64,000 nucleotides of DNA from assembly GCA_030066985.1 (NCBI GenBank), contig JASJAN010000022.1, forward strand, positions 1 to 64,000, given 5' to 3'. How positions within the stretch are numbered: position 1 is the stretch's first letter; each line of letters begins with the position of its first letter. Source of the stretch: Desulfobacterales bacterium. GTDB lineage: Bacteria; Desulfobacterota; Desulfobacteria; Desulfobacterales; JAHEIW01. This document shows, one piece after another, positions 1-64,000 of this stretch. Below the pieces are notes generated by a model. The model saw nothing but the letters and a program-made list of their open reading frames with translations. It was not told the origin of the DNA and ran no database searches. A program made the position numbers and the translations under genes.

Positions 1-705
1 CAGCCCGAATTACGCTTTAAATTACAGCAGGGCAATCTTAAACAAATCGTGCAGCGTGTCACCGTCCAGTGCCATCTTAAAGGCCTTAAAAAAAATGAAG
101 TCAAACAATATATCAATCACCGATTGGAAATCGGCGGCGGCAGTCGTTTTGACATTTTTCCTGCAGATACGATTGATAGAATAGCCGTCTATGCCCGCGG
201 TATCCCCAGATTGATTAATGTCTTATGCGACTCAACCTTGGTGTATGGTTTCGCAGATGAGCTTAAAACCATCTCAATTTCCATATTGGACAACGTCTAT
301 GAAGAGCTTAAAACGCTTGGCACTTTTACAGGTTATGATGCCAAACCGAGCGCTTCTCCGGTATCGCCTGTTCCTACGGCAGGATCAACTCCTGGACCAC
401 CGATCGCCCATGAGTATATGGCCCTGCTGGAAGAAAAGATCGAGCGTCTGGAAGATAAAATAGGTGACTTTAACAAGAGATTGGATTTCTACAGTCAAAA
501 ACGAACAGAAAGAGACGATATTGTCGTAGAACTTTTTCAGATGCTCAAGGACAATCTGGATAAACGCTGGCAGTTGATAGACAGCTTTGGTGATTTCAAA
601 AGTACCATCATCAGCACAAAAGCAAAAAAAGATAGCGGAAGAGCAAAATCAAGTTCTGCGGCCAGAATTTCCAGCCTGAGCAGGCATAAACAGAATAAAG
701 GATAG
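1..705 (+). CDS. ExeA/GspA-family AAA ATPase, C-terminal part (gene starts before the window)
   Basis: The reading frame is open from base 1, so the Walker A and B part lies outside. What remains starts at QPELR and continues through the lid region; the GIPRLINVLCD stretch is the sensor-2 signature of ExeA-type secretion ATPases, including the subfamily found in PEP-CTERM/exosortase polysaccharide loci. A short coiled coil follows near EEKIERLEDKIGDF, and the tail is rich in Lys, Ser and Arg. ExeA proteins assist secretion or polysaccharide export at the inner membrane. The loci to the left would tell which subfamily this is. The family call is firm, the subfamily is open. Confidence 0.8.
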   Translation, partial: QPELRFKLQQGNLKQIVQRVTVQCHLKGLKKNEVKQYINHRLEIGGGSRFDIFPADTIDRIAVYARGIPRLINVLCDSTLVYGFADELKTISISILDNVYEELKTLGTFTGYDAKPSASPVSPVPTAGSTPGPPIAHEYMALLEEKIERLEDKIGDFNKRLDFYSQKRTERDDIVVELFQMLKDNLDKRWQLIDSFGDFKSTIISTKAKKDSGRAKSSSAARISSLSRHKQNKG

Positions 706-749
706 GTTCCATTTTCTTTGATTGGCTGCCTTACACAAACCATAAGGCA

Positions 750-1034
750 ATGAACTATAAAAACACGATCATAGTGACAGCCGCGGGTTTGATTAGCATT
801 GTCTTTTTGGTGTTTGGACCGTTCTCCAACCAGGGCACAATGCTTTCATCGACTAATGATACACAGGAGTCCCCAAATAACCGAAATTGGTGGACTGCTG
901 CCCCTATTTCAACGGAAACCCTTCTAGTGTTGCTGGCCGTGGGCATTGCGGGTGCGCTGGGAATCAGCAGGAGAAAGAAAAAAATAAAAAGCGATGGGCA
1001 AGACGCTGGATCGGATCGTCCAACTAGTCCCTGA
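750..1034 (+). CDS. small membrane protein with two hydrophobic segments
   Basis: This 94-residue protein has an N-terminal hydrophobic segment (about residues 6-24) and a second one near the C-terminus (about 57-72), followed at once by the basic cluster SRRKKKIK. A hydrophobic helix followed by basic residues is the layout of C-terminal sorting signals of the PEP-CTERM kind, but I do not see a PEP motif, so it may simply be a bitopic protein. It begins 44 bases after the ATPase gene on the same strand, behind a weak AAGG ribosome site, and probably shares its transcript. I do not recognise the family; an antisense frame over the same bases looks less protein-like. Confidence 0.5.
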   Translation: MNYKNTIIVTAAGLISIVFLVFGPFSNQGTMLSSTNDTQESPNNRNWWTAAPISTETLLVLLAVGIAGALGISRRKKKIKSDGQDAGSDRPTSP

Positions 1035-1104
1035 TGTGCCGGCACAGACTGTCGCAAGCAACCCGCTTTAAGCGCCCCTGAATCCTTCCCCAAGAGCTTA
1101 TGCG

Positions 1105-3019
<1,915 letters not shown>

Positions 3020-3077
3020 CTATCATACATCCTGTAGCGAATGCCGAGTGCGTTCAGTCCCCAGACACATTAATGGA

Positions 3078-3106
3078 TTGACAATCGGCAGTGTATGGCC
3101 TATTAA
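3078..3106 (+). promoter_or_regulatory. sigma-70-type promoter of tRNA-Arg
   Basis: A perfect TTGACA (3078-3083), a 17-base spacer and TATTAA (3101-3106) place the start of transcription about 20 bases before the mature tRNA end. Confidence 0.7.
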
Positions 3107-3133
3107 CAAGCTCACATTTATTCAACTAAAAAT

Positions 3134-3211
<78 letters not shown>

Positions 3212-3216
3212 CCCCC

Positions 3217-3249
3217 AAAGCCTTCAGGAAGGTTTCCTGGAGGCTTTTT
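3217..3249 (+). terminator. rho-independent terminator after tRNA-Arg
   Basis: Inverted arms AAAGCCTTCAGGAA and TTCCTGGAGGCTTT enclose a short loop and end in a T run five bases after the encoded CCA. Confidence 0.8.
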
Positions 3250-3466
3250 GTCATGTGAGTCTATTTTCGCAAAAAGCGATTCGTTGGATGTGAATAACAT
3301 TCAGCCACATCAGGGTCAAGAATGGAAAACACATCGGCGCTGTGCACTTGGCTTTCTGATAAGAGAATCTTTTCTTGACGAAAACCAACATTTCAATTTA
3401 TGAATCACGGCATTCGACGATCAAGGCTGACAGCTTTTTAAATACCATACCCATAATGGCAGACCC

Positions 3467-4018
3467 ATGCTTAAGGACCGCTTAAAATGGAATGCGCGTT
3501 ATCAAATTGAACAATACCCCCAGGTGCCATCAGCGATCGTTAAAAAATATGCAATACTGGCCCGCGGCAAAAAAGCCTTGGATATTGCTGCCGGCAATGG
3601 CCGCAACGCCATTTTTCTTGCCGATCTAGGATTCATGGTCGATGCGATTGACATCGCAGATGCGGGGCTGTCTTTGTTTTCCGGTCAGCACCGACGCATC
3701 AACAGCATTTGTGCTGATCTTGACACATATGACATTCGCTCCAATCACTACGATCTAATCGTCAATATTAAATTCCTCAACCGACGATTATTTCCATATA
3801 TCAAAGCGGGGCTTGCCCCAGGAGGGGTTCTTATTTTTGAAACCTTTCTGGAAAAAAACATTACAAACCCAAAAGATCATGCGGATTATTATTTACGTCC
3901 AAATGAATTGTTGCATGCATTTCTATCACTGAATATCTTACTGTATCGTGAAGCTGATAAACAAACTGATGATGGCGCCACTTGTCTGGCTTCCCTGGTC
4001 GCCATTAAATCTTGTTAA
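3467..4018 (+). CDS. class I SAM-dependent methyltransferase (TehB-like)
   Basis: This 183-residue protein has the motif I glycine stretch LDIAAGNGRNA (about residues 38-48), an acidic residue after the second strand (VDAIDIA), and the later strand pattern YDLIVNIKFLNRRLF followed by APGGVLIFETF. This is the compact Rossmann methyltransferase seen in TehB and related proteins. The substrate cannot be told from the sequence. It stands 215 bases after the tRNA-Arg terminator and just before the ATP-grasp-like gene. No strong ribosome site precedes the ATG, so the start is moderately certain. Confidence 0.8.
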   Translation: MLKDRLKWNARYQIEQYPQVPSAIVKKYAILARGKKALDIAAGNGRNAIFLADLGFMVDAIDIADAGLSLFSGQHRRINSICADLDTYDIRSNHYDLIVNIKFLNRRLFPYIKAGLAPGGVLIFETFLEKNITNPKDHADYYLRPNELLHAFLSLNILLYREADKQTDDGATCLASLVAIKSC

Positions 4019-4096
4019 GCGACTCAATCGTTTTTGGCCCGGATCTTTCCCAGGGTGCAGGGGCACATCATTACATTAAACAAAAAGGAATCTGGT

Positions 4097-5485
4097 TTGG
4101 ACCTATTTCAAGGATATCACTCGGAATGGAATCTCGGGAGCCCCGGCGGCTGGGATTATCAGAAAACCACCCAAATTATCGGCAAAGCCGTCTGGCAGAA
4201 GCTTACCCGAATTTTAAAATTTGAAGTTGAACTGGATTTTGACCATCCACTTTTTTGCCCGGTAGACGGTTTTGCCAAAATGTTGATAGCTGCGCACACT
4301 GCCCGTGCCGGACAAAATCCGGGTTTGATCGCCGTGGTTGCAGAAGCGGAGACACTTGAAGATGTCACCGAAAATCGTAACCTGGCCGATGGCCTCAGTG
4401 CCGTCGATGGCATCACTGCTGCGTTGATGGCACCTGAAGAGCTTGAAATCAAAAAAGGCGCTGTTTGCTGGCAGGGACAGCCGGTATCCATTATATTTAT
4501 GGATTTTAATACCGATGTTTTGCTGGCCTTACACCGCCAACACGATTTAACCCCGGTGTTGCAGGCGGTCAAAGAGCATCGTGTGATCAACCCGCGTGGT
4601 ACTGAACCCTTTAACGTCAAAAGTATGTTTGAACTCGTCACCGGCCGGCATGCGCAAGATTTCCACCAAGAAATCGTGGCGCGCACGCCATGGACCCGTC
4701 AGTTTTACCCCCGCAGCACCGATGGGCCTGATGGCAGCGCCATCGACGATCTGATTTCCTGGACCCGTCATAATTGGGACCAGCTGGTGCTCAAACCCGA
4801 GAGGGGCTATTCCGGACACGGCGTCCGGGTGGGTGCAGTGAATACCGATGTCGAAGCGGCCATCGATCTGGCGCTAAGTGAGGGCAACTATATCGTCCAG
4901 CATAAAATTCCGCTGAACCTTTGGGCAGAGGATATCCCCTATCTGGATAACGATGCCGTCTCTCTGGAACGGGTTCAAACCGACTTTCGCTGTCTGGTGG
5001 GACCTCAGGGAATGTTCGGATTTGTGGGTCGCTTTGGAGGGGTGCCCACCAATGTGGGCAGTGGCGGCGGATTTCAACCCTTGGCACTACTTCGTTCGCA
5101 AACCAGCGTGCAGGATGCAGTTGCCCACATCAATGAAGCCATTTTGCAAATGGATCCGGCTGAACTGCTGTCCATTATCGAAGACCGGAATCAAATGGCA
5201 ACCGACATGGCGTTTACTTATCTGCTGGGCCCCATACGGGTGGCACTCAGGCCGCGCCTGATCACTGAGGCGCAACTACAGGCCCTGCAGGCATACGGTA
5301 AAAAATTGTGGGCCGATTGCCTGTTGCTGGAAAAGATGTGGTTGGCTGGGCAGTTGGACGATCTGGTCAAAATTGAAAGAGAGGAACTCGATATTGCAAG
5401 TTTACAGCCATGGAAAGGCTCGGCGGCCATCATTGCCTCTGATGGCTTGTTTAATTTTGGGTCCGCACCGGATGCTCGTAAATAA
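4097..5485 (+). CDS. ATP-grasp-like protein, function unknown
   Basis: The 462-residue product carries LVLKPERGYSGHGVRVG in its middle, which resembles the nucleotide-binding strand-loop of ATP-grasp ligases of the circularly permuted (glutathionylspermidine-synthase-like) kind, and QPVSIIFMDFN further up resembles the matching N-terminal stretch of those proteins. A later GRFGGVPTNVGSGGG segment may be a phosphate-binding loop. I prefer the TTG at 4097 because an AAGGA site sits seven bases before it; the frame remains open to a TTG at 4034 with no ribosome site. It follows the methyltransferase closely and may be co-transcribed. A ligase joining an amine to a carboxylate is an inference only. 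Confidence 0.7.
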   Translation: MDLFQGYHSEWNLGSPGGWDYQKTTQIIGKAVWQKLTRILKFEVELDFDHPLFCPVDGFAKMLIAAHTARAGQNPGLIAVVAEAETLEDVTENRNLADGLSAVDGITAALMAPEELEIKKGAVCWQGQPVSIIFMDFNTDVLLALHRQHDLTPVLQAVKEHRVINPRGTEPFNVKSMFELVTGRHAQDFHQEIVARTPWTRQFYPRSTDGPDGSAIDDLISWTRHNWDQLVLKPERGYSGHGVRVGAVNTDVEAAIDLALSEGNYIVQHKIPLNLWAEDIPYLDNDAVSLERVQTDFRCLVGPQGMFGFVGRFGGVPTNVGSGGGFQPLALLRSQTSVQDAVAHINEAILQMDPAELLSIIEDRNQMATDMAFTYLLGPIRVALRPRLITEAQLQALQAYGKKLWADCLLLEKMWLAGQLDDLVKIEREELDIASLQPWKGSAAIIASDGLFNFGSAPDARK

Positions 5486-5508
5486 TCTTCATAAGTCGTG
5501 TCAAATTT

Positions 5509-5692
5509 GTGGTTCCAAGGTTTAAAGTTCATAGCTGTCAAGCCTCTGGCCTCTCGCTGCTGGCTACTGGCCTCGACTCGGCTGAGCTCGTCGCAGGCTG
5601 GCAGCCGATTCCCAGTTTCTCGCGAGACGCTAGAAGCAAGAAGCCAGAGGCCATAACACTGAAACCTATGACAAGCCATAGTTTGCAACCAC
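5509..5692. repeat. 184-bp imperfect palindrome, MITE-like
   Basis: The ends are GTGGTTCCAA (5509-5518) and TTGCAACCAC (5683-5692), inverted copies with one mismatch. Inside, GCCTCTGGCCTCTCGCT (5542-5558) pairs with AGCAAGAAGCCAGAGGC (5635-5651) with two mismatches. The element fills the gap between the ATP-grasp-like gene and the next methyltransferase and has no coding capacity I believe. Either a non-autonomous mobile element or a REP-like intergenic repeat would look like this. Confidence 0.55.
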
Positions 5693-5726
5693 ATTATGAT
5701 CGCAATAACCGTCTGAAAAGGAACAC

Positions 5727-6503
5727 ATGAGCATAACGGTTGATCCAGGATGGTGGAAGACCCTCTTCGACGAGGTTTATCTGTTAACAGATGCGCGCTC
5801 AGTGTGTGACCGTAAGGTGACTCAGCGGGAAGTGGATCTTATTTGCCAGTTGTTACCCATTCAAGACGGCCATAAATTATTGGATTTGTGTGGGGGTCAC
5901 GGACGTCACAGCTTGGAGCTCAGCCGCCGGGGAAATACGGCTTGTACGCTTCTGGACTATTCTGAAAAATTGATCCATATCGCCCAAGACAATGCTAGTC
6001 AAAATAATCTGGAGATGGAGTTTATCTGCGGTGATGCGCGTCAGATGGATATCGCATCGGAACAGTATAACCATGTCATCATCATGGGCAACTCATTGGG
6101 ATACATTCAGGAAGAAGGGGCAGATGCCAAAATCATCTCCGAAGCCTATCGGGTGCTTCGAAGGGGTGGCTGGATTCTAGTAGATGTGGCCAATGGCGAT
6201 GCGGTGCAATCCTCTTTCACGCCTAATGCCTGGCATGAAATCGATGACAATGTCGTGGTCTGTCGCCAGCGGGAAATACAAGCACCCTTCATTTGTGCCC
6301 GTGAAATTGTTCTGAGTAAGACAGAAGGGCTTATTCGCGATCAAAATTATGCCATTCGAATGTATGATGCCACCGCTTTATCCGATTTGTTGTCAGGAAG
6401 CGGGTTTGGCCACATTCGCATTCATACCGATTTTTCACCCTATGAAGCCGATGGTGATTACGGATTTATGAACAATCGCATGATTGCCATCGGTCAGAAA
6501 TAA
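5727..6503 (+). CDS. class I SAM-dependent methyltransferase
   Basis: The 258-residue protein has motif I LLDLCGGHGRHSLELS (about residues 52-67), the acidic TLLDYS after strand two, CGDARQMDI as motif II and a YRVLRRGGWILVDV stretch. A C-terminal half with mixed strands suggests a substrate domain after the Rossmann fold. The ribosome site AAAAGGA lies six bases before the ATG. It is convergent with the hydrolase gene at 6522. The substrate is unknown; the family resembles stand-alone small-molecule methyltransferases rather than rRNA enzymes. Confidence 0.85.
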   Translation: MSITVDPGWWKTLFDEVYLLTDARSVCDRKVTQREVDLICQLLPIQDGHKLLDLCGGHGRHSLELSRRGNTACTLLDYSEKLIHIAQDNASQNNLEMEFICGDARQMDIASEQYNHVIIMGNSLGYIQEEGADAKIISEAYRVLRRGGWILVDVANGDAVQSSFTPNAWHEIDDNVVVCRQREIQAPFICAREIVLSKTEGLIRDQNYAIRMYDATALSDLLSGSGFGHIRIHTDFSPYEADGDYGFMNNRMIAIGQK

Positions 6504-6521
6504 TCGTTTGACGCCGACACC

Positions 6522-7379
6522 TTAACGGACGCTTTTCCAAATGCCAACTGTATTCTTGAGCAGGTTGTTTTCCACCAGAAATACAGTGACATCCTTCCAG
6601 AATTGATGCCAATCCGGCGGGCAATCATTATGCCCGGCGTCATAGGGTATCAGGATACTGTTGGTAGCGGCTTTGTGTAAACGTGCGCTATGGTCAAAGG
6701 GGATAATACTGTCATGACGACCGTGGATCAACATCACCGGCCCTTGGTATTGTTGAATAACGGTAAGATTATCAAACGGATCCCGTACCAGAAAAGGTGG
6801 CACTAAAAATTTTGACGCCATGGATTGAACGCTCGTAAAGGTCGACATCAATATAAGCGCCGCAGCAGGCCTTTTGAGAGCCAAAGCGCAAATCGCACCG
6901 CAGCCGACAGACCGGCCCAATAATAAAATGCGCTTGGGGTCCACCCCTTTTTGGGTGATCAACATGTCATAAGCCGCTACAAAAGTTTCAGTGATGCTTT
7001 TTTGCGTTGGCACACCACTGGAGCGCCCGTATCCCGGATATTCCACCAAAAACAGACCAACGCCCATCCGACTGAATTCTTGCAGCATCTGCGGCCAGTA
7101 ATCAATCAGCTCACCATTGCCATGGGCAAAGATGACAGCCGGAGCCGGCGATGACTCTGGATTAGCACGGGGCGGTAAAAACCATGCTTCCGCACGGGCC
7201 CTGTCGGTATGCAACCATAATTTTTTTGTACCCGGCAAAACGCGCTCTATATCGGTATGGGGGGGCGTCGGTATCTGGTTGCGTGGGAATAGTATCGACC
7301 GCTGCAGCAGGAAAAGCAAAACACAATACACCCCGTAACAGGCAATGATTCCGGCGACTGTTTTGACAAAAATGGACAT
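6522..7379 (-). CDS. membrane-anchored alpha/beta hydrolase (YfhR/BEM46-like)
   Basis: The 285-residue protein starts with one membrane segment (about residues 7-26), so the hydrolase domain probably faces the periplasm. The oxyanion stretch FAHGNGE, the nucleophile elbow GRSVGCG with Ser157, Asp223 in HGRHDSIIP and His250 in DAGHNDC make up a complete triad. The order matches the BEM46/YfhR family of serine hydrolases, whose substrates are mostly unknown. It is transcribed divergently from the nucleoside transporter, with 248 bases between the starts. Confidence 0.85.
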   Translation of the reverse strand: MSIFVKTVAGIIACYGVYCVLLFLLQRSILFPRNQIPTPPHTDIERVLPGTKKLWLHTDRARAEAWFLPPRANPESSPAPAVIFAHGNGELIDYWPQMLQEFSRMGVGLFLVEYPGYGRSSGVPTQKSITETFVAAYDMLITQKGVDPKRILLLGRSVGCGAICALALKRPAAALILMSTFTSVQSMASKFLVPPFLVRDPFDNLTVIQQYQGPVMLIHGRHDSIIPFDHSARLHKAATNSILIPYDAGHNDCPPDWHQFWKDVTVFLVENNLLKNTVGIWKSVR

Positions 7380-7627
7380 AAGGCTCTTATGGGTGAAGTG
7401 CTGGCGGTTGTCAAGGCCTAAAGGCCTGCAAGCGTATAAGCGACTGTCATCACAGTGTCTTTCGGTATGGACAACCCCTGACCGTTTTGTTATGTTGCCA
7501 ACCGAAGATCATCGACAACACTCATCCGGTGCCCTCACTTAGATTCTCAACATAATACGCAACCCAGCAAGTTTCGCAATTATAGGTTTTTTTCTGTGAT
7601 ATCTTATCGAAAGGATTAACTGAACCT

Positions 7628-8869
7628 ATGGTCATCCAGAGTATCGCAGGATTATTGGTTTTTGCCGGCATTGCCTGGTGTTTGAGTGAAAACCGTAAGC
7701 AGGTGAGCATCAAGATTCCAATCGTTGGCATCATCATACAATTGGCTGTTGGGATTATTCTACTGAAGTTGCCGATCTTCAGGGAATTTTTTCTAGTGTT
7801 GAATCGGTTGGTGTTGTCCTTGCAAGCCGCCACAACAGAAGGAACATCTTTTGTTTTCGGCTACCTGGGAGGCGCCGATTTACCCTTTGCTGAAAAGTTT
7901 CCAGGTGCGAGCTTTATTTTAGCATTTCGAGCCCTACCGCTCATTCTGTTGATGAGTGCGTTATCGGCTTTGTTGTTTTATTGGAAAGTCTTGCCGGTCG
8001 TCGTTAAAGCATTCTCCTGGGCGTTACAAAAAACAATGCGGGTAGGGGGGGCCGAAGGGGTGGGGGTTTCGGCCAACATCTTTGTCGGGATGATCGAATC
8101 GCCACTTTTTATTCGGCCGTATTTAAAAGAGATGACCCGCAGCGAAATCTTCACTTTGATGACCTGCGGCATGGCCACCATTGCCGGAACCGTCATGGTA
8201 TTATACGCCAGTATTTTAAGCGACAAAATCCCGGATGTGATGGGGCATATTCTGACAGCCTCCATTATCAGTGTGCCGGCTGCGGTGACGATCTCTAAAA
8301 TCATGGTACCGGAAACCAAAACGCCTACCGCTGGCCAATTAAGCGCTCCGGAACCGGCATCCAGCCCAATGGATGCCGTCACCCAAGGAACATTGCAGGG
8401 AATCGACTTGCTGCTGAATATCATTGCCATGCTCGTGGTATTGGTGGCGCTGGTCTATCTGGTCAATTTGATTTTAGGGCTTTTGCCCGATATGGGCGGC
8501 GCACCGGTTACCCTACAACGCATAATGGGTATCATCATGGCACCGATGGTCTGGTTGATGGGGATTCCCTGGAGTGAAGCCACTACAGCCGGGGCGTTAA
8601 TGGGAACCAAAACAATCTTAAACGAATTGTTGGCCTATATCGATCTGAGTCGTCTTTCGCCAGAGGCATTAAGCCCCAAAAGCCTGTTAATTATGACTTA
8701 CGCCATGTGCGGATTTGCCAATCCGGGCAGCCTAGGGATTATGATCGGTGGTCTGGGGACCATGGCCCCTGATCGACGTTCTGAAATCGTTGCGTTAGGC
8801 CTGCGATCTATCATTGCCGGTACCTTGGCAACGTCTATGACCGGAGCGGTTGTCGGCATTATCGGTTGA
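7628..8869 (+). CDS. nucleoside transporter of the concentrative (CNT/NupC) family
   Basis: The 413-residue polytopic membrane protein shows the CNT hallmarks: the gate region SANIFVGMIESPLFIRPYL, the repeat-like MTCGMATIAGTVMVLYA, and near the end MTYAMCGFANPGSLGIMIGGLG. CNT proteins import nucleosides with sodium or protons. The length fits the bacterial family. An AAAGGA site stands 9-14 bases before the ATG. No nucleoside-degrading gene is adjacent, so it may serve purine salvage together with the purA, tadA and guaA functions found elsewhere in the window; that link is only suggestive. Confidence 0.9.
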   Translation: MVIQSIAGLLVFAGIAWCLSENRKQVSIKIPIVGIIIQLAVGIILLKLPIFREFFLVLNRLVLSLQAATTEGTSFVFGYLGGADLPFAEKFPGASFILAFRALPLILLMSALSALLFYWKVLPVVVKAFSWALQKTMRVGGAEGVGVSANIFVGMIESPLFIRPYLKEMTRSEIFTLMTCGMATIAGTVMVLYASILSDKIPDVMGHILTASIISVPAAVTISKIMVPETKTPTAGQLSAPEPASSPMDAVTQGTLQGIDLLLNIIAMLVVLVALVYLVNLILGLLPDMGGAPVTLQRIMGIIMAPMVWLMGIPWSEATTAGALMGTKTILNELLAYIDLSRLSPEALSPKSLLIMTYAMCGFANPGSLGIMIGGLGTMAPDRRSEIVALGLRSIIAGTLATSMTGAVVGIIG

Positions 8870-8985
8870 CACCCAAAGATTCACTTCCAATAATGCCCGG
8901 GTTGACACTAACGGTTATATCCATTATTTTACGGGTGACATTATAAAAAAACCGATGACCTTATCTGAAATACATGGAGGATTCT

Positions 8986-9192
8986 ATGGCAGACATGCAA
9001 GTTTATGAATGTGAAAATTGTGGAAATACGATGGAAGTCAAAGCAGAGGCGTCCGAAACACCTGAATGCTGTGGCAGTGCCATGAAAACTGCCGAAGAAT
9101 TGAAAGCCTGTGGATTGAGCTCTACCGCAGAGCATTCCCGCTTTGATGATTTTGATGAACCCTGCGATGACGGTCGTTCCGGCAAGATTTAA
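8986..9192 (+). CDS. desulforedoxin-like small metal protein
   Basis: This 68-residue protein contains Cys9-x2-Cys12 and the vicinal pair Cys28-Cys29. That CxxC...CC spacing, with VYECENCG before and ECCGSAMK after, copies desulforedoxin and the N-terminal domain of desulfoferrodoxin, which bind a single iron through four cysteines. After the metal site comes an acidic tail of about 30 residues that desulforedoxin lacks. The ATG at 8986 follows a GGAGG site by five bases. It probably acts as a small electron carrier or a zinc-binding equivalent; metal identity cannot be read from sequence. A terminator follows. Confidence 0.78.
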   Translation: MADMQVYECENCGNTMEVKAEASETPECCGSAMKTAEELKACGLSSTAEHSRFDDFDEPCDDGRSGKI

Positions 9193-9280
9193 GTCGATCG
9201 ACTTCAGATGCCGTCTGGCGCAATGCGTATCTGACAGCCCATCAGCCTTGAAACGTTTTACTGATTAATGCATTAAACGT

Positions 9281-9318
9281 CACCTCAAGTTGGCGCAAAG
9301 GCTTGAGGTGATTTTTTT
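9281..9318 (+). terminator. rho-independent terminator
   Basis: CACCTCAAG and CTTGAGGTG form a perfect nine-pair stem with a 12-base loop and are followed by ATTTTTTT. It closes the desulforedoxin-like transcript. The rest of the 357-base gap up to 9549 shows no gene. Confidence 0.85.
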
Positions 9319-9549
9319 GCATCCATCCAGCATTCGCCGTTTTCGCACCGCGTTCTGATATCATGTGCTGAGCTGCCAACCATCCGGTTTCGCAATTCCC
9401 GATACGGCCTCAACGCATCACGTGTAAGGAGTCAGACATCTCACCGACTGATTACCTGAATCTTGCATAAAAATTAATCAGAAGTCGCTATTATCTTACC
9501 CATTCTGCACGAACACGCTGTTGGCGATTAAGCGAGAGGAGCTGCTGTT

Positions 9550-10461
9550 ATGAAAACAACATGGGTAGGCATCGGTTTGGTGTTCGCATTCGTTGCTCTG
9601 ACGGGATTTAAGCTGGATAATGCAATTGTGCCGCAAGAAGAGATATTAGCCGGTGGTCCACCCAAAGATGGCATCCCGGCTATTTTGAAGCCGCATTTTA
9701 TCCCGCCGGATAAAGCCACCTATCTTCAGCATACGGATCAGGTCATCGGTGTCAGGATTGATGGTCAAGCGCGGGCTTATCCCATCAACATCCTCAATTG
9801 GCATGAAGTCGTCAATGACACCATTAATGGCAAGCCCATTGCAGTGACCTTCTGACCGCTCACCCAAACGGGAGTCGTGTACTCCCGCACAGTTCAAGAC
9901 CGGGAATATACCTTTGGCGTATCCGGCCGATTGTACAAAAGCAACGTCCTGCTTTACGATCATCAGACCGAAAGTCTCTGGTCTCAGCTGATGCAAAAAG
10001 CCGTCTCCGGTACGCTGGCCGGCCAAAAACTGGAAAAGATACCGTCCACCCGGGTCAGCTGGCAAACCTGGCGCAAGCGAAATACAGATACGCTTGTGCT
10101 TTCAGACGATACGGGCTACGATCGCAATTATACCATTGATCCGTATAAAGGCTACTACCGCGTCGCCGGCGTGATGTTTCCGGTGGGAAATGTGCGCAAG
10201 GATTTGCCAGCTAAGGAACTCGTTCTCGGCATCCAAATCAATCAAGTGGCCAAGGCCTATCTCCTAAAGTGGTTGCGCAACAACCCTGGAACGTATAAAG
10301 ATCAACTGGCTGGTGAAACCATTGAAATCCACGTCCATTCGACTGGTGAAGTGGTGTCCGTTCTCAACCAACGCGGTGATCCGATTGTGGCAACCTATGC
10401 CTATTGGTTTGCCTGGCAGGCGTTTCATCCCCAAACCCAGGTATTTAAGGCACAACCTTAG
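9550..10461 (+). CDS. DUF3179 protein, predicted selenoprotein (in-frame UGA at 9853-9855)
   Basis: The frame runs 304 codons from the ATG at 9550 to TAG, interrupted only by TGA at codon 102. Both sides match DUF3179: IDGQARAYPINILNWHEVVND before, and YTFGVSGRLYKSNVLLYD, TESLWSQ and YWFAWQAFHPQT after. In the family the stopped position is the Cys of the TYCPLC or TYCPLT motif; here it reads TF-UGA-PLT. A hairpin CGGGAGT-CGTGT-ACTCCCG at 9869-9887 begins 13 bases after the UGA, with a G second in its loop, as bacterial SECIS elements have. The N-terminus is a signal peptide or anchor, so the protein is probably exported. GAGAGGAG precedes the start. Function of the family is unknown; a redox role is likely. 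Sequencing error or pseudogene is the alternative, but no second defect exists. Confidence 0.82.
9869..9887 (+). promoter_or_regulatory. SECIS-like hairpin for selenocysteine insertion
   Basis: A perfect seven-pair stem (CGGGAGT with ACTCCCG) closes a five-base loop CGTGT. The loop starts 20 bases after the UGA, within the 16-37 base range known for bacterial SECIS elements, and has a G in its first two positions. It lies inside the coding frame, as bacterial SECIS elements do. Confidence 0.72.
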
Positions 10462-10674
10462 ACAGTTGTTTGTGTAGAGTGCTAAGTTGTCATTCATGCA
10501 TTTCAAAAGCCTCCCAAATAATTAATCTATTAGTTTAATAAATTTTACTATTTTATTAATATTTATATGAAAATCGATATTTTTTATTGCGAATAATATT
10601 GACCTTAACGCCAGCAGTACGCTTGAATATGAACTAGAGCATACCAACATATCTAAAAGTAAAGGAGCAAAGGC

Positions 10675-11451
10675 ATGACACAACCACAGGTGTTGACCGC
10701 AACCAAAGGACCGCTGGGCATCTTGACATTAAACAATCCAAAAAAGATTAATGCGTTATCACGCCAGATGATTGGCGAAATTATGGCGGTGCTGCAGGCT
10801 TTTTCCGAGGATGAGTCCATTAAAGTGATCATCATTCGTGCAGCCGGTAAAAATTTCTGTGCCGGTCATTACCTTGAAGAAATGGTCGGTAAGGGAATCA
10901 AAGAGTATAAATCTATTTTTGACGAATGCAGCCGAATGATGCAAATGATTCATGAAGTACCCCAGCCGGTGATTGCCCAAGTCCATGGCATTGCCACTGC
11001 AGCCGGATGTCAGCTGGTAGCCTGGTGTGACCTGGCAGTTGTCTCTGAAGATGCGCAGTTTGCCACTCCAGGTGTTAAAATCGGGCTGTTTTGCACCACT
11101 CCGATGGTGGCCATTACCCGGGCAATTGGACGCAAGGCCGCAATGGAAATGCTGCTGACCGGACGTTTTTTTTCAGCCACTGAGGCCAAAGACCTGGGGT
11201 TGGTGAATCATGTGGTCACAAAAGAGAATTTAACGGCCGAAACAGAAGAACTGGCCAATCAAATCGCAGAAGCCAGTCGCTTTGTGCTGTCGATAGGCAA
11301 ACAGGGATTTTATGCGCAGGTCGACCAGGCTGACAACAATGCCCTGCATTATGCCAAACACACCATCACCATGAATTTAGAGGCGGTTGATGCCCAAAAC
11401 GGAATCAATGCCTTTTTGAACAAAGAAAAACCAACTTGGCAAAACTGTTAA
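10675..11451 (+). CDS. enoyl-CoA hydratase/isomerase family protein, ECHDC3-like
   Basis: This 258-residue crotonase-fold protein has the oxyanion region NFCAGHYLEEM and the helix IATAAGCQLVAWCDLAV. In true hydratases GGGxE and GQPE supply two catalytic glutamates; here the positions are Gln113 and Gly133, so the classical hydration reaction is unlikely. KIGLFCTTPMVAITRAIGRK and the downstream GRFFSATEAKDLGLVNHVV are typical of the ECHDC3 group. An AAAGGAG site precedes the ATG. It ends four bases into the convergent phosphatase gene. The acyl-CoA substrate is unknown. Confidence 0.82.
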   Translation: MTQPQVLTATKGPLGILTLNNPKKINALSRQMIGEIMAVLQAFSEDESIKVIIIRAAGKNFCAGHYLEEMVGKGIKEYKSIFDECSRMMQMIHEVPQPVIAQVHGIATAAGCQLVAWCDLAVVSEDAQFATPGVKIGLFCTTPMVAITRAIGRKAAMEMLLTGRFFSATEAKDLGLVNHVVTKENLTAETEELANQIAEASRFVLSIGKQGFYAQVDQADNNALHYAKHTITMNLEAVDAQNGINAFLNKEKPTWQNC

Positions 11452-12872
11452 ATGGGCTGACGATGGACAGCGATCATGGTGATGTCATCAAATTGAGGTG
11501 CATTATCGATGTGATCGAATAAATCGCTTTTGATTCGATCAATCAGTTCACTGGCTGATGGGGGGCAGGGTTCCAGAAGCGCCAGAAATCTTTCTTTGGA
11601 AAACATGGTCTTGCGGGGCGAGAGTGCCTCGGTCACGCCATCGGTATAACCGATCAGAATATCGCCGGGCTCAATTTTGGAATGCCGGATCTTATATTGT
11701 ATTCCTGGCATAATACCGATAGCGGGACCTGCCGGGCTCAAGGTTTCTTTGATACCAGACGGTCCAATAATGTATAGCGGCTCGTGACCGCCATTGATAT
11801 ATAACAGCTCCCCGGATGTTGGATTCAGTACGCCGAAGAACAGGGTGGCAAACATGTTCTCATGTCCATGCTCTGATGAGATGTAGTCATTGGTTAGGGA
11901 TACGGCTTGCAGCATCTGATTGAGATCAGCCTGACTGCCGTTAAGATCGGTTTTAATGCTTTGAGCTGAAGACCAGCCGCTCAGACGGATTTGCCCCGAA
12001 AATACCCGCATCAAACTTCGAAAAAGTGCCATGTACAGCGCCGACCCCACGCCTTTGTCACACACATCAGCAATTACCAATCCAAGAAAGTTTCCGGGAA
12101 GTAAAAAAGCATCGTAGAAATCACCCGAGACCTGCCTGGCCGGGTTAAAACAGGTGCCGATTTCCCAGCCCGGCACCTGCGGAATTTGATTTGGCAGAAA
12201 ATCACGCTGAATTTTTTTGCCTTTTTCAAGCTCGGCATCCAATGCATCTGAATAACTTTCGATAGCCGCCTTAGCCCGTTCGAGGGAATGATAGGATTTT
12301 TCCAATTTGGCGTATAGCCTGGCATTTTCAAGAGCGATGGCAATTTGCCCGGCCGTCATTTCCATCAACTCTGCGGTTTCCTGGTTGAAATGACCTTTTT
12401 GGGCATGCAGCAAGGTCAACAATCCCAGCAGTTTTTCGTCTCTGAGGATAGGGACTGCCAACGCAGATCGAACCGAATAAGGCTGATCGGGCAGATCCAG
12501 CCAGCGATCATCTGCTTGGGTATCCTCGATCAACCCCAACTGGCGATGCCGACGAACCCAACCGGCAAGACCTTTATCCAGTACGCGGCCGATGAGTTGA
12601 GAACGCTGTTCCGGTGTTGCATCCGCACGGGTTAGAATGCTTTCGATGACCATGCCATTGCGATTGAGCAAGAAAAGGCTCCCTTTTTCAGCGCCCGTCA
12701 AACCAACGAAGACTTCCAGTGTTTGCTGCAATATCGATATAAGTTTTTCTTCTTTACCGGAAGAGCGTGCCAAAGAGACAAAATTTTCCAAAAGCCGGCT
12801 TTGCGCTTGAAAGGCTGCTTTTTCACTTCTCAATTGAGACAGCTTTTTCTGGAGCGTTTTGAGTTCCTGCAA
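11448..12872 (-). CDS. GAF-domain serine phosphatase (PP2C/SpoIIE/RsbU type)
   Basis: The 474-residue protein has an N-terminal coiled coil (residues 1-35), a GAF sensor domain (about 45-190), a second coiled coil and a C-terminal PP2C-like phosphatase (about 235-472). In the phosphatase, VIADVCDKGVGSALYMA and GYTDGVTEA carry the metal-binding aspartates, and FDDITMIAV ends the domain. Such proteins dephosphorylate anti-sigma-factor antagonists in partner-switching stress control. No STAS or HPK-type kinase gene lies nearby, so the partner is elsewhere. There is no membrane segment, so the input is probably a cytoplasmic small molecule. Confidence 0.9.
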   Translation of the reverse strand: MQELKTLQKKLSQLRSEKAAFQAQSRLLENFVSLARSSGKEEKLISILQQTLEVFVGLTGAEKGSLFLLNRNGMVIESILTRADATPEQRSQLIGRVLDKGLAGWVRRHRQLGLIEDTQADDRWLDLPDQPYSVRSALAVPILRDEKLLGLLTLLHAQKGHFNQETAELMEMTAGQIAIALENARLYAKLEKSYHSLERAKAAIESYSDALDAELEKGKKIQRDFLPNQIPQVPGWEIGTCFNPARQVSGDFYDAFLLPGNFLGLVIADVCDKGVGSALYMALFRSLMRVFSGQIRLSGWSSAQSIKTDLNGSQADLNQMLQAVSLTNDYISSEHGHENMFATLFFGVLNPTSGELLYINGGHEPLYIIGPSGIKETLSPAGPAIGIMPGIQYKIRHSKIEPGDILIGYTDGVTEALSPRKTMFSKERFLALLEPCPPSASELIDRIKSDLFDHIDNAPQFDDITMIAVHRQPI

Positions 12873-13492
12873 TGTGATCGATCCCCCCTTTGAGGTGATA
12901 TGATGCCTGGGAAGCGGTAATTGTCATACGGGCCTGAGAAAAGCCGCAGCAGCGTTTGTTAAACGAATGCGAACGCTAAATCCAAAACGATGGCATAAAG
13001 CATACCTCAGTTGCGCCGGCAATACACTCCGTCTGCGATATATGCCTTTTGCCAAATTCTGCTAAGGCATCAGAATTTATATTTATATCGCTTATTTGAT
13101 TTATTCAACCCTATTTTTTGACCAGCAATATTGGACTTGCAAAAAATGATGAAAAAAGTTACAAGTTGGGCTAAATGCCAGATAGAAAAATTCTGATCCC
13201 ATCGCTGCCTGACCATCGAATGCGTGGACGTCTCGCAACGCCAGATTGAGCTTACTGACATTTTCATTCTAAGCCTCACCCCACGACGGATCGCAGATTT
13301 CAATCAGCCCCGAGCGTCATTTTTTCATTACATTATCCTATCGACAGTACTTTTTCACCTTTTTTGTTCCCAGACGGTTTCTGGCAATTATAGATCACCA
13401 TGTTCAACTCAACGGCAATAGATGTGGGCGTAAACCTGCCGGTTTCGTTAGATTGAGTTCGGCTGAATGGACCATTCATAAAGGAGGCTGCC
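12873..13492. other. 620-base gap without a gene
   Basis: This stretch separates two divergent genes and should hold both promoters. AATTCTG and CAGAATT form a short hairpin around 13058. Small open frames on both strands lack ribosome sites and sensible composition. I see nothing further. Confidence 0.4.
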
Positions 13493-13918
13493 ATGTTTAA
13501 CCAAATCCTGATGGCATTAAAATTCGGGCCGGCGTCTGAATTTGCGCTGTTAAAAGGCGTCGAACTTGCCCAGGCACACGGCGCTGAGCTGCTCATTTTC
13601 CATGCCCTAGATTTTACTTTGGGTGAGCTGCCTGAAGATAACCCCAGGCGGCTTGACTCCATTGCCGACGCCAAAGAGCAATACACAGCTAAGGTCATGC
13701 CGCTGCTGGGCGATTATGACAATGTCACTTTCAGGTGTTTACCGGCGGATCCGGCCCTGATGACGTGCAAAATGGCGCGCGACATGGCAGTGGATTTGAT
13801 TATTTTAGGCTGCCACCAGCTGCCGGAAAAAATGTGCCTCGGACGTGTCGACTATATTGGAATGACGATTCTTGAAAAGGCACCATGCCCCGTTTTGCTG
13901 GTTCCTCTGTGTGAATGA
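13493..13918 (+). CDS. universal stress protein (UspA family)
   Basis: The 141-residue protein has the Usp order: FNQILMALKFGPASEFALLKGVELAQAHGAELLIFHAL at the start, then MARDMAVDLIILGCHQ, and the closing strand APCPVLLVPL. The ATP-binding G-x2-G-x9-G(S/T) loop is not intact (the region reads LGCHQLPEKMCLGRVDYIGM), so it is likely of the non-ATP-binding or atypical class. A strong AAAGGAGG site lies before the ATG. Its 3' end overlaps the convergent START-domain gene by 67 bases. Confidence 0.88.
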   Translation: MFNQILMALKFGPASEFALLKGVELAQAHGAELLIFHALDFTLGELPEDNPRRLDSIADAKEQYTAKVMPLLGDYDNVTFRCLPADPALMTCKMARDMAVDLIILGCHQLPEKMCLGRVDYIGMTILEKAPCPVLLVPLCE

Positions 13919-14601
13919 GTCTGACGCAGTTGGATTTTTAAATTTTTAAGTGAATGCAACGTCGTGGCGCGGGTTCCGGAACCGGAGATGATATCACCCC
14001 AGGGGCCTGCTGCGTGGGTGCGATTGATAAACGTGATTCGAGTTTGTCTGGGGGTGAGTCGCTCCAGAATCCATTGAAGATCGGAATCGGTAATACGAAC
14101 ATAGGCTTTTCTCTCTGCCATCAGATGCGTTTTTATGGCCTTGATACGCACGACGATTTTCCCTGCTGTACAATCGATGGATGTAACCGCTCTGTAGACA
14201 GCATCCCGGTCACTAAACGGCCATGGTGTGTCAATGACGACATACAGCAAAAAATTATAGTCAGATGCATCTTTTGTTGGAATTTTTTGGGCCTGAAGGC
14301 ATCTGAAAAACCACTTGGGATAAGCGGCTATGTCGGATAAAACAGATCCCACTGCTTCAATGGGGTGATCGACGACAGATACACCCTTGAATTCTCGCTG
14401 GGCATTGTCGGTGTGCAAACGGGAATACAAGCGCAACCCGTCATCATCCGCCACTAACGTCCAATTACCGCCACCGATTACCGTCAGCGGAAAGATCAAC
14501 CCCCAAATAAGGACAACCAACCCATTAACCGTGGGTCGGTTAATATATCGCCCGATATCCCTATGAGGCCGGAATTTAGAAAGGCCAAAATTGTTGATCA
14601 T
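13852..14601 (-). CDS. START/SRPBCC-domain protein, membrane-anchored or exported
   Basis: The 249-residue product has one hydrophobic segment near residues 26-43 and then a START-like lipid-binding fold: GLRLYSRLHTD, an internal AVGSVLSDIAAYPKWFFRCLQAQKI helix, PWPFSDRDAVYRAV and a C-terminal helix. Bacterial members bind hydrophobic ligands; the ligand is unknown. The start overlaps the end of the ferritin gene by 26 bases, suggesting coupled translation; a GTG about 25 codons in would place the hydrophobic segment at the start as a signal peptide. The last 22 residues lie within the overlap with the Usp gene. Confidence 0.72.
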   Translation of the reverse strand: MINNFGLSKFRPHRDIGRYINRPTVNGLVVLIWGLIFPLTVIGGGNWTLVADDDGLRLYSRLHTDNAQREFKGVSVVDHPIEAVGSVLSDIAAYPKWFFRCLQAQKIPTKDASDYNFLLYVVIDTPWPFSDRDAVYRAVTSIDCTAGKIVVRIKAIKTHLMAERKAYVRITDSDLQWILERLTPRQTRITFINRTHAAGPWGDIISGSGTRATTLHSLKNLKIQLRQTHSHRGTSKTGHGAFSRIVIPI

Positions 14602-15076
14602 ACCAAATGTCTTCGGTCAGGTCGCGGTCGATGTCGGCCAGAAAGCTCAGATGCTGGGTTTCCCAATTTGCCAGCCAATCATAGAGCGCTTTTTCATTGG
14701 GGTCTGTTGCCGCCGCAGCCCGTTCTGAATACAATTTGATGGCATTTTCTTCCATGGACATCGCGGCCGCAATGGCGGCGGCTTCATAATCAGCCGCAGA
14801 AATTTCAGATTTGATATGCTTTGACAGTATTTGGCTGGAGATATCCGATTCGCACTGATCTGCCATATCACTGATATTAAACGCTTGCTTGTCTTGATAG
14901 GCTTTATATTGCTCAGATAAAATCTTGATGTGATTCTTTTCTTCTTCAGCCATCATTTCAAAGAATCGTTTGACGACCTCGCCGGATGCTTGTTGGGCCA
15001 CCTTGGTGTAAAATGCCTGCCCGCGCTTTTCCATCAAAAGGGCGCATTTTAAAATTTCAGTTGTCTTGTCATCCAT
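14576..15076 (-). CDS. rubrerythrin-like ferritin-family protein
   Basis: The 166-residue helical protein has two ferritin half-motifs: Glu16 in MEKRGQAFY with EEEKNHIKIL, and MEENAIKLYSERA with NWETQHLSFL. These are the ExxH carboxylate and histidine ligands of a di-iron site. The rubredoxin domain of true rubrerythrin is absent. The C-terminus IWYDQQFWPF recurs in this ferritin-like group of anaerobes. A role in peroxide or oxygen defence is likely. It heads a two-gene unit with the START-domain gene. Confidence 0.85.
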   Translation of the reverse strand: MDDKTTEILKCALLMEKRGQAFYTKVAQQASGEVVKRFFEMMAEEEKNHIKILSEQYKAYQDKQAFNISDMADQCESDISSQILSKHIKSEISAADYEAAAIAAAMSMEENAIKLYSERAAAATDPNEKALYDWLANWETQHLSFLADIDRDLTEDIWYDQQFWPF

Positions 15077-15159
15077 AATTGTCCCCCGAATTGTTTTAAA
15101 CTTATGCCAAATAACTTAGGTCGCACAGTGGCGAAAAGCAAGTCACAATTTTACGCTTT

Positions 15160-16164
15160 TTATGAATGCTTGATGATATGGTCAAATAACAATACAAGTT
15201 GTGCTTCATACCAGCTTCCCAGGTGAAATCCAATAATAAAACCGTTATGACCCCCGTGGGGAAGAATTACCAACTGAACCGTTTCATTGACGGCCAGGTC
15301 ATAAAAATCGCTTGCCGGGATAATCGGATCATCGGCTGCCGTGATAATGGTGGCGGGTATGTTGACTTCTGCAATGGCCGATCCCATAACGGCATAGGCA
15401 TCGAAATAATCTTGGGCAGATTCAAAATCGCTGTATTTATCCAACAGAAAATCGGTCACCGCCTGGATCGTCTTTAAACCCATCACCTCACTAAAATCAT
15501 ACAGATCCGGAAAAAGGGTCTGTTTTTTCATTAACGAGCGTCGCCATTTGACCAAAAAATATTTACGGATATACGCAATGCGATCAATCGTCTGCGTAGA
15601 TTTTTGTGGATTCAGTACCGGACTGATACTGACCGCATGGCGTAGATTGTTGATAGGGACAGAAACACATTTTTTGAGGAGACGTAAAACGAAATTGCCG
15701 CCCAAAGAAAATCCAATTAAAAACATGGGTTGATTTCCGGCAGTATCGGCAATCTGTAATATGGCCTGGTGCACCTCATCTAAAAGAACCGCATAAAAGA
15801 TACCGGGATTCAGATGGTGACTGGGGCCATGATCACGATAGTTCAGCCTGAAAATGTCATAGCCATTTTGATAGAGAATCTTGGCGCACCGCAAGATGTA
15901 GGTCGAATCGGCACTGCCTTCCCATCCAGACAACAAGACAACCAGTCCCTTGGATGCATCCCTGTTTTGTTTGGAATAATAGCCCAGTAATTTTGTGCCG
16001 ACATCGGTTTGAATGATTTTTTCGCAGGCCACATCTCGCATGTGATTGGCACCGATCATACGGATTTTGCTGCTGGCAAGAATTGTCTGCAGATGGGGGT
16101 TTTTTAACCACAGCGGTGCGCGATAGGGTTTAATTGTCGACATTGACCATTTCTGTTTTGGCAT
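15160..16164 (-). CDS. YheT-like alpha/beta hydrolase
   Basis: The 334-residue protein opens with YRAPLWLKNPHLQTILAS, the signature of the YheT/ABHD1-3 group, and has the nucleophile elbow GFSLGGN, the acid in ITAADDPIIPASDF and His in LPHGGHNGFI. The triad is complete. Members act on esters of fatty acids; the physiological substrate is unknown. It begins four bases after the end of the small 80-residue gene upstream and appears to be in one transcript with that gene, the spermidine-synthase-like gene and the isoaspartyl methyltransferase gene. Confidence 0.88.
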   Translation of the reverse strand: MPKQKWSMSTIKPYRAPLWLKNPHLQTILASSKIRMIGANHMRDVACEKIIQTDVGTKLLGYYSKQNRDASKGLVVLLSGWEGSADSTYILRCAKILYQNGYDIFRLNYRDHGPSHHLNPGIFYAVLLDEVHQAILQIADTAGNQPMFLIGFSLGGNFVLRLLKKCVSVPINNLRHAVSISPVLNPQKSTQTIDRIAYIRKYFLVKWRRSLMKKQTLFPDLYDFSEVMGLKTIQAVTDFLLDKYSDFESAQDYFDAYAVMGSAIAEVNIPATIITAADDPIIPASDFYDLAVNETVQLVILPHGGHNGFIIGFHLGSWYEAQLVLLFDHIIKHS

Positions 16165-16168
16165 CTTG

Positions 16169-16411
16169 TTAAAGAGAGCTTGTTGATGTGCTGTAATAGG
16201 TCAGCTCCCAATTTCCGCTACGGGGGTCATGACGAACGATATACACACCGTCATCTTCTCCGAGCACTTTAAAGTAGCGGTGATCGGGATCTAGCCAGCG
16301 ATCAATCAATCGTTTAACACGGATTTTGCGAGTTTTAAACGCGATGCTGCGCGGGGTCTCTTCGGCTCGATAGCCGGCGTAGCATTCCACATGGATGGGT
16401 ATCTTGTTCAC
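16169..16411 (-). CDS. small conserved cytoplasmic protein
   Basis: This 80-residue protein is rich in Arg and aromatic residues and has a beta-rich pattern (YAGYRAEETPRSIAF, YFKVLGEDDGVYIVRHD, WELTYY). I recognise the pattern from uncharacterised small proteins of delta-proteobacteria but cannot name a function. It lies between the spermidine-synthase-like gene (25 bases upstream) and the YheT-like gene (four bases downstream) in an apparent operon, with an AAGGAG-type site before the ATG. Confidence 0.75.
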   Translation of the reverse strand: MNKIPIHVECYAGYRAEETPRSIAFKTRKIRVKRLIDRWLDPDHRYFKVLGEDDGVYIVRHDPRSGNWELTYYSTSTSSL

Positions 16412-16436
16412 TGGTCAGGGTTAGCTCCTTTCCCGT

Positions 16437-18842
16437 TCAGGTTTTGCTCAGGTGCTGCCAACTTAATAGGACGATCCCATAGGCAACAATAGCACTGCCC
16501 AGGATGAAGGCAATCCCGAACATCAAAGCGATCTGGGCGGCAACAATTGATGCCAGAACCGACGCACAACCGTTGACCGACCAGGCATAGGCGCGCTGGG
16601 CCGCAGAAGACAGCATATCGCGCATGCCGATCGTAAACGGCAGGCCCATTAGAAAACCGATCGGGCCTAAAAGCAGCAAGGCGCCCAGATATTGCCATAT
16701 AGCGGGGCGCGCCATCAGAAAATGCACGAGCGGATTCAGCAACATAAAGGCGATGATGAGCAAACCGACTAACCCCCAAAGCGCCGGTTTTAACACAGTT
16801 TTTGTCTGGCTCTGGGACCAAGCGCCGCCTAAACTTGAAAAGATAAGCACACCGGCGACCACAACGCTAAAGCTGATGATCGGATCGCCAAAAAGAAGAA
16901 TATATTTTTTGATAAAAAAGAGTTCAACCAACATAAAACCGGTTCCCACACCGAAAAAATAGAGCACCTGTGTCCAGGATGGCCTCGGGATATCCCGACG
17001 AATAAATACCAGTGGCAAAAATAGCAGCAAAGCGCTGACCAGCAGGGCCTCACCAAAAACCACCATCACCACAATCTCACCGGATAACAACAATGCATAT
17101 AAACGGCTGCCCAAGGTCTGGTAAAGGGTTTTGACTTTTCGCCATTTCAGGTAGCGTCCCGGAAAGGGCCGATTGTCCGATTGGGGTTGCACATCCAAAA
17201 GATAGGAACGGAAATAGTTGTTTTCTTTTCCATGGTGGTAGGCATCAGCCAGTCGTTTGATTTCACTAAAGTGGTACGGTGCTTTGAATTGGTTGAACCG
17301 ATTGGCCTGTGCTGCTGTCATACCCGGGAAAAAGACCATGTCAAAATTGCGTTCTGTGGCAAATGTCTGCAGATGGCCTAAATTGTGCAGCGGCGCTCGC
17401 GATATGAGCAGGGTGAAGGTATCCCAATTGCGTATCAGGGCCAGATGCTGTGCCGGGTTTTTGACATCCATTTTTTTCAATCCTTCATAGGCGGTTGCCC
17501 ATAACCGCAAACTGTCAGCCGGCGGCAGCAGCAATCGTCGGGAGACGATGATCAGGCCCTCTGGCGTCAGATGCTGCAGGTATTGCGCAAAGGCATCGCT
17601 GGTAAACAGGTGATCCTGATTCAGAGCCGCGGACCCCGGAATAGATGTGCCCCAGTTTTCGATTTGAATCACATCAAAAAGCTCGTCGGTTACCGACAAA
17701 TAAACGCGGGCCGGCTGTGCCACAACTTGTCGTCGATAGTGGGTGCCGATGATATCAGCAAAAGCCGGATGATCTGATATGAGCGTCACATCTGCGATGC
17801 CGGCAGCCAAAACCGATGCCACCGCCGCTCCGCCGTTTTGCAAGATGACCAAAGCATTTTGTGCCTTGGGATGTAGCGCATAACCGCCGTAGCTCAGCGT
17901 ATAGGGCGCAAATTGAATGCTGTGGCGCACCGGTGGCGAATATAAAACCAGCTGATGATCGCCATCTCTAAAAGCCGCTGTCTGGGATGCCAGACTGTCC
18001 ATGTACTTAAGACTCAGGCCAGGCGCAAAACGGATGTGAGGGCTGCTGACACGGTCGGTGCGACCCCTGATGTTGTTACGGGTTTGTTCGATACGCGTTT
18101 GAGGATATTGCAATACCTGGGATAAGTTTTTGTACGCTGATGGTTTAACGCTTATCAGCCAATGGCCATATGGAGACCACAAAAAAAAGCCACCGCAGAT
18201 GATCAAGGCCACAAAAACAAAAACGCCCATTTGATGGGCTACCCGTCGTTTTTTAGCGACTGTGTTGCGTGACCTGCTAAAAAGACTGGTCGTAACACCC
18301 ATCAATGGCAGAAGGGCAAAAAAAACAACCAGCTGCCCCTCGCTGAAAACTGGCAGCAGCAGCGCTGGGGCAACAGCGCCGCAGGCGGATCCAGCCATTG
18401 TCGCAAAATATATCAGACCCGTATGTTGCGGCCTGCGCACATAGGCAAACACCACCATGCCGCCTGAAAAAAAGAACGGTAGCGCCAGCAATATAAATGC
18501 CGCCAATACGTAAATGCTCTGAACCGGCTCCACAGGCAGGCGAAAATAGTCGAGCGGCAGTTGGTTGACCGCCGCAAAAGCCAGCAGGGTGGCGGCAGAA
18601 TAGAGGACAAGCCAGGCAGTGGTAGCGAATTCAACTGTCATTGATCGCTGCTGACGGTTATTGCGGCGGGAATTGAGGATACTCACAAAGGTTCCGCTGG
18701 CCGCAAAGCCGAAAAGGGCGATGCTGATCACCATAAATGACAGGTGATTCCACTGGGTGATCGAAAAAATCCGCGCCAGCAGAACCTCAAAGGCCAGAGT
18801 TGAAAAACCGATCAGGAAAACGGCACACAATATCATGGGCAT
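16437..18842 (-). CDS. large membrane protein related to spermidine synthase-like transporters
   Basis: The 801-residue protein has about six N-terminal membrane segments, a soluble domain of roughly 340 residues and about seven more segments at the C-terminus. The soluble part has a degraded Rossmann arrangement (ALVILQNGGAAVASVLAAG, VTLISDHPAFADII, RLLLPPADSLRL) like the spermidine-synthase domain of these fused proteins. The SAM-binding glycine motif is not convincing, so it may lack catalysis. The GFSTLAFEVLLARIF start is typical of this family. The ATG directly follows the stop of the isoaspartyl methyltransferase gene (TGAATG), implying coupled translation. Its substrate is unknown. Confidence 0.78.
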   Translation of the reverse strand: MPMILCAVFLIGFSTLAFEVLLARIFSITQWNHLSFMVISIALFGFAASGTFVSILNSRRNNRQQRSMTVEFATTAWLVLYSAATLLAFAAVNQLPLDYFRLPVEPVQSIYVLAAFILLALPFFFSGGMVVFAYVRRPQHTGLIYFATMAGSACGAVAPALLLPVFSEGQLVVFFALLPLMGVTTSLFSRSRNTVAKKRRVAHQMGVFVFVALIICGGFFLWSPYGHWLISVKPSAYKNLSQVLQYPQTRIEQTRNNIRGRTDRVSSPHIRFAPGLSLKYMDSLASQTAAFRDGDHQLVLYSPPVRHSIQFAPYTLSYGGYALHPKAQNALVILQNGGAAVASVLAAGIADVTLISDHPAFADIIGTHYRRQVVAQPARVYLSVTDELFDVIQIENWGTSIPGSAALNQDHLFTSDAFAQYLQHLTPEGLIIVSRRLLLPPADSLRLWATAYEGLKKMDVKNPAQHLALIRNWDTFTLLISRAPLHNLGHLQTFATERNFDMVFFPGMTAAQANRFNQFKAPYHFSEIKRLADAYHHGKENNYFRSYLLDVQPQSDNRPFPGRYLKWRKVKTLYQTLGSRLYALLLSGEIVVMVVFGEALLVSALLLFLPLVFIRRDIPRPSWTQVLYFFGVGTGFMLVELFFIKKYILLFGDPIISFSVVVAGVLIFSSLGGAWSQSQTKTVLKPALWGLVGLLIIAFMLLNPLVHFLMARPAIWQYLGALLLLGPIGFLMGLPFTIGMRDMLSSAAQRAYAWSVNGCASVLASIVAAQIALMFGIAFILGSAIVAYGIVLLSWQHLSKT

Positions 18843-19571
18843 TCAGGGTGCGGGTTCTTTTAAGGCATGTCCGGTCATGGGCACAAATAAAACACCGGTA
18901 ATTTGCTGGACCATCAGATCGTCGCCTTTTTTGGTGACCAGAACCAGATTTTGATAGCTAAACGGATTGCCCAAAGGCAATGTCAGCCGGCCACCGTCTT
19001 TGAGTTGCTTGAGCAACGGCGGCGGAATATGATCGATGGCTGCGGTGATCATGATGGCATCAAAGGGGGCCGCTTCCGGCCAGCCAAAATACCCATCACT
19101 ATGTCGGGTTTTTATTTTTTTATATCCAAGTGATTTCAGCGTATTACTTGCTTGTTTATAAAGTTTTTGCTTAATTTCTATGGTGTGAACAAAATCGCTT
19201 ATTTCACCCAGGACGGCTGCTTGATAACCGGAACCGGTACCGATTTCAAGCACGCGCTGATCTCGGTCTAGCGCTAAAATTTCTGTCATCAGCGCTACCA
19301 CATAAGGCTGGGAGATCGTCTGTCCCTCACCTATGGGCAACGGCCGATCATCATAGGCCACAGATTGGAGTTTTTCCGGCACAAAACGATGACGCGGGAC
19401 AGTTTGTATGGCTGCCAGGACCTGGTTATCGGAAATGCCTCGGTCTTGGATGGTCTTTTTGACCATCTGCAGTCTGGCTTGTTTAATTTCGTGAGTCTCA
19501 GAAATCCGATCGGCATATCCGCCAGCAGCGATGAGGGTAAATCCCGTTAGGCATATGATGAATTTTTTCAT
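18843..19571 (-). CDS. pcm: protein-L-isoaspartate O-methyltransferase with signal peptide
   Basis: The 242-residue enzyme methylates isoaspartyl residues in aged proteins for repair. [20 protein letters not shown] and [15 protein letters not shown] (SAM motif I) are the family signatures, and [15 protein letters not shown] follows. Unlike the cytosolic E. coli enzyme, it begins [20 protein letters not shown], a good Sec signal peptide, so it seems to act in the periplasm or envelope. I start at the ATG at 19571, six bases after GGAG, rather than six codons upstream. Where SAM would come from outside the cytoplasm is an open question. Confidence 0.88.
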
Positions 19572-20025
19572 ACTGCGCTCCACAACCAAAATGTGTTTGG
19601 GAAAACCGAGTTGTTAATAACCAGTCTTGCAACACATTCGATGCAAGTTGTTTCAAACCAGACGCTTGCAACCAGCAAACAGAGACAATTGTCATATAGC
19701 GCAACTCTTGAACTGGGATCACGACCAATTAGGATATAGCATAAAACGATACCAATGTCAGGAAACAACATCACTTCTTTGGTCTCAAGAAAATATTGGC
19801 GCTGAGCGATTAAAAAGAAATTGTTTTTGAAACCATTATCGATATGCGCAAAAAGAACACCTTGCAGTTGATTGTTGTCGAATAAACCCATATGCCGTAT
19901 GAGGTGTAAACGAAAAAATAATAATTTTAAAGACTAGCTGTAGATTTTTTGTAATTTGATATATAATAAACAGGTACCCTTAAGTTGGGCATTCAAACAA
20001 ACCAATGGCAAAAAGGAGCACATCG
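19572..20025. other. 454-base gap upstream of the bactofilin genes
   Basis: The region is divergent-promoter space. Open frames on the minus strand (up to 107 codons) lack ribosome sites and recognisable sequence and I do not count them. A promoter-like pair is listed separately at 19939-19967. Confidence 0.4.
19939..19967 (+). promoter_or_regulatory. possible promoter of the bactofilin genes
   Basis: A perfect TATAAT (19962-19967) lies 17 bases after a weak TGTAGA -35 element (19939-19944) and 58 bases before the first bactofilin ATG. Confidence 0.4.
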
Positions 20026-20484
20026 ATGCCTTTCTTTGGAAAGAAGAAAAAGGAAATCAAACCCGAAAGCGTCCAAAAGGTTTTAACGCAGAACGAAACC
20101 TCTTATTTTGGCAAAAATTTGAAGATTAAAGGCCGTGTCAGCGGTAATGGCAACATCATTATTATGGGCGGTTTCGACGGGGAATTCGATCTGCGCGGTC
20201 GCGTTAAAATTGCGCAGCCAGCTAAGATCAAAGGCGAAATCAAAGCAGATGTCATATCTGTCAACGGGCATGTGCAGGGGAAGTTGGCTGCTAGGCAGCG
20301 CCTGCATCTGGACCAAACTGCTCGTATTGAGGGGCAGTTGACCGCGCCCAAATTATCGATTGCTGAAGGTGCTTCATTTGACGGTGAAGTTACCATGAGC
20401 GGTCGTGTTCACAAGCCATCCAAACCACAAACGGTGAATACAGCAAAAGCATCCCAAAAGCAGAAAGTAACCGAAACCAGTTAA
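20026..20484 (+). CDS. bactofilin (polymer-forming cytoskeletal protein), first copy
   Basis: The 152-residue protein has a basic N-terminus (MPFFGKKKKE), a right-handed beta-helix core of repeating strands from about residue 25 to 125 (SYFGKNLKIKGRVSGNGNIII...VTMSGRV) and a polar tail. Bactofilins polymerise without nucleotides and scaffold cell-wall or stalk proteins at the membrane. The ATG at 20026 follows AAAAGGAG by eight bases; seven codons of frame upstream are discarded. A second bactofilin lies 83 bases downstream. Confidence 0.9.
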   Translation: MPFFGKKKKEIKPESVQKVLTQNETSYFGKNLKIKGRVSGNGNIIIMGGFDGEFDLRGRVKIAQPAKIKGEIKADVISVNGHVQGKLAARQRLHLDQTARIEGQLTAPKLSIAEGASFDGEVTMSGRVHKPSKPQTVNTAKASQKQKVTETS

Positions 20485-20567
20485 CGCGTATGCTGGCAGC
20501 GTTGGGTTGATTGCATCCCACTCGAGCTTACTGCCGGTATTGATCAACTGTATAAGGAGTAATTTCA

Positions 20568-20957
20568 ATGCAAAAAGAAAAGACTGCGGACTCCACCTCT
20601 CTGGTCAGCAAAGATGTACGAATTGAAGGAGAGATTGAAGGACCTGAAAACTTGCATGTGGAAGGTTATATTAAAGGCGCAATTGCGCTCTCAGGTGACA
20701 TATTTGTCGGCAATACGGGCATCGTTGAGGCCGATGTGGAGGCCAAAAACATCGTTATCCAGGGTAAGGTCAACGGCAACATCACAGCGCTCAAGCAATT
20801 GGAAATTCATCCTTCCGGCAGACTCATCGGTGATTGTATGGCAACCTCGATTGACATCAAAGAAGGCGCGGTGTTTGAAGGACGTTCAAGCATGATGAAA
20901 AAAAAGGCGGCTTCTGTGCCACCACAAACCAAAACCAGCGGCAGTCCCGGCAAATAG
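20568..20957 (+). CDS. bactofilin, second copy
   Basis: This 129-residue protein has the same beta-helix core (SLVSKDVRIEGEIEGPENLHVEGYIKGAIAL... VFEGRSSM) with a shorter N-terminus and a Lys-rich tail. The AAGGAG site lies nine bases before the ATG. The two bactofilins differ enough to be paralogues rather than a recent duplication and probably co-assemble, as paired bactofilins do in other proteobacteria. No M23 peptidase partner is adjacent, though a metallopeptidase gene at 21834 is near. Confidence 0.9.
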   Translation: MQKEKTADSTSLVSKDVRIEGEIEGPENLHVEGYIKGAIALSGDIFVGNTGIVEADVEAKNIVIQGKVNGNITALKQLEIHPSGRLIGDCMATSIDIKEGAVFEGRSSMMKKKAASVPPQTKTSGSPGK

Positions 20958-21161
20958 CATCAATCACAACAACGACCACTGCAAACGGCATCGGCGCACC
21001 ATTCCGTTTATTTCAACTCGATACTCCCGCCACCAGTCCTAAATTGTCGGCCAACGCGCTGGCATTAAAAGCGATGAATGATTTAAGAATCGTTGATCAT
21101 TGATATACGGTAAAATCCCACAACTCTCTTTTTCCTTGCAGACAGTCAACCGTAACCGTTA

Positions 21162-21635
21162 TTATCGCAGTTTATTGGTGGGATCACCTGCGGCGACCAT
21201 GTCAGCCAGTATCTGGCGCTCGGTTTTATCCGGCAAAATACCCTCTAATTCAGCTTCCAGAACCAGATTATCATCCGGATTATAAAAAAGCGCCTTTGCT
21301 TTGGCGCGGCGGCGGGCGTCAATCTGGGTGATGGTCAGTTTGCAGGTAATGGTGTCCTCAAAATATACCGGTTGCCTGAATTTAAAGTTCATCAGCGAAG
21401 CCAGCCAGCCGATTTGTCCGCCGATTTCAGTTAACAGACTGCCCACCAGCAATCCATGGCAGATGCGACCGCAAAATTTTTTGGCTTTTGCAAACCGCGA
21501 ATCAAAATGAACGGCATTATAGTCGCGTGTAATGTCAGCAAATGCTTTCATATCTGCTTTGGTAAATTGACGGGAAACGGTAAATGTGTCTCCCACCTGC
21601 AGGCCCTGAATCGTTTTTTGTCGGATTTCTGACAT
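21162..21635 (-). CDS. MaoC-family (R)-specific enoyl-CoA hydratase
   Basis: The 157-residue hot-dog-fold protein has the hydratase 2 motif: DYNAVHFD with the catalytic Asp and His, and GRICHGLLVGSLL that follows. It acts on short enoyl-CoA esters, giving (R)-3-hydroxyacyl-CoA. It stands alone, convergent with the bactofilin genes and divergent from the metallopeptidase gene. Substrate chain length is not readable. Confidence 0.9.
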   Translation of the reverse strand: MSEIRQKTIQGLQVGDTFTVSRQFTKADMKAFADITRDYNAVHFDSRFAKAKKFCGRICHGLLVGSLLTEIGGQIGWLASLMNFKFRQPVYFEDTITCKLTITQIDARRRAKAKALFYNPDDNLVLEAELEGILPDKTERQILADMVAAGDPTNKLR

Positions 21636-21833
21636 GGCAGCTCCTGGGTCGCATTAGGTGAAATGACGATTTAGTTTTCTACCCGGTTGAATACCTGTGC
21701 TATGGACAGCCAAAGGTTGGCTGTGGATTGCATGCGTTTGATATTGCGTTTGGCTTTTACCACATTTTGGGCTAATGTCCAAGAATGCAAAAGGCATCAT
21801 AACCAGGAATTGAATATCCCCGTTGAAAAACCC

Positions 21834-22745
21834 ATGACCGGTCGATTCATCTTATCCATTCTAATATTGGTATTGAGTGCAGCTGAGCTGCGAGCCGTCG
21901 AGCCATCTGTTGTCGAATCTCCGGAGCTGATAATTTATTATGACGCAGGTCTTGAACCTTCGGCGCAGCAAGTTGTGGGGCTGTATACCGATGCCAAAAA
22001 GGAGCTGCAGAGCCTTTTGCAATGGCCGCTGGAATTTCGGCCAACCCTTGTGCTGATCAATGACCGGCAAAAGTTTCAGCAAATGGCCGGTCATGCGCTC
22101 GTTGTTGCCTATGCGCTGCCAGCTGAAAATGTGATGGTGGTCGATTACACCCGCATGGCGACTGCCCCCTTTAACCTGCGGGCAACCATCCAGCACGAGC
22201 TATGCCATTTGATGCTTCACCATGCCATCAGCGCTGAGCGACTTCCCCGCTGGTTGGACGAGGGTGTTTGCCAGTGGGCCAGCGACGGTCTGGCCGATAT
22301 CATCATGGACCCGCAAAGGGCGCTGTTACCGGCTGCCATCCTGTCAGGTCGATATTTTAAATTTGCCAGCTTAGATCAACGTTTCCCGCCAGATAATAAT
22401 TCACTGATCTTGGCCTATGAACAAAGCAAAAGTATGGTGGAATATATCAGTCGCACCTATGGCCCAGAAGGTGTGCTGGATCTTTTGGCACTGCTGCGTC
22501 AGGGCGCAACCCTTGGTTCTGCAGTTGAGGCGCGCTTCGGGATGTCATTTGACGAGCTCGAAACTCAGTGGCGGGATCAGCAGAAAAAAAATACCAACTG
22601 GTTTACCTATCTTTCCATTCACCTGTATGAGATCTTGTTTGTTTCAGCCGCCCTGCTGACAATCCTGGCATACGTTCGACGGGCGCTGCGCAGAAAGACC
22701 TATGACGATGAGGAAAATAAATCAGATCATCAGCCTTATTCATGA
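21834..22745 (+). CDS. membrane-anchored metallopeptidase (MA-like)
   Basis: The 303-residue protein has a signal sequence (MTGRFILSILILVLSAAELRA), an extracytoplasmic domain with zinc-binding HELCH in TIQHELCHLMLHH and LPRWLDEGVCQW as the downstream Glu ligand region, and one membrane segment near the C-terminus (IHLYEILFVSAALLTILAYV) before a basic cytoplasmic tail. That is the MA-like (peptidase M1-related) plan. I start at the ATG at 21834, where the signal peptide begins; the frame is open another 49 codons upstream and no clear ribosome site marks any start. The 3' end overlaps the convergent AMMECR1 gene by ten bases. Confidence 0.8.
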   Translation: MTGRFILSILILVLSAAELRAVEPSVVESPELIIYYDAGLEPSAQQVVGLYTDAKKELQSLLQWPLEFRPTLVLINDRQKFQQMAGHALVVAYALPAENVMVVDYTRMATAPFNLRATIQHELCHLMLHHAISAERLPRWLDEGVCQWASDGLADIIMDPQRALLPAAILSGRYFKFASLDQRFPPDNNSLILAYEQSKSMVEYISRTYGPEGVLDLLALLRQGATLGSAVEARFGMSFDELETQWRDQQKKNTNWFTYLSIHLYEILFVSAALLTILAYVRRALRRKTYDDEENKSDHQPYS

Positions 22746-23332
22746 AAATATTGCACCTGATAGACAGAGATGTCGAGACGAGTGGTTTTCCAGGCATCTG
22801 ACGCCAGGCCGGCTTTGGTGCACAGGTGGCAGAGAAAATCAGCTGCTTGCGGAAGTTGTTGCCAGACCTGTGGCAAGAAGGTGGCACTGGCATGGTCTTT
22901 ACTAAGGATAACCCCATCCACATTAGGACGCAGCTTATTTAGCAGGTCAGTGCTATCACTGTAATGAAGGGGCTGGGGTTCGGAAAGAATACTGACTTCA
23001 ATTTCAACCTTTTCAAAATCAACAGCGCTTAGAGGTGCAAAACGGGGGTCATGAAAAGCCGCATTAATCGCATTGCGGCGCACGCCGGCATTTATGGGTT
23101 CGTTGGAAGTGAGGCTGCCGATGCATCCGCGAAGTTGTTGGTTGAGAGTTAGGGTGACAAAGGTCCCGCTTTTCGTCTGAAAGCAAGAATCCTTCAGGGC
23201 GCTTTCGAGGGCATCGATATCCTGTTGCGATGCCTTTTTGGCAAAATGCTCGGATAGGGTCTGACGGGCCAGTTTAACCAGCAATTGCCCTTGTTGGGGG
23301 CTTAAATTATGGCTGTCTGAATGGCTTTTCAT
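22736..23332 (-). CDS. AMMECR1-domain protein (AmmeMemoRadiSam system protein A type)
   Basis: The 198-residue protein has the AMMECR1 core: TLNQQLRGCIGSLTS with the conserved RGCIG, NAINAAFHDPRFAPLS, VEIEVSILSEPQPL and DGVILSKDHASATFLPQVWQQLP. Bacterial relatives often occur with Memo and radical SAM proteins, which are absent here. Its biochemical function is unknown. Confidence 0.9.
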   Translation of the reverse strand: MKSHSDSHNLSPQQGQLLVKLARQTLSEHFAKKASQQDIDALESALKDSCFQTKSGTFVTLTLNQQLRGCIGSLTSNEPINAGVRRNAINAAFHDPRFAPLSAVDFEKVEIEVSILSEPQPLHYSDSTDLLNKLRPNVDGVILSKDHASATFLPQVWQQLPQAADFLCHLCTKAGLASDAWKTTRLDISVYQVQYFHE

Positions 23333-23480
23333 TTGGGGTTAGCACAAATATAAGTTTGCTAAACGATGACAGGCATTGTCAGACGGAGTGCCGGTCTGAC
23401 CGCCTAAGACTACACCGGGTGCAAGTTCCCTGTCAAATAGAAATCAGTGTGGGATTTGTTCGTTTTTAGGGTAAGGTCTG

Positions 23481-25955
23481 TTAAATGGTTGCCTCGAGTG
23501 TTGCTTCATCAACATCTGCATCGGACATTTTGTCCTCTGCACCCGGTTTTACCCACCATTCTTCGCGAAACATGGATTTGTAAAGATTATTGAACATAAA
23601 CGCCAGCAGGGTGTAAGCCGTTAATTTCGAACTCGGCTGTTTAAGCCTTTTTACTAATTGTTTCTGTTGCTCAGCATGCAGCTTGAGGGTGCACAGGTAT
23701 TTAAGAAACACAACCGCGCTGGCATTGTCCTTGGCGGCATGGCCCATGGATTTAACTTTGTTTTCAAATTCCACGCGCAGCTGTTCGATTTTTGCGGGGC
23801 TGGAGCCGATCAGACGTTTCTGGCTTTGGGGGCTCTCAAAAACGGTCTGGTTGCTGACACAAAGTTTTATCTTTTCTGCCGTGGCTTTGAGATCCTGATG
23901 CAGCACATCGCGAAACATGTGTTTGGCGGTTTCCGGAATAGTAAAAACAATCGATTTCAGCATGCTTTCCTGTTGATTAATTTTGGTCCGAAACTCCAGC
24001 AACGCACTGCGCCAGAATGCGCGGCTAACGTCGGCAACGATTTCTTTTTCAAGCATGCCTTGCATTTGCCCGAATTTTATTTTGTTGCGAATATCAGCAA
24101 ACAAACGGGCGGTGTTCTGGAACATCAATTCACCGGTAACGGTCTTAAAGATCATCACCAGCGTGGCGTACCAATCCTGCAGATGCAATATCTTGTTTAA
24201 ATCATGAAATGACTTGTGCAGGACCATGTTGCTGAAAAAATGAGATGGGGTTGCATAAAAAGGCGTACCTCCGAGCAGCGGTTGTTTGATCTTGCGATCC
24301 TTTCTGGGTTCAAAATCTACGGCCGTCTCAACATCAATGATGCCCAGCTCATATTCATCGGCATTCATTAAAAATAACGGGTATTTTGAGGGGTTGCCGG
24401 CGACCAGCAGGTTATCGGGTTTCAGATCGCGCATAGCGATTTTCTTGGTGCGCAACCAGGCCAGCAGGTCCAGCAGATTTGTGATGATACTGGCCATTTG
24501 GGGTTTGTTCTGTTCAAATCGGATTCGATGGGTGTAAGCGGTAATGATATCGCGATAGGCCGTAACCGCATCCATATTCTTGCTAAAATTAAGCTCTATG
24601 AGCAAATTCAATTCGTGCACCAGGTTTTCGGACAGGCCACTTTCTTTGCTGGACACCGCCTTGCCGGCCAGATGTGTCAGAAACCAGCTTTGTATGCGAA
24701 ACAGCGATATGTCCGCTGACACACCAGAATCTGTCAGGAACTGACGAATGGCTTCCTGGCCCTTATCATACACCTGTCGAACCTCAAGGCCAATGGATTC
24801 TTTGTGCTTGCCATAGCGACCACGGAACTTCTGGTTGTCAAAGATAGTCTCCGCGTTCTCAATAACTTCCTCGGCGATGGCATCTTTGACATTGTGCAGA
24901 TCATCAACGATGTGGCCCAGAAAATAGTATTGTGAAAAATCCATGAAAAAGACAAAGGTGTTTTTTATTTTAAGATTCTTCTGGTAAGCGGTGTTGGCAC
25001 GCAACCAGGCGACATATTTATCCTCGAGTTTTTCTGCTGATAAATGACTGCTGTTGGGCAGTTTGTGAATTAAACTCAACAAGACGGACACCCGCGGGAT
25101 GATGCATTCTTTAGGGGCCAGTTTGTCAACGATTTCGCCTTCCTTTTTGATACTTTCAATATAATGATCAAATTCAGAGATCGGTTTTGCCGGTATCTTC
25201 AGCACCAGATGAACATCATAGATGACATAATAACATTTGCTTTTACTGCCGACATCTTCACCCAGCGGCCCGATACTCATGCGGCGTCGCATCCAATCAC
25301 CGCGATGTTTGATCTGCAATTCATAGACCGTATTGGGCCCCGCAGCATTGTCTGACAGCGATTTGATTTTCATGGGGGCGCCGGGATCAGCCCCAATCTG
25401 GAGCCGGAACAAGTTCAAAAAGTATTTCAGAATATCGGATCGCGTGATTTCAACGGCAGTTTCATGATCCGGTATGTCTTCCGCCGCCCGCGTTTGTCGC
25501 TTAATTCTGGCAGGTGGTTCAGGTGTGCCTCCGTGTTGGCGATTGTTAAGAATCAAATGAATCACCATCAGGATCATGATGCAGCCAAACGTGCTTGCCA
25601 GAATGGCAATTACCCAGAAAGATTTTTGACTGAAGGAATGGCTGGTATCGTCGGCAAAATTTTTGAAATCATCATTGCTGTTGCGGAATTGGCGGGATAT
25701 TTCAAATTTAGCGTGTTTAATGATGGCGTTTAAATTCGGTCTGCCGTAATAGTCAATTTCATCTTTGTTGGCGACAAAGGTGTCGCTGTCAATCTGATAA
25801 AAAATGACATTGCCCGAGTCCCAGGTTCTGTTTACGCTGAGCACGGCACCGGTTTCCATGACGACCACATCATGTTCCATGTAGCCGTTAAAAAAAATAG
25901 CGCCGGCACCGCCGATGCCCAGCAAAAGAAATAATATCACCTGACGCATTTTCAT
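23481..25955 (-). CDS. integral membrane protein-kinase-like protein, atypical
   Basis: The 824-residue protein has membrane segments at about 5-22 and 112-137 around a periplasmic loop, then a cytoplasmic kinase-like domain. Recognisable parts are Lys253 in LVLKIP as the strand-3 lysine, KEGEIVDKL as helix C, the catalytic loop MRDLKPDN at 508-515, DVE at 541-543 in place of DFG, GGTPFYATPSHF in the activation segment and DWYATLVMIFKTVTG for helix F. About 200 residues, mostly helical, are inserted between the lobes, and the glycine loop is poor. It may be an active Ser/Thr kinase or a pseudokinase. It stands alone with its own promoter region. Confidence 0.72.
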   Translation of the reverse strand: MKMRQVILFLLLGIGGAGAIFFNGYMEHDVVVMETGAVLSVNRTWDSGNVIFYQIDSDTFVANKDEIDYYGRPNLNAIIKHAKFEISRQFRNSNDDFKNFADDTSHSFSQKSFWVIAILASTFGCIMILMVIHLILNNRQHGGTPEPPARIKRQTRAAEDIPDHETAVEITRSDILKYFLNLFRLQIGADPGAPMKIKSLSDNAAGPNTVYELQIKHRGDWMRRRMSIGPLGEDVGSKSKCYYVIYDVHLVLKIPAKPISEFDHYIESIKKEGEIVDKLAPKECIIPRVSVLLSLIHKLPNSSHLSAEKLEDKYVAWLRANTAYQKNLKIKNTFVFFMDFSQYYFLGHIVDDLHNVKDAIAEEVIENAETIFDNQKFRGRYGKHKESIGLEVRQVYDKGQEAIRQFLTDSGVSADISLFRIQSWFLTHLAGKAVSSKESGLSENLVHELNLLIELNFSKNMDAVTAYRDIITAYTHRIRFEQNKPQMASIITNLLDLLAWLRTKKIAMRDLKPDNLLVAGNPSKYPLFLMNADEYELGIIDVETAVDFEPRKDRKIKQPLLGGTPFYATPSHFFSNMVLHKSFHDLNKILHLQDWYATLVMIFKTVTGELMFQNTARLFADIRNKIKFGQMQGMLEKEIVADVSRAFWRSALLEFRTKINQQESMLKSIVFTIPETAKHMFRDVLHQDLKATAEKIKLCVSNQTVFESPQSQKRLIGSSPAKIEQLRVEFENKVKSMGHAAKDNASAVVFLKYLCTLKLHAEQQKQLVKRLKQPSSKLTAYTLLAFMFNNLYKSMFREEWWVKPGAEDKMSDADVDEATLEATI

Positions 25956-26322
25956 ATTCGGTTATCCCCGTATCCCCATTATCGTATCACATTCTGCGCT
26001 GCGGGCGAAGCTCTTTATGCTGCAATTGCCATATAACATATTGAAATAATTTAATTAAATATAATGTTAGCTCATGTATGCCTGTGCAATAGAACAGACC
26101 CTGTCCATGATTGTTTTATCGGAAATCGAGCGATTTTCTTGAATGTTATTTCGGGCTTTCAGGTTTGCTGAGCTTCATGCTAACGGCTTGAAAACAAATC
26201 GTTTATATCAGGCCAGTTGTCGCAGACAGAGACAGTATTTCCGCTTTTGATTGACCCCCGAACGCGGATTCCGTATACTGGTCTGACATTTATTGAAATT
26301 TTTCTTCAGGTGGCTTTGAGAA
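25956..26322. other. 367-base gap between divergent genes
   Basis: This gap holds the promoter of the kinase-like gene on the left and the strong promoter at 26251-26279 on the right. An AT-rich stretch lies near 26040-26070. I see no gene in it. Confidence 0.5.
26251..26279 (+). promoter_or_regulatory. sigma-70-type promoter of the DUF89 operon
   Basis: TTGACC (26251-26256), a 17-base spacer and TATACT (26274-26279) lie 44 bases before the DUF89 start codon. Confidence 0.65.
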
Positions 26323-27204
26323 ATGATGACGCATCCCGACTGTATCCCTTGTTTTGTCCGTCAGACATTGGAAACCATCAAATTGACATCGAATGATCCC
26401 GTTTTGCATAAAAAAGCCCTGCGGGAAATTTTGTCACTTCTCAGTCAGATGGATGTTGAAAAAGAACCCGTCATCATGGGGCGTGAGATTCAGCGTCTCG
26501 CCCAGCGCTTGAGTGGCAATCCAGATCCCTACCGGGACCTCAAACAGCAATTCAATCAAATGGCACTTGATCTTTACCCCCGGCTAAAAGAGCGTGTCGC
26601 TGATGCTGAGAATCCTTTTGAAGTTGCTGCCCGTCTGGCCCTGGCCGGTAATATGATCGATTTTGGAACCGGTCTGATGCTGAATCCCGCTGAGGTCACC
26701 ACAACCATCGAAATGGCTTTGTCAGCAGATTTGAAAGGGGACATTGCGTCTTTACATGAGGCGCTTAACGCAGCGCGTTCGATTTTGTATCTGGGGGACA
26801 ATTGTGGAGAAATCGTTTTCGACCGTTTATTTATCGAACAATTCTTCCTCGAACGGGTTACCTATGTGGTCAGGGCCGCACCGATCATCAATGATGTGAC
26901 CTTCGAGGATGCTCGCTCGACCGGTATGACCAATCAGGTGCCGGTCATCGATAACGGCTCAGACGCCCCGGGTACTCTGCTGGCAGAGTGTTCAGCGGAA
27001 TTTAAAAAGGCTTTTGATAAAGCAGGCTTAATCATTGCCAAAGGGCAGGGTAACTACGAAACATTGCATGGCATCGACCGACCGATATTTTTTATGCTCA
27101 AGGTCAAATGCCCGGTGGTTGCACAGCATATCGGAGATGCAATCGGCAGTTATGTGATCAGACCCAACCGCACGCTGCGCAAGAAATTAAGTAATGCCAT
27201 GTGA
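26323..27204 (+). CDS. DUF89 (ARMT1-like) metal-dependent phosphatase
   Basis: The 293-residue protein starts with the CIPC pair ([12 protein letters not shown]) and has [18 protein letters not shown], the metal-binding Asp-Asn signature of DUF89, followed by [16 protein letters not shown]. Relatives are damage-control phosphatases that remove harmful sugar phosphates. The start could also be the second ATG one codon on. It heads a plus-strand run of genes and ends within the start of the J-domain gene. Confidence 0.88.
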
Positions 27205-27776
27205 GCGACGATTTAATTGTGGGAATCGGCTGGCAATCTATCCTGGCGGTATTACCTTTAAGCCGGACGACCAAATCCATTCAATCGATACGAAGTCGAT
27301 GGTTGATAATGTGGAAACTGATTCTATTGATACTGGCCGGGCTATACACCCTCAATCCGTTTGATATTGTACCGGATTTGATTGTTGGCTGGGGCTGGCT
27401 GGACGATATCATTATCTGGGTGCTGTTGTGGCGTTTTCTAGTCGCCGGCCAAAAAAAGCTCGCTCGCGACCAGCGCTTCTACGATCATCGCCACAGTGGC
27501 TTCAATGGCGGCGATAGGGCAGGTGATTCTGGCCAGCACCAGTCCGGTTCACATGATGCCAACACTGACCATACCCCTGCATGGGATCCGCACCGCGTTT
27601 TAGGGGTAGCGCCCGACGCCTCCATAGAGGAAATCAAGCGCGCTTACCGCAAACTTGCAAATAAATACCATCCGGACAAACTCGAACATCTGGGTGATGA
27701 TTTTAAAACCCTTGCCGAAAACCGCTTTAAAGAAATTCAGCAAGCCTACCAGGAGTTGACGGCCAAGAGGGGGTAA
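27201..27776 (+). CDS. J-domain protein with N-terminal membrane segment (DUF1232-like)
   Basis: The 191-residue product has a hydrophobic region about residues 35-75 containing [23 protein letters not shown], which resembles the NPFDxxPD...LDD motif of DUF1232 (YkvA). After a polar linker comes a C-terminal J domain with [16 protein letters not shown] in [11 protein letters not shown] and the last helix; it should stimulate DnaK at the membrane. The GTG start overlaps the DUF89 stop (ATGTGA), which points to translational coupling. A second start at 27309 would keep the whole membrane part. Confidence 0.82.
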
Positions 27777-27802
27777 ATGCAAAAAACAGGGAATGAACAT
27801 CG

Positions 27803-28273
27803 ATGATCCCTCGCTTTGCAGCTGAAAAAACACTCGGCAAACTGACCAAATGGTTGCGCATGCTGGGCTTTGATACCGTGTATGAATCTGCACCGGCGGG
27901 GGATAAATTCATCGACACGCTGGAAAAGGATCGTATCCTGCTGACCCGCACCCGTAAAATGCGCAATCAATTCGCAGATCGCAAACTGATTTTCATTGAA
28001 TCAGACCACTTTGAGCAGCAACTCAGGCAAGTTTTCCATGAGCTGGGTTTGACGGCAAAGCAAACACGGCCATTTACAAGATGTCTGCAGTGCAATGTGC
28101 TGATTGTATCTGTTGCCAAGACCGAGCTGTGGGGCCGCGTGCCGGATTTTATTTATGAAACCCAAGAGCAATTTAATCAATGCCCCCAATGCGAACGCAT
28201 TTACTGGCCCGGTAGCCACACCCGCAGAAGTCTTGAAACAATACGTCAACTTTTAGCGACCGAGCGATCCTAA
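27803..28273 (+). CDS. Mut7-C RNase-domain protein
   Basis: The 156-residue protein has the PIN-like Mut7-C fold: FAAEKTLGKLTKWLRMLGFDT at the start, the acidic DRILLTRTRKM and a zinc ribbon formed by CLQCN and CPQCERIYWPGSH. The Mut7-C family is expected to be a ribonuclease. Its target is unknown. It lies 26 bases after the J-domain gene and one base before the RimK-like gene. Confidence 0.88.
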   Translation: MIPRFAAEKTLGKLTKWLRMLGFDTVYESAPAGDKFIDTLEKDRILLTRTRKMRNQFADRKLIFIESDHFEQQLRQVFHELGLTAKQTRPFTRCLQCNVLIVSVAKTELWGRVPDFIYETQEQFNQCPQCERIYWPGSHTRRSLETIRQLLATERS

Positions 28274-29053
28274 ATGCCAAAAAAAGTTATCGCCCTCGAG
28301 GCACGATTAAAAAACTGTAAGAATGTTCGCACGTTAGGGGTACGATCAAATTTTTCCGATTACAGCCCGCAGGAAGCCGCCCTTATCCGAGAGGCCAAAA
28401 AAATCTATTACCCGACCCCATTTTATGCCGACTTATTCGATAGCATCGGCAAAGCGACATTTCCAAGCTATCATACCTACAAATGCGTCCAGGATAAAAT
28501 TAAACAAACGGCATTATTCCAACTGCTGGATGTGCCACACCCGCGCACGCGCGTATTTTACGGAAAGCGCCAGAAAAAATCGATACCCCATCATTTCACC
28601 TTTCCGTTTATTGCAAAAGTTCCGCGGGGCTCTGCCCTTGGGCGCGGTGTTTACCTGATCCACAACGATGCAGATCTTCGCGACTACCTTGAACAAGTGA
28701 GCCCCGCCTACGTCCAGGAATATCTGCCCATTGATCGCGATATTCGTGTTGTGGTCATTGGCAGCCACATTGTGCACGCTTACTGGCGTATCGCACCGCC
28801 AAATGAATTTCGCAGCAATCTGGCACTTGGCGGCCGAATCAGTCTGGAGTCCATTCCCAAAGGAGCCCTGGATTTGGCGCTGCGCGTGGCCCGGGCCTGT
28901 CGCTGGGACGATGTGGGCATTGATATCTGTGAACACAACGACCAGTTTTACATTTTGGAAGCCAATATGAAATATGGTAGAGAGGGCTTCAGGGAAGCAG
29001 GTCTTGATTACCATCGATTAATGGAAACCATGATAGCCAATGAAGAAATATGA
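28274..29053 (+). CDS. ATP-grasp RimK-family ligase
   Basis: The 259-residue protein has the ATP-grasp core: PFIAKVPRGSALGRGVYLI as the glycine-rich loop, YVQEYLPIDRDIRVVVIGSHIVHAYWRI, and the metal-binding DDVGIDICEHNDQFYILEANMKYG. That is the RimK/lysine-biosynthesis ligase type, which joins amino acids to a carboxylate. The N-terminal pre-ATP-grasp domain is short. Its acceptor is unknown. The next gene starts inside its last 14 bases. Confidence 0.87.
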   Translation: MPKKVIALEARLKNCKNVRTLGVRSNFSDYSPQEAALIREAKKIYYPTPFYADLFDSIGKATFPSYHTYKCVQDKIKQTALFQLLDVPHPRTRVFYGKRQKKSIPHHFTFPFIAKVPRGSALGRGVYLIHNDADLRDYLEQVSPAYVQEYLPIDRDIRVVVIGSHIVHAYWRIAPPNEFRSNLALGGRISLESIPKGALDLALRVARACRWDDVGIDICEHNDQFYILEANMKYGREGFREAGLDYHRLMETMIANEEI

Positions 29054-30209
29054 TGATGATATAATGGGATTTGCCCGTTGCGTTCTGGATGAATCGGAAG
29101 CCAAAAGATTGTCTGATCGGGCCGCTCGCAATACCGAGGCCCTTAGGCGTGCTCCGGAAAAACACCGGGATACCGATTATCGACAGGCTTTTTCGATAGA
29201 CGTTGATCGTATTTTACACGCCCACGCTTATGCACGTTATATTGACAAAACCCAGGTGTTTTCCTTGGTTCAAAATGATCATATTACGCACCGGGTGCTG
29301 CATGTCCAGTTGGTTTCTAAAATTGCACGCACCATCGGGCGATATTTAAGCTTAAACGAGGATTTAATTGAGGCGGTTGCCCTTGGGCATGACATCGGTC
29401 ATGCACCTTTTGGCCACGATGGTGAACGTTACCTTTCCGATTTGTGTCAAAACTATGGAATCGGCACATTTCAACACAATGTGCAAAGTGTACAGTTTTT
29501 AGACAAGGTTGAACGCAAGGGCCTCGGCTGGAATCTATGCCTACAGACACTCGATGGCATTTTGTGTCACGATGGCGAGGTGCACAATCAAATGCTGCAA
29601 CCCAAATCCGAAAAAGACTTTGACACGCTGGATCGTGAAATGGCGTGCAAAATAAAAGACCCCGCAACCGGTCTGGTTCCAATGACATATGAAGGATGTG
29701 TGGTTCGAATTGCTGACACCATTGCCTATATTGGCCGTGATATTGAAGATGCCATTCGGCTGGATCTAATTGATCGCTCTGATTTGCCGCGTACCAGTGT
29801 CGAATGCCTGGGCAACACCAATGGCACGATTGTTTTTAACCTGGTGACCGATATCATCCAAACCAGCTTCCAAAAAGATGTTGTGGCCTTTAGTTCAGAT
29901 GTATCGCAGGCATTACAGCGCTTGAAAAATTTCAATCTGGAGCGCATCTATCTTAATCCCAAAATAAAGGCGCATTCCGAAAAGCTCAAGAAACTCTTTG
30001 GTTTCCTTTTTGAGAAATATCTGTCCGATCTCAAACACAAAGACATGGCATCTGTTATTTTTCGGCAATTCCTCAATGGCATGTCAGAGGCGTACACAGA
30101 AACCCACAGCAGCGCAGAAATTGTGCGCGATTTTATCGCCGGTATGACAGATGCGTATTTCCTAAACCAGTGCCCGATTGACATGCGCCCATCCATCCAG
30201 CACATGTAA
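29040..30209 (+). CDS. dGTPase-like HD-domain deoxynucleotide triphosphohydrolase
   Basis: The 389-residue protein has RDTDYRQAFSIDVDRILHAHAYARYIDKTQVF, the dGTPase N-terminal signature, His in HITHRVLHV and the HD motif in LGHDIGHAPFGHDGE, with a later Asp in CVVRIADTIAYIGRDIEDA. These proteins hydrolyse dNTPs to nucleosides and triphosphate, and some protect against phages by draining dNTP pools. It overlaps the RimK-like gene by 14 bases. Confidence 0.88.
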   Translation: MKKYDDDIMGFARCVLDESEAKRLSDRAARNTEALRRAPEKHRDTDYRQAFSIDVDRILHAHAYARYIDKTQVFSLVQNDHITHRVLHVQLVSKIARTIGRYLSLNEDLIEAVALGHDIGHAPFGHDGERYLSDLCQNYGIGTFQHNVQSVQFLDKVERKGLGWNLCLQTLDGILCHDGEVHNQMLQPKSEKDFDTLDREMACKIKDPATGLVPMTYEGCVVRIADTIAYIGRDIEDAIRLDLIDRSDLPRTSVECLGNTNGTIVFNLVTDIIQTSFQKDVVAFSSDVSQALQRLKNFNLERIYLNPKIKAHSEKLKKLFGFLFEKYLSDLKHKDMASVIFRQFLNGMSEAYTETHSSAEIVRDFIAGMTDAYFLNQCPIDMRPSIQHM

Positions 30210-30303
30210 ATTTTAGAAAAAGCGCTTGAGTTTCAAACCCAAAACCCGTAAATTAGATATAAATATAATTGCTCGATATAACAAACAAATTGAGGTTTGT
30301 ATC

Positions 30304-30795
30304 ATGAAAACCATGTGGGCTCCCTGGCGGATCGAGTATATTTTAGGTGACAAAGAAAAACAGTGTATCTTCTGTGCCGCATTGGCGGATCAGGATGAAT
30401 TGACACTTTATAAAGGCCAGGTGACCATGGTGACGATGAATAAATTCCCGTACATAAACGGACACCTTCTGGTTGCACCCGTGAGGCATGTTGCCAGCCT
30501 CGATCAGCTCGCTAAGTCAGAAATGGGCGATTTGCTGGCAACCGTTGAACAATCGGTTGCGATCTTGAAAACCAGCATGCAACCCGATGGGTTCAATGTC
30601 GGCCTTAACCTGGGCAAAGTGGCCGGGGCCGGGGTCGAGGAACATCTGCATTTTCACATCGTGCCGCGCTGGTTTGGAGACACCAATGCCTTAACAGTAT
30701 TTGGTGAAGTGCGGGTAATTCCAGAGCACATTAAAGCCACTTTTAAAAACTTAAAGCCACACTTTGATAAATTAAGTATAAGCAATAAAAAATAA
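30304..30795 (+). CDS. HIT-family nucleotide hydrolase or phosphorylase
   Basis: The 163-residue protein has the histidine triad EEHLHFHIVPRW and the N-terminal zinc pair CIFC, followed by a GHLLVAPVRHVASL strand; this is the Ap4A-phosphorylase/HIT arrangement. It acts on nucleotide-phosphate anhydrides. The start at 30304, eight bases after GAGG, is preferred over the 26-codon upstream extension because MWAPWRIEYI is the normal family N-terminus. It lies in the run of nucleotide-linked genes before mutS. Confidence 0.9.
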   Translation: MKTMWAPWRIEYILGDKEKQCIFCAALADQDELTLYKGQVTMVTMNKFPYINGHLLVAPVRHVASLDQLAKSEMGDLLATVEQSVAILKTSMQPDGFNVGLNLGKVAGAGVEEHLHFHIVPRWFGDTNALTVFGEVRVIPEHIKATFKNLKPHFDKLSISNKK

Positions 30796-30932
30796 TATAT
30801 TTATAAATTTATATTATTTGGAATAAAAGCCCACGACTTGCACTTGAGTCAAAAGTTTGTCATAGTCCCCACTTTGGTGCAATACTGGCCATAAAAATAA
30901 AAGCGAACAAGCTGTGCCGTTTTGATGGACTG

Positions 30933-33551
30933 ATGAGCCCACCCAAATTAACCCCCATGCTAAAGCAATACCTCTCGATAAAAGAGGCGTATCCAGATAC
31001 GATCCTTTTTTATCGCATGGGTGATTTTTACGAGATGTTTTTTGAGGATGCCCAGGTGGCTTCACGCGTACTGGATATCACACTGACCTCCAGAAATAAA
31101 AAAGATGAATCTCCGGTGCCCATGTGTGGTGTGCCCCACCGAGCAGTTTCCGGCTATATCGCCCGAATGATCGACCACGGGTACAAAGTGGCTGTTTGTG
31201 ATCAGATTGAAGATCCCGCCAGCGCCAAAGGGCTGGTTAAGCGGGATGTTGTGCGCGTCATTACACCAGGAATGATTATCGATGACGCCTTTTTGGACAA
31301 ACGTTCACATAATTTTGTTATGGCACTGTCACGTCATGGCGGAAATTTCGGGTTGTCCTACTTGGATATCTCCACCGGTCTTTTCCGTCTGGTGGAGTCT
31401 GATGATCAAGCGGCCATTGTGGATGAATCGTTGCGATTATCCGCTCGTGAAATTTTACTGGCCGAATCGGTCAAAAACGACCCCTATATGGCCACCGTTC
31501 GGACTGCTCAAATGGACCGTGCGCTGACCTATCTGGAGGATCGGGCATTTGACACCAAACGATGCTACAACCGACTCACCGAACAGTTTAAAACGATTTC
31601 GTTAGAGGGTTTCGGATGTGAAGGAATGTCTGCCGGGATACAGGCTGCCGGCGCGCTTGTTTTCTATGTCCGCGAGACCCAGAAACAAACAATTGAGCAT
31701 CTGACCCATCTGGAAACTTACTCTCTGGGCCATTATTTGCTGGTGGATGACGCCAGTTGCCGCAATCTGGAACTTGAAAAGAACCTGCATACCAATAAGC
31801 GACGCGGCACATTAATGGGGGTTATTGACCATACGCGATCAGCCATGGGCGCGCGTTTGCTAAAAACATGGCTGCGATATCCGCTCATTGACATCAACGA
31901 CATCCGGGCCCGACACCAAGCGGTTGCTGAAGCAAAAGAAAATATCCACAGCCGTCAGAGCCTGCGTGATCTGTTAAAATCAGTGTTTGATATCGAACGG
32001 GTTAGTACCAAAATCGTTATGGGGCACGCCAATGCCCGGGATTTAATTGCGCTTAAACGATCACTGATGACCCTGCCGCACATTCACACCCTAGTGTCAA
32101 AGCTGGCATCGGCCCTTTTCAGCTGGGACGATAATCTCAACCCCTTATATCAATTGTCAGATTTAATCGAAAAGGCGATCCGGGAGGATGCGCCGCCGAC
32201 CACCAGCGAAGGCGGTATGATCAAAGCGGGCTATGATGATGCTCTGGATGAACTTGTTAAAATCAGTCAGGATGGAAAAGGCTGGCTGGCCAATCTGGAA
32301 ATCCAGGAACGCAAAGCGACCGGGATCACTGCCTTAAAGGTACGGTATAACAAGGTTTTCGGTTACTATATCGAAGTGCCCAAAAGTCGCTCCTCTGAAG
32401 TGCCGGCCAACTATGTGCGCAAGCAAACCCTGGTCAATGCCGAGCGCTATATCACTGACGAGTTGAAAACCTTTGAAACAAAGGTTATAAATGCAGAAGA
32501 TCAGCGCGCCGCCCTTGAGCTTGAGATTTTCAATCAAATCAGACAGGAAGTGGTTCAGCAGTATAAACATCTTGAAAGCGCGGCTCAATTTTTGGCGCGC
32601 TTGGATTGCTTGCTAAATCTGGCTGAGGTTGCCGATCAAAATGATTATTGTCAACCAGAAATGACCCTTGATGGTCTAATCGATATCGAGGACGGGCGGC
32701 ATCCGGTGATTGAAAAAATGATCACCGCCGAACGGTTTGTACCCAATACGGTTTCGCTGGACAATGAAACCAACCAGATCCTGCTGATCACAGGGCCCAA
32801 TATGGCTGGAAAATCAACAGTGCTGAGACAGGTGGCCCTGTTGGTCATTATGGCCCAAATGGGATCGTTTATTCCGGCCCGCAAGGCGACGATCGGTGTC
32901 GTTGATCGGATTTTCACAAGAGTCGGCGCGTTGGACAATCTGTCCCACGGACAGAGCACCTTTATGGTTGAGATGCAGGAAACAGCCAACATTCTCAACA
33001 ATGCCGGTGAGCGCAGTTTGATTATAATGGATGAAATCGGCCGTGGAACCAGCACCTATGATGGGCTCAGTATTGCCTGGGCTGTTGTCGAGTATCTACA
33101 CGATTTGCATAAGACCGGCGTGAAAACCCTGTTTGCGACCCACTATCATGAATTAACGGAGCTGGCCCAGCAAAAACCGCGGGTTAAAAACTATAACATC
33201 GCAGTGAAGGAATGGAACGACGAAATTATCTTCTTGCGAAAATTGGTAGAAGGCGCCACCAATCGCAGCTATGGTATTCAGGTGGCCCGTTTGGCTGGTA
33301 TACCGGAAAAGGTCATCAACCGATCCAAAAAAATTCTATACCGCATCGAGAACCAGGAACAGGAAATGGCCGACTCCTTTTCTGATCTAAAAGAACCCTC
33401 GCAAGGTTCGGTACAGATGGACTTGTTTCACCATAAAAAAAATTGGTTTGTGGATAAGCTGGCCAAGGTGGATATTGGCAAAATGACACCGCTGGAGGCA
33501 CTCAACTACCTCAACGAGCTCCAGCAAAAAGCCAAAGATGTTGCGGAATAG
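30933..33551 (+). CDS. mutS: DNA mismatch repair protein MutS
   Basis: The 872-residue protein has the mismatch-recognition Phe32-x-Glu34 in GDFYEMFFEDA, the core and clamp domains, and the ABC-type ATPase with TGPNMAGKST, the DEIGRGTSTYDG Walker B and the helix-turn-helix end. The length is typical for MutS1. MutS finds mismatches and recruits MutL, which is not in this window. The gap of 137 bases upstream is AT-rich and may hold a weak promoter. Confidence 0.97.
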   Translation: MSPPKLTPMLKQYLSIKEAYPDTILFYRMGDFYEMFFEDAQVASRVLDITLTSRNKKDESPVPMCGVPHRAVSGYIARMIDHGYKVAVCDQIEDPASAKGLVKRDVVRVITPGMIIDDAFLDKRSHNFVMALSRHGGNFGLSYLDISTGLFRLVESDDQAAIVDESLRLSAREILLAESVKNDPYMATVRTAQMDRALTYLEDRAFDTKRCYNRLTEQFKTISLEGFGCEGMSAGIQAAGALVFYVRETQKQTIEHLTHLETYSLGHYLLVDDASCRNLELEKNLHTNKRRGTLMGVIDHTRSAMGARLLKTWLRYPLIDINDIRARHQAVAEAKENIHSRQSLRDLLKSVFDIERVSTKIVMGHANARDLIALKRSLMTLPHIHTLVSKLASALFSWDDNLNPLYQLSDLIEKAIREDAPPTTSEGGMIKAGYDDALDELVKISQDGKGWLANLEIQERKATGITALKVRYNKVFGYYIEVPKSRSSEVPANYVRKQTLVNAERYITDELKTFETKVINAEDQRAALELEIFNQIRQEVVQQYKHLESAAQFLARLDCLLNLAEVADQNDYCQPEMTLDGLIDIEDGRHPVIEKMITAERFVPNTVSLDNETNQILLITGPNMAGKSTVLRQVALLVIMAQMGSFIPARKATIGVVDRIFTRVGALDNLSHGQSTFMVEMQETANILNNAGERSLIIMDEIGRGTSTYDGLSIAWAVVEYLHDLHKTGVKTLFATHYHELTELAQQKPRVKNYNIAVKEWNDEIIFLRKLVEGATNRSYGIQVARLAGIPEKVINRSKKILYRIENQEQEMADSFSDLKEPSQGSVQMDLFHHKKNWFVDKLAKVDIGKMTPLEALNYLNELQQKAKDVAE

Positions 33552-33627
33552 AACCAGTGAACAAATCGTGTATGGATCGCGCCTAAATCGAAAGTGCACC
33601 ATGTTTCTGACTTGATGGAATGATGCA

Positions 33628-35706
33628 ATGCTGCTGAATGCACACCGAAAATCCGATCTGCTTACTGCAAAATGTGGCACACGCTTTATTGCTCTGTGGT
33701 TTCTGGCTGCTGTGGTGCTTTATTCCGGTATTTCGTTGGCGGCCCCGCGCGACGTGTATTATGAAGCCGAAACTTGCTACCGCAGTTTGCGTCAGGATCC
33801 TAAAAAAATAAAATACCGCCACAACTGGATGCGGTGCATTAAAAAATTTCAATCAGTCTATAAACAGGATCCTGACGGGCCATGGGCAGCAGCCGGTCTT
33901 TACATGTCGGCCAAGCTGTATCAGGGTCTGGCCAAATATTCAGGGCAAGCATCAGATTTGACTGAAGCCCGGGACCTTTTTGAAAGAGTGGTCCAGCGCT
34001 ATCCAAAAAGCCGTTACCGGCAAAAAGCCAGCTTTGAGCTGCGCCAGATGGGCAAACCCGTCGTTGCGAAAAAAGCGCCAGCACCCCAAAAAGCGACAAC
34101 AGTAAAAAAGACAACGCCAAAAGATACCTATATCAGCGCCGAGGCTTGCTACCGTAACCTGCGAAAAAGCAATCAGAAAATGAAATACCGCAGCAACTGG
34201 CAGCGCTGCATCGATCAATTCCAGTCCGTTTTCAATCAGGATCCGCAAGGTCCCTGGGCAGCAGCCGGCCTTTTTATGGTGGCGACCCTTCATCAGCGGC
34301 TATATTCCTATTCAAAATCTTCAAATGACCTTGCGACCGCATCCGATACATACCATCAGATTATCTCGCAATTTCCTGAAAGCCGCTATAAAGCCAAAGC
34401 CCGTGCTGAAATCAAGAAAATGCCGTACGTTGCAAAAAAGTCGCCAAGAGGCCCATCAGATCCCATTGGGGAAAAAATCAAGACCAGTGAGGCGCGCAAG
34501 ACAGCTCCCCCGGCTGAGCGCAAGCCTGCAGTCCGGGCTGCGCCCGGCGGAATGGTGACAGTCACCAACCTGCGTCACTGGTCAAATCCCAACTATACCC
34601 GGGTTGTGGTTGATGTTGATAGAGAAACCACTTATTACCACCATTTGCTTAAGAAAGATCCTTCCATCAACAAGCCCCAGCGTCTTTATGTTGATTTAAG
34701 CAACAGCCGACTGAGCAAAGATATCCGCAAAAGCATTCGGATTCATGACAATTTGCTGAGTGATGCGCGTGCTGGTCAGTATTCAAAAGACTCTGTCAGG
34801 GTAGTGGTTGATATTAAATCTTTTGAAACCTATAAGATTTTTTCACTCAAAGACCCGTTTCGCATCGTCATTGACGTGTGGGGCTCCAAAACCGCCAAAA
34901 AATCACCCAAAACCGGCCTGGCGCCCACTGTTAAAAAGGGCGGCAAAATCCCACCCGGCTCGCTGGCTAAACAACTGGCGCTGGGAGTTCAACGCGTCGT
35001 CATTGATCCGGGGCATGGCGGCAAAGATTACGGCGCACCCGGTTACCTTAGAGGCGTTCACGAAAAAAACGTGGTCCTGCAGATTTCCAAACGACTGGCA
35101 AAAAAGATCAAAACAGAACTGGGTTTGGAAGTCATTCTCACCCGTAATTCTGATCGTTTTTTAACCTTGGAGGAACGCACGGCATTTGCCAATACCAGAA
35201 ATGCCGATCTGTTTATATCAATTCATACCAATGCATCGCGAGACCGCAGAGCTTACGGTCTTGAAACCTACTTTTTGAACCTGGCCACGGATGAAGAGGC
35301 CATTCGGGTGGCCGCCATGGAAAACGCCACATCCACAAAGAATATTAGCGATCTGCAAAAGATACTATTTGATCTGATGCAAAACGCGAAAATTAACGAA
35401 TCCAGCCGTCTGGCTTCATTTGTGCAAACTTCCATGGTTGGACATCTGCGTAACAAGCGCTACACGCGTGTAAAAAGCAAAGGTGTCAAACAGGCACCTT
35501 TTTATGTCCTTTTAGGTGCGCAGATGCCGTCTATTCTAGTTGAAACGGCTTTTATCAGCAACCCTCGCGAATGCAAACGTCTGGTCAATCCCAAATACCA
35601 AGACCGCATCGCAGAAGGTATCGTTAAAGGAATTCGAAACTATATCAAAGCCACCAGCCCGACTGCATTTCAAAAACAATCTCACCAGATCCAACCCCGG
35701 GGATAG
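33628..35706 (+). CDS. N-acetylmuramoyl-L-alanine amidase (AmiC-like) with duplicated N-terminal domain
   Basis: The 692-residue protein has a signal peptide, two tandem copies of an approximately 100-residue TPR-like domain (DVYYEAETCYRSLR and DTYISAEACYRNLR at the starts, each with GPWAAAGL), an AMIN-type domain around residues 310-420 and a C-terminal amidase_3 domain. The amidase has VVIDPGHGGKDYGAPG, a His in SIHTNA and Glu in ILVETAFIS as zinc and catalytic residues. It cleaves peptide stems off glycan strands in cell division. It starts 76 bases after mutS. Confidence 0.93.
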   Translation: MLLNAHRKSDLLTAKCGTRFIALWFLAAVVLYSGISLAAPRDVYYEAETCYRSLRQDPKKIKYRHNWMRCIKKFQSVYKQDPDGPWAAAGLYMSAKLYQGLAKYSGQASDLTEARDLFERVVQRYPKSRYRQKASFELRQMGKPVVAKKAPAPQKATTVKKTTPKDTYISAEACYRNLRKSNQKMKYRSNWQRCIDQFQSVFNQDPQGPWAAAGLFMVATLHQRLYSYSKSSNDLATASDTYHQIISQFPESRYKAKARAEIKKMPYVAKKSPRGPSDPIGEKIKTSEARKTAPPAERKPAVRAAPGGMVTVTNLRHWSNPNYTRVVVDVDRETTYYHHLLKKDPSINKPQRLYVDLSNSRLSKDIRKSIRIHDNLLSDARAGQYSKDSVRVVVDIKSFETYKIFSLKDPFRIVIDVWGSKTAKKSPKTGLAPTVKKGGKIPPGSLAKQLALGVQRVVIDPGHGGKDYGAPGYLRGVHEKNVVLQISKRLAKKIKTELGLEVILTRNSDRFLTLEERTAFANTRNADLFISIHTNASRDRRAYGLETYFLNLATDEEAIRVAAMENATSTKNISDLQKILFDLMQNAKINESSRLASFVQTSMVGHLRNKRYTRVKSKGVKQAPFYVLLGAQMPSILVETAFISNPRECKRLVNPKYQDRIAEGIVKGIRNYIKATSPTAFQKQSHQIQPRG

Positions 35707-35712
35707 CCTTCA

Positions 35713-36615
35713 ATGACGGACAAACCATCCGATATGGCTCCGCCTTTTAATCCTTATCTGGCCCTGATCGTGGGCACTTTGGCTGTGTCTACCGGCGCCA
35801 TTTTCGCGCGCCTGGCAGATGCGCCCGCGCTGGTCATCGCTGCCTACCGTGTGGGTCTGGCAACGCTTATCCTAACGCCCATTACCTGGTGGAAAGCCCG
35901 TGAGGAAATTAAAAGTCTATCAAAACAGGATCTAAAACTGGCAGTCATCTCCGGTTTTTTTCTGGCCCTTCATTTTGCAACCTGGATATCCTCGCTGGAT
36001 TACACATCGGTGGCCAACAGCGTCGTGCTGGTCAATACCAACCCGCTCTGGGTTGGCCTGTTAACGCCTCTTATTGCCAAAGAACGGGTTCAACGGGCGG
36101 CAGTGTACAGCATTTGCATCAGTGTGATCGGCGGCGCCATCATTGGTTACGGTGATTTTGCCACTGGCGGAAAAGCGCTATTGGGCGACGGACTTGCGCT
36201 GGCCGGCAGTATCTGTGCTGCCATTTATTTACTTTTAGGCCGCAGTTTGCGGCGTAAGCTGTCTTTGTTGGCTTATATCTTCATTTGTTATGGCAGTGCA
36301 GCAGTTATTCTGTGGGCTATCGTGCTGGTTTTAAGAATGCCGATAACCGGCTTTAGTCACGGTACAGTAGCTGCTTTTTTGGGCATGGCGCTCATTGCCC
36401 AAATTATGGGGCACAGCACCTATAATTGGGCTTTGAGGTGGCTCAGTGCCGGCCTCATCGCCGTCAGCCTGCTGGGCGAGCCCATCGGCAGCACGATTAT
36501 GGCTTATTTTCTTTTTGACGAAGGCCTGACGGTTTATAAAGTGGTCGGTGGTGTTATCATTCTATCAGCCATTTATATAGCAGCCTCCAGCGAAAGCCGC
36601 AGCAACCAAAAATAA
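35713..36615 (+). CDS. EamA-family (DMT) transporter
   Basis: The 300-residue protein has ten predicted membrane helices in two EamA repeats, with the first repeat running through YRVGLATLILTPITWW and the second ending in GGVIILSAIYIAAS. DMT proteins export amino acids or other metabolites. The gene begins six bases after the amidase stop and is in the same transcript. Substrate is unknown. Confidence 0.9.
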   Translation: MTDKPSDMAPPFNPYLALIVGTLAVSTGAIFARLADAPALVIAAYRVGLATLILTPITWWKAREEIKSLSKQDLKLAVISGFFLALHFATWISSLDYTSVANSVVLVNTNPLWVGLLTPLIAKERVQRAAVYSICISVIGGAIIGYGDFATGGKALLGDGLALAGSICAAIYLLLGRSLRRKLSLLAYIFICYGSAAVILWAIVLVLRMPITGFSHGTVAAFLGMALIAQIMGHSTYNWALRWLSAGLIAVSLLGEPIGSTIMAYFLFDEGLTVYKVVGGVIILSAIYIAASSESRSNQK

Positions 36616-36633
36616 ATCCTTTCGATTTAAAAT

Positions 36634-36662
36634 TTGACAAAGTTTGTTTAGTACTTTATCTG
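36634..36662 (+). promoter_or_regulatory. possible promoter of the enoyl-CoA hydratase gene
   Basis: TTGACA (36634-36639) is perfect, a 17-base spacer follows and the -10 element is TATCTG (36657-36662), three of six matches. Confidence 0.4.
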
Positions 36663-36700
36663 AGACTTACTTATATTAATGCAAGGGAAGGAGATATCTT

Positions 36701-37492
36701 ATGGCATACGAAAATATCATCTATCAGGTTGACGAAGGGATTGCGACCATTACCTTTAATCGACCTAAAGCCCTCAATGCTTTGAATGCCGCCCTTTTGG
36801 AAGAATTATCACAGGCCCTGGACGTCATTGAGACTGATGAAACGATTCGGGTTTTGATCCTTACCGGTGCTGGTGACAAAGCGTTTGTGGCCGGGGCCGA
36901 TATTTCCGAACTGGCTACTTATAATTCATTGACAGCCAAGCTTTTTGCTCAAAACGGGCATGCCATTTTCGCCAGACTGCAGGCGTTGCCAATCGCTGTG
37001 ATCGCAGCTGTCAATGGGTTTGCCTTGGGTGGCGGCACAGAAATCGCGATTGCCTGTGATTTTATTTATGCCTCGGAAAACGCTAAATTCGGTCAACCGG
37101 AAATCAATTTAGGGCTAATTCCGGGGTTTGGCGGCACGCAGCGTCTGCCGCGTTTAATTGGCGCCAATCGGGCCAAAGAGTTGGTCTTCACCGGTAAAAT
37201 GATCTCTGCGGCCGAAGCCGAAAAAATCGGGTTGGCCAATAAAGTGGTTCCTGCAGATCAATTGATGGCTGAAGTCATGCAAACCGCCAGGGAGATTGCC
37301 GCCAAAGGAAAAGTCTCTCTAAGGGCTGCAAAACAGGCCATTAACCACGGTTTAAATACGGATTTGGCCACCGGCATTCACATTGAGGTCGAGGGCTTTG
37401 GCATGTGTTATGGCAGCGCCGACGCCAAAGAGGGCACAGCCGCATTTCTTGAAAAGCGCAAAGCAGATTTCAAAGGCAGTTTGAAGGATTAA
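36701..37492 (+). CDS. enoyl-CoA hydratase (crotonase)
   Basis: The 263-residue protein has both catalytic glutamates of hydratases, Glu114 in GGGTEIAIACD and Glu134 in GQPEINLGLIPGFGG, and the oxyanion AFVAGADISEL. It should hydrate short-chain enoyl-CoA in beta-oxidation or butanoate metabolism. AAGGAG stands ahead of the ATG. The other crotonase in this window (10675) lacks both glutamates. No other beta-oxidation gene is adjacent. Confidence 0.92.
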   Translation: MAYENIIYQVDEGIATITFNRPKALNALNAALLEELSQALDVIETDETIRVLILTGAGDKAFVAGADISELATYNSLTAKLFAQNGHAIFARLQALPIAVIAAVNGFALGGGTEIAIACDFIYASENAKFGQPEINLGLIPGFGGTQRLPRLIGANRAKELVFTGKMISAAEAEKIGLANKVVPADQLMAEVMQTAREIAAKGKVSLRAAKQAINHGLNTDLATGIHIEVEGFGMCYGSADAKEGTAAFLEKRKADFKGSLKD

Positions 37493-37537
37493 GCAAACCC
37501 GGCTGCTGGCAGTCGCCAGTGACCAGAAGATTTGCTC

Positions 37538-37792
37538 ATGGAAAATAAACAAAAATCCACATTTCAATTGATCTGGGGTCTTTTGCTGCTGATGGCCGGT
37601 ATCGGAGTTTTCTTTCGGATTCCCCAGATTATGCCGGAAATAAAGAAGATTGAGCACTTTGGCCCCTATATGGTCTTTATCTATTTTTGTTTTTATTTAG
37701 TTGGTATTCTGCTGGTGGTCGGCGGCGGGAAAAAAGTATTTAATTATCTAAAAACAACAAAAGCAGAAAGCACTGGAGAAAATACAGAATAA
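37538..37792 (+). CDS. small protein with two membrane segments
   Basis: This 84-residue protein has two hydrophobic stretches (STFQLIWGLLLLMAGIGVFF and FGPYMVFIYFCFYLVGILLVVGGG) joined by a short loop and a basic tail. I do not recognise the family. It follows the enoyl-CoA hydratase by 45 bases on the same strand and may share its transcript. I start at the ATG at 37538. Confidence 0.6.
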   Translation: MENKQKSTFQLIWGLLLLMAGIGVFFRIPQIMPEIKKIEHFGPYMVFIYFCFYLVGILLVVGGGKKVFNYLKTTKAESTGENTE

Positions 37793-37810
37793 GTGCTTTT
37801 GACATGCGAT

Positions 37811-39640
37811 TTAAGGGGTTTTAGATTTACTTCGAAACTTTTCAAGTTGTTTTCTGTAGTAAGACCGATTTCCTTTCGCCAGCTTTAACGCCTGTTCACC
37901 GGCTTCAATGGCTTCAGCGTGCAATCCATTGACAAAATAGCTTTCCGCCAAAGTGTCATACACATGGGATGATGGGTTGAGCCCAATCGCCATTTTGGCC
38001 AGCAGCAAAGATCTTTCAGGATCGCGAAGCGATATATCTTCGCAGGTCGCATAAAACCACGCCAGGTTGTTGAGCACATGCGCATCATCTGATCGCAGCG
38101 CAAGGGATTTCTCGTAAGCTTCTTTTACACCCTGGTAATCTTCACGCTCGTAGTGCAGATCTCCCATGAGCCGGTACAAATTTGGATTATCCGGTGACTT
38201 TTGCAATTCTCTGACAATCACTTTTTCCAACACATTTTGATTCATCTTGCTGCCGATAACCCCCATATTGAGTTGATATCCCACAAGACCAATCAGCAAT
38301 ATGGCGACAAGGTAAACACCTATACTCTTTTTCACCTTCTGATCGTGGCGTCGAATCCAGCGTCTGTCGAATTCGCATTTTTGTAAATACTGGATACGTT
38401 GCCGAATAGAGAAATGGTGCCAGTTGGGTCGGTCGGCAGATTGCCCGCTGGTGGTCACAATTTTTTCAAGTGTAGAGATGAGCGGTTTTGCTGAATCAAA
38501 AAGAGAATATACATACGTATCTGCCTGGCGTTCGAAATTGCGCATATAGAATCCGAAAATGAAGCGAAAATAAACCAAAAAAACAACGATAATCACAAGG
38601 CTGAAAAGGGCTGAGAAGATGGTGGTCTGGTCAAAACCGGTTTTATTAATCAACCAGTAAACGGGCTCAGCATAAACCATACCAAAAAGAATGATATCAA
38701 AGGTCACGTAAGACAAAAGCATATAGCCGACAAAAAACATCAGGTAAAACATGAGGTGTTTTCTTTTAACATGTCCGATTTCATGAGCGATGACAGCGTC
38801 AATTTCTTCGGGTTCGAGTAGTCGCAGCAGGGAAGGGGTAACCAGGATGTAGCGAAACTTTTTGATTAAACCCATTACGCCGGCTGTAATCATTTTACCG
38901 CCGAATATTGGCCAGTATAGAATGTCAGCATAGGCAATGCCTGCTTTACGACATAGGCGTTCAATGCGCTGGCGATGCTCGCCGCTTTCGAGCGGTTTGC
39001 ATCGCCAAAATTTTTGGATCATTGCCGGGCCGACCACCGCCACTGCAACTAGAAAAAGAAGAAAGTAAATGATCTCACCTTCGGTAGTCTCAAGAAAATG
39101 AGCCGGCCATTCAAAAGGCAGGGCCTTAATCAAGTCAGCGAAGCCGGAAAGAATCAGCCAGGGCAGCAATACCGGTATGGAAAAGGTAATATTGGAAAGA
39201 ACATATGATTTTTGGGAGATGTCGCTGCGGTAAAGCTTTTTGTAAGGTCCATAGGCGCAAGTCCAAACGAGCGCGAGATAAAACACAAAAAGACCCAGAA
39301 ACAGCAACGCTTCAAGGGTTGGAATGGTTGAAAATATGGGGATGTCGATGAAAAAAGATGGCAGACTGAGGCCGTAAATATCAACAGCGAAAATCAGAAC
39401 CGCCATGATGGACTGCCGCATTAAAGTAGAATGAAATTGCGCGTCCAGCGCAGCAAAATCGTTACTCGTAATTCGCTTTTCGAGTCTGCGAAACAAAAAT
39501 GTGGTGAAATAAAAGAATAGGACAATAAAACCAATGAAAAGCGTGACGGTTTCAAGGCCGCTAAAGTTGGTCTCTTCTGACGGTTGATAGGTCAGATAAA
39601 TCAGCAGGACAACGATGAAGTATAGAAAATTTCCAAACAT
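37811..39640 (-). CDS. M48-family membrane metalloprotease with TPR tail
   Basis: The 609-residue protein has several N-terminal membrane helices, the M48 zinc motif in VIAHEIGHVKRKH, more helices around it, a Glu downstream in FERQADTYVYS, and a C-terminal region with tetratricopeptide units (LYRLMGDLHYEREDYQGVKEAYEKSLAL and further). This is the plan of HtpX/Ste24-type membrane-protein quality control with TPR repeats for partner binding. The gene is followed by the convergent small protein gene. Confidence 0.9.
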   Translation of the reverse strand: MFGNFLYFIVVLLIYLTYQPSEETNFSGLETVTLFIGFIVLFFYFTTFLFRRLEKRITSNDFAALDAQFHSTLMRQSIMAVLIFAVDIYGLSLPSFFIDIPIFSTIPTLEALLFLGLFVFYLALVWTCAYGPYKKLYRSDISQKSYVLSNITFSIPVLLPWLILSGFADLIKALPFEWPAHFLETTEGEIIYFLLFLVAVAVVGPAMIQKFWRCKPLESGEHRQRIERLCRKAGIAYADILYWPIFGGKMITAGVMGLIKKFRYILVTPSLLRLLEPEEIDAVIAHEIGHVKRKHLMFYLMFFVGYMLLSYVTFDIILFGMVYAEPVYWLINKTGFDQTTIFSALFSLVIIVVFLVYFRFIFGFYMRNFERQADTYVYSLFDSAKPLISTLEKIVTTSGQSADRPNWHHFSIRQRIQYLQKCEFDRRWIRRHDQKVKKSIGVYLVAILLIGLVGYQLNMGVIGSKMNQNVLEKVIVRELQKSPDNPNLYRLMGDLHYEREDYQGVKEAYEKSLALRSDDAHVLNNLAWFYATCEDISLRDPERSLLLAKMAIGLNPSSHVYDTLAESYFVNGLHAEAIEAGEQALKLAKGNRSYYRKQLEKFRSKSKTP

Positions 39641-39998
39641 ATATTTTCAGAATTGCTCAATTCGTTCGATTGGTTTTGTATGTTTAATTGGTTGGATTCG
39701 TCATTAAACATATGACTCAATTCAAGCAATCAAACCAATAAGACGAAACAGACTTTGAAACTACTCTGAAACTTTAATTTCGCATTCCGCAAGTTTATAT
39801 TATAATCTTGACTGGTATAGAATGGCGTCTTTTAATTTATTAGTTGTTAAAGTCTGTATAAAGGTAAAAAACAATTTTTAAAATGAGAGATTTTTTCGTT
39901 GAGCAAGGCCGCACAAGGGTTTTTGCCTGAGGCGTACTTTGAGTACGTCGAAGGCAGAAACCCGCGGAGTACGCAGCTCAGCGGAAAAAGATCCATTT
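39641..39998. other. 358-base gap with a palindromic element
   Basis: Between the M48 gene start and the end of queH the sequence is AT-rich; the M48 promoter should lie here. The last 110 bases hold the palindrome listed separately. I see no gene. Confidence 0.5.
39891..39989. repeat. 99-bp nested palindromic element
   Basis: The outer arms TTTTTTCGTTGAGC (39891-39904) and GCTCAGCGGAAAAA (39976-39989) pair with G-T wobble. The next arms GGGTTTTTGCCT and AGGCAGAAACCC are inverted copies with one mismatch, and the inner CGTAC-TTTGA-GTACG is perfect. Folded, it is one long stem-loop just after queH, so it may act as a transcription end for that operon, or be a REP-like repeat copy. Confidence 0.55.
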
Positions 39999-40529
39999 TT
40001 ATTCTCTGTAATACCGTTCTTTTTCACTATATATACACCCACAGTACTGCTGGCGGTAAAGCCCCATTTCCTTGGAACAGTCAATGCCTTCTTTCCAGCC
40101 GGCGCGAAAGTCCTGATAAAGAAAGGGCACCCCCACCGATTTGCCGATGGATTCGCCCATCGACCGAATCAAGTCGTGCTGCTGCTTTTTGCTGTATAGC
40201 AATGTGGATGAGTAATAATCAAATTTCCCGCGCTTGGCGACCAGGGCGGTTGAGCGCAGGCGGTCATGATAGCAATACTGACAGCGCTCGGACTCCCGAA
40301 AAGCGACATTTTGAATAAACCCTTCCAGATCGTACCCTTCCTGATAAATGACTTTCACATCCATCTGTTCGGCGAAGACTTCCAGGGCCTCCTGACGCTT
40401 CTGGCATTCGGTATAAGGGTGGATATTATGGCGGTAAAAAAAACCCATCACCGCCAGGCCCTCTTTCCGCATTGTTTTAACAGGGTATACAGCGCAATTT
40501 GCGCAGCAGATATGCAACAAAACTTTCAT
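39999..40529 (-). CDS. queH: epoxyqueuosine reductase QueH
   Basis: The 176-residue protein has the QueH cysteine set: HICCANC at the start, CQYCYHDR in the middle and YCGCIYSEKE at the end, which bind an iron-sulfur cluster and a metal and reduce epoxyqueuosine to queuosine in tRNA. MKVLLHICCANCAVYP is the family N-terminus. It overlaps yggS by four bases (ATGA). Confidence 0.93.
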   Translation of the reverse strand: MKVLLHICCANCAVYPVKTMRKEGLAVMGFFYRHNIHPYTECQKRQEALEVFAEQMDVKVIYQEGYDLEGFIQNVAFRESERCQYCYHDRLRSTALVAKRGKFDYYSSTLLYSKKQQHDLIRSMGESIGKSVGVPFLYQDFRAGWKEGIDCSKEMGLYRQQYCGCIYSEKERYYRE

Positions 40530-41209
40530 TGTCTTTCTCCAAAGATGGCCGTGCCGATTCGCACCAGTGTCGCGCCTTCTTGGATGGCTACTTCAAAATC
40601 ACCTGTCATCCCCATGGACAGCTCTTCCATGGACACATTCGAGATGCAGTGATCTTGGATGTCATCGCGCAGTCGGCGCAAGGCGGCAAAAAATGGCTGG
40701 ACTTTTTCCGGCTGGTAAAAGTAGGGCGGCATGGTCATCAGCCCCCTGATGGACAGGTTTTTTAATTCGCTGACCGCTGTGATCAAATGAGCTGTCTCTT
40801 CTGTTGCAATTCCGGATTTTGTATCTTCTCCGCTGATATTGACCTGAATCAGGATCGGTTGAATTTTATCCACTTTAGCGGCCTGCTTGTCGAGTTCACG
40901 AGCCAGTTTAAGCGAATCCACCGAATGAATCAGATCAAAAAGCCGCACCGCATATTTGGCCTTGTTGGATTGCAAATGACCGATAAAATGCCATGAAACA
41001 GGGTATTGAACCAGGGCCTGAAATTTATCGCGCGCTTCTTGGACATAGTTTTCGCCCAAAATAGTGACGCCGGCCTCCAGCGCCTCTCGAACCCTGTCAG
41101 GCGCAATGGTTTTGCTGACCGCAACCAGTTGCACGGACCCCGCATCCCGTCCACAGCCCTCCGCCGCTCGTTGGATACGCTCTATTATTTGATCCAGTCT
41201 CTCTTTCAT
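40526..41209 (-). CDS. yggS: YggS-family PLP-binding protein
   Basis: The 227-residue TIM-barrel protein binds pyridoxal phosphate at Lys33 in LVAVSKTI. LGENYVQEARDK and WHFIGHLQSNKAK are family signatures, and the C-terminal SMGMTGDFEVAI with VRIGTAIFGE forms the phosphate cup. YggS proteins regulate PLP homeostasis and have no known enzyme reaction. It lies between maf and queH in an operon. Confidence 0.95.
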   Translation of the reverse strand: MKERLDQIIERIQRAAEGCGRDAGSVQLVAVSKTIAPDRVREALEAGVTILGENYVQEARDKFQALVQYPVSWHFIGHLQSNKAKYAVRLFDLIHSVDSLKLARELDKQAAKVDKIQPILIQVNISGEDTKSGIATEETAHLITAVSELKNLSIRGLMTMPPYFYQPEKVQPFFAALRRLRDDIQDHCISNVSMEELSMGMTGDFEVAIQEGATLVRIGTAIFGERQ

Positions 41210-41236
41210 TTTAGATTCTAAACATAAGCATGAAGG

Positions 41237-41836
41237 TTAAAAATCTAAAGCAATCACACCTTCTTCAATCAGAAAGCTCATGACCTCGCAAACAGGCAGT
41301 CCAACCACATTGGTATAGGATCCATTGATACTTTTTACCAGAACAGACCCAATGCCCTGGATTCCATAGCCACCGGCTTTGTCAAACGGTTCACCGGTTT
41401 GAATATACCATTCGATTTCCGCATCGCAGATAATTTTAAAGCGCACGTCCGTTTTGACGACATCCGTAAAAAGCCGTCCGGTGCTTTTGCAACAAATACA
41501 ATATCCAGTATAAACTTGATGGGTTTTGCCGCTCAGGCGTCTGAGCATATCTCTGGCAGCTTCTTTAGAATCCGGTTTGCCCAGAATCTGCTGCTCGGTG
41601 CACACAATGGTGTCGGCCCCGATGATCCAGCTATCCGGGTGTTTTTCAGATATATCGGTTGCTTTGGATTCAGCCAGTGTTCTGACAAAATCATCCGGAT
41701 CAGATATTGTCACCCGTTGCTCGTCGACGTCACTGGGGATGACAGAAAAAGTAAGCCCCGCCTGTGCTAATAGATCTCGTCGCCGCGGAGAATTGGAAGC
41801 AAGAATTAGCTTGTTATGTTGTACCGCTTTATGCAT
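41237..41836 (-). CDS. maf: Maf-family nucleotide pyrophosphatase
   Basis: The 199-residue protein has LILASNSPRRRDLLAQAG, then the Maf pattern IIGADTIV and GKPDSKEAARDMLRRLSG, and the closing YTNVVGLPV. Maf proteins hydrolyse dTTP, UTP and modified nucleotides, and some affect septation. It heads an operon with yggS and queH; its 3' end lies 27 bases before the yggS start. Confidence 0.93.
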   Translation of the reverse strand: MHKAVQHNKLILASNSPRRRDLLAQAGLTFSVIPSDVDEQRVTISDPDDFVRTLAESKATDISEKHPDSWIIGADTIVCTEQQILGKPDSKEAARDMLRRLSGKTHQVYTGYCICCKSTGRLFTDVVKTDVRFKIICDAEIEWYIQTGEPFDKAGGYGIQGIGSVLVKSINGSYTNVVGLPVCEVMSFLIEEGVIALDF

Positions 41837-41880
41837 CCCAGATGATTAACAAATCCATTGATTTTTGACAAGCTGTTGCC

Positions 41881-42433
41881 CGTCATCCCTTTATTAAAAT
41901 TTTGAAACGCTCAGCCATGGTACAATTGCTGAGCGCTTGTCGAGGTCGAAGATCCGCCTCTGGAGGATTGCCGCCCTGTTGGGGCGAAGCTGAAAGCGAA
42001 GCCCAAAGCTACACTGCAGATGTCGTTCCGCCTTGTTGGGGCGTAGCTGAAAGCGAAGACCAATATAGTTTTCTATGCGGAATGGCATTTGACACTGCAG
42101 ATGCGCTAGTCCGCCATACAGGTGGAGGATAAAGATCGATAAGCCCACAGGGTTTCAAATTTTAAATATAAGAAAGATCGTATTCCTTTATATAATGTCA
42201 TCTTTTAAAATTTGAAACGTTCAACCAAGAAACCTGGGTTGAACGCTTGTTTAGGTTGCCGCATATACAAGGAAAATGTTGTTTGGCTATAGTTGACTAT
42301 GCCAAACGGCATTTGACACAGTAGATGCGGTAAGATGGGCATGTCCGCAGGATTTCAAATTTTAAATAAAAGAAAGATCATAATCCTTTATATGATGTCA
42401 TCTTTTAAAATTTGAAACGTTCAACCCAGGGAA
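41881..42433. repeat. tandem structured repeat, three units, 200-bp period between units 2 and 3
   Basis: The 697-base gap between maf and the HD-GYP gene holds three copies of a module. TTTCAAATTTTAAA at 42153-42166 and 42353-42366, and its inverse TTTAAAATTTGAAA at 42204-42217 and 42404-42417, recur exactly 200 bases apart. The inverse arm leads into a hairpin with CGTTCAACC and GGTTGAACG in unit 2; in unit 1 the same position has CGCTCAGC and GCTGAGCG, so both arms changed together. Unit 3 is cut short. GGCATTTGACAC and AGATGCG recur. Unit 1 also contains an internal repeat of CCGCC-x-TGTTGGGGCG at 41971 and 42028. It reads as structured RNA or DNA repeats, not a gene. Confidence 0.75.
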
Positions 42434-42534
42434 AAGGTATTGTAATTAATAGTTATTTTTGATATTAAATATATTTACGCTCAGTTTCGGCCGTTATTAT
42501 CTGATGTCATTAAACGCCAAGCCAACCCGTTGCC

Positions 42535-44046
42535 ATGACAGATATGCCCCCCAAAAAATACCGTATCCTGGCTGTTGACGACGATCCGGCCATTTTGGAC
42601 CTCTATCAGCAAATCTTAAACTCAGATGCCAAAAAAAATAACAGCACCGCTGTTTTCGAACTTGATTGCTGCTCTCAGGGTGAAGAGGCGGTGGAAGCTG
42701 TCAGACTTTCCATGGAATTCAAGCAGTCTTATGCAGTTGTTTTTCTTGATTTAAAAATGCCTCCTGGCCGGGATGGAGAATGGGCGGCAAAAGAAATCCT
42801 CAAACTGGACCCGCATACCAATATTGTGCTGGTTAGCGGTTTTATCCGCACCCATCCGGGTTCAACAGAAAAGCAACCCGATGCGCCTGATAAGCTGCTG
42901 TATTTGCAAAAACCGTTTCATCGCCAGGAAATTATACAATTCGCAACTGCCTTGAGCGCCAAATGGCAGGCAGAATTGGATTTGCGCAAACTTCACCTGG
43001 AAATGGAAAATTTGGTGGAGGAGCGCACGGATGCCTTGTTTAAAACCAATATAAAGCTGCGTAAGGAAGTTGTCAGCCGTCGCGAAACTGAAAAAGCCTT
43101 GCATACGAGCGAAATCAATTTCCGCAGTATGATTTATGCCAATGCGGATGGTATTTTAATCCTGGATGAGAACGCAATTGTGAGATTCATGAATCCGGCG
43201 GCGGAATCCATTTTCGGAACCAAAGCAGAGCACTTTGTGGGTCAGACCTTCGAGCATTTGATTTCTCCTGAAGAACCCACCGAGCTGGATATCACTATTG
43301 GTGATGGCACTACCATGGTGGCTGAAATGCGCGTTATTGAGACTGAGTGGAAAGGGAAAAAAGCCTATCTGGCTTCCCTGAGGGATATTACCAATCGTAA
43401 AGGCATGCAGCAGCAACTGCAGCTGAGTCTGGATCATATCAAAAAAGTAATGGACGGAACCATCCGAGCCATGGCCCTGGCAGTTGAGATGCGGGATCCT
43501 TACACATCCGGTCACCAGCACCGGGTGGCCGAGCTGGCTCAGGCCATTGCTAAAGAGATCAATTTGCCCCGTGGTGATGTTGAGGGGATATACATGGCGG
43601 CATCAATCCATGATATCGGTAAAATATCACTTCCTGCTGAAATTCTGAGCAAGCCGGTACAGCTTACAGAAATCGAAAGGAAAATGATACAGGCGCATTC
43701 AAAAGTGGGCTATGATATCTTAAAAGGCATCGATTTTTCGTGGCCGATTGCCCAGACCCTCTTACAGCACCATGAACGTTTGGACGGTTCTGGCTACCCT
43801 CATGGGCTCGGGCACAAAGAAATCTTGATTGGAGCACGCATTGTGGGGGTATCCGATGTGGTTGAGACCATGGCATCGCACCGGCCCTACCGTCCCTCGA
43901 TCGGATTGGATAAAGCCCTGGATGAAATTTTCAAGAACAAGGGCAAGCTTTATGATGAACAGGTGGTCAATGCCTGTTTGACGCTGTTTAATGAAAAAGG
44001 TTTCGAATTCTCCAAACCCCAGCATGCACTAAATCCAAATCCATAA
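42535..44046 (+). CDS. response regulator with PAS and HD-GYP domains
   Basis: The 503-residue protein has a receiver domain (residues 10-130: VDDDP, phosphate-accepting Asp in VVFLDLKMP, later Lys in LQKPF), a coiled-coil stretch with the ERTDALFKTNIKLRKEV pattern, a PAS domain (about 190-285), and an HD-GYP domain (about 320-490). The HD-GYP has HDIGKISLP and HHERLDGSGYP, so it should degrade cyclic di-GMP. No histidine kinase is adjacent. The structured repeats fill the region just upstream. Confidence 0.9.
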   Translation: MTDMPPKKYRILAVDDDPAILDLYQQILNSDAKKNNSTAVFELDCCSQGEEAVEAVRLSMEFKQSYAVVFLDLKMPPGRDGEWAAKEILKLDPHTNIVLVSGFIRTHPGSTEKQPDAPDKLLYLQKPFHRQEIIQFATALSAKWQAELDLRKLHLEMENLVEERTDALFKTNIKLRKEVVSRRETEKALHTSEINFRSMIYANADGILILDENAIVRFMNPAAESIFGTKAEHFVGQTFEHLISPEEPTELDITIGDGTTMVAEMRVIETEWKGKKAYLASLRDITNRKGMQQQLQLSLDHIKKVMDGTIRAMALAVEMRDPYTSGHQHRVAELAQAIAKEINLPRGDVEGIYMAASIHDIGKISLPAEILSKPVQLTEIERKMIQAHSKVGYDILKGIDFSWPIAQTLLQHHERLDGSGYPHGLGHKEILIGARIVGVSDVVETMASHRPYRPSIGLDKALDEIFKNKGKLYDEQVVNACLTLFNEKGFEFSKPQHALNPNP

Positions 44047-44197
44047 AATATTATCCCGTCTCTATAAAAAATCTTATTTTGTCGATATCGACGCATCGTT
44101 TAAGCGGGAAAAGATCTGCTCTGATGGGATCTTAGATTCCAAATTCCAATAACCAATAAGAAATAACGCTAAATGAGCGCTTGCGCCCAATTAGATC

Positions 44198-44226
44198 TTG
44201 AAAACCCGCCTTTATTCAGGTATCAG
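44198..44226 (+). promoter_or_regulatory. possible promoter of tRNA-Leu
   Basis: TTGAAA (44198-44203), a 17-base spacer and TATCAG (44221-44226) lie about 44 bases before the tRNA. Confidence 0.45.
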
Positions 44227-44269
44227 ACCTTTTATCATTTTGGCGTTTTACAAGAAAACGCGCTCAAGC

Positions 44270-44357
44270 GCCCGGGTGGCGGAAATGGTAGACGCAAGGG
44301 ACTTAAAATCCCTCGGTACAAAGTACCGTGCCGGTTCGATTCCGGCCCCGGGCACCA
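44270..44357 (+). tRNA. tRNA-Leu (anticodon TAA)
   Basis: A type II tRNA with acceptor stem GCCCGGG and CCCGGGC, a TAA anticodon in the loop CTTAAAA, a long variable arm (CGGTACAAAGTACCG) and an encoded CCA (44355-44357). It reads UUA and UUG. Confidence 0.93.
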
Positions 44358-44365
44358 CATACCAC

Positions 44366-44400
44366 AGCCTTCAGAAAATCCATCTGAAGGCTTTTATTTT
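44366..44400 (+). terminator. rho-independent terminator after tRNA-Leu
   Basis: AGCCTTCAG and CTGAAGGCT form a perfect nine-pair stem followed by TTTATTTT, eight bases after the encoded CCA. Confidence 0.8.
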
Positions 44401-44621
44401 AGCATCTATGGGGAAAGTATCCGGATTTCCACCATATACTAAATTTCATCTTAAAAGCTTCATTTAATTCATCAATTTCTAAAGTTTGCTTTCAAGATCC
44501 CGATAAATAAAAAAACGAGTCTTGCTTTAAGTTATTACAATTATAACAATTTTTGATTCTCTAATAATTTATAAACAGCTGTGCGGCAACGCGCATAACT
44601 TTGTGCCGGTAGTCATTGTCT

Positions 44622-45533
44622 ATGGAAAAGAGCCATATTTTAGATCTGGCTAAAACAGCCACGCTTGAAGAAAAATCTTTTCTTCACGCTGAGGACCGCC
44701 ATCCCCATTTGGTGATTTACATTGGCAACAACAGTGGTAGCCGCTATAAGCTCAAAAACGGTTCTACGACAATTGGCCGATCGTCGCAGGCGGATATTTG
44801 CATTGAAGATGAACGGATATCCCGTATTCACTGCGTCATCGAATGGACCGGAGATACGATTACGATTGAGGATAAAGGTTCAACCAACGGTACATACGTT
44901 GATGCTCGCAAAGTAAGTCGCGCTGCTCTGCCGCCCGGTGTTCCCCTTCAGCTGGGCTATTCAATAATGAAAATTGAATATAAGACTGAAACTGAAATCC
45001 GATCGGAGGAAAGCCTTTTACACCGAGCTTCTTTTGATGCGCTTACGGAAATATTTAACCGCTATCACTTTACCAAACTTGCCTTAATGGAAATGGCTTA
45101 TGCCAGAAGGCACCAGCTGCCGGTTGGCGTTATCCTGATGGATGTAGACAACTTTAAGCAGGTAAACGACATATACGGTCATCAAAGTGGTGATTTCGTC
45201 TTGGCGCAGTTTGCCAACACTGTCATTGAAAATAAACGCACTGAAGATCTTTTCGGCCGCTATGGTGGCGATGAATTTATTATTTTACCGCGCGGTGAGA
45301 TTGGCCACGAAGGGATGCTTGAGCAGTGCGAGCGTATCCGTAAGGCGATTAAAAATTTTGAGTTCTGCTTTGAGGATGCATCTGTCAGAATAACCATCTC
45401 TCTTGGTTTTCATATAATTGAGATTGGAAAAAGTGATACCGAGACGATGCTAAATGAGTTGATCGACAAGGCTGACCAGGCCCTTTATCTTGCGAAAAAA
45501 AATGGCAGAAATAGAACAGAAAGCCTGCCTTAA
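44622..45533 (+). CDS. FHA-GGDEF diguanylate cyclase
   Basis: The 303-residue protein has an FHA domain (about residues 30-125: STTIGRSSQADICIEDERISRIHCVIEW, then GSTNGTYVD) that binds phosphothreonine, then a GGDEF domain with intact RYGGDEF and an RTED five residues before it, which fits an allosteric inhibitory site. It makes cyclic di-GMP in response to a phosphorylated partner. The HD-GYP gene upstream would degrade the product. I start at the ATG at 44622; no good ribosome site is visible. Confidence 0.9.
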   Translation: MEKSHILDLAKTATLEEKSFLHAEDRHPHLVIYIGNNSGSRYKLKNGSTTIGRSSQADICIEDERISRIHCVIEWTGDTITIEDKGSTNGTYVDARKVSRAALPPGVPLQLGYSIMKIEYKTETEIRSEESLLHRASFDALTEIFNRYHFTKLALMEMAYARRHQLPVGVILMDVDNFKQVNDIYGHQSGDFVLAQFANTVIENKRTEDLFGRYGGDEFIILPRGEIGHEGMLEQCERIRKAIKNFEFCFEDASVRITISLGFHIIEIGKSDTETMLNELIDKADQALYLAKKNGRNRTESLP

Positions 45534-45939
45534 TATTCACGCTTCCTTTTTGCCCAATTTCAATTCATAGCTGATCCTGCTTAAAATCATACCTTGCGAA
45601 CTGGCATGTCGGGTAAGTCGCAGGCGAAATCCGCCAGCTCTGTTGCGCACCTCGGCACACTTTAAAATGAGCTTGAACACTGGGGCCAATTCCCAGTCTG
45701 GGAAAATGAGGGTCTTTTTAGATGTTGAATTCACGATTCAATGCTCTGTGATACAACGCCAACAGAATACTTTTGACAGCACACCAGATGATTGATAAGT
45801 AATGAGTGGCTCAATCCTACGATGCCGCGTCACGACAACGGATAACCCGCGGAGGGTATCATGAGTTGATGATCAAACCCCATTTCTCAAGGTGAGAGAT
45901 GGGGTTTTTGGTTTTTACCGCTAGTCAAAGGAGTCGGCT
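45534..45939. other. 406-base gap with a terminator
   Basis: A 65-codon frame on the minus strand (45537-45734) lacks a ribosome site; I do not annotate it. The right part contains the terminator at 45874-45914. Confidence 0.4.
45874..45914 (+). terminator. strong stem-loop followed by T run
   Basis: AACCCCATTTCTCA and TGAGAGATGGGGTT form a 14-pair stem with one G-T pair, closed by a loop of three bases and followed by TTTGGTTTTT, 26 bases before the next gene. It may also attenuate the downstream gene. Confidence 0.7.
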
Positions 45940-46656
45940 GTGGGACAGCATTTTGTATTGATTCATGGAGCTTGGCATGGACCATGGTGCTGGAAGGGCG
46001 TTATCAAAGCACTCGAGAAGGCGGGGCATACGGCCGAAGCGCCTGCGATGCCAGGGCATCGCCCGGAGGAGAAACGCTCTCAAATCAAATTTGATGATTA
46101 TGTCAAGAAAATCATCGCTACCTTGAATCGGCAACCCACTCCGGTGGTGCTGGTCGGTCATTCCAGTGCCGGTTTTTTGCTGCAGTCATCAGCGCCCCTG
46201 GCGCCTGATAAAATTGCACAACTCATTTTCCTGAATGCATTTGTGCTACCCGATGGGCAACGGCAATTTGATTTGGTGCCCCCGGAAGCCGCCGAAGGCA
46301 TGGCAGCTGCCGCCAAAGCCTCGCCCGATAATTGTGTTCCGGTTATGGAAGATTTTGTTCGCTATCAACTCATGGGCGGCGAGTCCAGGGCCATGCAGGA
46401 TGCGTTGATCGCTCAATTGGTGCCGCAACCCCTGGCGCTTTTTACAACTCCGGTTGACACCAAAGATTTTGACAACCTGACATTACCCATAAGTGTCGTT
46501 TTGTGCAAAGACGATGTTTCTTTGCCACCGGGGGCTTACACGGAGATGGCGCAAGGCTTGGGGGATGTGCATTTGATTGAAGTTGACGGCAGTCATGAAG
46601 CCCTGTTTACTCAGCCGGATGTCGTTGCTGATGCGCTGATTCGGGCGCTCAAATAA
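45940..46656 (+). CDS. alpha/beta hydrolase (esterase-like)
   Basis: The 238-residue protein has the oxyanion HGAWHGPWCWKGV, the nucleophile elbow GHSSAG, an Asp in LCKDDVSLP and His in DGSHEALFTQP, a full triad. The fold resembles the hydroxynitrile-lyase and salicylate-esterase group of small hydrolases. Substrate is unknown. A GTG start follows AAAGGAG by seven bases. Confidence 0.85.
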   Translation: MGQHFVLIHGAWHGPWCWKGVIKALEKAGHTAEAPAMPGHRPEEKRSQIKFDDYVKKIIATLNRQPTPVVLVGHSSAGFLLQSSAPLAPDKIAQLIFLNAFVLPDGQRQFDLVPPEAAEGMAAAAKASPDNCVPVMEDFVRYQLMGGESRAMQDALIAQLVPQPLALFTTPVDTKDFDNLTLPISVVLCKDDVSLPPGAYTEMAQGLGDVHLIEVDGSHEALFTQPDVVADALIRALK

Positions 46657-46722
46657 GGTGGATAGTTGGGGTCACCATTTTGTGAGACCTGATGCATTAC
46701 ACGGCCAAGAAATGGTAACGTG

Positions 46723-47340
46723 CTAGTTCAGGTGTTCGAGCCTGCGAACAGCCATTTTTGCGCTGATCAAATTATAAATTAGTTTGCAAATAAAGATGAA
46801 AACGCCAGTCGCCAGAAAACCCAGCGGTAGCGCTTTAAACATCCAACCGAAATACGCCATTAATTGATAGGATTGCGGATGGACGCGACTGTTCTCAATT
46901 TCATAAATATAGCGGACTTTTCCATCACCACCGCCCGTCCAAAAATTCAGGGTTACCTGTGTGCGGCTAGCTGAGATCGCTTCGACGGTGTAATAGCCGC
47001 TGTCATATTCATCAATCTGCACCTGACCGTTACCGGGAATCTGATATAATTCTTGTTCGACAGTCCCGTCCTCTGTTAGATAACAAAAATCTATCTGAAC
47101 TGCCGGATGACCGTCCTCTTGAGCACGTTCGATCAAAATTGGAAATGAATTTGGCCAATTATCCGTATCATAGGCGACAAACGATTTCTGTGACTCGGAA
47201 TGGGCCACATAGGCATACATACCACCTGTGATGCCAAACAAGGCGCCAACACAAAAGGCGATGCGAAATACGGTTCGACAAATGTCTTTGGCAGTATCTT
47301 TTAAGCTGATGATCCCGTCGGGGGGCATTTTCTTCGTCAT
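46723..47340 (-). CDS. membrane protein with periplasmic domain, family unknown
   Basis: The 205-residue protein has one membrane segment near residues 25-47, a beta-rich extracytoplasmic middle (VQIDFCYLTEDGTVEQELYQI, TQVTLNFWTGGGDGKVRY) and a second segment near 165-190. I do not recognise it. It is divergent from the YpfJ-like peptidase gene, with 320 bases between. Confidence 0.65.
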   Translation of the reverse strand: MTKKMPPDGIISLKDTAKDICRTVFRIAFCVGALFGITGGMYAYVAHSESQKSFVAYDTDNWPNSFPILIERAQEDGHPAVQIDFCYLTEDGTVEQELYQIPGNGQVQIDEYDSGYYTVEAISASRTQVTLNFWTGGGDGKVRYIYEIENSRVHPQSYQLMAYFGWMFKALPLGFLATGVFIFICKLIYNLISAKMAVRRLEHLN

Positions 47341-47660
47341 GTCATTAAAGATCGGTCACTTAGGTATTGGCGTTTAGCCAAAAGCCGTTAAAAAAGGTAT
47401 CATCAGCGCTGACCCAAAATGGTTTGCCGCCCCTTTTCCTTTGGGTTGAATGCCCTGCTTCTGGGGGATTTCCCGACAAATTTTTTTGGCAAAATATCGG
47501 TTAATTAACCCAACTATTTCAAATACTTTATCATTTTAAATAGTTTGACTATCTAACAGGATGGAATCCGTATTTTGGCACAGAACTTGTCTTCCGTATA
47601 AAAGTGCAAATAATATAAAAGAACTTTTATCGAGATATCCCAACATTCCGGAGGTACGCT
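47341..47660. other. 320-base gap between divergent genes
   Basis: It should hold the promoters of both neighbours. An AT-rich stretch at 47510-47550 is a possible site. A plus-strand frame through it overlaps the next gene in another frame and is a shadow. Confidence 0.4.
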
Positions 47661-48515
47661 ATGCGATGGAGAAGTGGCAGGAGAAGCACCAATATAGAGG
47701 ATCGACGCCGGGTACGTGTGAGCCGCAAAGCCGCGGGGGGCGGTATAGGGATTGTTGTGATCGCGCTGATCGCCATGTACTTTGGCATCGATCCCAGCAT
47801 CTTTTTAAGCCAGCAGGGGCCCACCAGCAGCATCAACACCCAGCAAACCACGCGACAAATTCCCGCGGCTGAAAACGAGCTGGCCGAATTCGTATCTGTG
47901 GTATTGGCCGATACCGAGGATACCTGGAAGGGCTTGTTCAGCCAGATGGGCAAAACCTATCGGGAGCCCAAGCTGGTTTTGTTTTCCGGTGCGGTGCAAT
48001 CCGCCTGTGGCTTTGCCCAGGCGGCCATGGGGCCGTTTTATTGCCCGGCTGATCAAAAAGTCTACATTGATCTGAGTTTTTATCGAGATCTTAAAAATCG
48101 GCACGGTGCACCGGGTGATTTTGCCCAGGCCTATGTCATCGCCCATGAAATTGGACACCATGTTCAAACCTTGCTGGGGATATCGGAAAAAGTTCACTCG
48201 GCCCGCATGCGCGTCAGTCAGGTGGAAGGCAATAGGCTTTCCGTCATGCAGGAATTGCAGGCGGATTGTTTTGCAGGGCTCTGGGCCCATCATGCTGATC
48301 GGGCCCGTCAGGTTCTGGAAAAAGGGGATATCGAAGAGGCTCTGGGAGCAGCCAGTGCCATCGGTGATGATCGTCTGCAACGCAAAACCAGAGGGTATGT
48401 GACGCCGGATTCTTTTACCCACGGCAGCTCAGCCCAACGTGTAAGATGGTTTAAACAGGGTCTGAAAAGTGGTAGTGTTCTGGATTGTAATACATTCCGA
48501 GCCGATAAACTATAA
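47661..48515 (+). CDS. YpfJ-family neutral zinc metallopeptidase
   Basis: The 284-residue protein has one membrane segment (residues 27-45), then an outward-facing peptidase domain with HEIGHHVQTLLGI as zinc motif and a later ELQADCFAGLWAHHA with the third ligand. GAVQSACGFAQAAMGPFYCPADQKVYIDLSF is the family signature. GGAGG lies seven bases before the ATG. Function of the family is unknown. Confidence 0.92.
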   Translation: MRWRSGRRSTNIEDRRRVRVSRKAAGGGIGIVVIALIAMYFGIDPSIFLSQQGPTSSINTQQTTRQIPAAENELAEFVSVVLADTEDTWKGLFSQMGKTYREPKLVLFSGAVQSACGFAQAAMGPFYCPADQKVYIDLSFYRDLKNRHGAPGDFAQAYVIAHEIGHHVQTLLGISEKVHSARMRVSQVEGNRLSVMQELQADCFAGLWAHHADRARQVLEKGDIEEALGAASAIGDDRLQRKTRGYVTPDSFTHGSSAQRVRWFKQGLKSGSVLDCNTFRADKL

Positions 48516-48621
48516 CCCTATTTTAAAGCCAGCGCATTAAATTTGGGTACAAAGAAACGCTCTCTGGCAGCGGGCTTGGCACGATCCGGCTACTGAAACC
48601 ATTGGTGTTCACGGTTGATTT

Positions 48622-50625
48622 TTAGGATCCTCTATCTGCTTGATGTTCATCCAACCAGGTTGCGCTCAGCGCAATCATATGCGATTTATCGGCAGCGCTC
48701 AGCCCCTGGGGGTCAAAGCGGTAGCGGTAGTGAAATGCCAACACTTGGCGGGGAACGTCTAGTGAAACCCGCTGACCCACAACCCCCTCAATTCGTTTCA
48801 GCCATTTTGACAGGGTTTCCCACGGATAGCGCGTGAAACCCAGCTGGTTTAACCTTTGCTCGATAGGGTAAAAGGCTGAATCAGCACCAGCCACCGGTAA
48901 TCCCTTTTTCGGCGTACAACGAACAGTTCTTTTGAATTTGCGGCCTTTCAAGAACCTAGCCATCATCCGCCAACCCGCCCAGATAAACAGCGGCAACAGC
49001 AACAGGGGAAAATATTTAAGATATCTACTGCCCTGTATCTTTAGGCGCCATTGGGACAGCCAAAATATAACCCCGGATGTGACATCCCTGATTTTTTGCC
49101 AGTAATGCTGCCATCGGGGCAGCTGTTGGCCTTCGGTCTCCTGCCAGGTTGCCGGCGTTGTATCCAAATTGATCCACCTACCGTCAACATAAGCCACAGT
49201 CCAGGCATGCGCATAGCGCGAACGCACCAGACTCCAGCCCCCCATGGTGTCGGATGGATTGACAGAATATCCGCGGACATAACGTGCGGGAATGCCGGCC
49301 TGCCTCAGTAACAACACCGTTGCCGTCGCAAAATATTCACAATGGCCCGATCGGGTTTGGGTTAAGAAATTGCTAATCGGGGTTGATTTTTTATGTTTCG
49401 ATTTTGCTTTCAGGGAATAGGTGAATTCGGTTTCAAAATGAGTTTTTATCGTTTTCAGGATTTCTGCGGGTGGCAATGTCCGCAAATTCAATTGCTCGGC
49501 GATTTGCGTAATGACCTTTAGTTCGTGCTTGGGAATGGCTAAATCGCGGCTTCCAGGCGGAGAGATCAGAGAAGATCCCAGACCATATTGGACCGTATAC
49601 GATATCAGGCCGTCTCCGCGGACTTTAACGGCCCCAAAATCATTTTTTTCGGCCCGTTCGGCCCTGAGATTGTCGATCTGAAATGAACCACTAGGTATTT
49701 TTAGCAAGGCGTCTTTACCCTTTAATTGCTGTGCAATCGTGCAGGACCTTGCAGGCCCTGCTGGGGTCGCCAGTTGCCAGTCATACGAATCGGCGCTTTT
49801 GTGTAGCCGGTTGAAATACTTGCGAGACACGCTCCAGATGGACGGAAACGACCTGAAGGTATCATATGTGGCTTCTCGCAGCAGCAGGGAACGTTGATCC
49901 GATCCACCCGGCCGGGCACGAAAAACGATACGACTGGACAATTTCTCATTCGGAACGTCGCCGATTTGGGTGTATTTTCGATAAGAATCACCGCTGGGAG
50001 AAAAAAAATGAGTGGTTTTTTGTTCCACCACGGTTTGAAGTTTTGCTAAACCAATTTGCCCCAAATAACCGGCACCGCCAGCGATCAATAGCAGAATCAT
50101 CCAAAATGCCCAAGGTGAATGGCGGGGTCGGTATGACCACAACGCCCAGACGCTCAAGCCCAACAGGCCGATATAAAACAGCCCACTGCGTTGGTTGACA
50201 AAGCCGGTACTGAAGACACAAGCCGCCAGATAAATGAATGAAAAATCGATCGGTTGATTTTTGCTGTGCGCGCTCAAGATCTGTTTTTTGCGAAGCAAAA
50301 AAAGAACACGCGGATCAATGCGTCCGGCAGTACTGTATACCTGCGCCAGAAGCAAGGGCAGCAAGACTGCGGGCAACCATTGAAACACCATCCAGGCCGG
50401 ATGATTAAGCCAGCCGGTTAGAAACTGATAAAAGGCCAGACCGATGAGCGCCATTGTACAAAGTGTCGAAGCTCTTTTAAAGTCAGATTCGTTAAGCTCC
50501 CAGCGGTGCTTAATCCATCGCGATGCTTCAACACCAAACGCCATTAGCGCTGCCAGCACGAGTTGGTGCATCGTCAATCCCCAAAATAAAATAGCGGCAC
50601 CAATGAGCAGGGGAGGTGTTTTCAT
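48622..50625 (-). CDS. transglutaminase-like membrane protein (TgpA/DUF3488 type)
   Basis: The 667-residue protein has about five N-terminal membrane segments, a large outside transglutaminase-like domain and another membrane segment near residue 560. The catalytic Cys sits in RSGHCEYFATATVLLLRQAGIPARYVRGY, His in RYAHAWTVAYV and Asp in WINLDTTP. TgpA proteins are essential in some proteobacteria. It overlaps the DUF58 gene by four bases and ends the moxR operon. Confidence 0.9.
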   Translation of the reverse strand: MKTPPLLIGAAILFWGLTMHQLVLAALMAFGVEASRWIKHRWELNESDFKRASTLCTMALIGLAFYQFLTGWLNHPAWMVFQWLPAVLLPLLLAQVYSTAGRIDPRVLFLLRKKQILSAHSKNQPIDFSFIYLAACVFSTGFVNQRSGLFYIGLLGLSVWALWSYRPRHSPWAFWMILLLIAGGAGYLGQIGLAKLQTVVEQKTTHFFSPSGDSYRKYTQIGDVPNEKLSSRIVFRARPGGSDQRSLLLREATYDTFRSFPSIWSVSRKYFNRLHKSADSYDWQLATPAGPARSCTIAQQLKGKDALLKIPSGSFQIDNLRAERAEKNDFGAVKVRGDGLISYTVQYGLGSSLISPPGSRDLAIPKHELKVITQIAEQLNLRTLPPAEILKTIKTHFETEFTYSLKAKSKHKKSTPISNFLTQTRSGHCEYFATATVLLLRQAGIPARYVRGYSVNPSDTMGGWSLVRSRYAHAWTVAYVDGRWINLDTTPATWQETEGQQLPRWQHYWQKIRDVTSGVIFWLSQWRLKIQGSRYLKYFPLLLLPLFIWAGWRMMARFLKGRKFKRTVRCTPKKGLPVAGADSAFYPIEQRLNQLGFTRYPWETLSKWLKRIEGVVGQRVSLDVPRQVLAFHYRYRFDPQGLSAADKSHMIALSATWLDEHQADRGS

Positions 50626-51971
50626 ATCTGACTGAGCCCCATTTCGATTTCACCGGCCCGCAGCACATGAAAAGTATCAGCCACATCGCTCAAGGGACCG
50701 GGTTCTGGGATGACCGCGTCATCGGGTTGCAAAATGATCAACACGAAAACAGGTATATCCAAGTTTCGTAGAAGCTGCACCAGCTGCTGCCGCTGCTCGT
50801 CCCAGTTGAGAAAAATGCAAATACAGCCGGAACAGAACGCCGCTCTGGACATGACGTTTGGCAACAGCGTTTCAAAGGGCTTGCTTTCACAGGGTTGGAC
50901 ATCTGCCAGTGCTTCTAGAATTTTATCGGTTTGTCCAAGTCCTCGGCCAGCGGTAAAACAATATACCTCAAGTCCTACAAAAATCAGATCAAGCAATGAC
51001 TCTTGACTCTGGACGGTGCAGGCAAACGAAGCCGCTAGCGAGACCGCCTCTTCAAAAGCCTCTGCATAGCGCTGTCCGACAAAGGTATCTAAAATTAAAA
51101 CATGCCGCACATAATATTCTTCCTGGTATTCTTTGACAATCGGCTTGCCGGTTCTGGCCCAGCTTTTCCAATGAATTTTTCGTAAGGGATCCCCGGGTCG
51201 GTAATCACGCAACGAAACAAATTCTTCAGATTCACCCACAGACATTGTTAAAGCAATACCGCCGGAATGGTGTTTGCGACCGCCAGGCATTTGGATCGGT
51301 GGTAGGGAATATCGTTTGGGCAGTACCAGAATGGATTGTGGCAGTCTTTTAAATTGCCGCGTATAACAAAGCCCCAAAGGATCCGGTCGGGCCACTGAAA
51401 TACCGGCGAGCTGGATGCGGCCTCTGCGCAATGGCATCACTTCCAGACGCAGATTTTTAACCTCATTGGGAGCCAAAGCAAGATGCCTTTGCGGCTCTTT
51501 GAGCGCCCCTTGTTTGTGGGCCACCAGCTGAGACCAAGGCTGAGTTCTTTTTTTTCGCGCTGCATTGGGTTTGCCAGTCTGAAAGAAAGGCTTGATCTGA
51601 AGAAATTCCTGATATGTGAGAGCTGAACCGGCAAATTCATCAATTAGATATAACTTGTCATAGTGCCGGCGGTAGAGGTTTTGGATGCTGAGGTCATACT
51701 CAAAGGGTATGCCGGCTGTGACAAAACGTGGTAATTTTCGTTGTGCGTCAAAGTGGGTGCGTATTTTAAGGCTCAGCACAAAGGATATCAAAATTAAGAC
51801 CGCAATAAACGTAAAGATCTGAAAAACCATGGACAGGGTGGTGTCGGCCCCCAAGATGGCTGCAAACACCAACAGGGCAAGCAAAAAAATACCGGCGCGG
51901 GTAAAGCGTTTTGACAGGTACCGCTTCGTTTTAAAGAGTGAATGGTAGAACCAATATGTGATTCTTTTCAT
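50622..51971 (-). CDS. DUF58 protein
   Basis: The 449-residue protein has two N-terminal membrane segments, then the DUF58 signature DYRPGDPLRKIHWKSWARTGKPIVKEYQEEY and a von-Willebrand-like remainder (HVLILDTFV). DUF58 proteins pair with MoxR ATPases. It lies between moxR and the transglutaminase-like gene, the usual order. Confidence 0.9.
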   Translation of the reverse strand: MKRITYWFYHSLFKTKRYLSKRFTRAGIFLLALLVFAAILGADTTLSMVFQIFTFIAVLILISFVLSLKIRTHFDAQRKLPRFVTAGIPFEYDLSIQNLYRRHYDKLYLIDEFAGSALTYQEFLQIKPFFQTGKPNAARKKRTQPWSQLVAHKQGALKEPQRHLALAPNEVKNLRLEVMPLRRGRIQLAGISVARPDPLGLCYTRQFKRLPQSILVLPKRYSLPPIQMPGGRKHHSGGIALTMSVGESEEFVSLRDYRPGDPLRKIHWKSWARTGKPIVKEYQEEYYVRHVLILDTFVGQRYAEAFEEAVSLAASFACTVQSQESLLDLIFVGLEVYCFTAGRGLGQTDKILEALADVQPCESKPFETLLPNVMSRAAFCSGCICIFLNWDEQRQQLVQLLRNLDIPVFVLIILQPDDAVIPEPGPLSDVADTFHVLRAGEIEMGLSQI

Positions 51972-52018
51972 TTAGCGTCTGCTATGGCGTCATTCTGATG
52001 TCGAATCGATATTGAGAG

Positions 52019-52969
52019 TTAAGCCGGTACGTTGATTTTTTTAACCGTATCATCAACTAGCTGCTCGGCGGTCAACCCAGCAAAGCGCGCCTGAGGATGC
52101 ATCACAATCCGGTGAGCAATGACCGGCACTGCAATTTCCTGAATATGCTCCGGAACGACAAATTCGCTGCCATCGAAAAGAGCCAGCGCTTGTGCGGTTT
52201 TCATAAGTGCCAAGGATGCCCGTGGGCTGGCACCCATGGCGACATGCTCCGCCGATCGAGTTGCGCGCACAATTTTGACGGCATATTCTCTAAGCTCATC
52301 GCTGATGCGAACCTGCTTGACCTGGTTTCTTAACAACACGACGTCTTCTTTGGATATACAGGGCGCAAGGTCATGAATGGGATGGCTTTGGCGTTGATCT
52401 GACAGTACTTCCATTTCTTCTTCCAGCGGGATATAGCCCAAAGAAAACCGCAACGCGAATCGATCCATCTGGGCTTCAGGCAAAGGGTAGGTTCCGCTGG
52501 TTTCAACCGGATTTTGGGTGGCAATCACAAAAAAAGGCTCTTCCAATGGTTTGAGTTGTCCATCGATGCTGACCTGAGATTCAGCCATTGCCTCAAGCAA
52601 CGCTGATTGGGTGCGTGGGGATGCACGATTGATTTCATCGGCTAGCAAGACATTGGTAAAAACAGGCCCCTCGTGAAAAGTAAAATTTTGATCTTTCTGA
52701 TTAAAAATCGAAACGCCCAGAATGTCAGACGGCAACAAGTCCGGTGTAAACTGAATGCGCTTAAACTTAACCGCCATCGATTTCGCTATTGCTTTTGCCA
52801 GTGTTGTTTTACCGGTTCCAGGATAGTCTTCTATCAGGATATGACCACCACTGGCAAAGGCACTGATAATTATTCGAATGGCGTCAGATTGTCCGCGGAT
52901 GACTTTCTCAATATTGGTGACGATGCGCTCACAGATGTCTTTGACAGATTCCATTTTCCCATATCCCAT
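52019..52969 (-). CDS. MoxR-family AAA ATPase
   Basis: The 316-residue protein has Walker A in EDYPGTGKTTLAKAIA, Walker B in LLADEINRASPRTQSALLEAMAE, and sensor motifs IATQNPVE and PEAQMDRF. MoxR ATPases act as chaperones for DUF58 or VWA-domain partners. The start may be five codons in. It heads the three-gene unit with DUF58 and TgpA-like genes. Confidence 0.93.
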   Translation of the reverse strand: MGYGKMESVKDICERIVTNIEKVIRGQSDAIRIIISAFASGGHILIEDYPGTGKTTLAKAIAKSMAVKFKRIQFTPDLLPSDILGVSIFNQKDQNFTFHEGPVFTNVLLADEINRASPRTQSALLEAMAESQVSIDGQLKPLEEPFFVIATQNPVETSGTYPLPEAQMDRFALRFSLGYIPLEEEMEVLSDQRQSHPIHDLAPCISKEDVVLLRNQVKQVRISDELREYAVKIVRATRSAEHVAMGASPRASLALMKTAQALALFDGSEFVVPEHIQEIAVPVIAHRIVMHPQARFAGLTAEQLVDDTVKKINVPA

Positions 52970-53221
52970 CCGGTTGCAAAGCCCGGCGCGTTAGACAGGG
53001 CAGCGTGCCAGCCCTGCATCCCATCCTAAATGGTTGGTCTCAAAACCCTTTTTCAATCATATCATATTCTTTGCATAATGTGGGAAAATCGGATAACGGC
53101 GCGAGTATAGCTAACAAAAATTTTGTTGCGCACCTATCCATGACGGCGCGTCACCTTAGAATGCTGCACGCTGGCGCTATTGAACGCGTTGATGAATGGC
53201 TTGAGCGTAGAACGAAACCGA

Positions 53222-53620
53222 TTAGAATCTGAAACCGGAGATTAAATGAAAAAATACATAGTAAAGACCACCGGCGACACCAATCAATCCTATTATGAGA
53301 GATAAAATGCGGCGACGATTGGCGCGGCGTTCCCTGATCTGCTCTTTCTCATTCAGATAACCGATAGCGGTATCGATCACTGTTTTGCGCAGCGCGAGAA
53401 TGGATGGTTTTCTGCAGTGCGGGCATAACTCCAGGAAGCTGCCCAGATCCCGGGTTTCATAATGGTATCGACTGACATATTGATGCGGTGTGCTGATGGT
53501 TTGATCAATTTTTTTTTGAGGCTTACCCTCTATAAGGATCAAAGACCTCTCTTCTGAGGCCACCCCGGGTTCGACATCCAGCACCGACGCCTCATCGGTT
53601 TTTAATTTTTTGGCTTCCAT
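53222..53620 (-). CDS. small membrane protein with a CxxC motif
   Basis: The 132-residue protein has a polar N-terminus, one CPHC pair (ELCPHCRKPSIL) and a C-terminal membrane segment (ILSLIIGLIGVAGGLYYVFF) after a basic region (REREANRR-like). I start at the ATG at 53620, seven bases after a GAGGT site; the frame is open 34 codons further. A lone CPHC may bind metal in a dimer. Function is unknown. Confidence 0.6.
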   Translation of the reverse strand: MEAKKLKTDEASVLDVEPGVASEERSLILIEGKPQKKIDQTISTPHQYVSRYHYETRDLGSFLELCPHCRKPSILALRKTVIDTAIGYLNEKEQIRERRANRRRILSLIIGLIGVAGGLYYVFFHLISGFRF

Positions 53621-53970
53621 GAGACCCACCTCTGACGAATTGATTAGCGTTTGAATTCCCCTAGATTTGAATTTTGCAGAAATCATGCCAATACCCGAAT
53701 AAATTATATCTGATGCGATCATGGGCTGTTACGAATAATAGGAACCCTTTTACTCAGATGATTTTGAGAACTAAACGAAATAAAAATGGGCAGGATTTTT
53801 CATATTTTTAAAGGGTTATATAGATTTCAATATGAATAGTTTCATGGCTAAAGCTATGGATCAAAATGACCGATAATTCAATTCAGCAGTTATATGTTCG
53901 TGCTAGATGAAACAGTTCATCAACCGAGTGACGGCTGCTAAATCTATTAGGCTGCGTAAGGAGAACGGCA

Positions 53971-55110
53971 ATGGCAATTCCCCAGCATCTGGAAGTCCTC
54001 AACAAGGGCGTCTCAGCTTGGAATCAATGGCGCACAGAAAATGCCGATACCGAACCCGATTTGGCGGGTTCCAACTTGAGCAAAGCGGATCTGAAAGGCG
54101 CCAATTTAAGCGAAACCGATTTAAGGTGGGCAGATTTGACCTGGGCCAATTTGGGTGGCGCCAACCTCAATCGTGCTGACTTGCGGCGAGCAAACCTCAG
54201 TCGTGCAATTTTTAATATGGCCAATTTGAGCGAAGCCAACCTTAGTGAAACGTACCTCAGCGGGGCTGACTTAAGTGAGGCTGACTTAAAACGAGCGATA
54301 TTTATACGCTCGGATTTGGCCAGCGCAGACCTCAGCAACGCGGATTGCCAGCGGGCCGACTTCAGATGGGCCTATCTTATTAAGGCCATTTTTAACAACG
54401 CCAATCTCACGGGTGCCAATTTGATCGAAGCCAATCTGACGAAAGCTGAACTAAAACGCAGCAACCTCAGTGAAGTTTTTGTTGCTTGGAGCTGTTTCGG
54501 TGATAACAATCTGAGTGAGACGATCGGTCTGAATGCGGTCAAGCATTTCGGGCCTTCAACCATCGGAATCGACACGGTTTATCGTTCGCGAGGTAACATT
54601 CCTAAGGAATTTCTCCAGGGGGCCGGTGTGCCGGAACATTTTATTTCCTATACCAGTTATTTGAATGAAAAAGCCTTTAAGTATAACAGCTGTTTTATCA
54701 GTTTTTCGGGTAACGATCGCAATTTTATCGATAAAATCGGTGACGACTTGCAACGCGAAGGTATCCGCTGCTGGTATGCGCCCGAAGAAATGAAGATGGG
54801 AGATGCCATTCGGCAACAGGTCGATCAGTTAATCCGCATTCAGGATAAACTGATAGTGGTACTCTCAAAATTTTCAGTCGAAAGTCAGTGGATTCAAAAA
54901 GAGGTGGAAGCAGCCATCGAGGAAGAACACAATCGCAACCGGTCTGTTTTATTTCCGTTGCGTTTGGATAATGGCCGCATGGATGCTGAAAAGGAATGGC
55001 TAGAAAATCTTCAAAAAACCCATGAAATTTATGATTTTACGGCCTGGCGGAACTGGGAGGCGTATTTTACCCAATTTAATCGCTTGGTCGAAAATTTGAA
55101 AGCGGAATAG
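53971..55110 (+). CDS. pentapeptide-repeat protein with C-terminal TIR domain
   Basis: The 379-residue protein has about 28 A(D/N)Lxx pentapeptide units (residues 30-175, from AGSNLSKADLKGANL on) and a C-terminal TIR domain starting at NSCFISFSGNDRNFIDKIGDDL (about 246), continuing with IRCWYAPEEMKMGDA, LIVVLSKFSVESQWIQKEVEAA and VLFPLRLDN. Glu in SQWIQKE is at the place of the NADase catalytic glutamate. Pentapeptide repeats form a DNA-like beta helix that can bind partners; TIR domains can cleave NAD or signal in defence. AAGGAGA lies before the ATG. No other defence gene is adjacent. Confidence 0.85.
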   Translation: MAIPQHLEVLNKGVSAWNQWRTENADTEPDLAGSNLSKADLKGANLSETDLRWADLTWANLGGANLNRADLRRANLSRAIFNMANLSEANLSETYLSGADLSEADLKRAIFIRSDLASADLSNADCQRADFRWAYLIKAIFNNANLTGANLIEANLTKAELKRSNLSEVFVAWSCFGDNNLSETIGLNAVKHFGPSTIGIDTVYRSRGNIPKEFLQGAGVPEHFISYTSYLNEKAFKYNSCFISFSGNDRNFIDKIGDDLQREGIRCWYAPEEMKMGDAIRQQVDQLIRIQDKLIVVLSKFSVESQWIQKEVEAAIEEEHNRNRSVLFPLRLDNGRMDAEKEWLENLQKTHEIYDFTAWRNWEAYFTQFNRLVENLKAE

Positions 55111-55452
55111 GGTGAAGATATAAAAAACGGTCAACAGTCAATAAGCATCACCGAAAACAGAAACGCACAAGGAAGTATGGAAAGGCTGGAACACCCCCCG
55201 GCGCCTTGCGGTAGCCGGCTTCCTTGCGCACGTTTAAAATATCCTACATTGTGGTATATGTCAAGTTAGATCCCTGTAATTAATCCCACTTTACGCTTCT
55301 CTGCACTTTTTTGTATGAATCGATCCGGATCGCGCAAGATTTTTTTCATTATCAAAATCAAGTGATATCAGCAAATTGGCTTAAGAATATCCATAAATTG
55401 CCGATAATACCTTTTGGAATCCGCAGACCAGACTGCAAACAGGAAAATGAAA
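55111..55452. other. 342-base gap with an inverted repeat
   Basis: The stretch holds the inverted repeat listed separately (55161-55235) and then AT-rich sequence ahead of the next gene. I see no gene in it. Confidence 0.4.
55161..55235. repeat. 75-bp inverted repeat with inner hairpin
   Basis: AAACGCACAAGGAAG (55161-55175) and CTTCCTTGCGCACGTTT (55219-55235) are inverted with a small bulge; inside, CCGGC (55198-55202) pairs with GCCGG (55214-55218). It ends with no T run and may be a repeat copy or a terminator of the TIR gene. Confidence 0.4.
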
Positions 55453-57741
55453 ATGGATAGAACTGAAAAAACATCCGAAGACATCCAACAATCTGACCCA
55501 TCTGAGGCCAAAACAGAGGAATCTGTCCAAGACTTTGATAATGGAAAAATTGAACCATTTGATGATGAATCAGCAGATCATGAAAGTAATGGTTTAGATA
55601 ATTCAGGGCCGGATTCTGAACCAATACCAACCACAAAAAATCCGGCTGAAAACGCTGACCAAACTCTGGTTCAAGAACAGCCGCTTGAATCAAATCAAGA
55701 AACTGGCGACGGTTCAGAAGGTCAAAACGCTGAGTTGGCCGCAGACGATCATGAAAAAGACGCGACCGATTCAAGCAACCAAACCAATGAGACTGCAACA
55801 GTTGCCAATGCAGCCGATTCAATCGCAACAGACCCGGTTCCTGAAAAGACTGACATTCCAGATCAAGCGCCAGAAGATGCCACTGCCTCCCCGGCTGAAG
55901 CGTCCGGTGACGAAAAAGCAGATGAGATCGATATCGTTGAGGCGCCGGAAGAGCAGGTCAGTGTCGATGACCTCAACGATCCCAATCAAGAAGAATCGGA
56001 TGTCAAACATGAGAGCGCACCAGAAGCGGACGTTGAAAATACGGAATTAAAAGCTGAAGCAACCGATACCAGTAATGTTGAAGAAGCGGTGTCTGCAACA
56101 TCCGAAGCAGTTGATCAGGAGGCGAATAAGACCGATGAGGCGCAGGGATCGTCGGCGGAAGAAACAGAATCAGACCACCCAATTGAACCGTTACCCAGCG
56201 AAAACACAGATGATGCCCCAGCCGACCCGGCCAAAGATGACGAAGAACATCAAACGGGTACAAATGAAAAAGAAAATGATCCGGATTCTGCAGAAAATAT
56301 CCCCGAAACGGATGATACAATTAAAGCGCCTACAGAAACAGCTGATGAACTTACAATGTTGGATACAGAAGGGGAAGATGTCGCAGCAGAACAGGAAGCC
56401 GCGCAAGATGAGGGGGGCGACCCAAAAACGAAAACGGAATCATCAGACGAAAACGTTGAAGAGGAAACAGCCGCAACAGCACCCGAAAACCAATCCGCAA
56501 CTGATGACGAAACGCTTGAAGATGACGCGGAAGAAAATGATCTGCAGACACCTGATGCCAGAACATCATTGGTGAAAATAGCGGTATCCGCAGTTTTAAT
56601 TATTGCTCTTTTTTCAGGCTTTTTTATTTTCGATAATAAATCAAAACCCAAAACGAGCCCAAAAGATGCGCAACAGATGCAAACGATACACCCTCAGCCG
56701 GCAAAGGTCGAAAGAAAAGAAATTCGTGAAATTCAATCGCTGGTAACGCCCAGTATATACGACGACTCGATAAATGAGATCAGCACCCTCAGAGACACCT
56801 TGCTCAAAAAAAAAGCTGAAATACTGGCACTTAAAAAAAGATATCAGCAAAGCATTGAGGAACAGGAAAAAGAAATTTTAGATGCACAACATAACACCGA
56901 TATACAGACCTTTCTTGAAGCCACCGCTCATCATCGAATCGTTTTCAGTCTAAAGACCATCCAGCGGCGTCAAGCCTATATTGGCCAGTTGGAAAGGCCT
57001 CTCGCATGGGTATCAGGCGCCTGTGAGGACCTGTTGTTCATAAAACGGCGCGTGATGATGGATCTTCAGCTGTCTGCAGTTGCCAGTGGCATTGATATGG
57101 ATCAGCACGTACAGGAGATGCATCGGGCGCTTCAGAAATACCGGCCCACTGCTGACAAACTTGCTATTGATCCAACAGACGCACGCCTGGAATCCATTGA
57201 AACGATTTGGGAGCAGATCCAAAACAAGCAGGATAAAGTGTCACCCCAACCGGTTTATTCTAAAAACCAGATTATATCCGCCGAAATTTGTGCAGGTGAT
57301 TTTTCTCGTATCGGAGAGCTATCCGTAATTTCAGCAGCAACGGCAGAATGCATCACAGAGATGCAGGGTTCAGATCTTTTCTTGAATCAGATCAGCGAAA
57401 TCTCTCCAGGCGCTGCCAGGCAACTGTGCCAGTGGAAAGGTAGCTGGATCTGCATGAACGGAATCAAGGCCCTGTCACCACGGGTGGCCCATTATCTATT
57501 TCAATGGGATGGCAACTGGATTTCGTTAAATGGACTGACTGAATTTCCCGCTGAAATCGCCGAAACACTATTGCACTGGCACGGCGGTCAATTAGAGCTA
57601 ATGGGTTTGCAGGATACGCCTGATGCTCACGCACAGATCGGAATAGAATATCTGGCACAGTGGGAGCGATCGGGCGGCAAATTATTTGTTCCCAAACAGC
57701 TTAGAGAAAAAATAGACGCTTTGCACCGACGTTATGGCTGA
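55453..57741 (+). CDS. acidic single-pass membrane protein with leucine-rich-like C-terminal repeats
   Basis: The 762-residue protein has an acidic, Asp/Glu/Ala/Thr-rich disordered N-terminus of about 370 residues, one membrane segment (SLVKIAVSAVLIIALFSGFFIF), a coiled coil (about 410-480) and a C-terminal domain with two to four repeats of the type ISPGAARQLCQWKGSWICMNGI and LSPRVAHYLFQWDGNWISLNGL. These repeats resemble the LRR-like units of planctomycetes. AGGA lies eight bases before the ATG at 55453. The next gene starts within its stop codon region (TGATG). Family is not known to me; the role is probably envelope-linked. Confidence 0.72.
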   Translation: MDRTEKTSEDIQQSDPSEAKTEESVQDFDNGKIEPFDDESADHESNGLDNSGPDSEPIPTTKNPAENADQTLVQEQPLESNQETGDGSEGQNAELAADDHEKDATDSSNQTNETATVANAADSIATDPVPEKTDIPDQAPEDATASPAEASGDEKADEIDIVEAPEEQVSVDDLNDPNQEESDVKHESAPEADVENTELKAEATDTSNVEEAVSATSEAVDQEANKTDEAQGSSAEETESDHPIEPLPSENTDDAPADPAKDDEEHQTGTNEKENDPDSAENIPETDDTIKAPTETADELTMLDTEGEDVAAEQEAAQDEGGDPKTKTESSDENVEEETAATAPENQSATDDETLEDDAEENDLQTPDARTSLVKIAVSAVLIIALFSGFFIFDNKSKPKTSPKDAQQMQTIHPQPAKVERKEIREIQSLVTPSIYDDSINEISTLRDTLLKKKAEILALKKRYQQSIEEQEKEILDAQHNTDIQTFLEATAHHRIVFSLKTIQRRQAYIGQLERPLAWVSGACEDLLFIKRRVMMDLQLSAVASGIDMDQHVQEMHRALQKYRPTADKLAIDPTDARLESIETIWEQIQNKQDKVSPQPVYSKNQIISAEICAGDFSRIGELSVISAATAECITEMQGSDLFLNQISEISPGAARQLCQWKGSWICMNGIKALSPRVAHYLFQWDGNWISLNGLTEFPAEIAETLLHWHGGQLELMGLQDTPDAHAQIGIEYLAQWERSGGKLFVPKQLREKIDALHRRYG

Positions 57742-57767
57742 TGTTTTTACAGCGCACAGGAGCTCAA

Positions 57768-58349
57768 ATGAAACCGTTTGTATTTGCTAAATGGTACCTG
57801 GTGATCATCTTGTTGTCGATAACAACCATATCGGTGGCATCCAGCGGTCTCAAAAAAAATACCCTGAAAGTAAAAATAAACGAAATATCAATGTTGCGGG
57901 TGATAATAATTGATAAAATCGACCAAGCAATTGAAATGCGGCATGACCTGGAAAAGCATCTGGCTGAATTGCAAGTGGAAATCCGCTCTGAACAGATCCG
58001 CACCGAAATCATTTCACATGAGGCGGCTTTGCAAAATTTGCGCATCCGATACAATCTTAGCTTAGTGCAAACCCTGCAGGCTTATATAACGCTGCTAAAC
58101 GAACGCATTGATTATTTCCAAACCGGCAATGAGCGCTTAAAATTTTTGATCGATCAAATCCATGATGATCTGGCCATCATTGACATCTTAAAGGATATGG
58201 AAATCCAAAATCTCATCGATCGCATCGATATGGTGTTGAATGAGTTTGTTCCCGAAACTCAGAAACAGATCATCAACGCAACCCAAATCAGCCTCCAGCC
58301 CTCTGAATATGTTTGGGAGATTGTTTCCCTCAAACCCAACTCACCTTAA
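57768..58349 (+). CDS. exported coiled-coil protein, unknown
   Basis: The 193-residue protein begins with a hydrophobic segment (FAKWYLVIILLSITTISVA) and continues as a mainly helical, coiled-coil protein (LRVIIIDKIDQAIEMRHDLEKHLAELQVEI). The ATG at 57768 follows AGGAG by six bases; the open frame begins at 57741, within the previous stop (TGATG). It is probably translated with the acidic protein. Function is unknown. Confidence 0.62.
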   Translation: MKPFVFAKWYLVIILLSITTISVASSGLKKNTLKVKINEISMLRVIIIDKIDQAIEMRHDLEKHLAELQVEIRSEQIRTEIISHEAALQNLRIRYNLSLVQTLQAYITLLNERIDYFQTGNERLKFLIDQIHDDLAIIDILKDMEIQNLIDRIDMVLNEFVPETQKQIINATQISLQPSEYVWEIVSLKPNSP

Positions 58350-58483
58350 CTTTGCATGAAAATTAAGGCGAAGTAGGATAACAGCTAAACTTTGTTCGCT
58401 AACAACAGGCTCTCCCAACAACTGATACTTACAGACTCTAAAGGATGGGAACGATTTTATCGCATTAATTTTCACCCGATGGG

Positions 58484-58591
58484 CGAGCGGGAGACATTCA
58501 TCGGTCCGCCTCAGGCGGATTATTTAGAGCGAGGCATAGTTATACTATAGCCTCGCCCTAAAGTGCCTTGCATATGAAAGTCTCCCGCTCG
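58484..58591. repeat. 108-bp three-way-junction palindromic element
   Basis: The outer stem is CGAGCGGGAGAC (58484-58495) with GTCTCCCGCTCG (58580-58591), 12 perfect pairs, extended by five more after one mismatch. Inside are hairpin one (TCCGCC-TCA-GGCGGA, 58505-58519) and hairpin two, with TTTAGAGCGAGGC (58523... to 58535) and GCCTCGCCCTAAA (58550-58562) paired save one A-C mismatch. It forms a three-arm fold in either strand. I know no family name for it. Confidence 0.7.
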
Positions 58592-58650
58592 TGCAACATC
58601 CAGGTAAACCCACAACAGCAAATCTAAATTTATCGAAATGAAGAATGGCA

Positions 58651-58678
58651 TTGAAAGCTGGGGGAGGGTGCCTATCTT
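58651..58678 (+). promoter_or_regulatory. possible promoter
   Basis: TTGAAA (58651-58656), a 16-base spacer and TATCTT (58673-58678) lie 44 bases before the next start codon. Confidence 0.4.
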
Positions 58679-58721
58679 TTTTATGGTCAGTATGGTGCAC
58701 CGTATTTAGGAGGTGATGGTA

Positions 58722-59189
58722 ATGAAAACTCGATTGATCCAGACATTTGGTTGCTTGTTCATCCTGGTGTTCTGCATTTTAGGAACTGTCCCGGCTGCCG
58801 GAAAGGGCTCAACCATAACCGAGCAATTTTTCAACGGCCACATGTGGGCGCTGTTGAGCGACTCCCAGAAAACAACGCATTTGACGGGTATACAGGAAGG
58901 TATTCAGTTGTGTTTGTCTCAGATAAAAGCCGATCTTCTGGTTCCGCCGGCCCTCATGCACTCGATGCACGAATCCGGTGTGTTTGAGCGGCGCAGATTG
59001 CTGTTCAGTATGCAAGGTATCAGCGGTATCTCAAAGCGCATCAATGGTTTCTATCGTGATGCTGACAATTTGTCCATTCCAATTATTGAGGCTTACCGGC
59101 ATGTTACCCTGGCGTTAAATTTTGCCGAGCCCCAGGAAATCGCTGACGACTTAGCCCGGCTCAAGTTGAGATACAAAACCACTAATTAA
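58722..59189 (+). CDS. exported helical protein, unknown
   Basis: The 155-residue protein has a signal peptide (TRLIQTFGCLFILVFCILGTVPAAG) and a helical mature domain (MWALLSDSQKTTHLTGIQEGIQLCLSQIKADL, SIPIIEAYRHVTLALNF). GGAGG lies before the ATG at 58722. It follows the branched repeat and precedes a lipoprotein-like gene. The pattern of a short helical exported protein suggests an envelope or chaperone-like role, but nothing firm. Confidence 0.65.
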   Translation: MKTRLIQTFGCLFILVFCILGTVPAAGKGSTITEQFFNGHMWALLSDSQKTTHLTGIQEGIQLCLSQIKADLLVPPALMHSMHESGVFERRRLLFSMQGISGISKRINGFYRDADNLSIPIIEAYRHVTLALNFAEPQEIADDLARLKLRYKTTN

Positions 59190-59228
59190 TATAAACTATT
59201 GAAATTAAATAATAATATTTAATCAAAC

Positions 59229-59257
59229 TTGTCATGCGCCTTGATTTAAGCTATGAT
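59229..59257 (+). promoter_or_regulatory. sigma-70-type promoter of the lipoprotein-like gene
   Basis: TTGTCA (59229-59234), a 17-base spacer and TATGAT (59252-59257) lie 64 bases before the ATG at 59321. Confidence 0.55.
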
Positions 59258-59320
59258 AATAGTGTTGCCCCCCTAGCAGGAAAGGCTTGCGTTTAAAACA
59301 AGGTGAACGAGGCGAGTTTG

Positions 59321-59722
59321 ATGAAAATATGCGCAGTGCTAAGCAGTGTTCTGATACTGATGTTGAACAGCATGGCCTGTTCAGGCCCTAATATAACCAT
59401 AGAAGAAGAAAATGTGCTGGCTGCCCTATCCAATATCCAGCAAGGTTTGGAAAACAATGTCAGTTACGAAGAATTTATGCAATTGCTGGATCAAGCGAAG
59501 CTTGAGATCGATCGACTCAAAACCAGTGCAGAAAACAATGCTTGTTTTATGGGCGCTGTTAGAAATTGCTATTCTTTTTATAATACCGGTGGGAAGGCCT
59601 GGCGGCAAAAAATGAACACAACCGACGAGGCTCGCAAAAACGACATGGACCTAACCCTGTCTGTCCTGCAATCCCGAGCGGCGCTTAACATCCAACTGGC
59701 AGGCAATTGCTACAATAATTAA
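59321..59722 (+). CDS. small lipoprotein-like exported protein
   Basis: The 133-residue protein has a signal sequence (MKICAVLSSVLILMLNSMAC) with a possible lipobox Cys20 (SMAC), though Leu at -3 is replaced, then helical sequence with three further cysteines (NNACFMGAVRNCYSF and GNCYNN). GAGG lies eight bases before the ATG at 59321. I do not recognise it. Confidence 0.62.
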   Translation: MKICAVLSSVLILMLNSMACSGPNITIEEENVLAALSNIQQGLENNVSYEEFMQLLDQAKLEIDRLKTSAENNACFMGAVRNCYSFYNTGGKAWRQKMNTTDEARKNDMDLTLSVLQSRAALNIQLAGNCYNN

Positions 59723-59827
59723 ACCCCTCCCTGAGCCCAAATCACAACCTCGACCGATGTCCGTGTTGAACCCCATCTACCCGCTCAAAGTTTATCTGTC
59801 TGCACATAAAAAATAGTGCGTCACGGC

Positions 59828-59995
59828 TTAGAGCGACGGTTTCGGATCATCTAGCTGCTGTAAAAATTCTCTGAACCATGGCGGGTTTTGCAGAATGATG
59901 TACACCAGAAAGATAGCCGTAAGGGGAAGAAAAAAAACAACCAGATCCAATACCAGTATAAGTGCACAAATCAGAATGCGTTGCTTGGTGCTCAT
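59828..59995 (-). CDS. small (55-residue) membrane protein
   Basis: The reading frame from ATG (59995) to TAA (59828) translates as MSTKQRILICALILVLDLVVF and on through FLPLTAIFLVYIIL to QNPPWFREFLQQLDDPKPSL. AAGGA lies five bases before the ATG. One or two hydrophobic segments fill residues 7-39 and a charged tail follows. The pattern (STKQR, LDLVVFFLPLTA, PPWFREF) is protein-like, and I believe similar short proteins exist in related bacteria, but I cannot verify it. Confidence 0.7.
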   Translation of the reverse strand: MSTKQRILICALILVLDLVVFFLPLTAIFLVYIILQNPPWFREFLQQLDDPKPSL

Positions 59996-60136
59996 AACTT
60001 CCTTATCTCTGCTTTGTTTTCATTTGCATTCACGATCCGGGTCGGCGCGCCGAGATGAGACCCAGCGGCATCTTGGAAGTGCATTCGGCAGGCATTAAAT
60101 ATCGGGTGTGAATCAGCAGACCTAAAGAGGTTGATC

Positions 60137-60493
60137 TTAAAGAAGCCCTTTGTCTTTCAAGATGGACATCGATCTTTGACCGATGGTGGTGACCTGGGTC
60201 AGTGCCTGAGTAAGGTGGTAACCCGCTTCATGCGCGACACCGGAATTGATCATCACCAACGCTGTATCAATGCTTTTTTCAATTTCCGGCCAGAGTTCAT
60301 GGGGCGCTGCTTTTTTGCAGATCAGTATCTCGCTGCCCACCATGTCGACCACCGCTTTAATGATTTTTTCAGCCCCGGGTTTATCGGCTTCAGGTAGCGC
60401 TTTGTAAAGTTCCACGGCTTGCGTGATCCAAATCAGACCACCCTTGATTTTTTCACTCTGCGAAAAAGTGGTAATGGCATCTGGGGTTTTCAT
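60137..60493 (-). CDS. small helical cytoplasmic protein, unknown
   Basis: The 118-residue product is mainly helical (KIKGGLIWITQAVELYKALPEADKPGAEKIIKAVVDMVGSEILICKKA, then ELWPEIEKSIDTALVMI) with no signal or membrane segment. I cannot name a family. A ribosome site AGAAAGG precedes the ATG. It is followed by the 55-residue gene. Confidence 0.65.
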   Translation of the reverse strand: MKTPDAITTFSQSEKIKGGLIWITQAVELYKALPEADKPGAEKIIKAVVDMVGSEILICKKAAPHELWPEIEKSIDTALVMINSGVAHEAGYHLTQALTQVTTIGQRSMSILKDKGLL

Positions 60494-60581
60494 AAACGCG
60501 CTACCTTTCTAAAACTTATCTAAAAAAAGTTGTCCTTTTGAGTCCGCCATTGCTGGATTAGATGCACTTTTGAAATAGATT

Positions 60582-61331
60582 TTACCGCCGATTGATCATC
60601 GCCGCCACATACCCCGCACCAAAACCGTTATCGATATTGACGACCGCAACATTGGAGCTGCAACTGTTGAGCATCGCAAACAGCGCGGTTAGACCACCGA
60701 GGCTGACGCCGTAGCCGACACTGGTGGGTACGGCAATCACGGGCCGGCTGACCATACCAGCAACAACACTGGGCAAAGCGCCCTCCATTCCAGCAACAAC
60801 CACCAGCACAGATGCCGATTCAATTGCTTCACGGTGACCCAACAAACGATGAATGCCCGATACGCCCACATCATATATGGTTTCCACCTTGTTGCCCATA
60901 GCAGCGGCGGTCAAATAGGCTTCTTTGGCCACAGGAATGTCAGATGTGCCGGCTGATATAATAAGAATGGTGCCGCGACCGATAATCTGCGGCTTTTTGA
61001 GCATCCACACGATCATGCGGGCATCGGGATGATAAATCGCATCCGGAAAGCGGGCAATTACGGCATCTGCTTTTTGCGGTCCAATACGCGTCACCAGCAA
61101 AATATTTTCCTGACGCATCATTTTATCCATTATGCCGATCACCTGGTCTGCAGTTTTTCCCTCACCAAAGATCACTTCTGGAAACCCTTTGCGCAAAGAG
61201 CGGTGATGATCCACATGCGCAAATTCAATATCCTCAAAATTCAGATGGCGCAGTTTTTCAAGCGCATCTTTAACGGATAATTGGCCGCCGGCCACTGATT
61301 TTAAAATAGTTGTCAGCAATTGATGGTCCAT
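60582..61331 (-). CDS. larB: LarB, nickel-pincer cofactor biosynthesis protein
   Basis: The 249-residue protein has the PurE-like core with ILIISAGTSDIPVAKEA, VVVAGMEGALPSVVAGMVSRPVIAVPTSVGYG and NIDNGFGAGYVAAM. LarB carboxylates and hydrolyses nicotinate adenine dinucleotide in the first step to the nickel-pincer cofactor of lactate racemase. LarC and LarE are not in the window. I start at the ATG at 61331 (AAGGAATAGC before it); a longer frame is not needed. The stop of the coiled-coil gene lies inside this ribosome site. Confidence 0.92.
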   Translation of the reverse strand: MDHQLLTTILKSVAGGQLSVKDALEKLRHLNFEDIEFAHVDHHRSLRKGFPEVIFGEGKTADQVIGIMDKMMRQENILLVTRIGPQKADAVIARFPDAIYHPDARMIVWMLKKPQIIGRGTILIISAGTSDIPVAKEAYLTAAAMGNKVETIYDVGVSGIHRLLGHREAIESASVLVVVAGMEGALPSVVAGMVSRPVIAVPTSVGYGVSLGGLTALFAMLNSCSSNVAVVNIDNGFGAGYVAAMINRR

Positions 61332-61332
61332 G

Positions 61333-62202
61333 CTATTCCTTGATTTCCTGCTCTGTGATGCTGCCGGTCCCCTGTGAAGTCGCGCCCCCACTGGATCTTG
61401 GAGAAAAGGTGGGTGCCTGCGCTAATTTTTCCAGATCCTTTATTTTTCTGAGCATTGAATCAATGCGTTTGTCCATAGCCGATTTGGTTACATCAAGGTC
61501 GCGCTGGAAGCTTTTGCGTGCCTTCAACAACTCCAGTTGTAAAGCATCTTTATCTAATTTTTTATTGGACACCGTCGACAGTTCGGACTGAATGCGCGTT
61601 AAGTCGCTTAAGGCTTTGTCTACATTGGTCGAGATCGCGGAGAGTCGCTGCTGCATGTCCTTATCCAATGACGCCACTTCAGCAGAAATGGATTTGAGAT
61701 CATTACGCATTGCGGACAGGCCTTTTATTTCATTGCGGATGGGACCTAAGGCCGATTCAATTTTAGCGACGACTTGCTGCTGGTCTTTTTTGTCTGCCTT
61801 GGTCGCATTTATTTTCGCTACGGTAGCTTCGGCTTGTTTTAGATTCTCTTTCATAGCCTTGTCGACCTTTTCAAGACTCGCCAGCTTTTCAGTCAACGCG
61901 GTTTCGAGTTCGCCGTATTTGGCAGAAAGGGCGGAAAAGTTTTCTTCCAATTGACTGGTCAAATTTTGAATTTCCATGGCGCCGACATCTTGGCTCTGGC
62001 TTACGCGGCTGGTAACATCACGATAGGCAATGTAGAAAATAACGCCAATCAAAACCGGAAGCAAAATAGTGATGATCGTGACGCGATGGCTTAATTTTTC
62101 AACCTTTCGATCCTTGATGTCATCCTCATATACTTTTTGATCCGGCTCCGGTTCGTCGTCACCTTCAAACTTAAATGAGGGATATTGCTCGTCGTCAATC
62201 AT
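61333..62202 (-). CDS. coiled-coil membrane protein, unknown
   Basis: The 289-residue protein has a short acidic cytoplasmic N-terminus, one membrane segment (VTIITILLPVLIGVIFYIAY, residues 42-61) and a long coiled coil of about 190 residues outside the cell membrane. The C-terminus is Gly/Ser rich. I do not recognise the family. It lies between guaA and larB, 18 bases after guaA, in an apparent operon. Confidence 0.72.
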   Translation of the reverse strand: MIDDEQYPSFKFEGDDEPEPDQKVYEDDIKDRKVEKLSHRVTIITILLPVLIGVIFYIAYRDVTSRVSQSQDVGAMEIQNLTSQLEENFSALSAKYGELETALTEKLASLEKVDKAMKENLKQAEATVAKINATKADKKDQQQVVAKIESALGPIRNEIKGLSAMRNDLKSISAEVASLDKDMQQRLSAISTNVDKALSDLTRIQSELSTVSNKKLDKDALQLELLKARKSFQRDLDVTKSAMDKRIDSMLRKIKDLEKLAQAPTFSPRSSGGATSQGTGSITEQEIKE

Positions 62203-62220
62203 TGTCTTTGTCCTTATCGT

Positions 62221-63750
62221 CTATTCCCATTCGATGGTACTGGGTGGTTTGGAGCTGATATCATAAACCACCCGATTAACGCCATCAACTTCATTAATGA
62301 TACGATTGGATATTTTGCCAAGCAGTTTATGTGGCAGTTTTGCCCAATCTGCAGTCATGGCGTCTTTGCTTGTTACAGCCCTGACAGCGATGATATTTTC
62401 ATAGGTTCTTTCGTCGCCCATAACCCCAACACTTTTCAGAGGTAGCAATACTGCAAAAGATTGCCATAATTTTTTATAATATCCGGCATCTTTAATCTCT
62501 TCAAGTAAAACATCGTCCACATCCCGCAGTATCCGCAATCGCTTGCGGGTAATTTCACCCAGTACTCTGACGGCCAAGCCCGGACCCGGAAATGGTTGCC
62601 GCCAGATCAGATCATCCGGCAGCCCCAATTCTTTGCCCAGTAGACGAACTTCATCCTTAAATAAATACCGCAGGGGTTCGATCAGTTTTAATTTCATTTT
62701 TTTAGGCAGTCCCCCAACATTATGGTGGGATTTAATCACTGAGGTCGGACCACCAAATGCCGATACCGACTCAATCACATCCGGATACAGGGTGCCCTGG
62801 GCCAAATATTCTGCGCCTTTAATCTTTTTGGCTTCCGCCTCAAAAACTTCCATAAAAATTCGACCAATAATTTTGCGCTTTTTTTCCGGATCGGTGATGT
62901 TTTTCAGCGCTTTTAAAAAACGGTTGGTGGCATTTACAAACCGGATATTGATATTCAAGTGTTGTTTAAGGGTTGTTTTTAGCTTAGCGGCTTCGTTTTT
63001 CCGCAGTAAACCATTATCAACAAAAATGCACGTCAGCTGTTTGTCAATGCTTTGATGCAGCAGCATTGCTGTTACAGACGAATCCACACCACCGCTTAAA
63101 CCCAAAATAACTTTTTTGTCCGCAACCGTTTGGCGGATTTCCTGAATGGCGTCTTTGGCAAAGGATTTCATGGACCAGGATCGCTTGCAACCGCAAACAC
63201 CGAACAAGAAATTTTGCAGAATTTTTTTACCCTGCGGTGTATGGGCCACTTCGGGATGAAACTGAACGCCGACCAAATGCTTGCTGCGATGCGCCGCAGC
63301 GGCAACAGCCGTATTATCGGTGGATCCCAATATCGTAAAGCCTTTTGGCAGACGCTCAATGGAGTCACCATGGCTCATCCAGCATTGCGTTTTTTGAGGA
63401 AGGCTTTTAAAGACACCGCTTTGGCGCTTGATGCGAAGCTCGGCAAAACCGTATTCACGCCGCCCGGCCCGTTTAACGGTTCCTCCCAGAGACGACATCA
63501 TAAACTGCATACCGTAGCAGATGCCCAGTACAGGTATGCCCATCTTGAAGACAGCCGGGTGTATTTTAGGGCTGTTTTTTTCGTAAATGCTGGAAGGACC
63601 TCCCGATAAAATGATTCCCTCGGGATTCAGGCGCCGAATGGCATCCACTTTGATGGTCGGTGGTTCGATCACACAATACACTTGATTTTCCCGCACGCGG
63701 CGGGCAATCAATTGATTGTATTGGGAACCAAAGTCAATAATAAGTATCAT
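62221..63750 (-). CDS. guaA: GMP synthase (glutamine-hydrolysing)
   Basis: The 509-residue enzyme makes GMP from XMP and glutamine. The class I amidotransferase domain has LGICYGMQ with the nucleophile Cys and [10 protein letters not shown] with His and Glu; the ATP-pyrophosphatase has [11 protein letters not shown] as P-loop. The C-terminal dimer domain ends in KPPSTIEWE, the conserved end. It heads the run with the coiled-coil and larB genes. Confidence 0.97.
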
Positions 63751-63952
63751 CTGTTCGATTAAATTCCTTTAGCGCTTAGGTTTTTAAAGCGTTGACGCCT
63801 CAGCACAGCACCTTATATCATCGATGCGGCTGAAAGAGGCCCTCAGAGTGCCTCATAACACGCGTTTTGCGATTTTTGCATATCAAGGATAGATTTTTAA
63901 TAACAATTGGAAATGAACGATTTTGCGGCCATTGGTTTGCGAATTCAGGGTG

Positions 63953-63981
63953 AATATGTTAGAGACGGCATTAAAAGTCAA
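63953..63981 (-). promoter_or_regulatory. possible promoter of guaA
   Basis: On the minus strand TTGACT (63976-63981), a 17-base spacer and CATATT (63953-63958) lie about 200 bases before the ATG. The 250-base region has no gene. Confidence 0.4.
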
Positions 63982-64000
63982 CAATTTATGACCTAAACTG

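Follow-up and report, generated by a model that had tools for sequence, protein, structure and literature searches.

According to our analysis, the gene at positions 9550-10461 (+) of the window, that is, of the whole 64,000-nucleotide stretch of DNA analyzed here, very probably (roughly 95%) encodes a selenoprotein and is not a pseudogene or a read error. This had been proposed by a sequence-only reading of the same DNA and is now supported by the reading frame, the family assignment, the conservation of a UGA, a constrained hairpin and a full selenocysteine (Sec) machinery, which together are our reasons for interpreting the gene in this way. When the TGA is read through, the frame yields a single DUF3179 protein of 303 residues, running from ATG 9550 to the stop TAG 10459-10461, in which TGA 9853-9855 is the sole in-frame TGA and other defects are absent. 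The Pfam scan assigned the read-through protein to PF11376 with 293.2 bits (E 2.9e-87, cut-off 27), the only Pfam family found in it at E 0.001, and this match together with the sequence bears out the earlier claim that the DUF3179 frame is continuous across the TGA. NCBIfam gave only an irrelevant match at E 0.17, and a PDB sequence search with the window protein returned no solved relative (one match at E 0.4 was ignored).

The coding sequence is preceded by a likely ribosome-binding site (AGGAG, 9537-9541 (+), 8 bases 5' of the ATG) and starts with a hydrophobic N-terminal helix (residues 6-18, 9565-9603 (+)), which was modelled as a helix with low pLDDT and is likely, judging from the sequence and the model, a signal peptide or membrane anchor. 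The NWHEVVND motif (residues 83-90, 9796-9819 (+)), invariant in the 32-row long-form alignment, is followed by an xPL motif (UPLT) with the predicted Sec102 (9853-9855 (+)) at the position of the first Cys of CPLC in relatives; besides this position there is no Cys over the whole chain. Under the normal code the downstream part is listed as a separate ORF of 194 aa from GTG 9877, just as had been foreseen for a standard gene caller, and reading through the TGA removes a likely mis-annotation in which one gene is otherwise taken for two. Searching the window for single-UGA read-through ORFs of 150 aa or longer yielded eight, of which four, including 9550-10461, passed the overlap filter. The others that passed were located at 59888-60397 (+), 1105-2784 (-) and 11448-13055 (-); in the last two the UGA falls just before a normal ORF start, and they look like chance extensions upstream of genes.

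The TGA is shared with a large part of the family. DUF3179 loci were gathered from the same genome (2), from the same family (3), from the best 80 of 170 stretches ranked by similarity to the window protein and confirmed in genome contigs, and from a phylum sample of 395 genomes, 45 of which had a DUF3179 match (46 loci). From these 131 loci we left out those with no residue at the alignment column from which the codon was called (L033, L090, L114, L146, L147 and L148; by motif, L033 and L114 have TGA and L090 has TGC) and those that were duplicates over 75 bases (L109, L111 and L113). Among the 122 distinct loci, drawn in part from the best 80 of the 170 stretches, the codon at the site was TGA in 39, TGC or TGT in 82 and GAT in one, so that the TGA does stand at the family Cys codon, as had been claimed. 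Three residues past the site, the 39 TGA rows have T (14), V (9), A (7), S (5) or C (4), and the 82 Cys rows have C (68) or T (14). TGA is also the codon in each of the 13 nearest relatives (L026-L038; best-segment identity 58-69%). On a tree of 121 rows, built by a quick method, with long branches meeting and 48 of 118 inner branches open, and used only to count changes, the Sec and Cys forms were parted by one single change. Additionally, one long form, L119, has a second in-frame TGA 71 codons past the Sec codon, to be explained as a second Sec, by mutation or by an assembly error, and an in-frame TAG occurs in L033/L114; some DUF3179 copies (L119; L033/L114) may be broken or misassembled. 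When the 47 ORFs flanking 13 UGA loci were scanned against Pfam, no family was found in more than two.

The sequence downstream of the TGA also agrees with what had been described. It consists of 13 bases (9856-9868) and a perfect 7-pair hairpin (9869-9887 (+)) formed by the stem CGGGAGT (9869-9875), the loop CGTGT (9876-9880) and the stem ACTCCCG (9881-9887); the loop, with G as its second base, begins 20 bases past the UGA, and the folding energy is -11.1 kcal/mol. The published bacterial SECIS (bSECIS) model, as given in a review passage, has a loop of 3-9 nt, a stem of 4-16 bp, a G in the first two loop bases, a spacing of 16-37 and an MFE of at most -7.5, and the window hairpin lies within each of these limits (a 5-nt loop with G second, a 7-bp stem, a spacing of 20 and -11.1 kcal/mol), which confirms the SECIS-like spacing noted earlier. 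Taken alone, this hairpin is unremarkable, since 41 of 200 dinucleotide shuffles fold equally well, and it becomes significant only because it is constrained in relatives. In the 30 long Sec genes (210 cells), 86.2% of the cells of the 7-pair stem were standard pairs, compared with 32.4-54.8% when the partner was slid by 1-3 columns. The percentage paired, the doubly changed cells and the covariation score of this stem were each above all 500 shuffles; the pairs with a double change (reached by 279 of 500 shuffles) and the further pair types (419 of 500) were not above shuffles, and for most of the stem the signal is conservation, not covariation.

As a stricter control, we kept the protein and resampled synonymous codons (500 shuffles) in gene sets that were drawn in part from the best 80 of the 170 stretches and that included 31 genes of a short form (see below) picked from TGA rows. 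Paired cells reached 86% against 65% in the shuffles for the 30 long Sec genes and 95% against 58% for the 31 short Sec genes, with 0 of 500 shuffles as high in either set, whereas the 82 Cys genes showed no excess (42% against 41%, 170 of 500 as high). When simple hairpins only were scored, a hairpin within the bSECIS limits was found in 24 of 30 long Sec, 26 of 31 short Sec and 8 of 82 Cys genes, against a synonymous-codon expectation of 3.2, 2.7 and 8.9, respectively; under this scoring one is missing in 6 of the 30 long and in 5 of the 31 short Sec genes. The folding z-scores were -1.31 for the long Sec, -1.64 for the short Sec and -0.16 for the Cys genes, and the long and short Sec genes differed from the Cys genes with Mann-Whitney values of 1.3e-6 and 4.6e-10, which come from related and so not independent sequences.

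The sequence-only reading had named a genome devoid of Sec machinery as the result that would overturn its proposal; we looked for this and it did not hold, as selA, selB, selC and selD are all present in the same genome. The tRNA-Sec (anticodon tca) scored 75.2 bits, SelB 376 bits, SelA 614 bits and SelD 356 bits. The selD gene has one in-frame TGA (L153, G000:C48:37903-38817), and its product is, from its sequence, probably itself a selenoprotein; SelD is described as a widespread selenoprotein in a review passage. Only matches over the cut-off were counted, and control genomes also passed it in 5 of 14 cases for tRNA-Sec, 2 of 14 for SelB, 1 of 14 for SelA and 2 of 14 for SelD. Among the 38 genomes behind the loci (that of L061 not included), SelB exceeded the cut-off in 13 of the 14 that have UGA-DUF3179 compared with 7 of the 24 that have Cys-DUF3179 (Fisher p 1.7e-4, kinship not corrected for), and it was not found over the cut-off in G400, a genome of the Sec group.

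The same genome carries a second DUF3179 gene at G000:C3:156839-157480 (L218; L002 1504-2145 (-)), which encodes 214 residues with the motif AAYUPLVNLAA and matches only positions 7-147 of PF11376; NCBIfam had no match to this short protein. Both genes belong to PF11376, have the TGA at the same column and carry a SECIS hairpin, but the short paralogue differs from the window gene in consisting of the first repeat copy only, in having UPLV where the window gene has UPLT and in a hairpin placed 2 bases farther from the UGA. A profile built from nine aligned genes of this kind was run on 389 genomes of the same order and on 398 Pseudomonadota genomes. In the order it gave 47 match rows, and all 39 rows that span the site hold one TGA, the other 8 being fragments that stop short of it. 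Twenty-seven of the 39 scored at least 173 bits, as short forms do, and 12 lay at or below about 100 bits, as is the case for long forms. Thirty loci were returned for these matches, and the 29 that were readable (L242 was not) comprised 26 short and 3 long forms, with TGA in 29 of 29. None of the 46 matches in the 398 Pseudomonadota genomes had an inner stop, and the best of them (88 bits) was about equal to the window long form (85.7 bits), so that no short form was seen there; the absence of inner stops rests on the profile search, as the motif expression, which accepts only C or U at the site, read 5 of 30 Pseudomonadota loci. The genomes searched showed no Cys version of the short form. 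The distance from the inner TGA to the end of the gene is exactly 86 codons in all 26 short copies, and their last codon is TAA (11), TGA (9) or TAG (6). The cells of their hairpin were 98% paired (n=9) and 94% paired (n=23, UPLV), and its DNA is unusually fixed, with GTGTAC in 26 of 26 copies and GCGGCTGTGTACAG whole in 18 of 26.

The long form is an internal duplication, as comparing its two halves shows. Repeat copy 1 (residues 58-200, 9721-10149 (+)) bears the His-Glu motif and the Sec site, and the degenerate copy 2 (residues 215-303, 10192-10458 (+)) is without Cys or Sec and without the NWHE motif; in profile-profile comparison the halves matched with a probability of 98.5 and E 3.7e-15 (E 4.3e-14 for the Cys forms alone), values made somewhat optimistic by the choice of the halves by eye, since the sequences looked alike. 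A self-comparison of the whole long-form profile found no off-diagonal repeat. As NWHEVVND and the Sec/Cys position are present only in the first copy of the long form, and the short form equals this first copy, the short form may resemble an older unit. We would suggest, with appreciable reserve, that the short, single-domain forms with UPLV or UPLA make up a Sec-only subfamily of DUF3179 that has not been described before. This subfamily would be a candidate for the ancestral unit from which duplication, with loss of the second site, produced the long form; in the Sec lineage one Sec would have replaced the whole CxxC pair, and the fold is possibly Rieske-like. If this were true, DUF3179 would be a natural test of one-Sec against two-Cys chemistry. 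The short form also offers a minimal protein for structure and assay work.

With regard to the fold, the structure models (pLDDT 90.8 and 93.5) both had Rieske-fold domains as their best solved matches, with Z up to 7.1 over about 90-100 residues, which is middling by the tool's scale. Foldseek gave no match at E 0.001 or better, and when three DUF3179 alignments were compared as profiles with 21 Rieske sequences (30 loci fetched, 9 without the strict motif left out), no similarity appeared. To the eye, the Rieske motif C-x-H-x(15-17)-C-x-x-H resembles N83-x-H85-x16-C/U102-x-x-C/T105. The idea that the DUF3179 site corresponds to the Rieske ligands was dropped, because the profiles are unlinked and the cluster loops would fall at about residues 116-140 and not at His85/Sec102. 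This placement of the loops combines the Rieske ligand numbers with near-gapless match ranges (e.g. model 72-171 on chain 1-94). The CxH...CxxH ligands of a Rieske [2Fe-2S] cluster are not found in the window protein, which has no Cys.

The Cys content of the family bears on the possible chemistry. Counting from about 70 residues before the site, in a set drawn in part from the best 80 of the 170 stretches, 35 of 39 Sec proteins had no Cys and 74 of 82 Cys proteins had exactly two; L049, L089, L120 and L126 were one-Cys proteins. The motif was of the UxxC type in 4 of 39 Sec rows (L115, L138, L144 and L145) and of the CxxC type in 68 of 82 Cys rows. Ten Cys proteins with CPIT, CPTT or CPVT (L121-L125, L130, L131, L133, L134 and L149), on a long branch of 5.15, have their other Cys exactly 130 residues on, and in these the partner thiol has apparently been relocated along the chain. 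All 32 aligned long-form rows keep His85-Glu86 unchanged, and in the wider set a His-Glu pair lies no more than 25 residues ahead of the site in 27 of the 30 long Sec rows, all 9 short Sec rows and 72 of the 82 Cys rows. When tested with the phylogeny taken into account, the association of Sec with loss of a second Cys came down to one independent pair, so that significance was unreachable, and the Fisher value for this association does not count as independent evidence; since the tree has one Sec/Cys change, the association amounts to one evolutionary contrast. The second Cys may have been lost in one historical event, and the four UxxC-type rows, which stand apart from the main Sec clades (two of them on long branches, with weak placements), would fit a succession CxxC -> UxxC -> Uxx(T/A/S/V).

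Since the window protein has no Cys, an internal selenenylsulfide is impossible and an internal partner thiol is not needed, and Sec102 must then be reset by an outside reductant or act as a ligand or nucleophile. In the mechanism that we propose, SelB and Sec-tRNA would read UGA 9853-9855 with the hairpin 9869-9887 as a guide and would insert Sec as residue 102, a position held in most relatives by the first CPLC Cys. The protein would probably be exported, as its sequence and structure model suggest, and Sec102, which is in the same domain copy as His85-Glu86, would attack or be oxidised by a small substrate and would then be reset by an external thiol or a protein partner. We tentatively favour such an exported one-Sec oxidoreductase, at a probability a little short of even, over a metal-binding or nucleophilic role. 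For the function of DUF3179 this adds a mechanistic constraint, as the lone Sec is the only chalcogen nucleophile in most Sec forms, and the existence of natural two-Cys, one-Cys and one-Sec versions makes the benefit of selenium testable by one or two residue changes.

A real but smaller chance goes to a role of the Sec or Cys as a metal ligand, together with His85, or as the nucleophile of a hydrolase or transferase, in a fold that may be Rieske-like. In favour of such a role are the dispensable CxxC partner (absent in 35 of 39 Sec forms and Thr in 14 of 82 Cys forms), the invariant His85 and Glu86 and the Rieske-fold domains matched by both models; a Z of 7 is, however, usual for the best matches of models without a clear relative, the Foldseek search and the Rieske profile comparison were both empty, the match ranges suggest ligand loops away from His85/Sec102, and the CxxC pair retained by the majority of Cys forms is a typical sign of redox function. 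It is improbable that the protein is a thioredoxin-type dithiol or selenolthiol oxidoreductase with an internal CxxC or UxxC bond, in spite of the CxxC-type and UxxC-type rows and of the ten CxxT rows in which a Cys 130 residues on looks like a displaced partner, because 35 of 39 Sec forms, including the window protein, are without Cys in the counted region and four Cys forms have one; for the window protein, the lack of Cys refutes a thioredoxin-type bond unless the partner thiol is on another protein.

Readings that dispense with selenium fare worse. That the UGA specifies a standard amino acid, or is passed by leaky read-through, we regard as very improbable: the frame alone cannot tell Sec from another residue, but UGA serves as an ordinary stop at the end of 9 of 26 short genes while the inner codon is TGA in 26 of 26, and the hairpin has the form of a bacterial SECIS in a genome with selA, selB, selC and selD. 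A pseudogene or sequencing error, in which the TGA would be a nonsense mutation or a misread base, deserves next to no weight, for although a standard caller splits the gene and the assembly is a draft of 81 contigs, 39 of the 122 distinct loci have TGA at this very codon, which excludes a read error in practice, the hairpin is constrained in TGA genes only and other frame defects are absent.

Read as a selenoprotein gene, the window gene can be compared with the Cys-containing members of its family and with DUF3179 selenoproteins already on record. The Cys proteins, which come from many phyla (most of L039-L105; L053, within this range, has TGA), are 42-49% identical to the window protein (20 Cys rows aligned) and share with it the NWHEVVND motif and, in the structure models, the order of strands and helices; they differ in having TGC or TGT at the column, mostly CPLC, mostly exactly two Cys and no constrained hairpin. 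DUF3179 (PF11376), with the motif UxxC/T, is tabulated as a selenoprotein family in PMC9312934 (2022) and PMC13188914 (2026), whose relevant passages credit Zhang and Gladyshev 2007 (doi 10.1093/nar/gkm514) and an Olavius algarvensis symbiont. The reviews' table has the one motif entry UxxC/T, whereas our loci also include UxxV, UxxA and UxxS motifs, a single-domain short form and an internal duplication, and none of these was found in the review passages or in the full-text literature listings for DUF3179. The short Sec form, the internal duplication and the Cys-free constraint were likewise not found in the literature searched, and the 2007 paper could contain them. Two relatives of the window gene, L028 and L036 (63% and 59% identical in the best segment), are from Olavius-associated bacteria, the type of source that the review passages name for the first report. 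The known DUF3179 selenoprotein and the window gene belong to the same Pfam family and have the UGA at the same motif (UPLT in the window), with no difference between them; the window gene is a member of an already known selenoprotein family, and the use of Sec in DUF3179 is not new.
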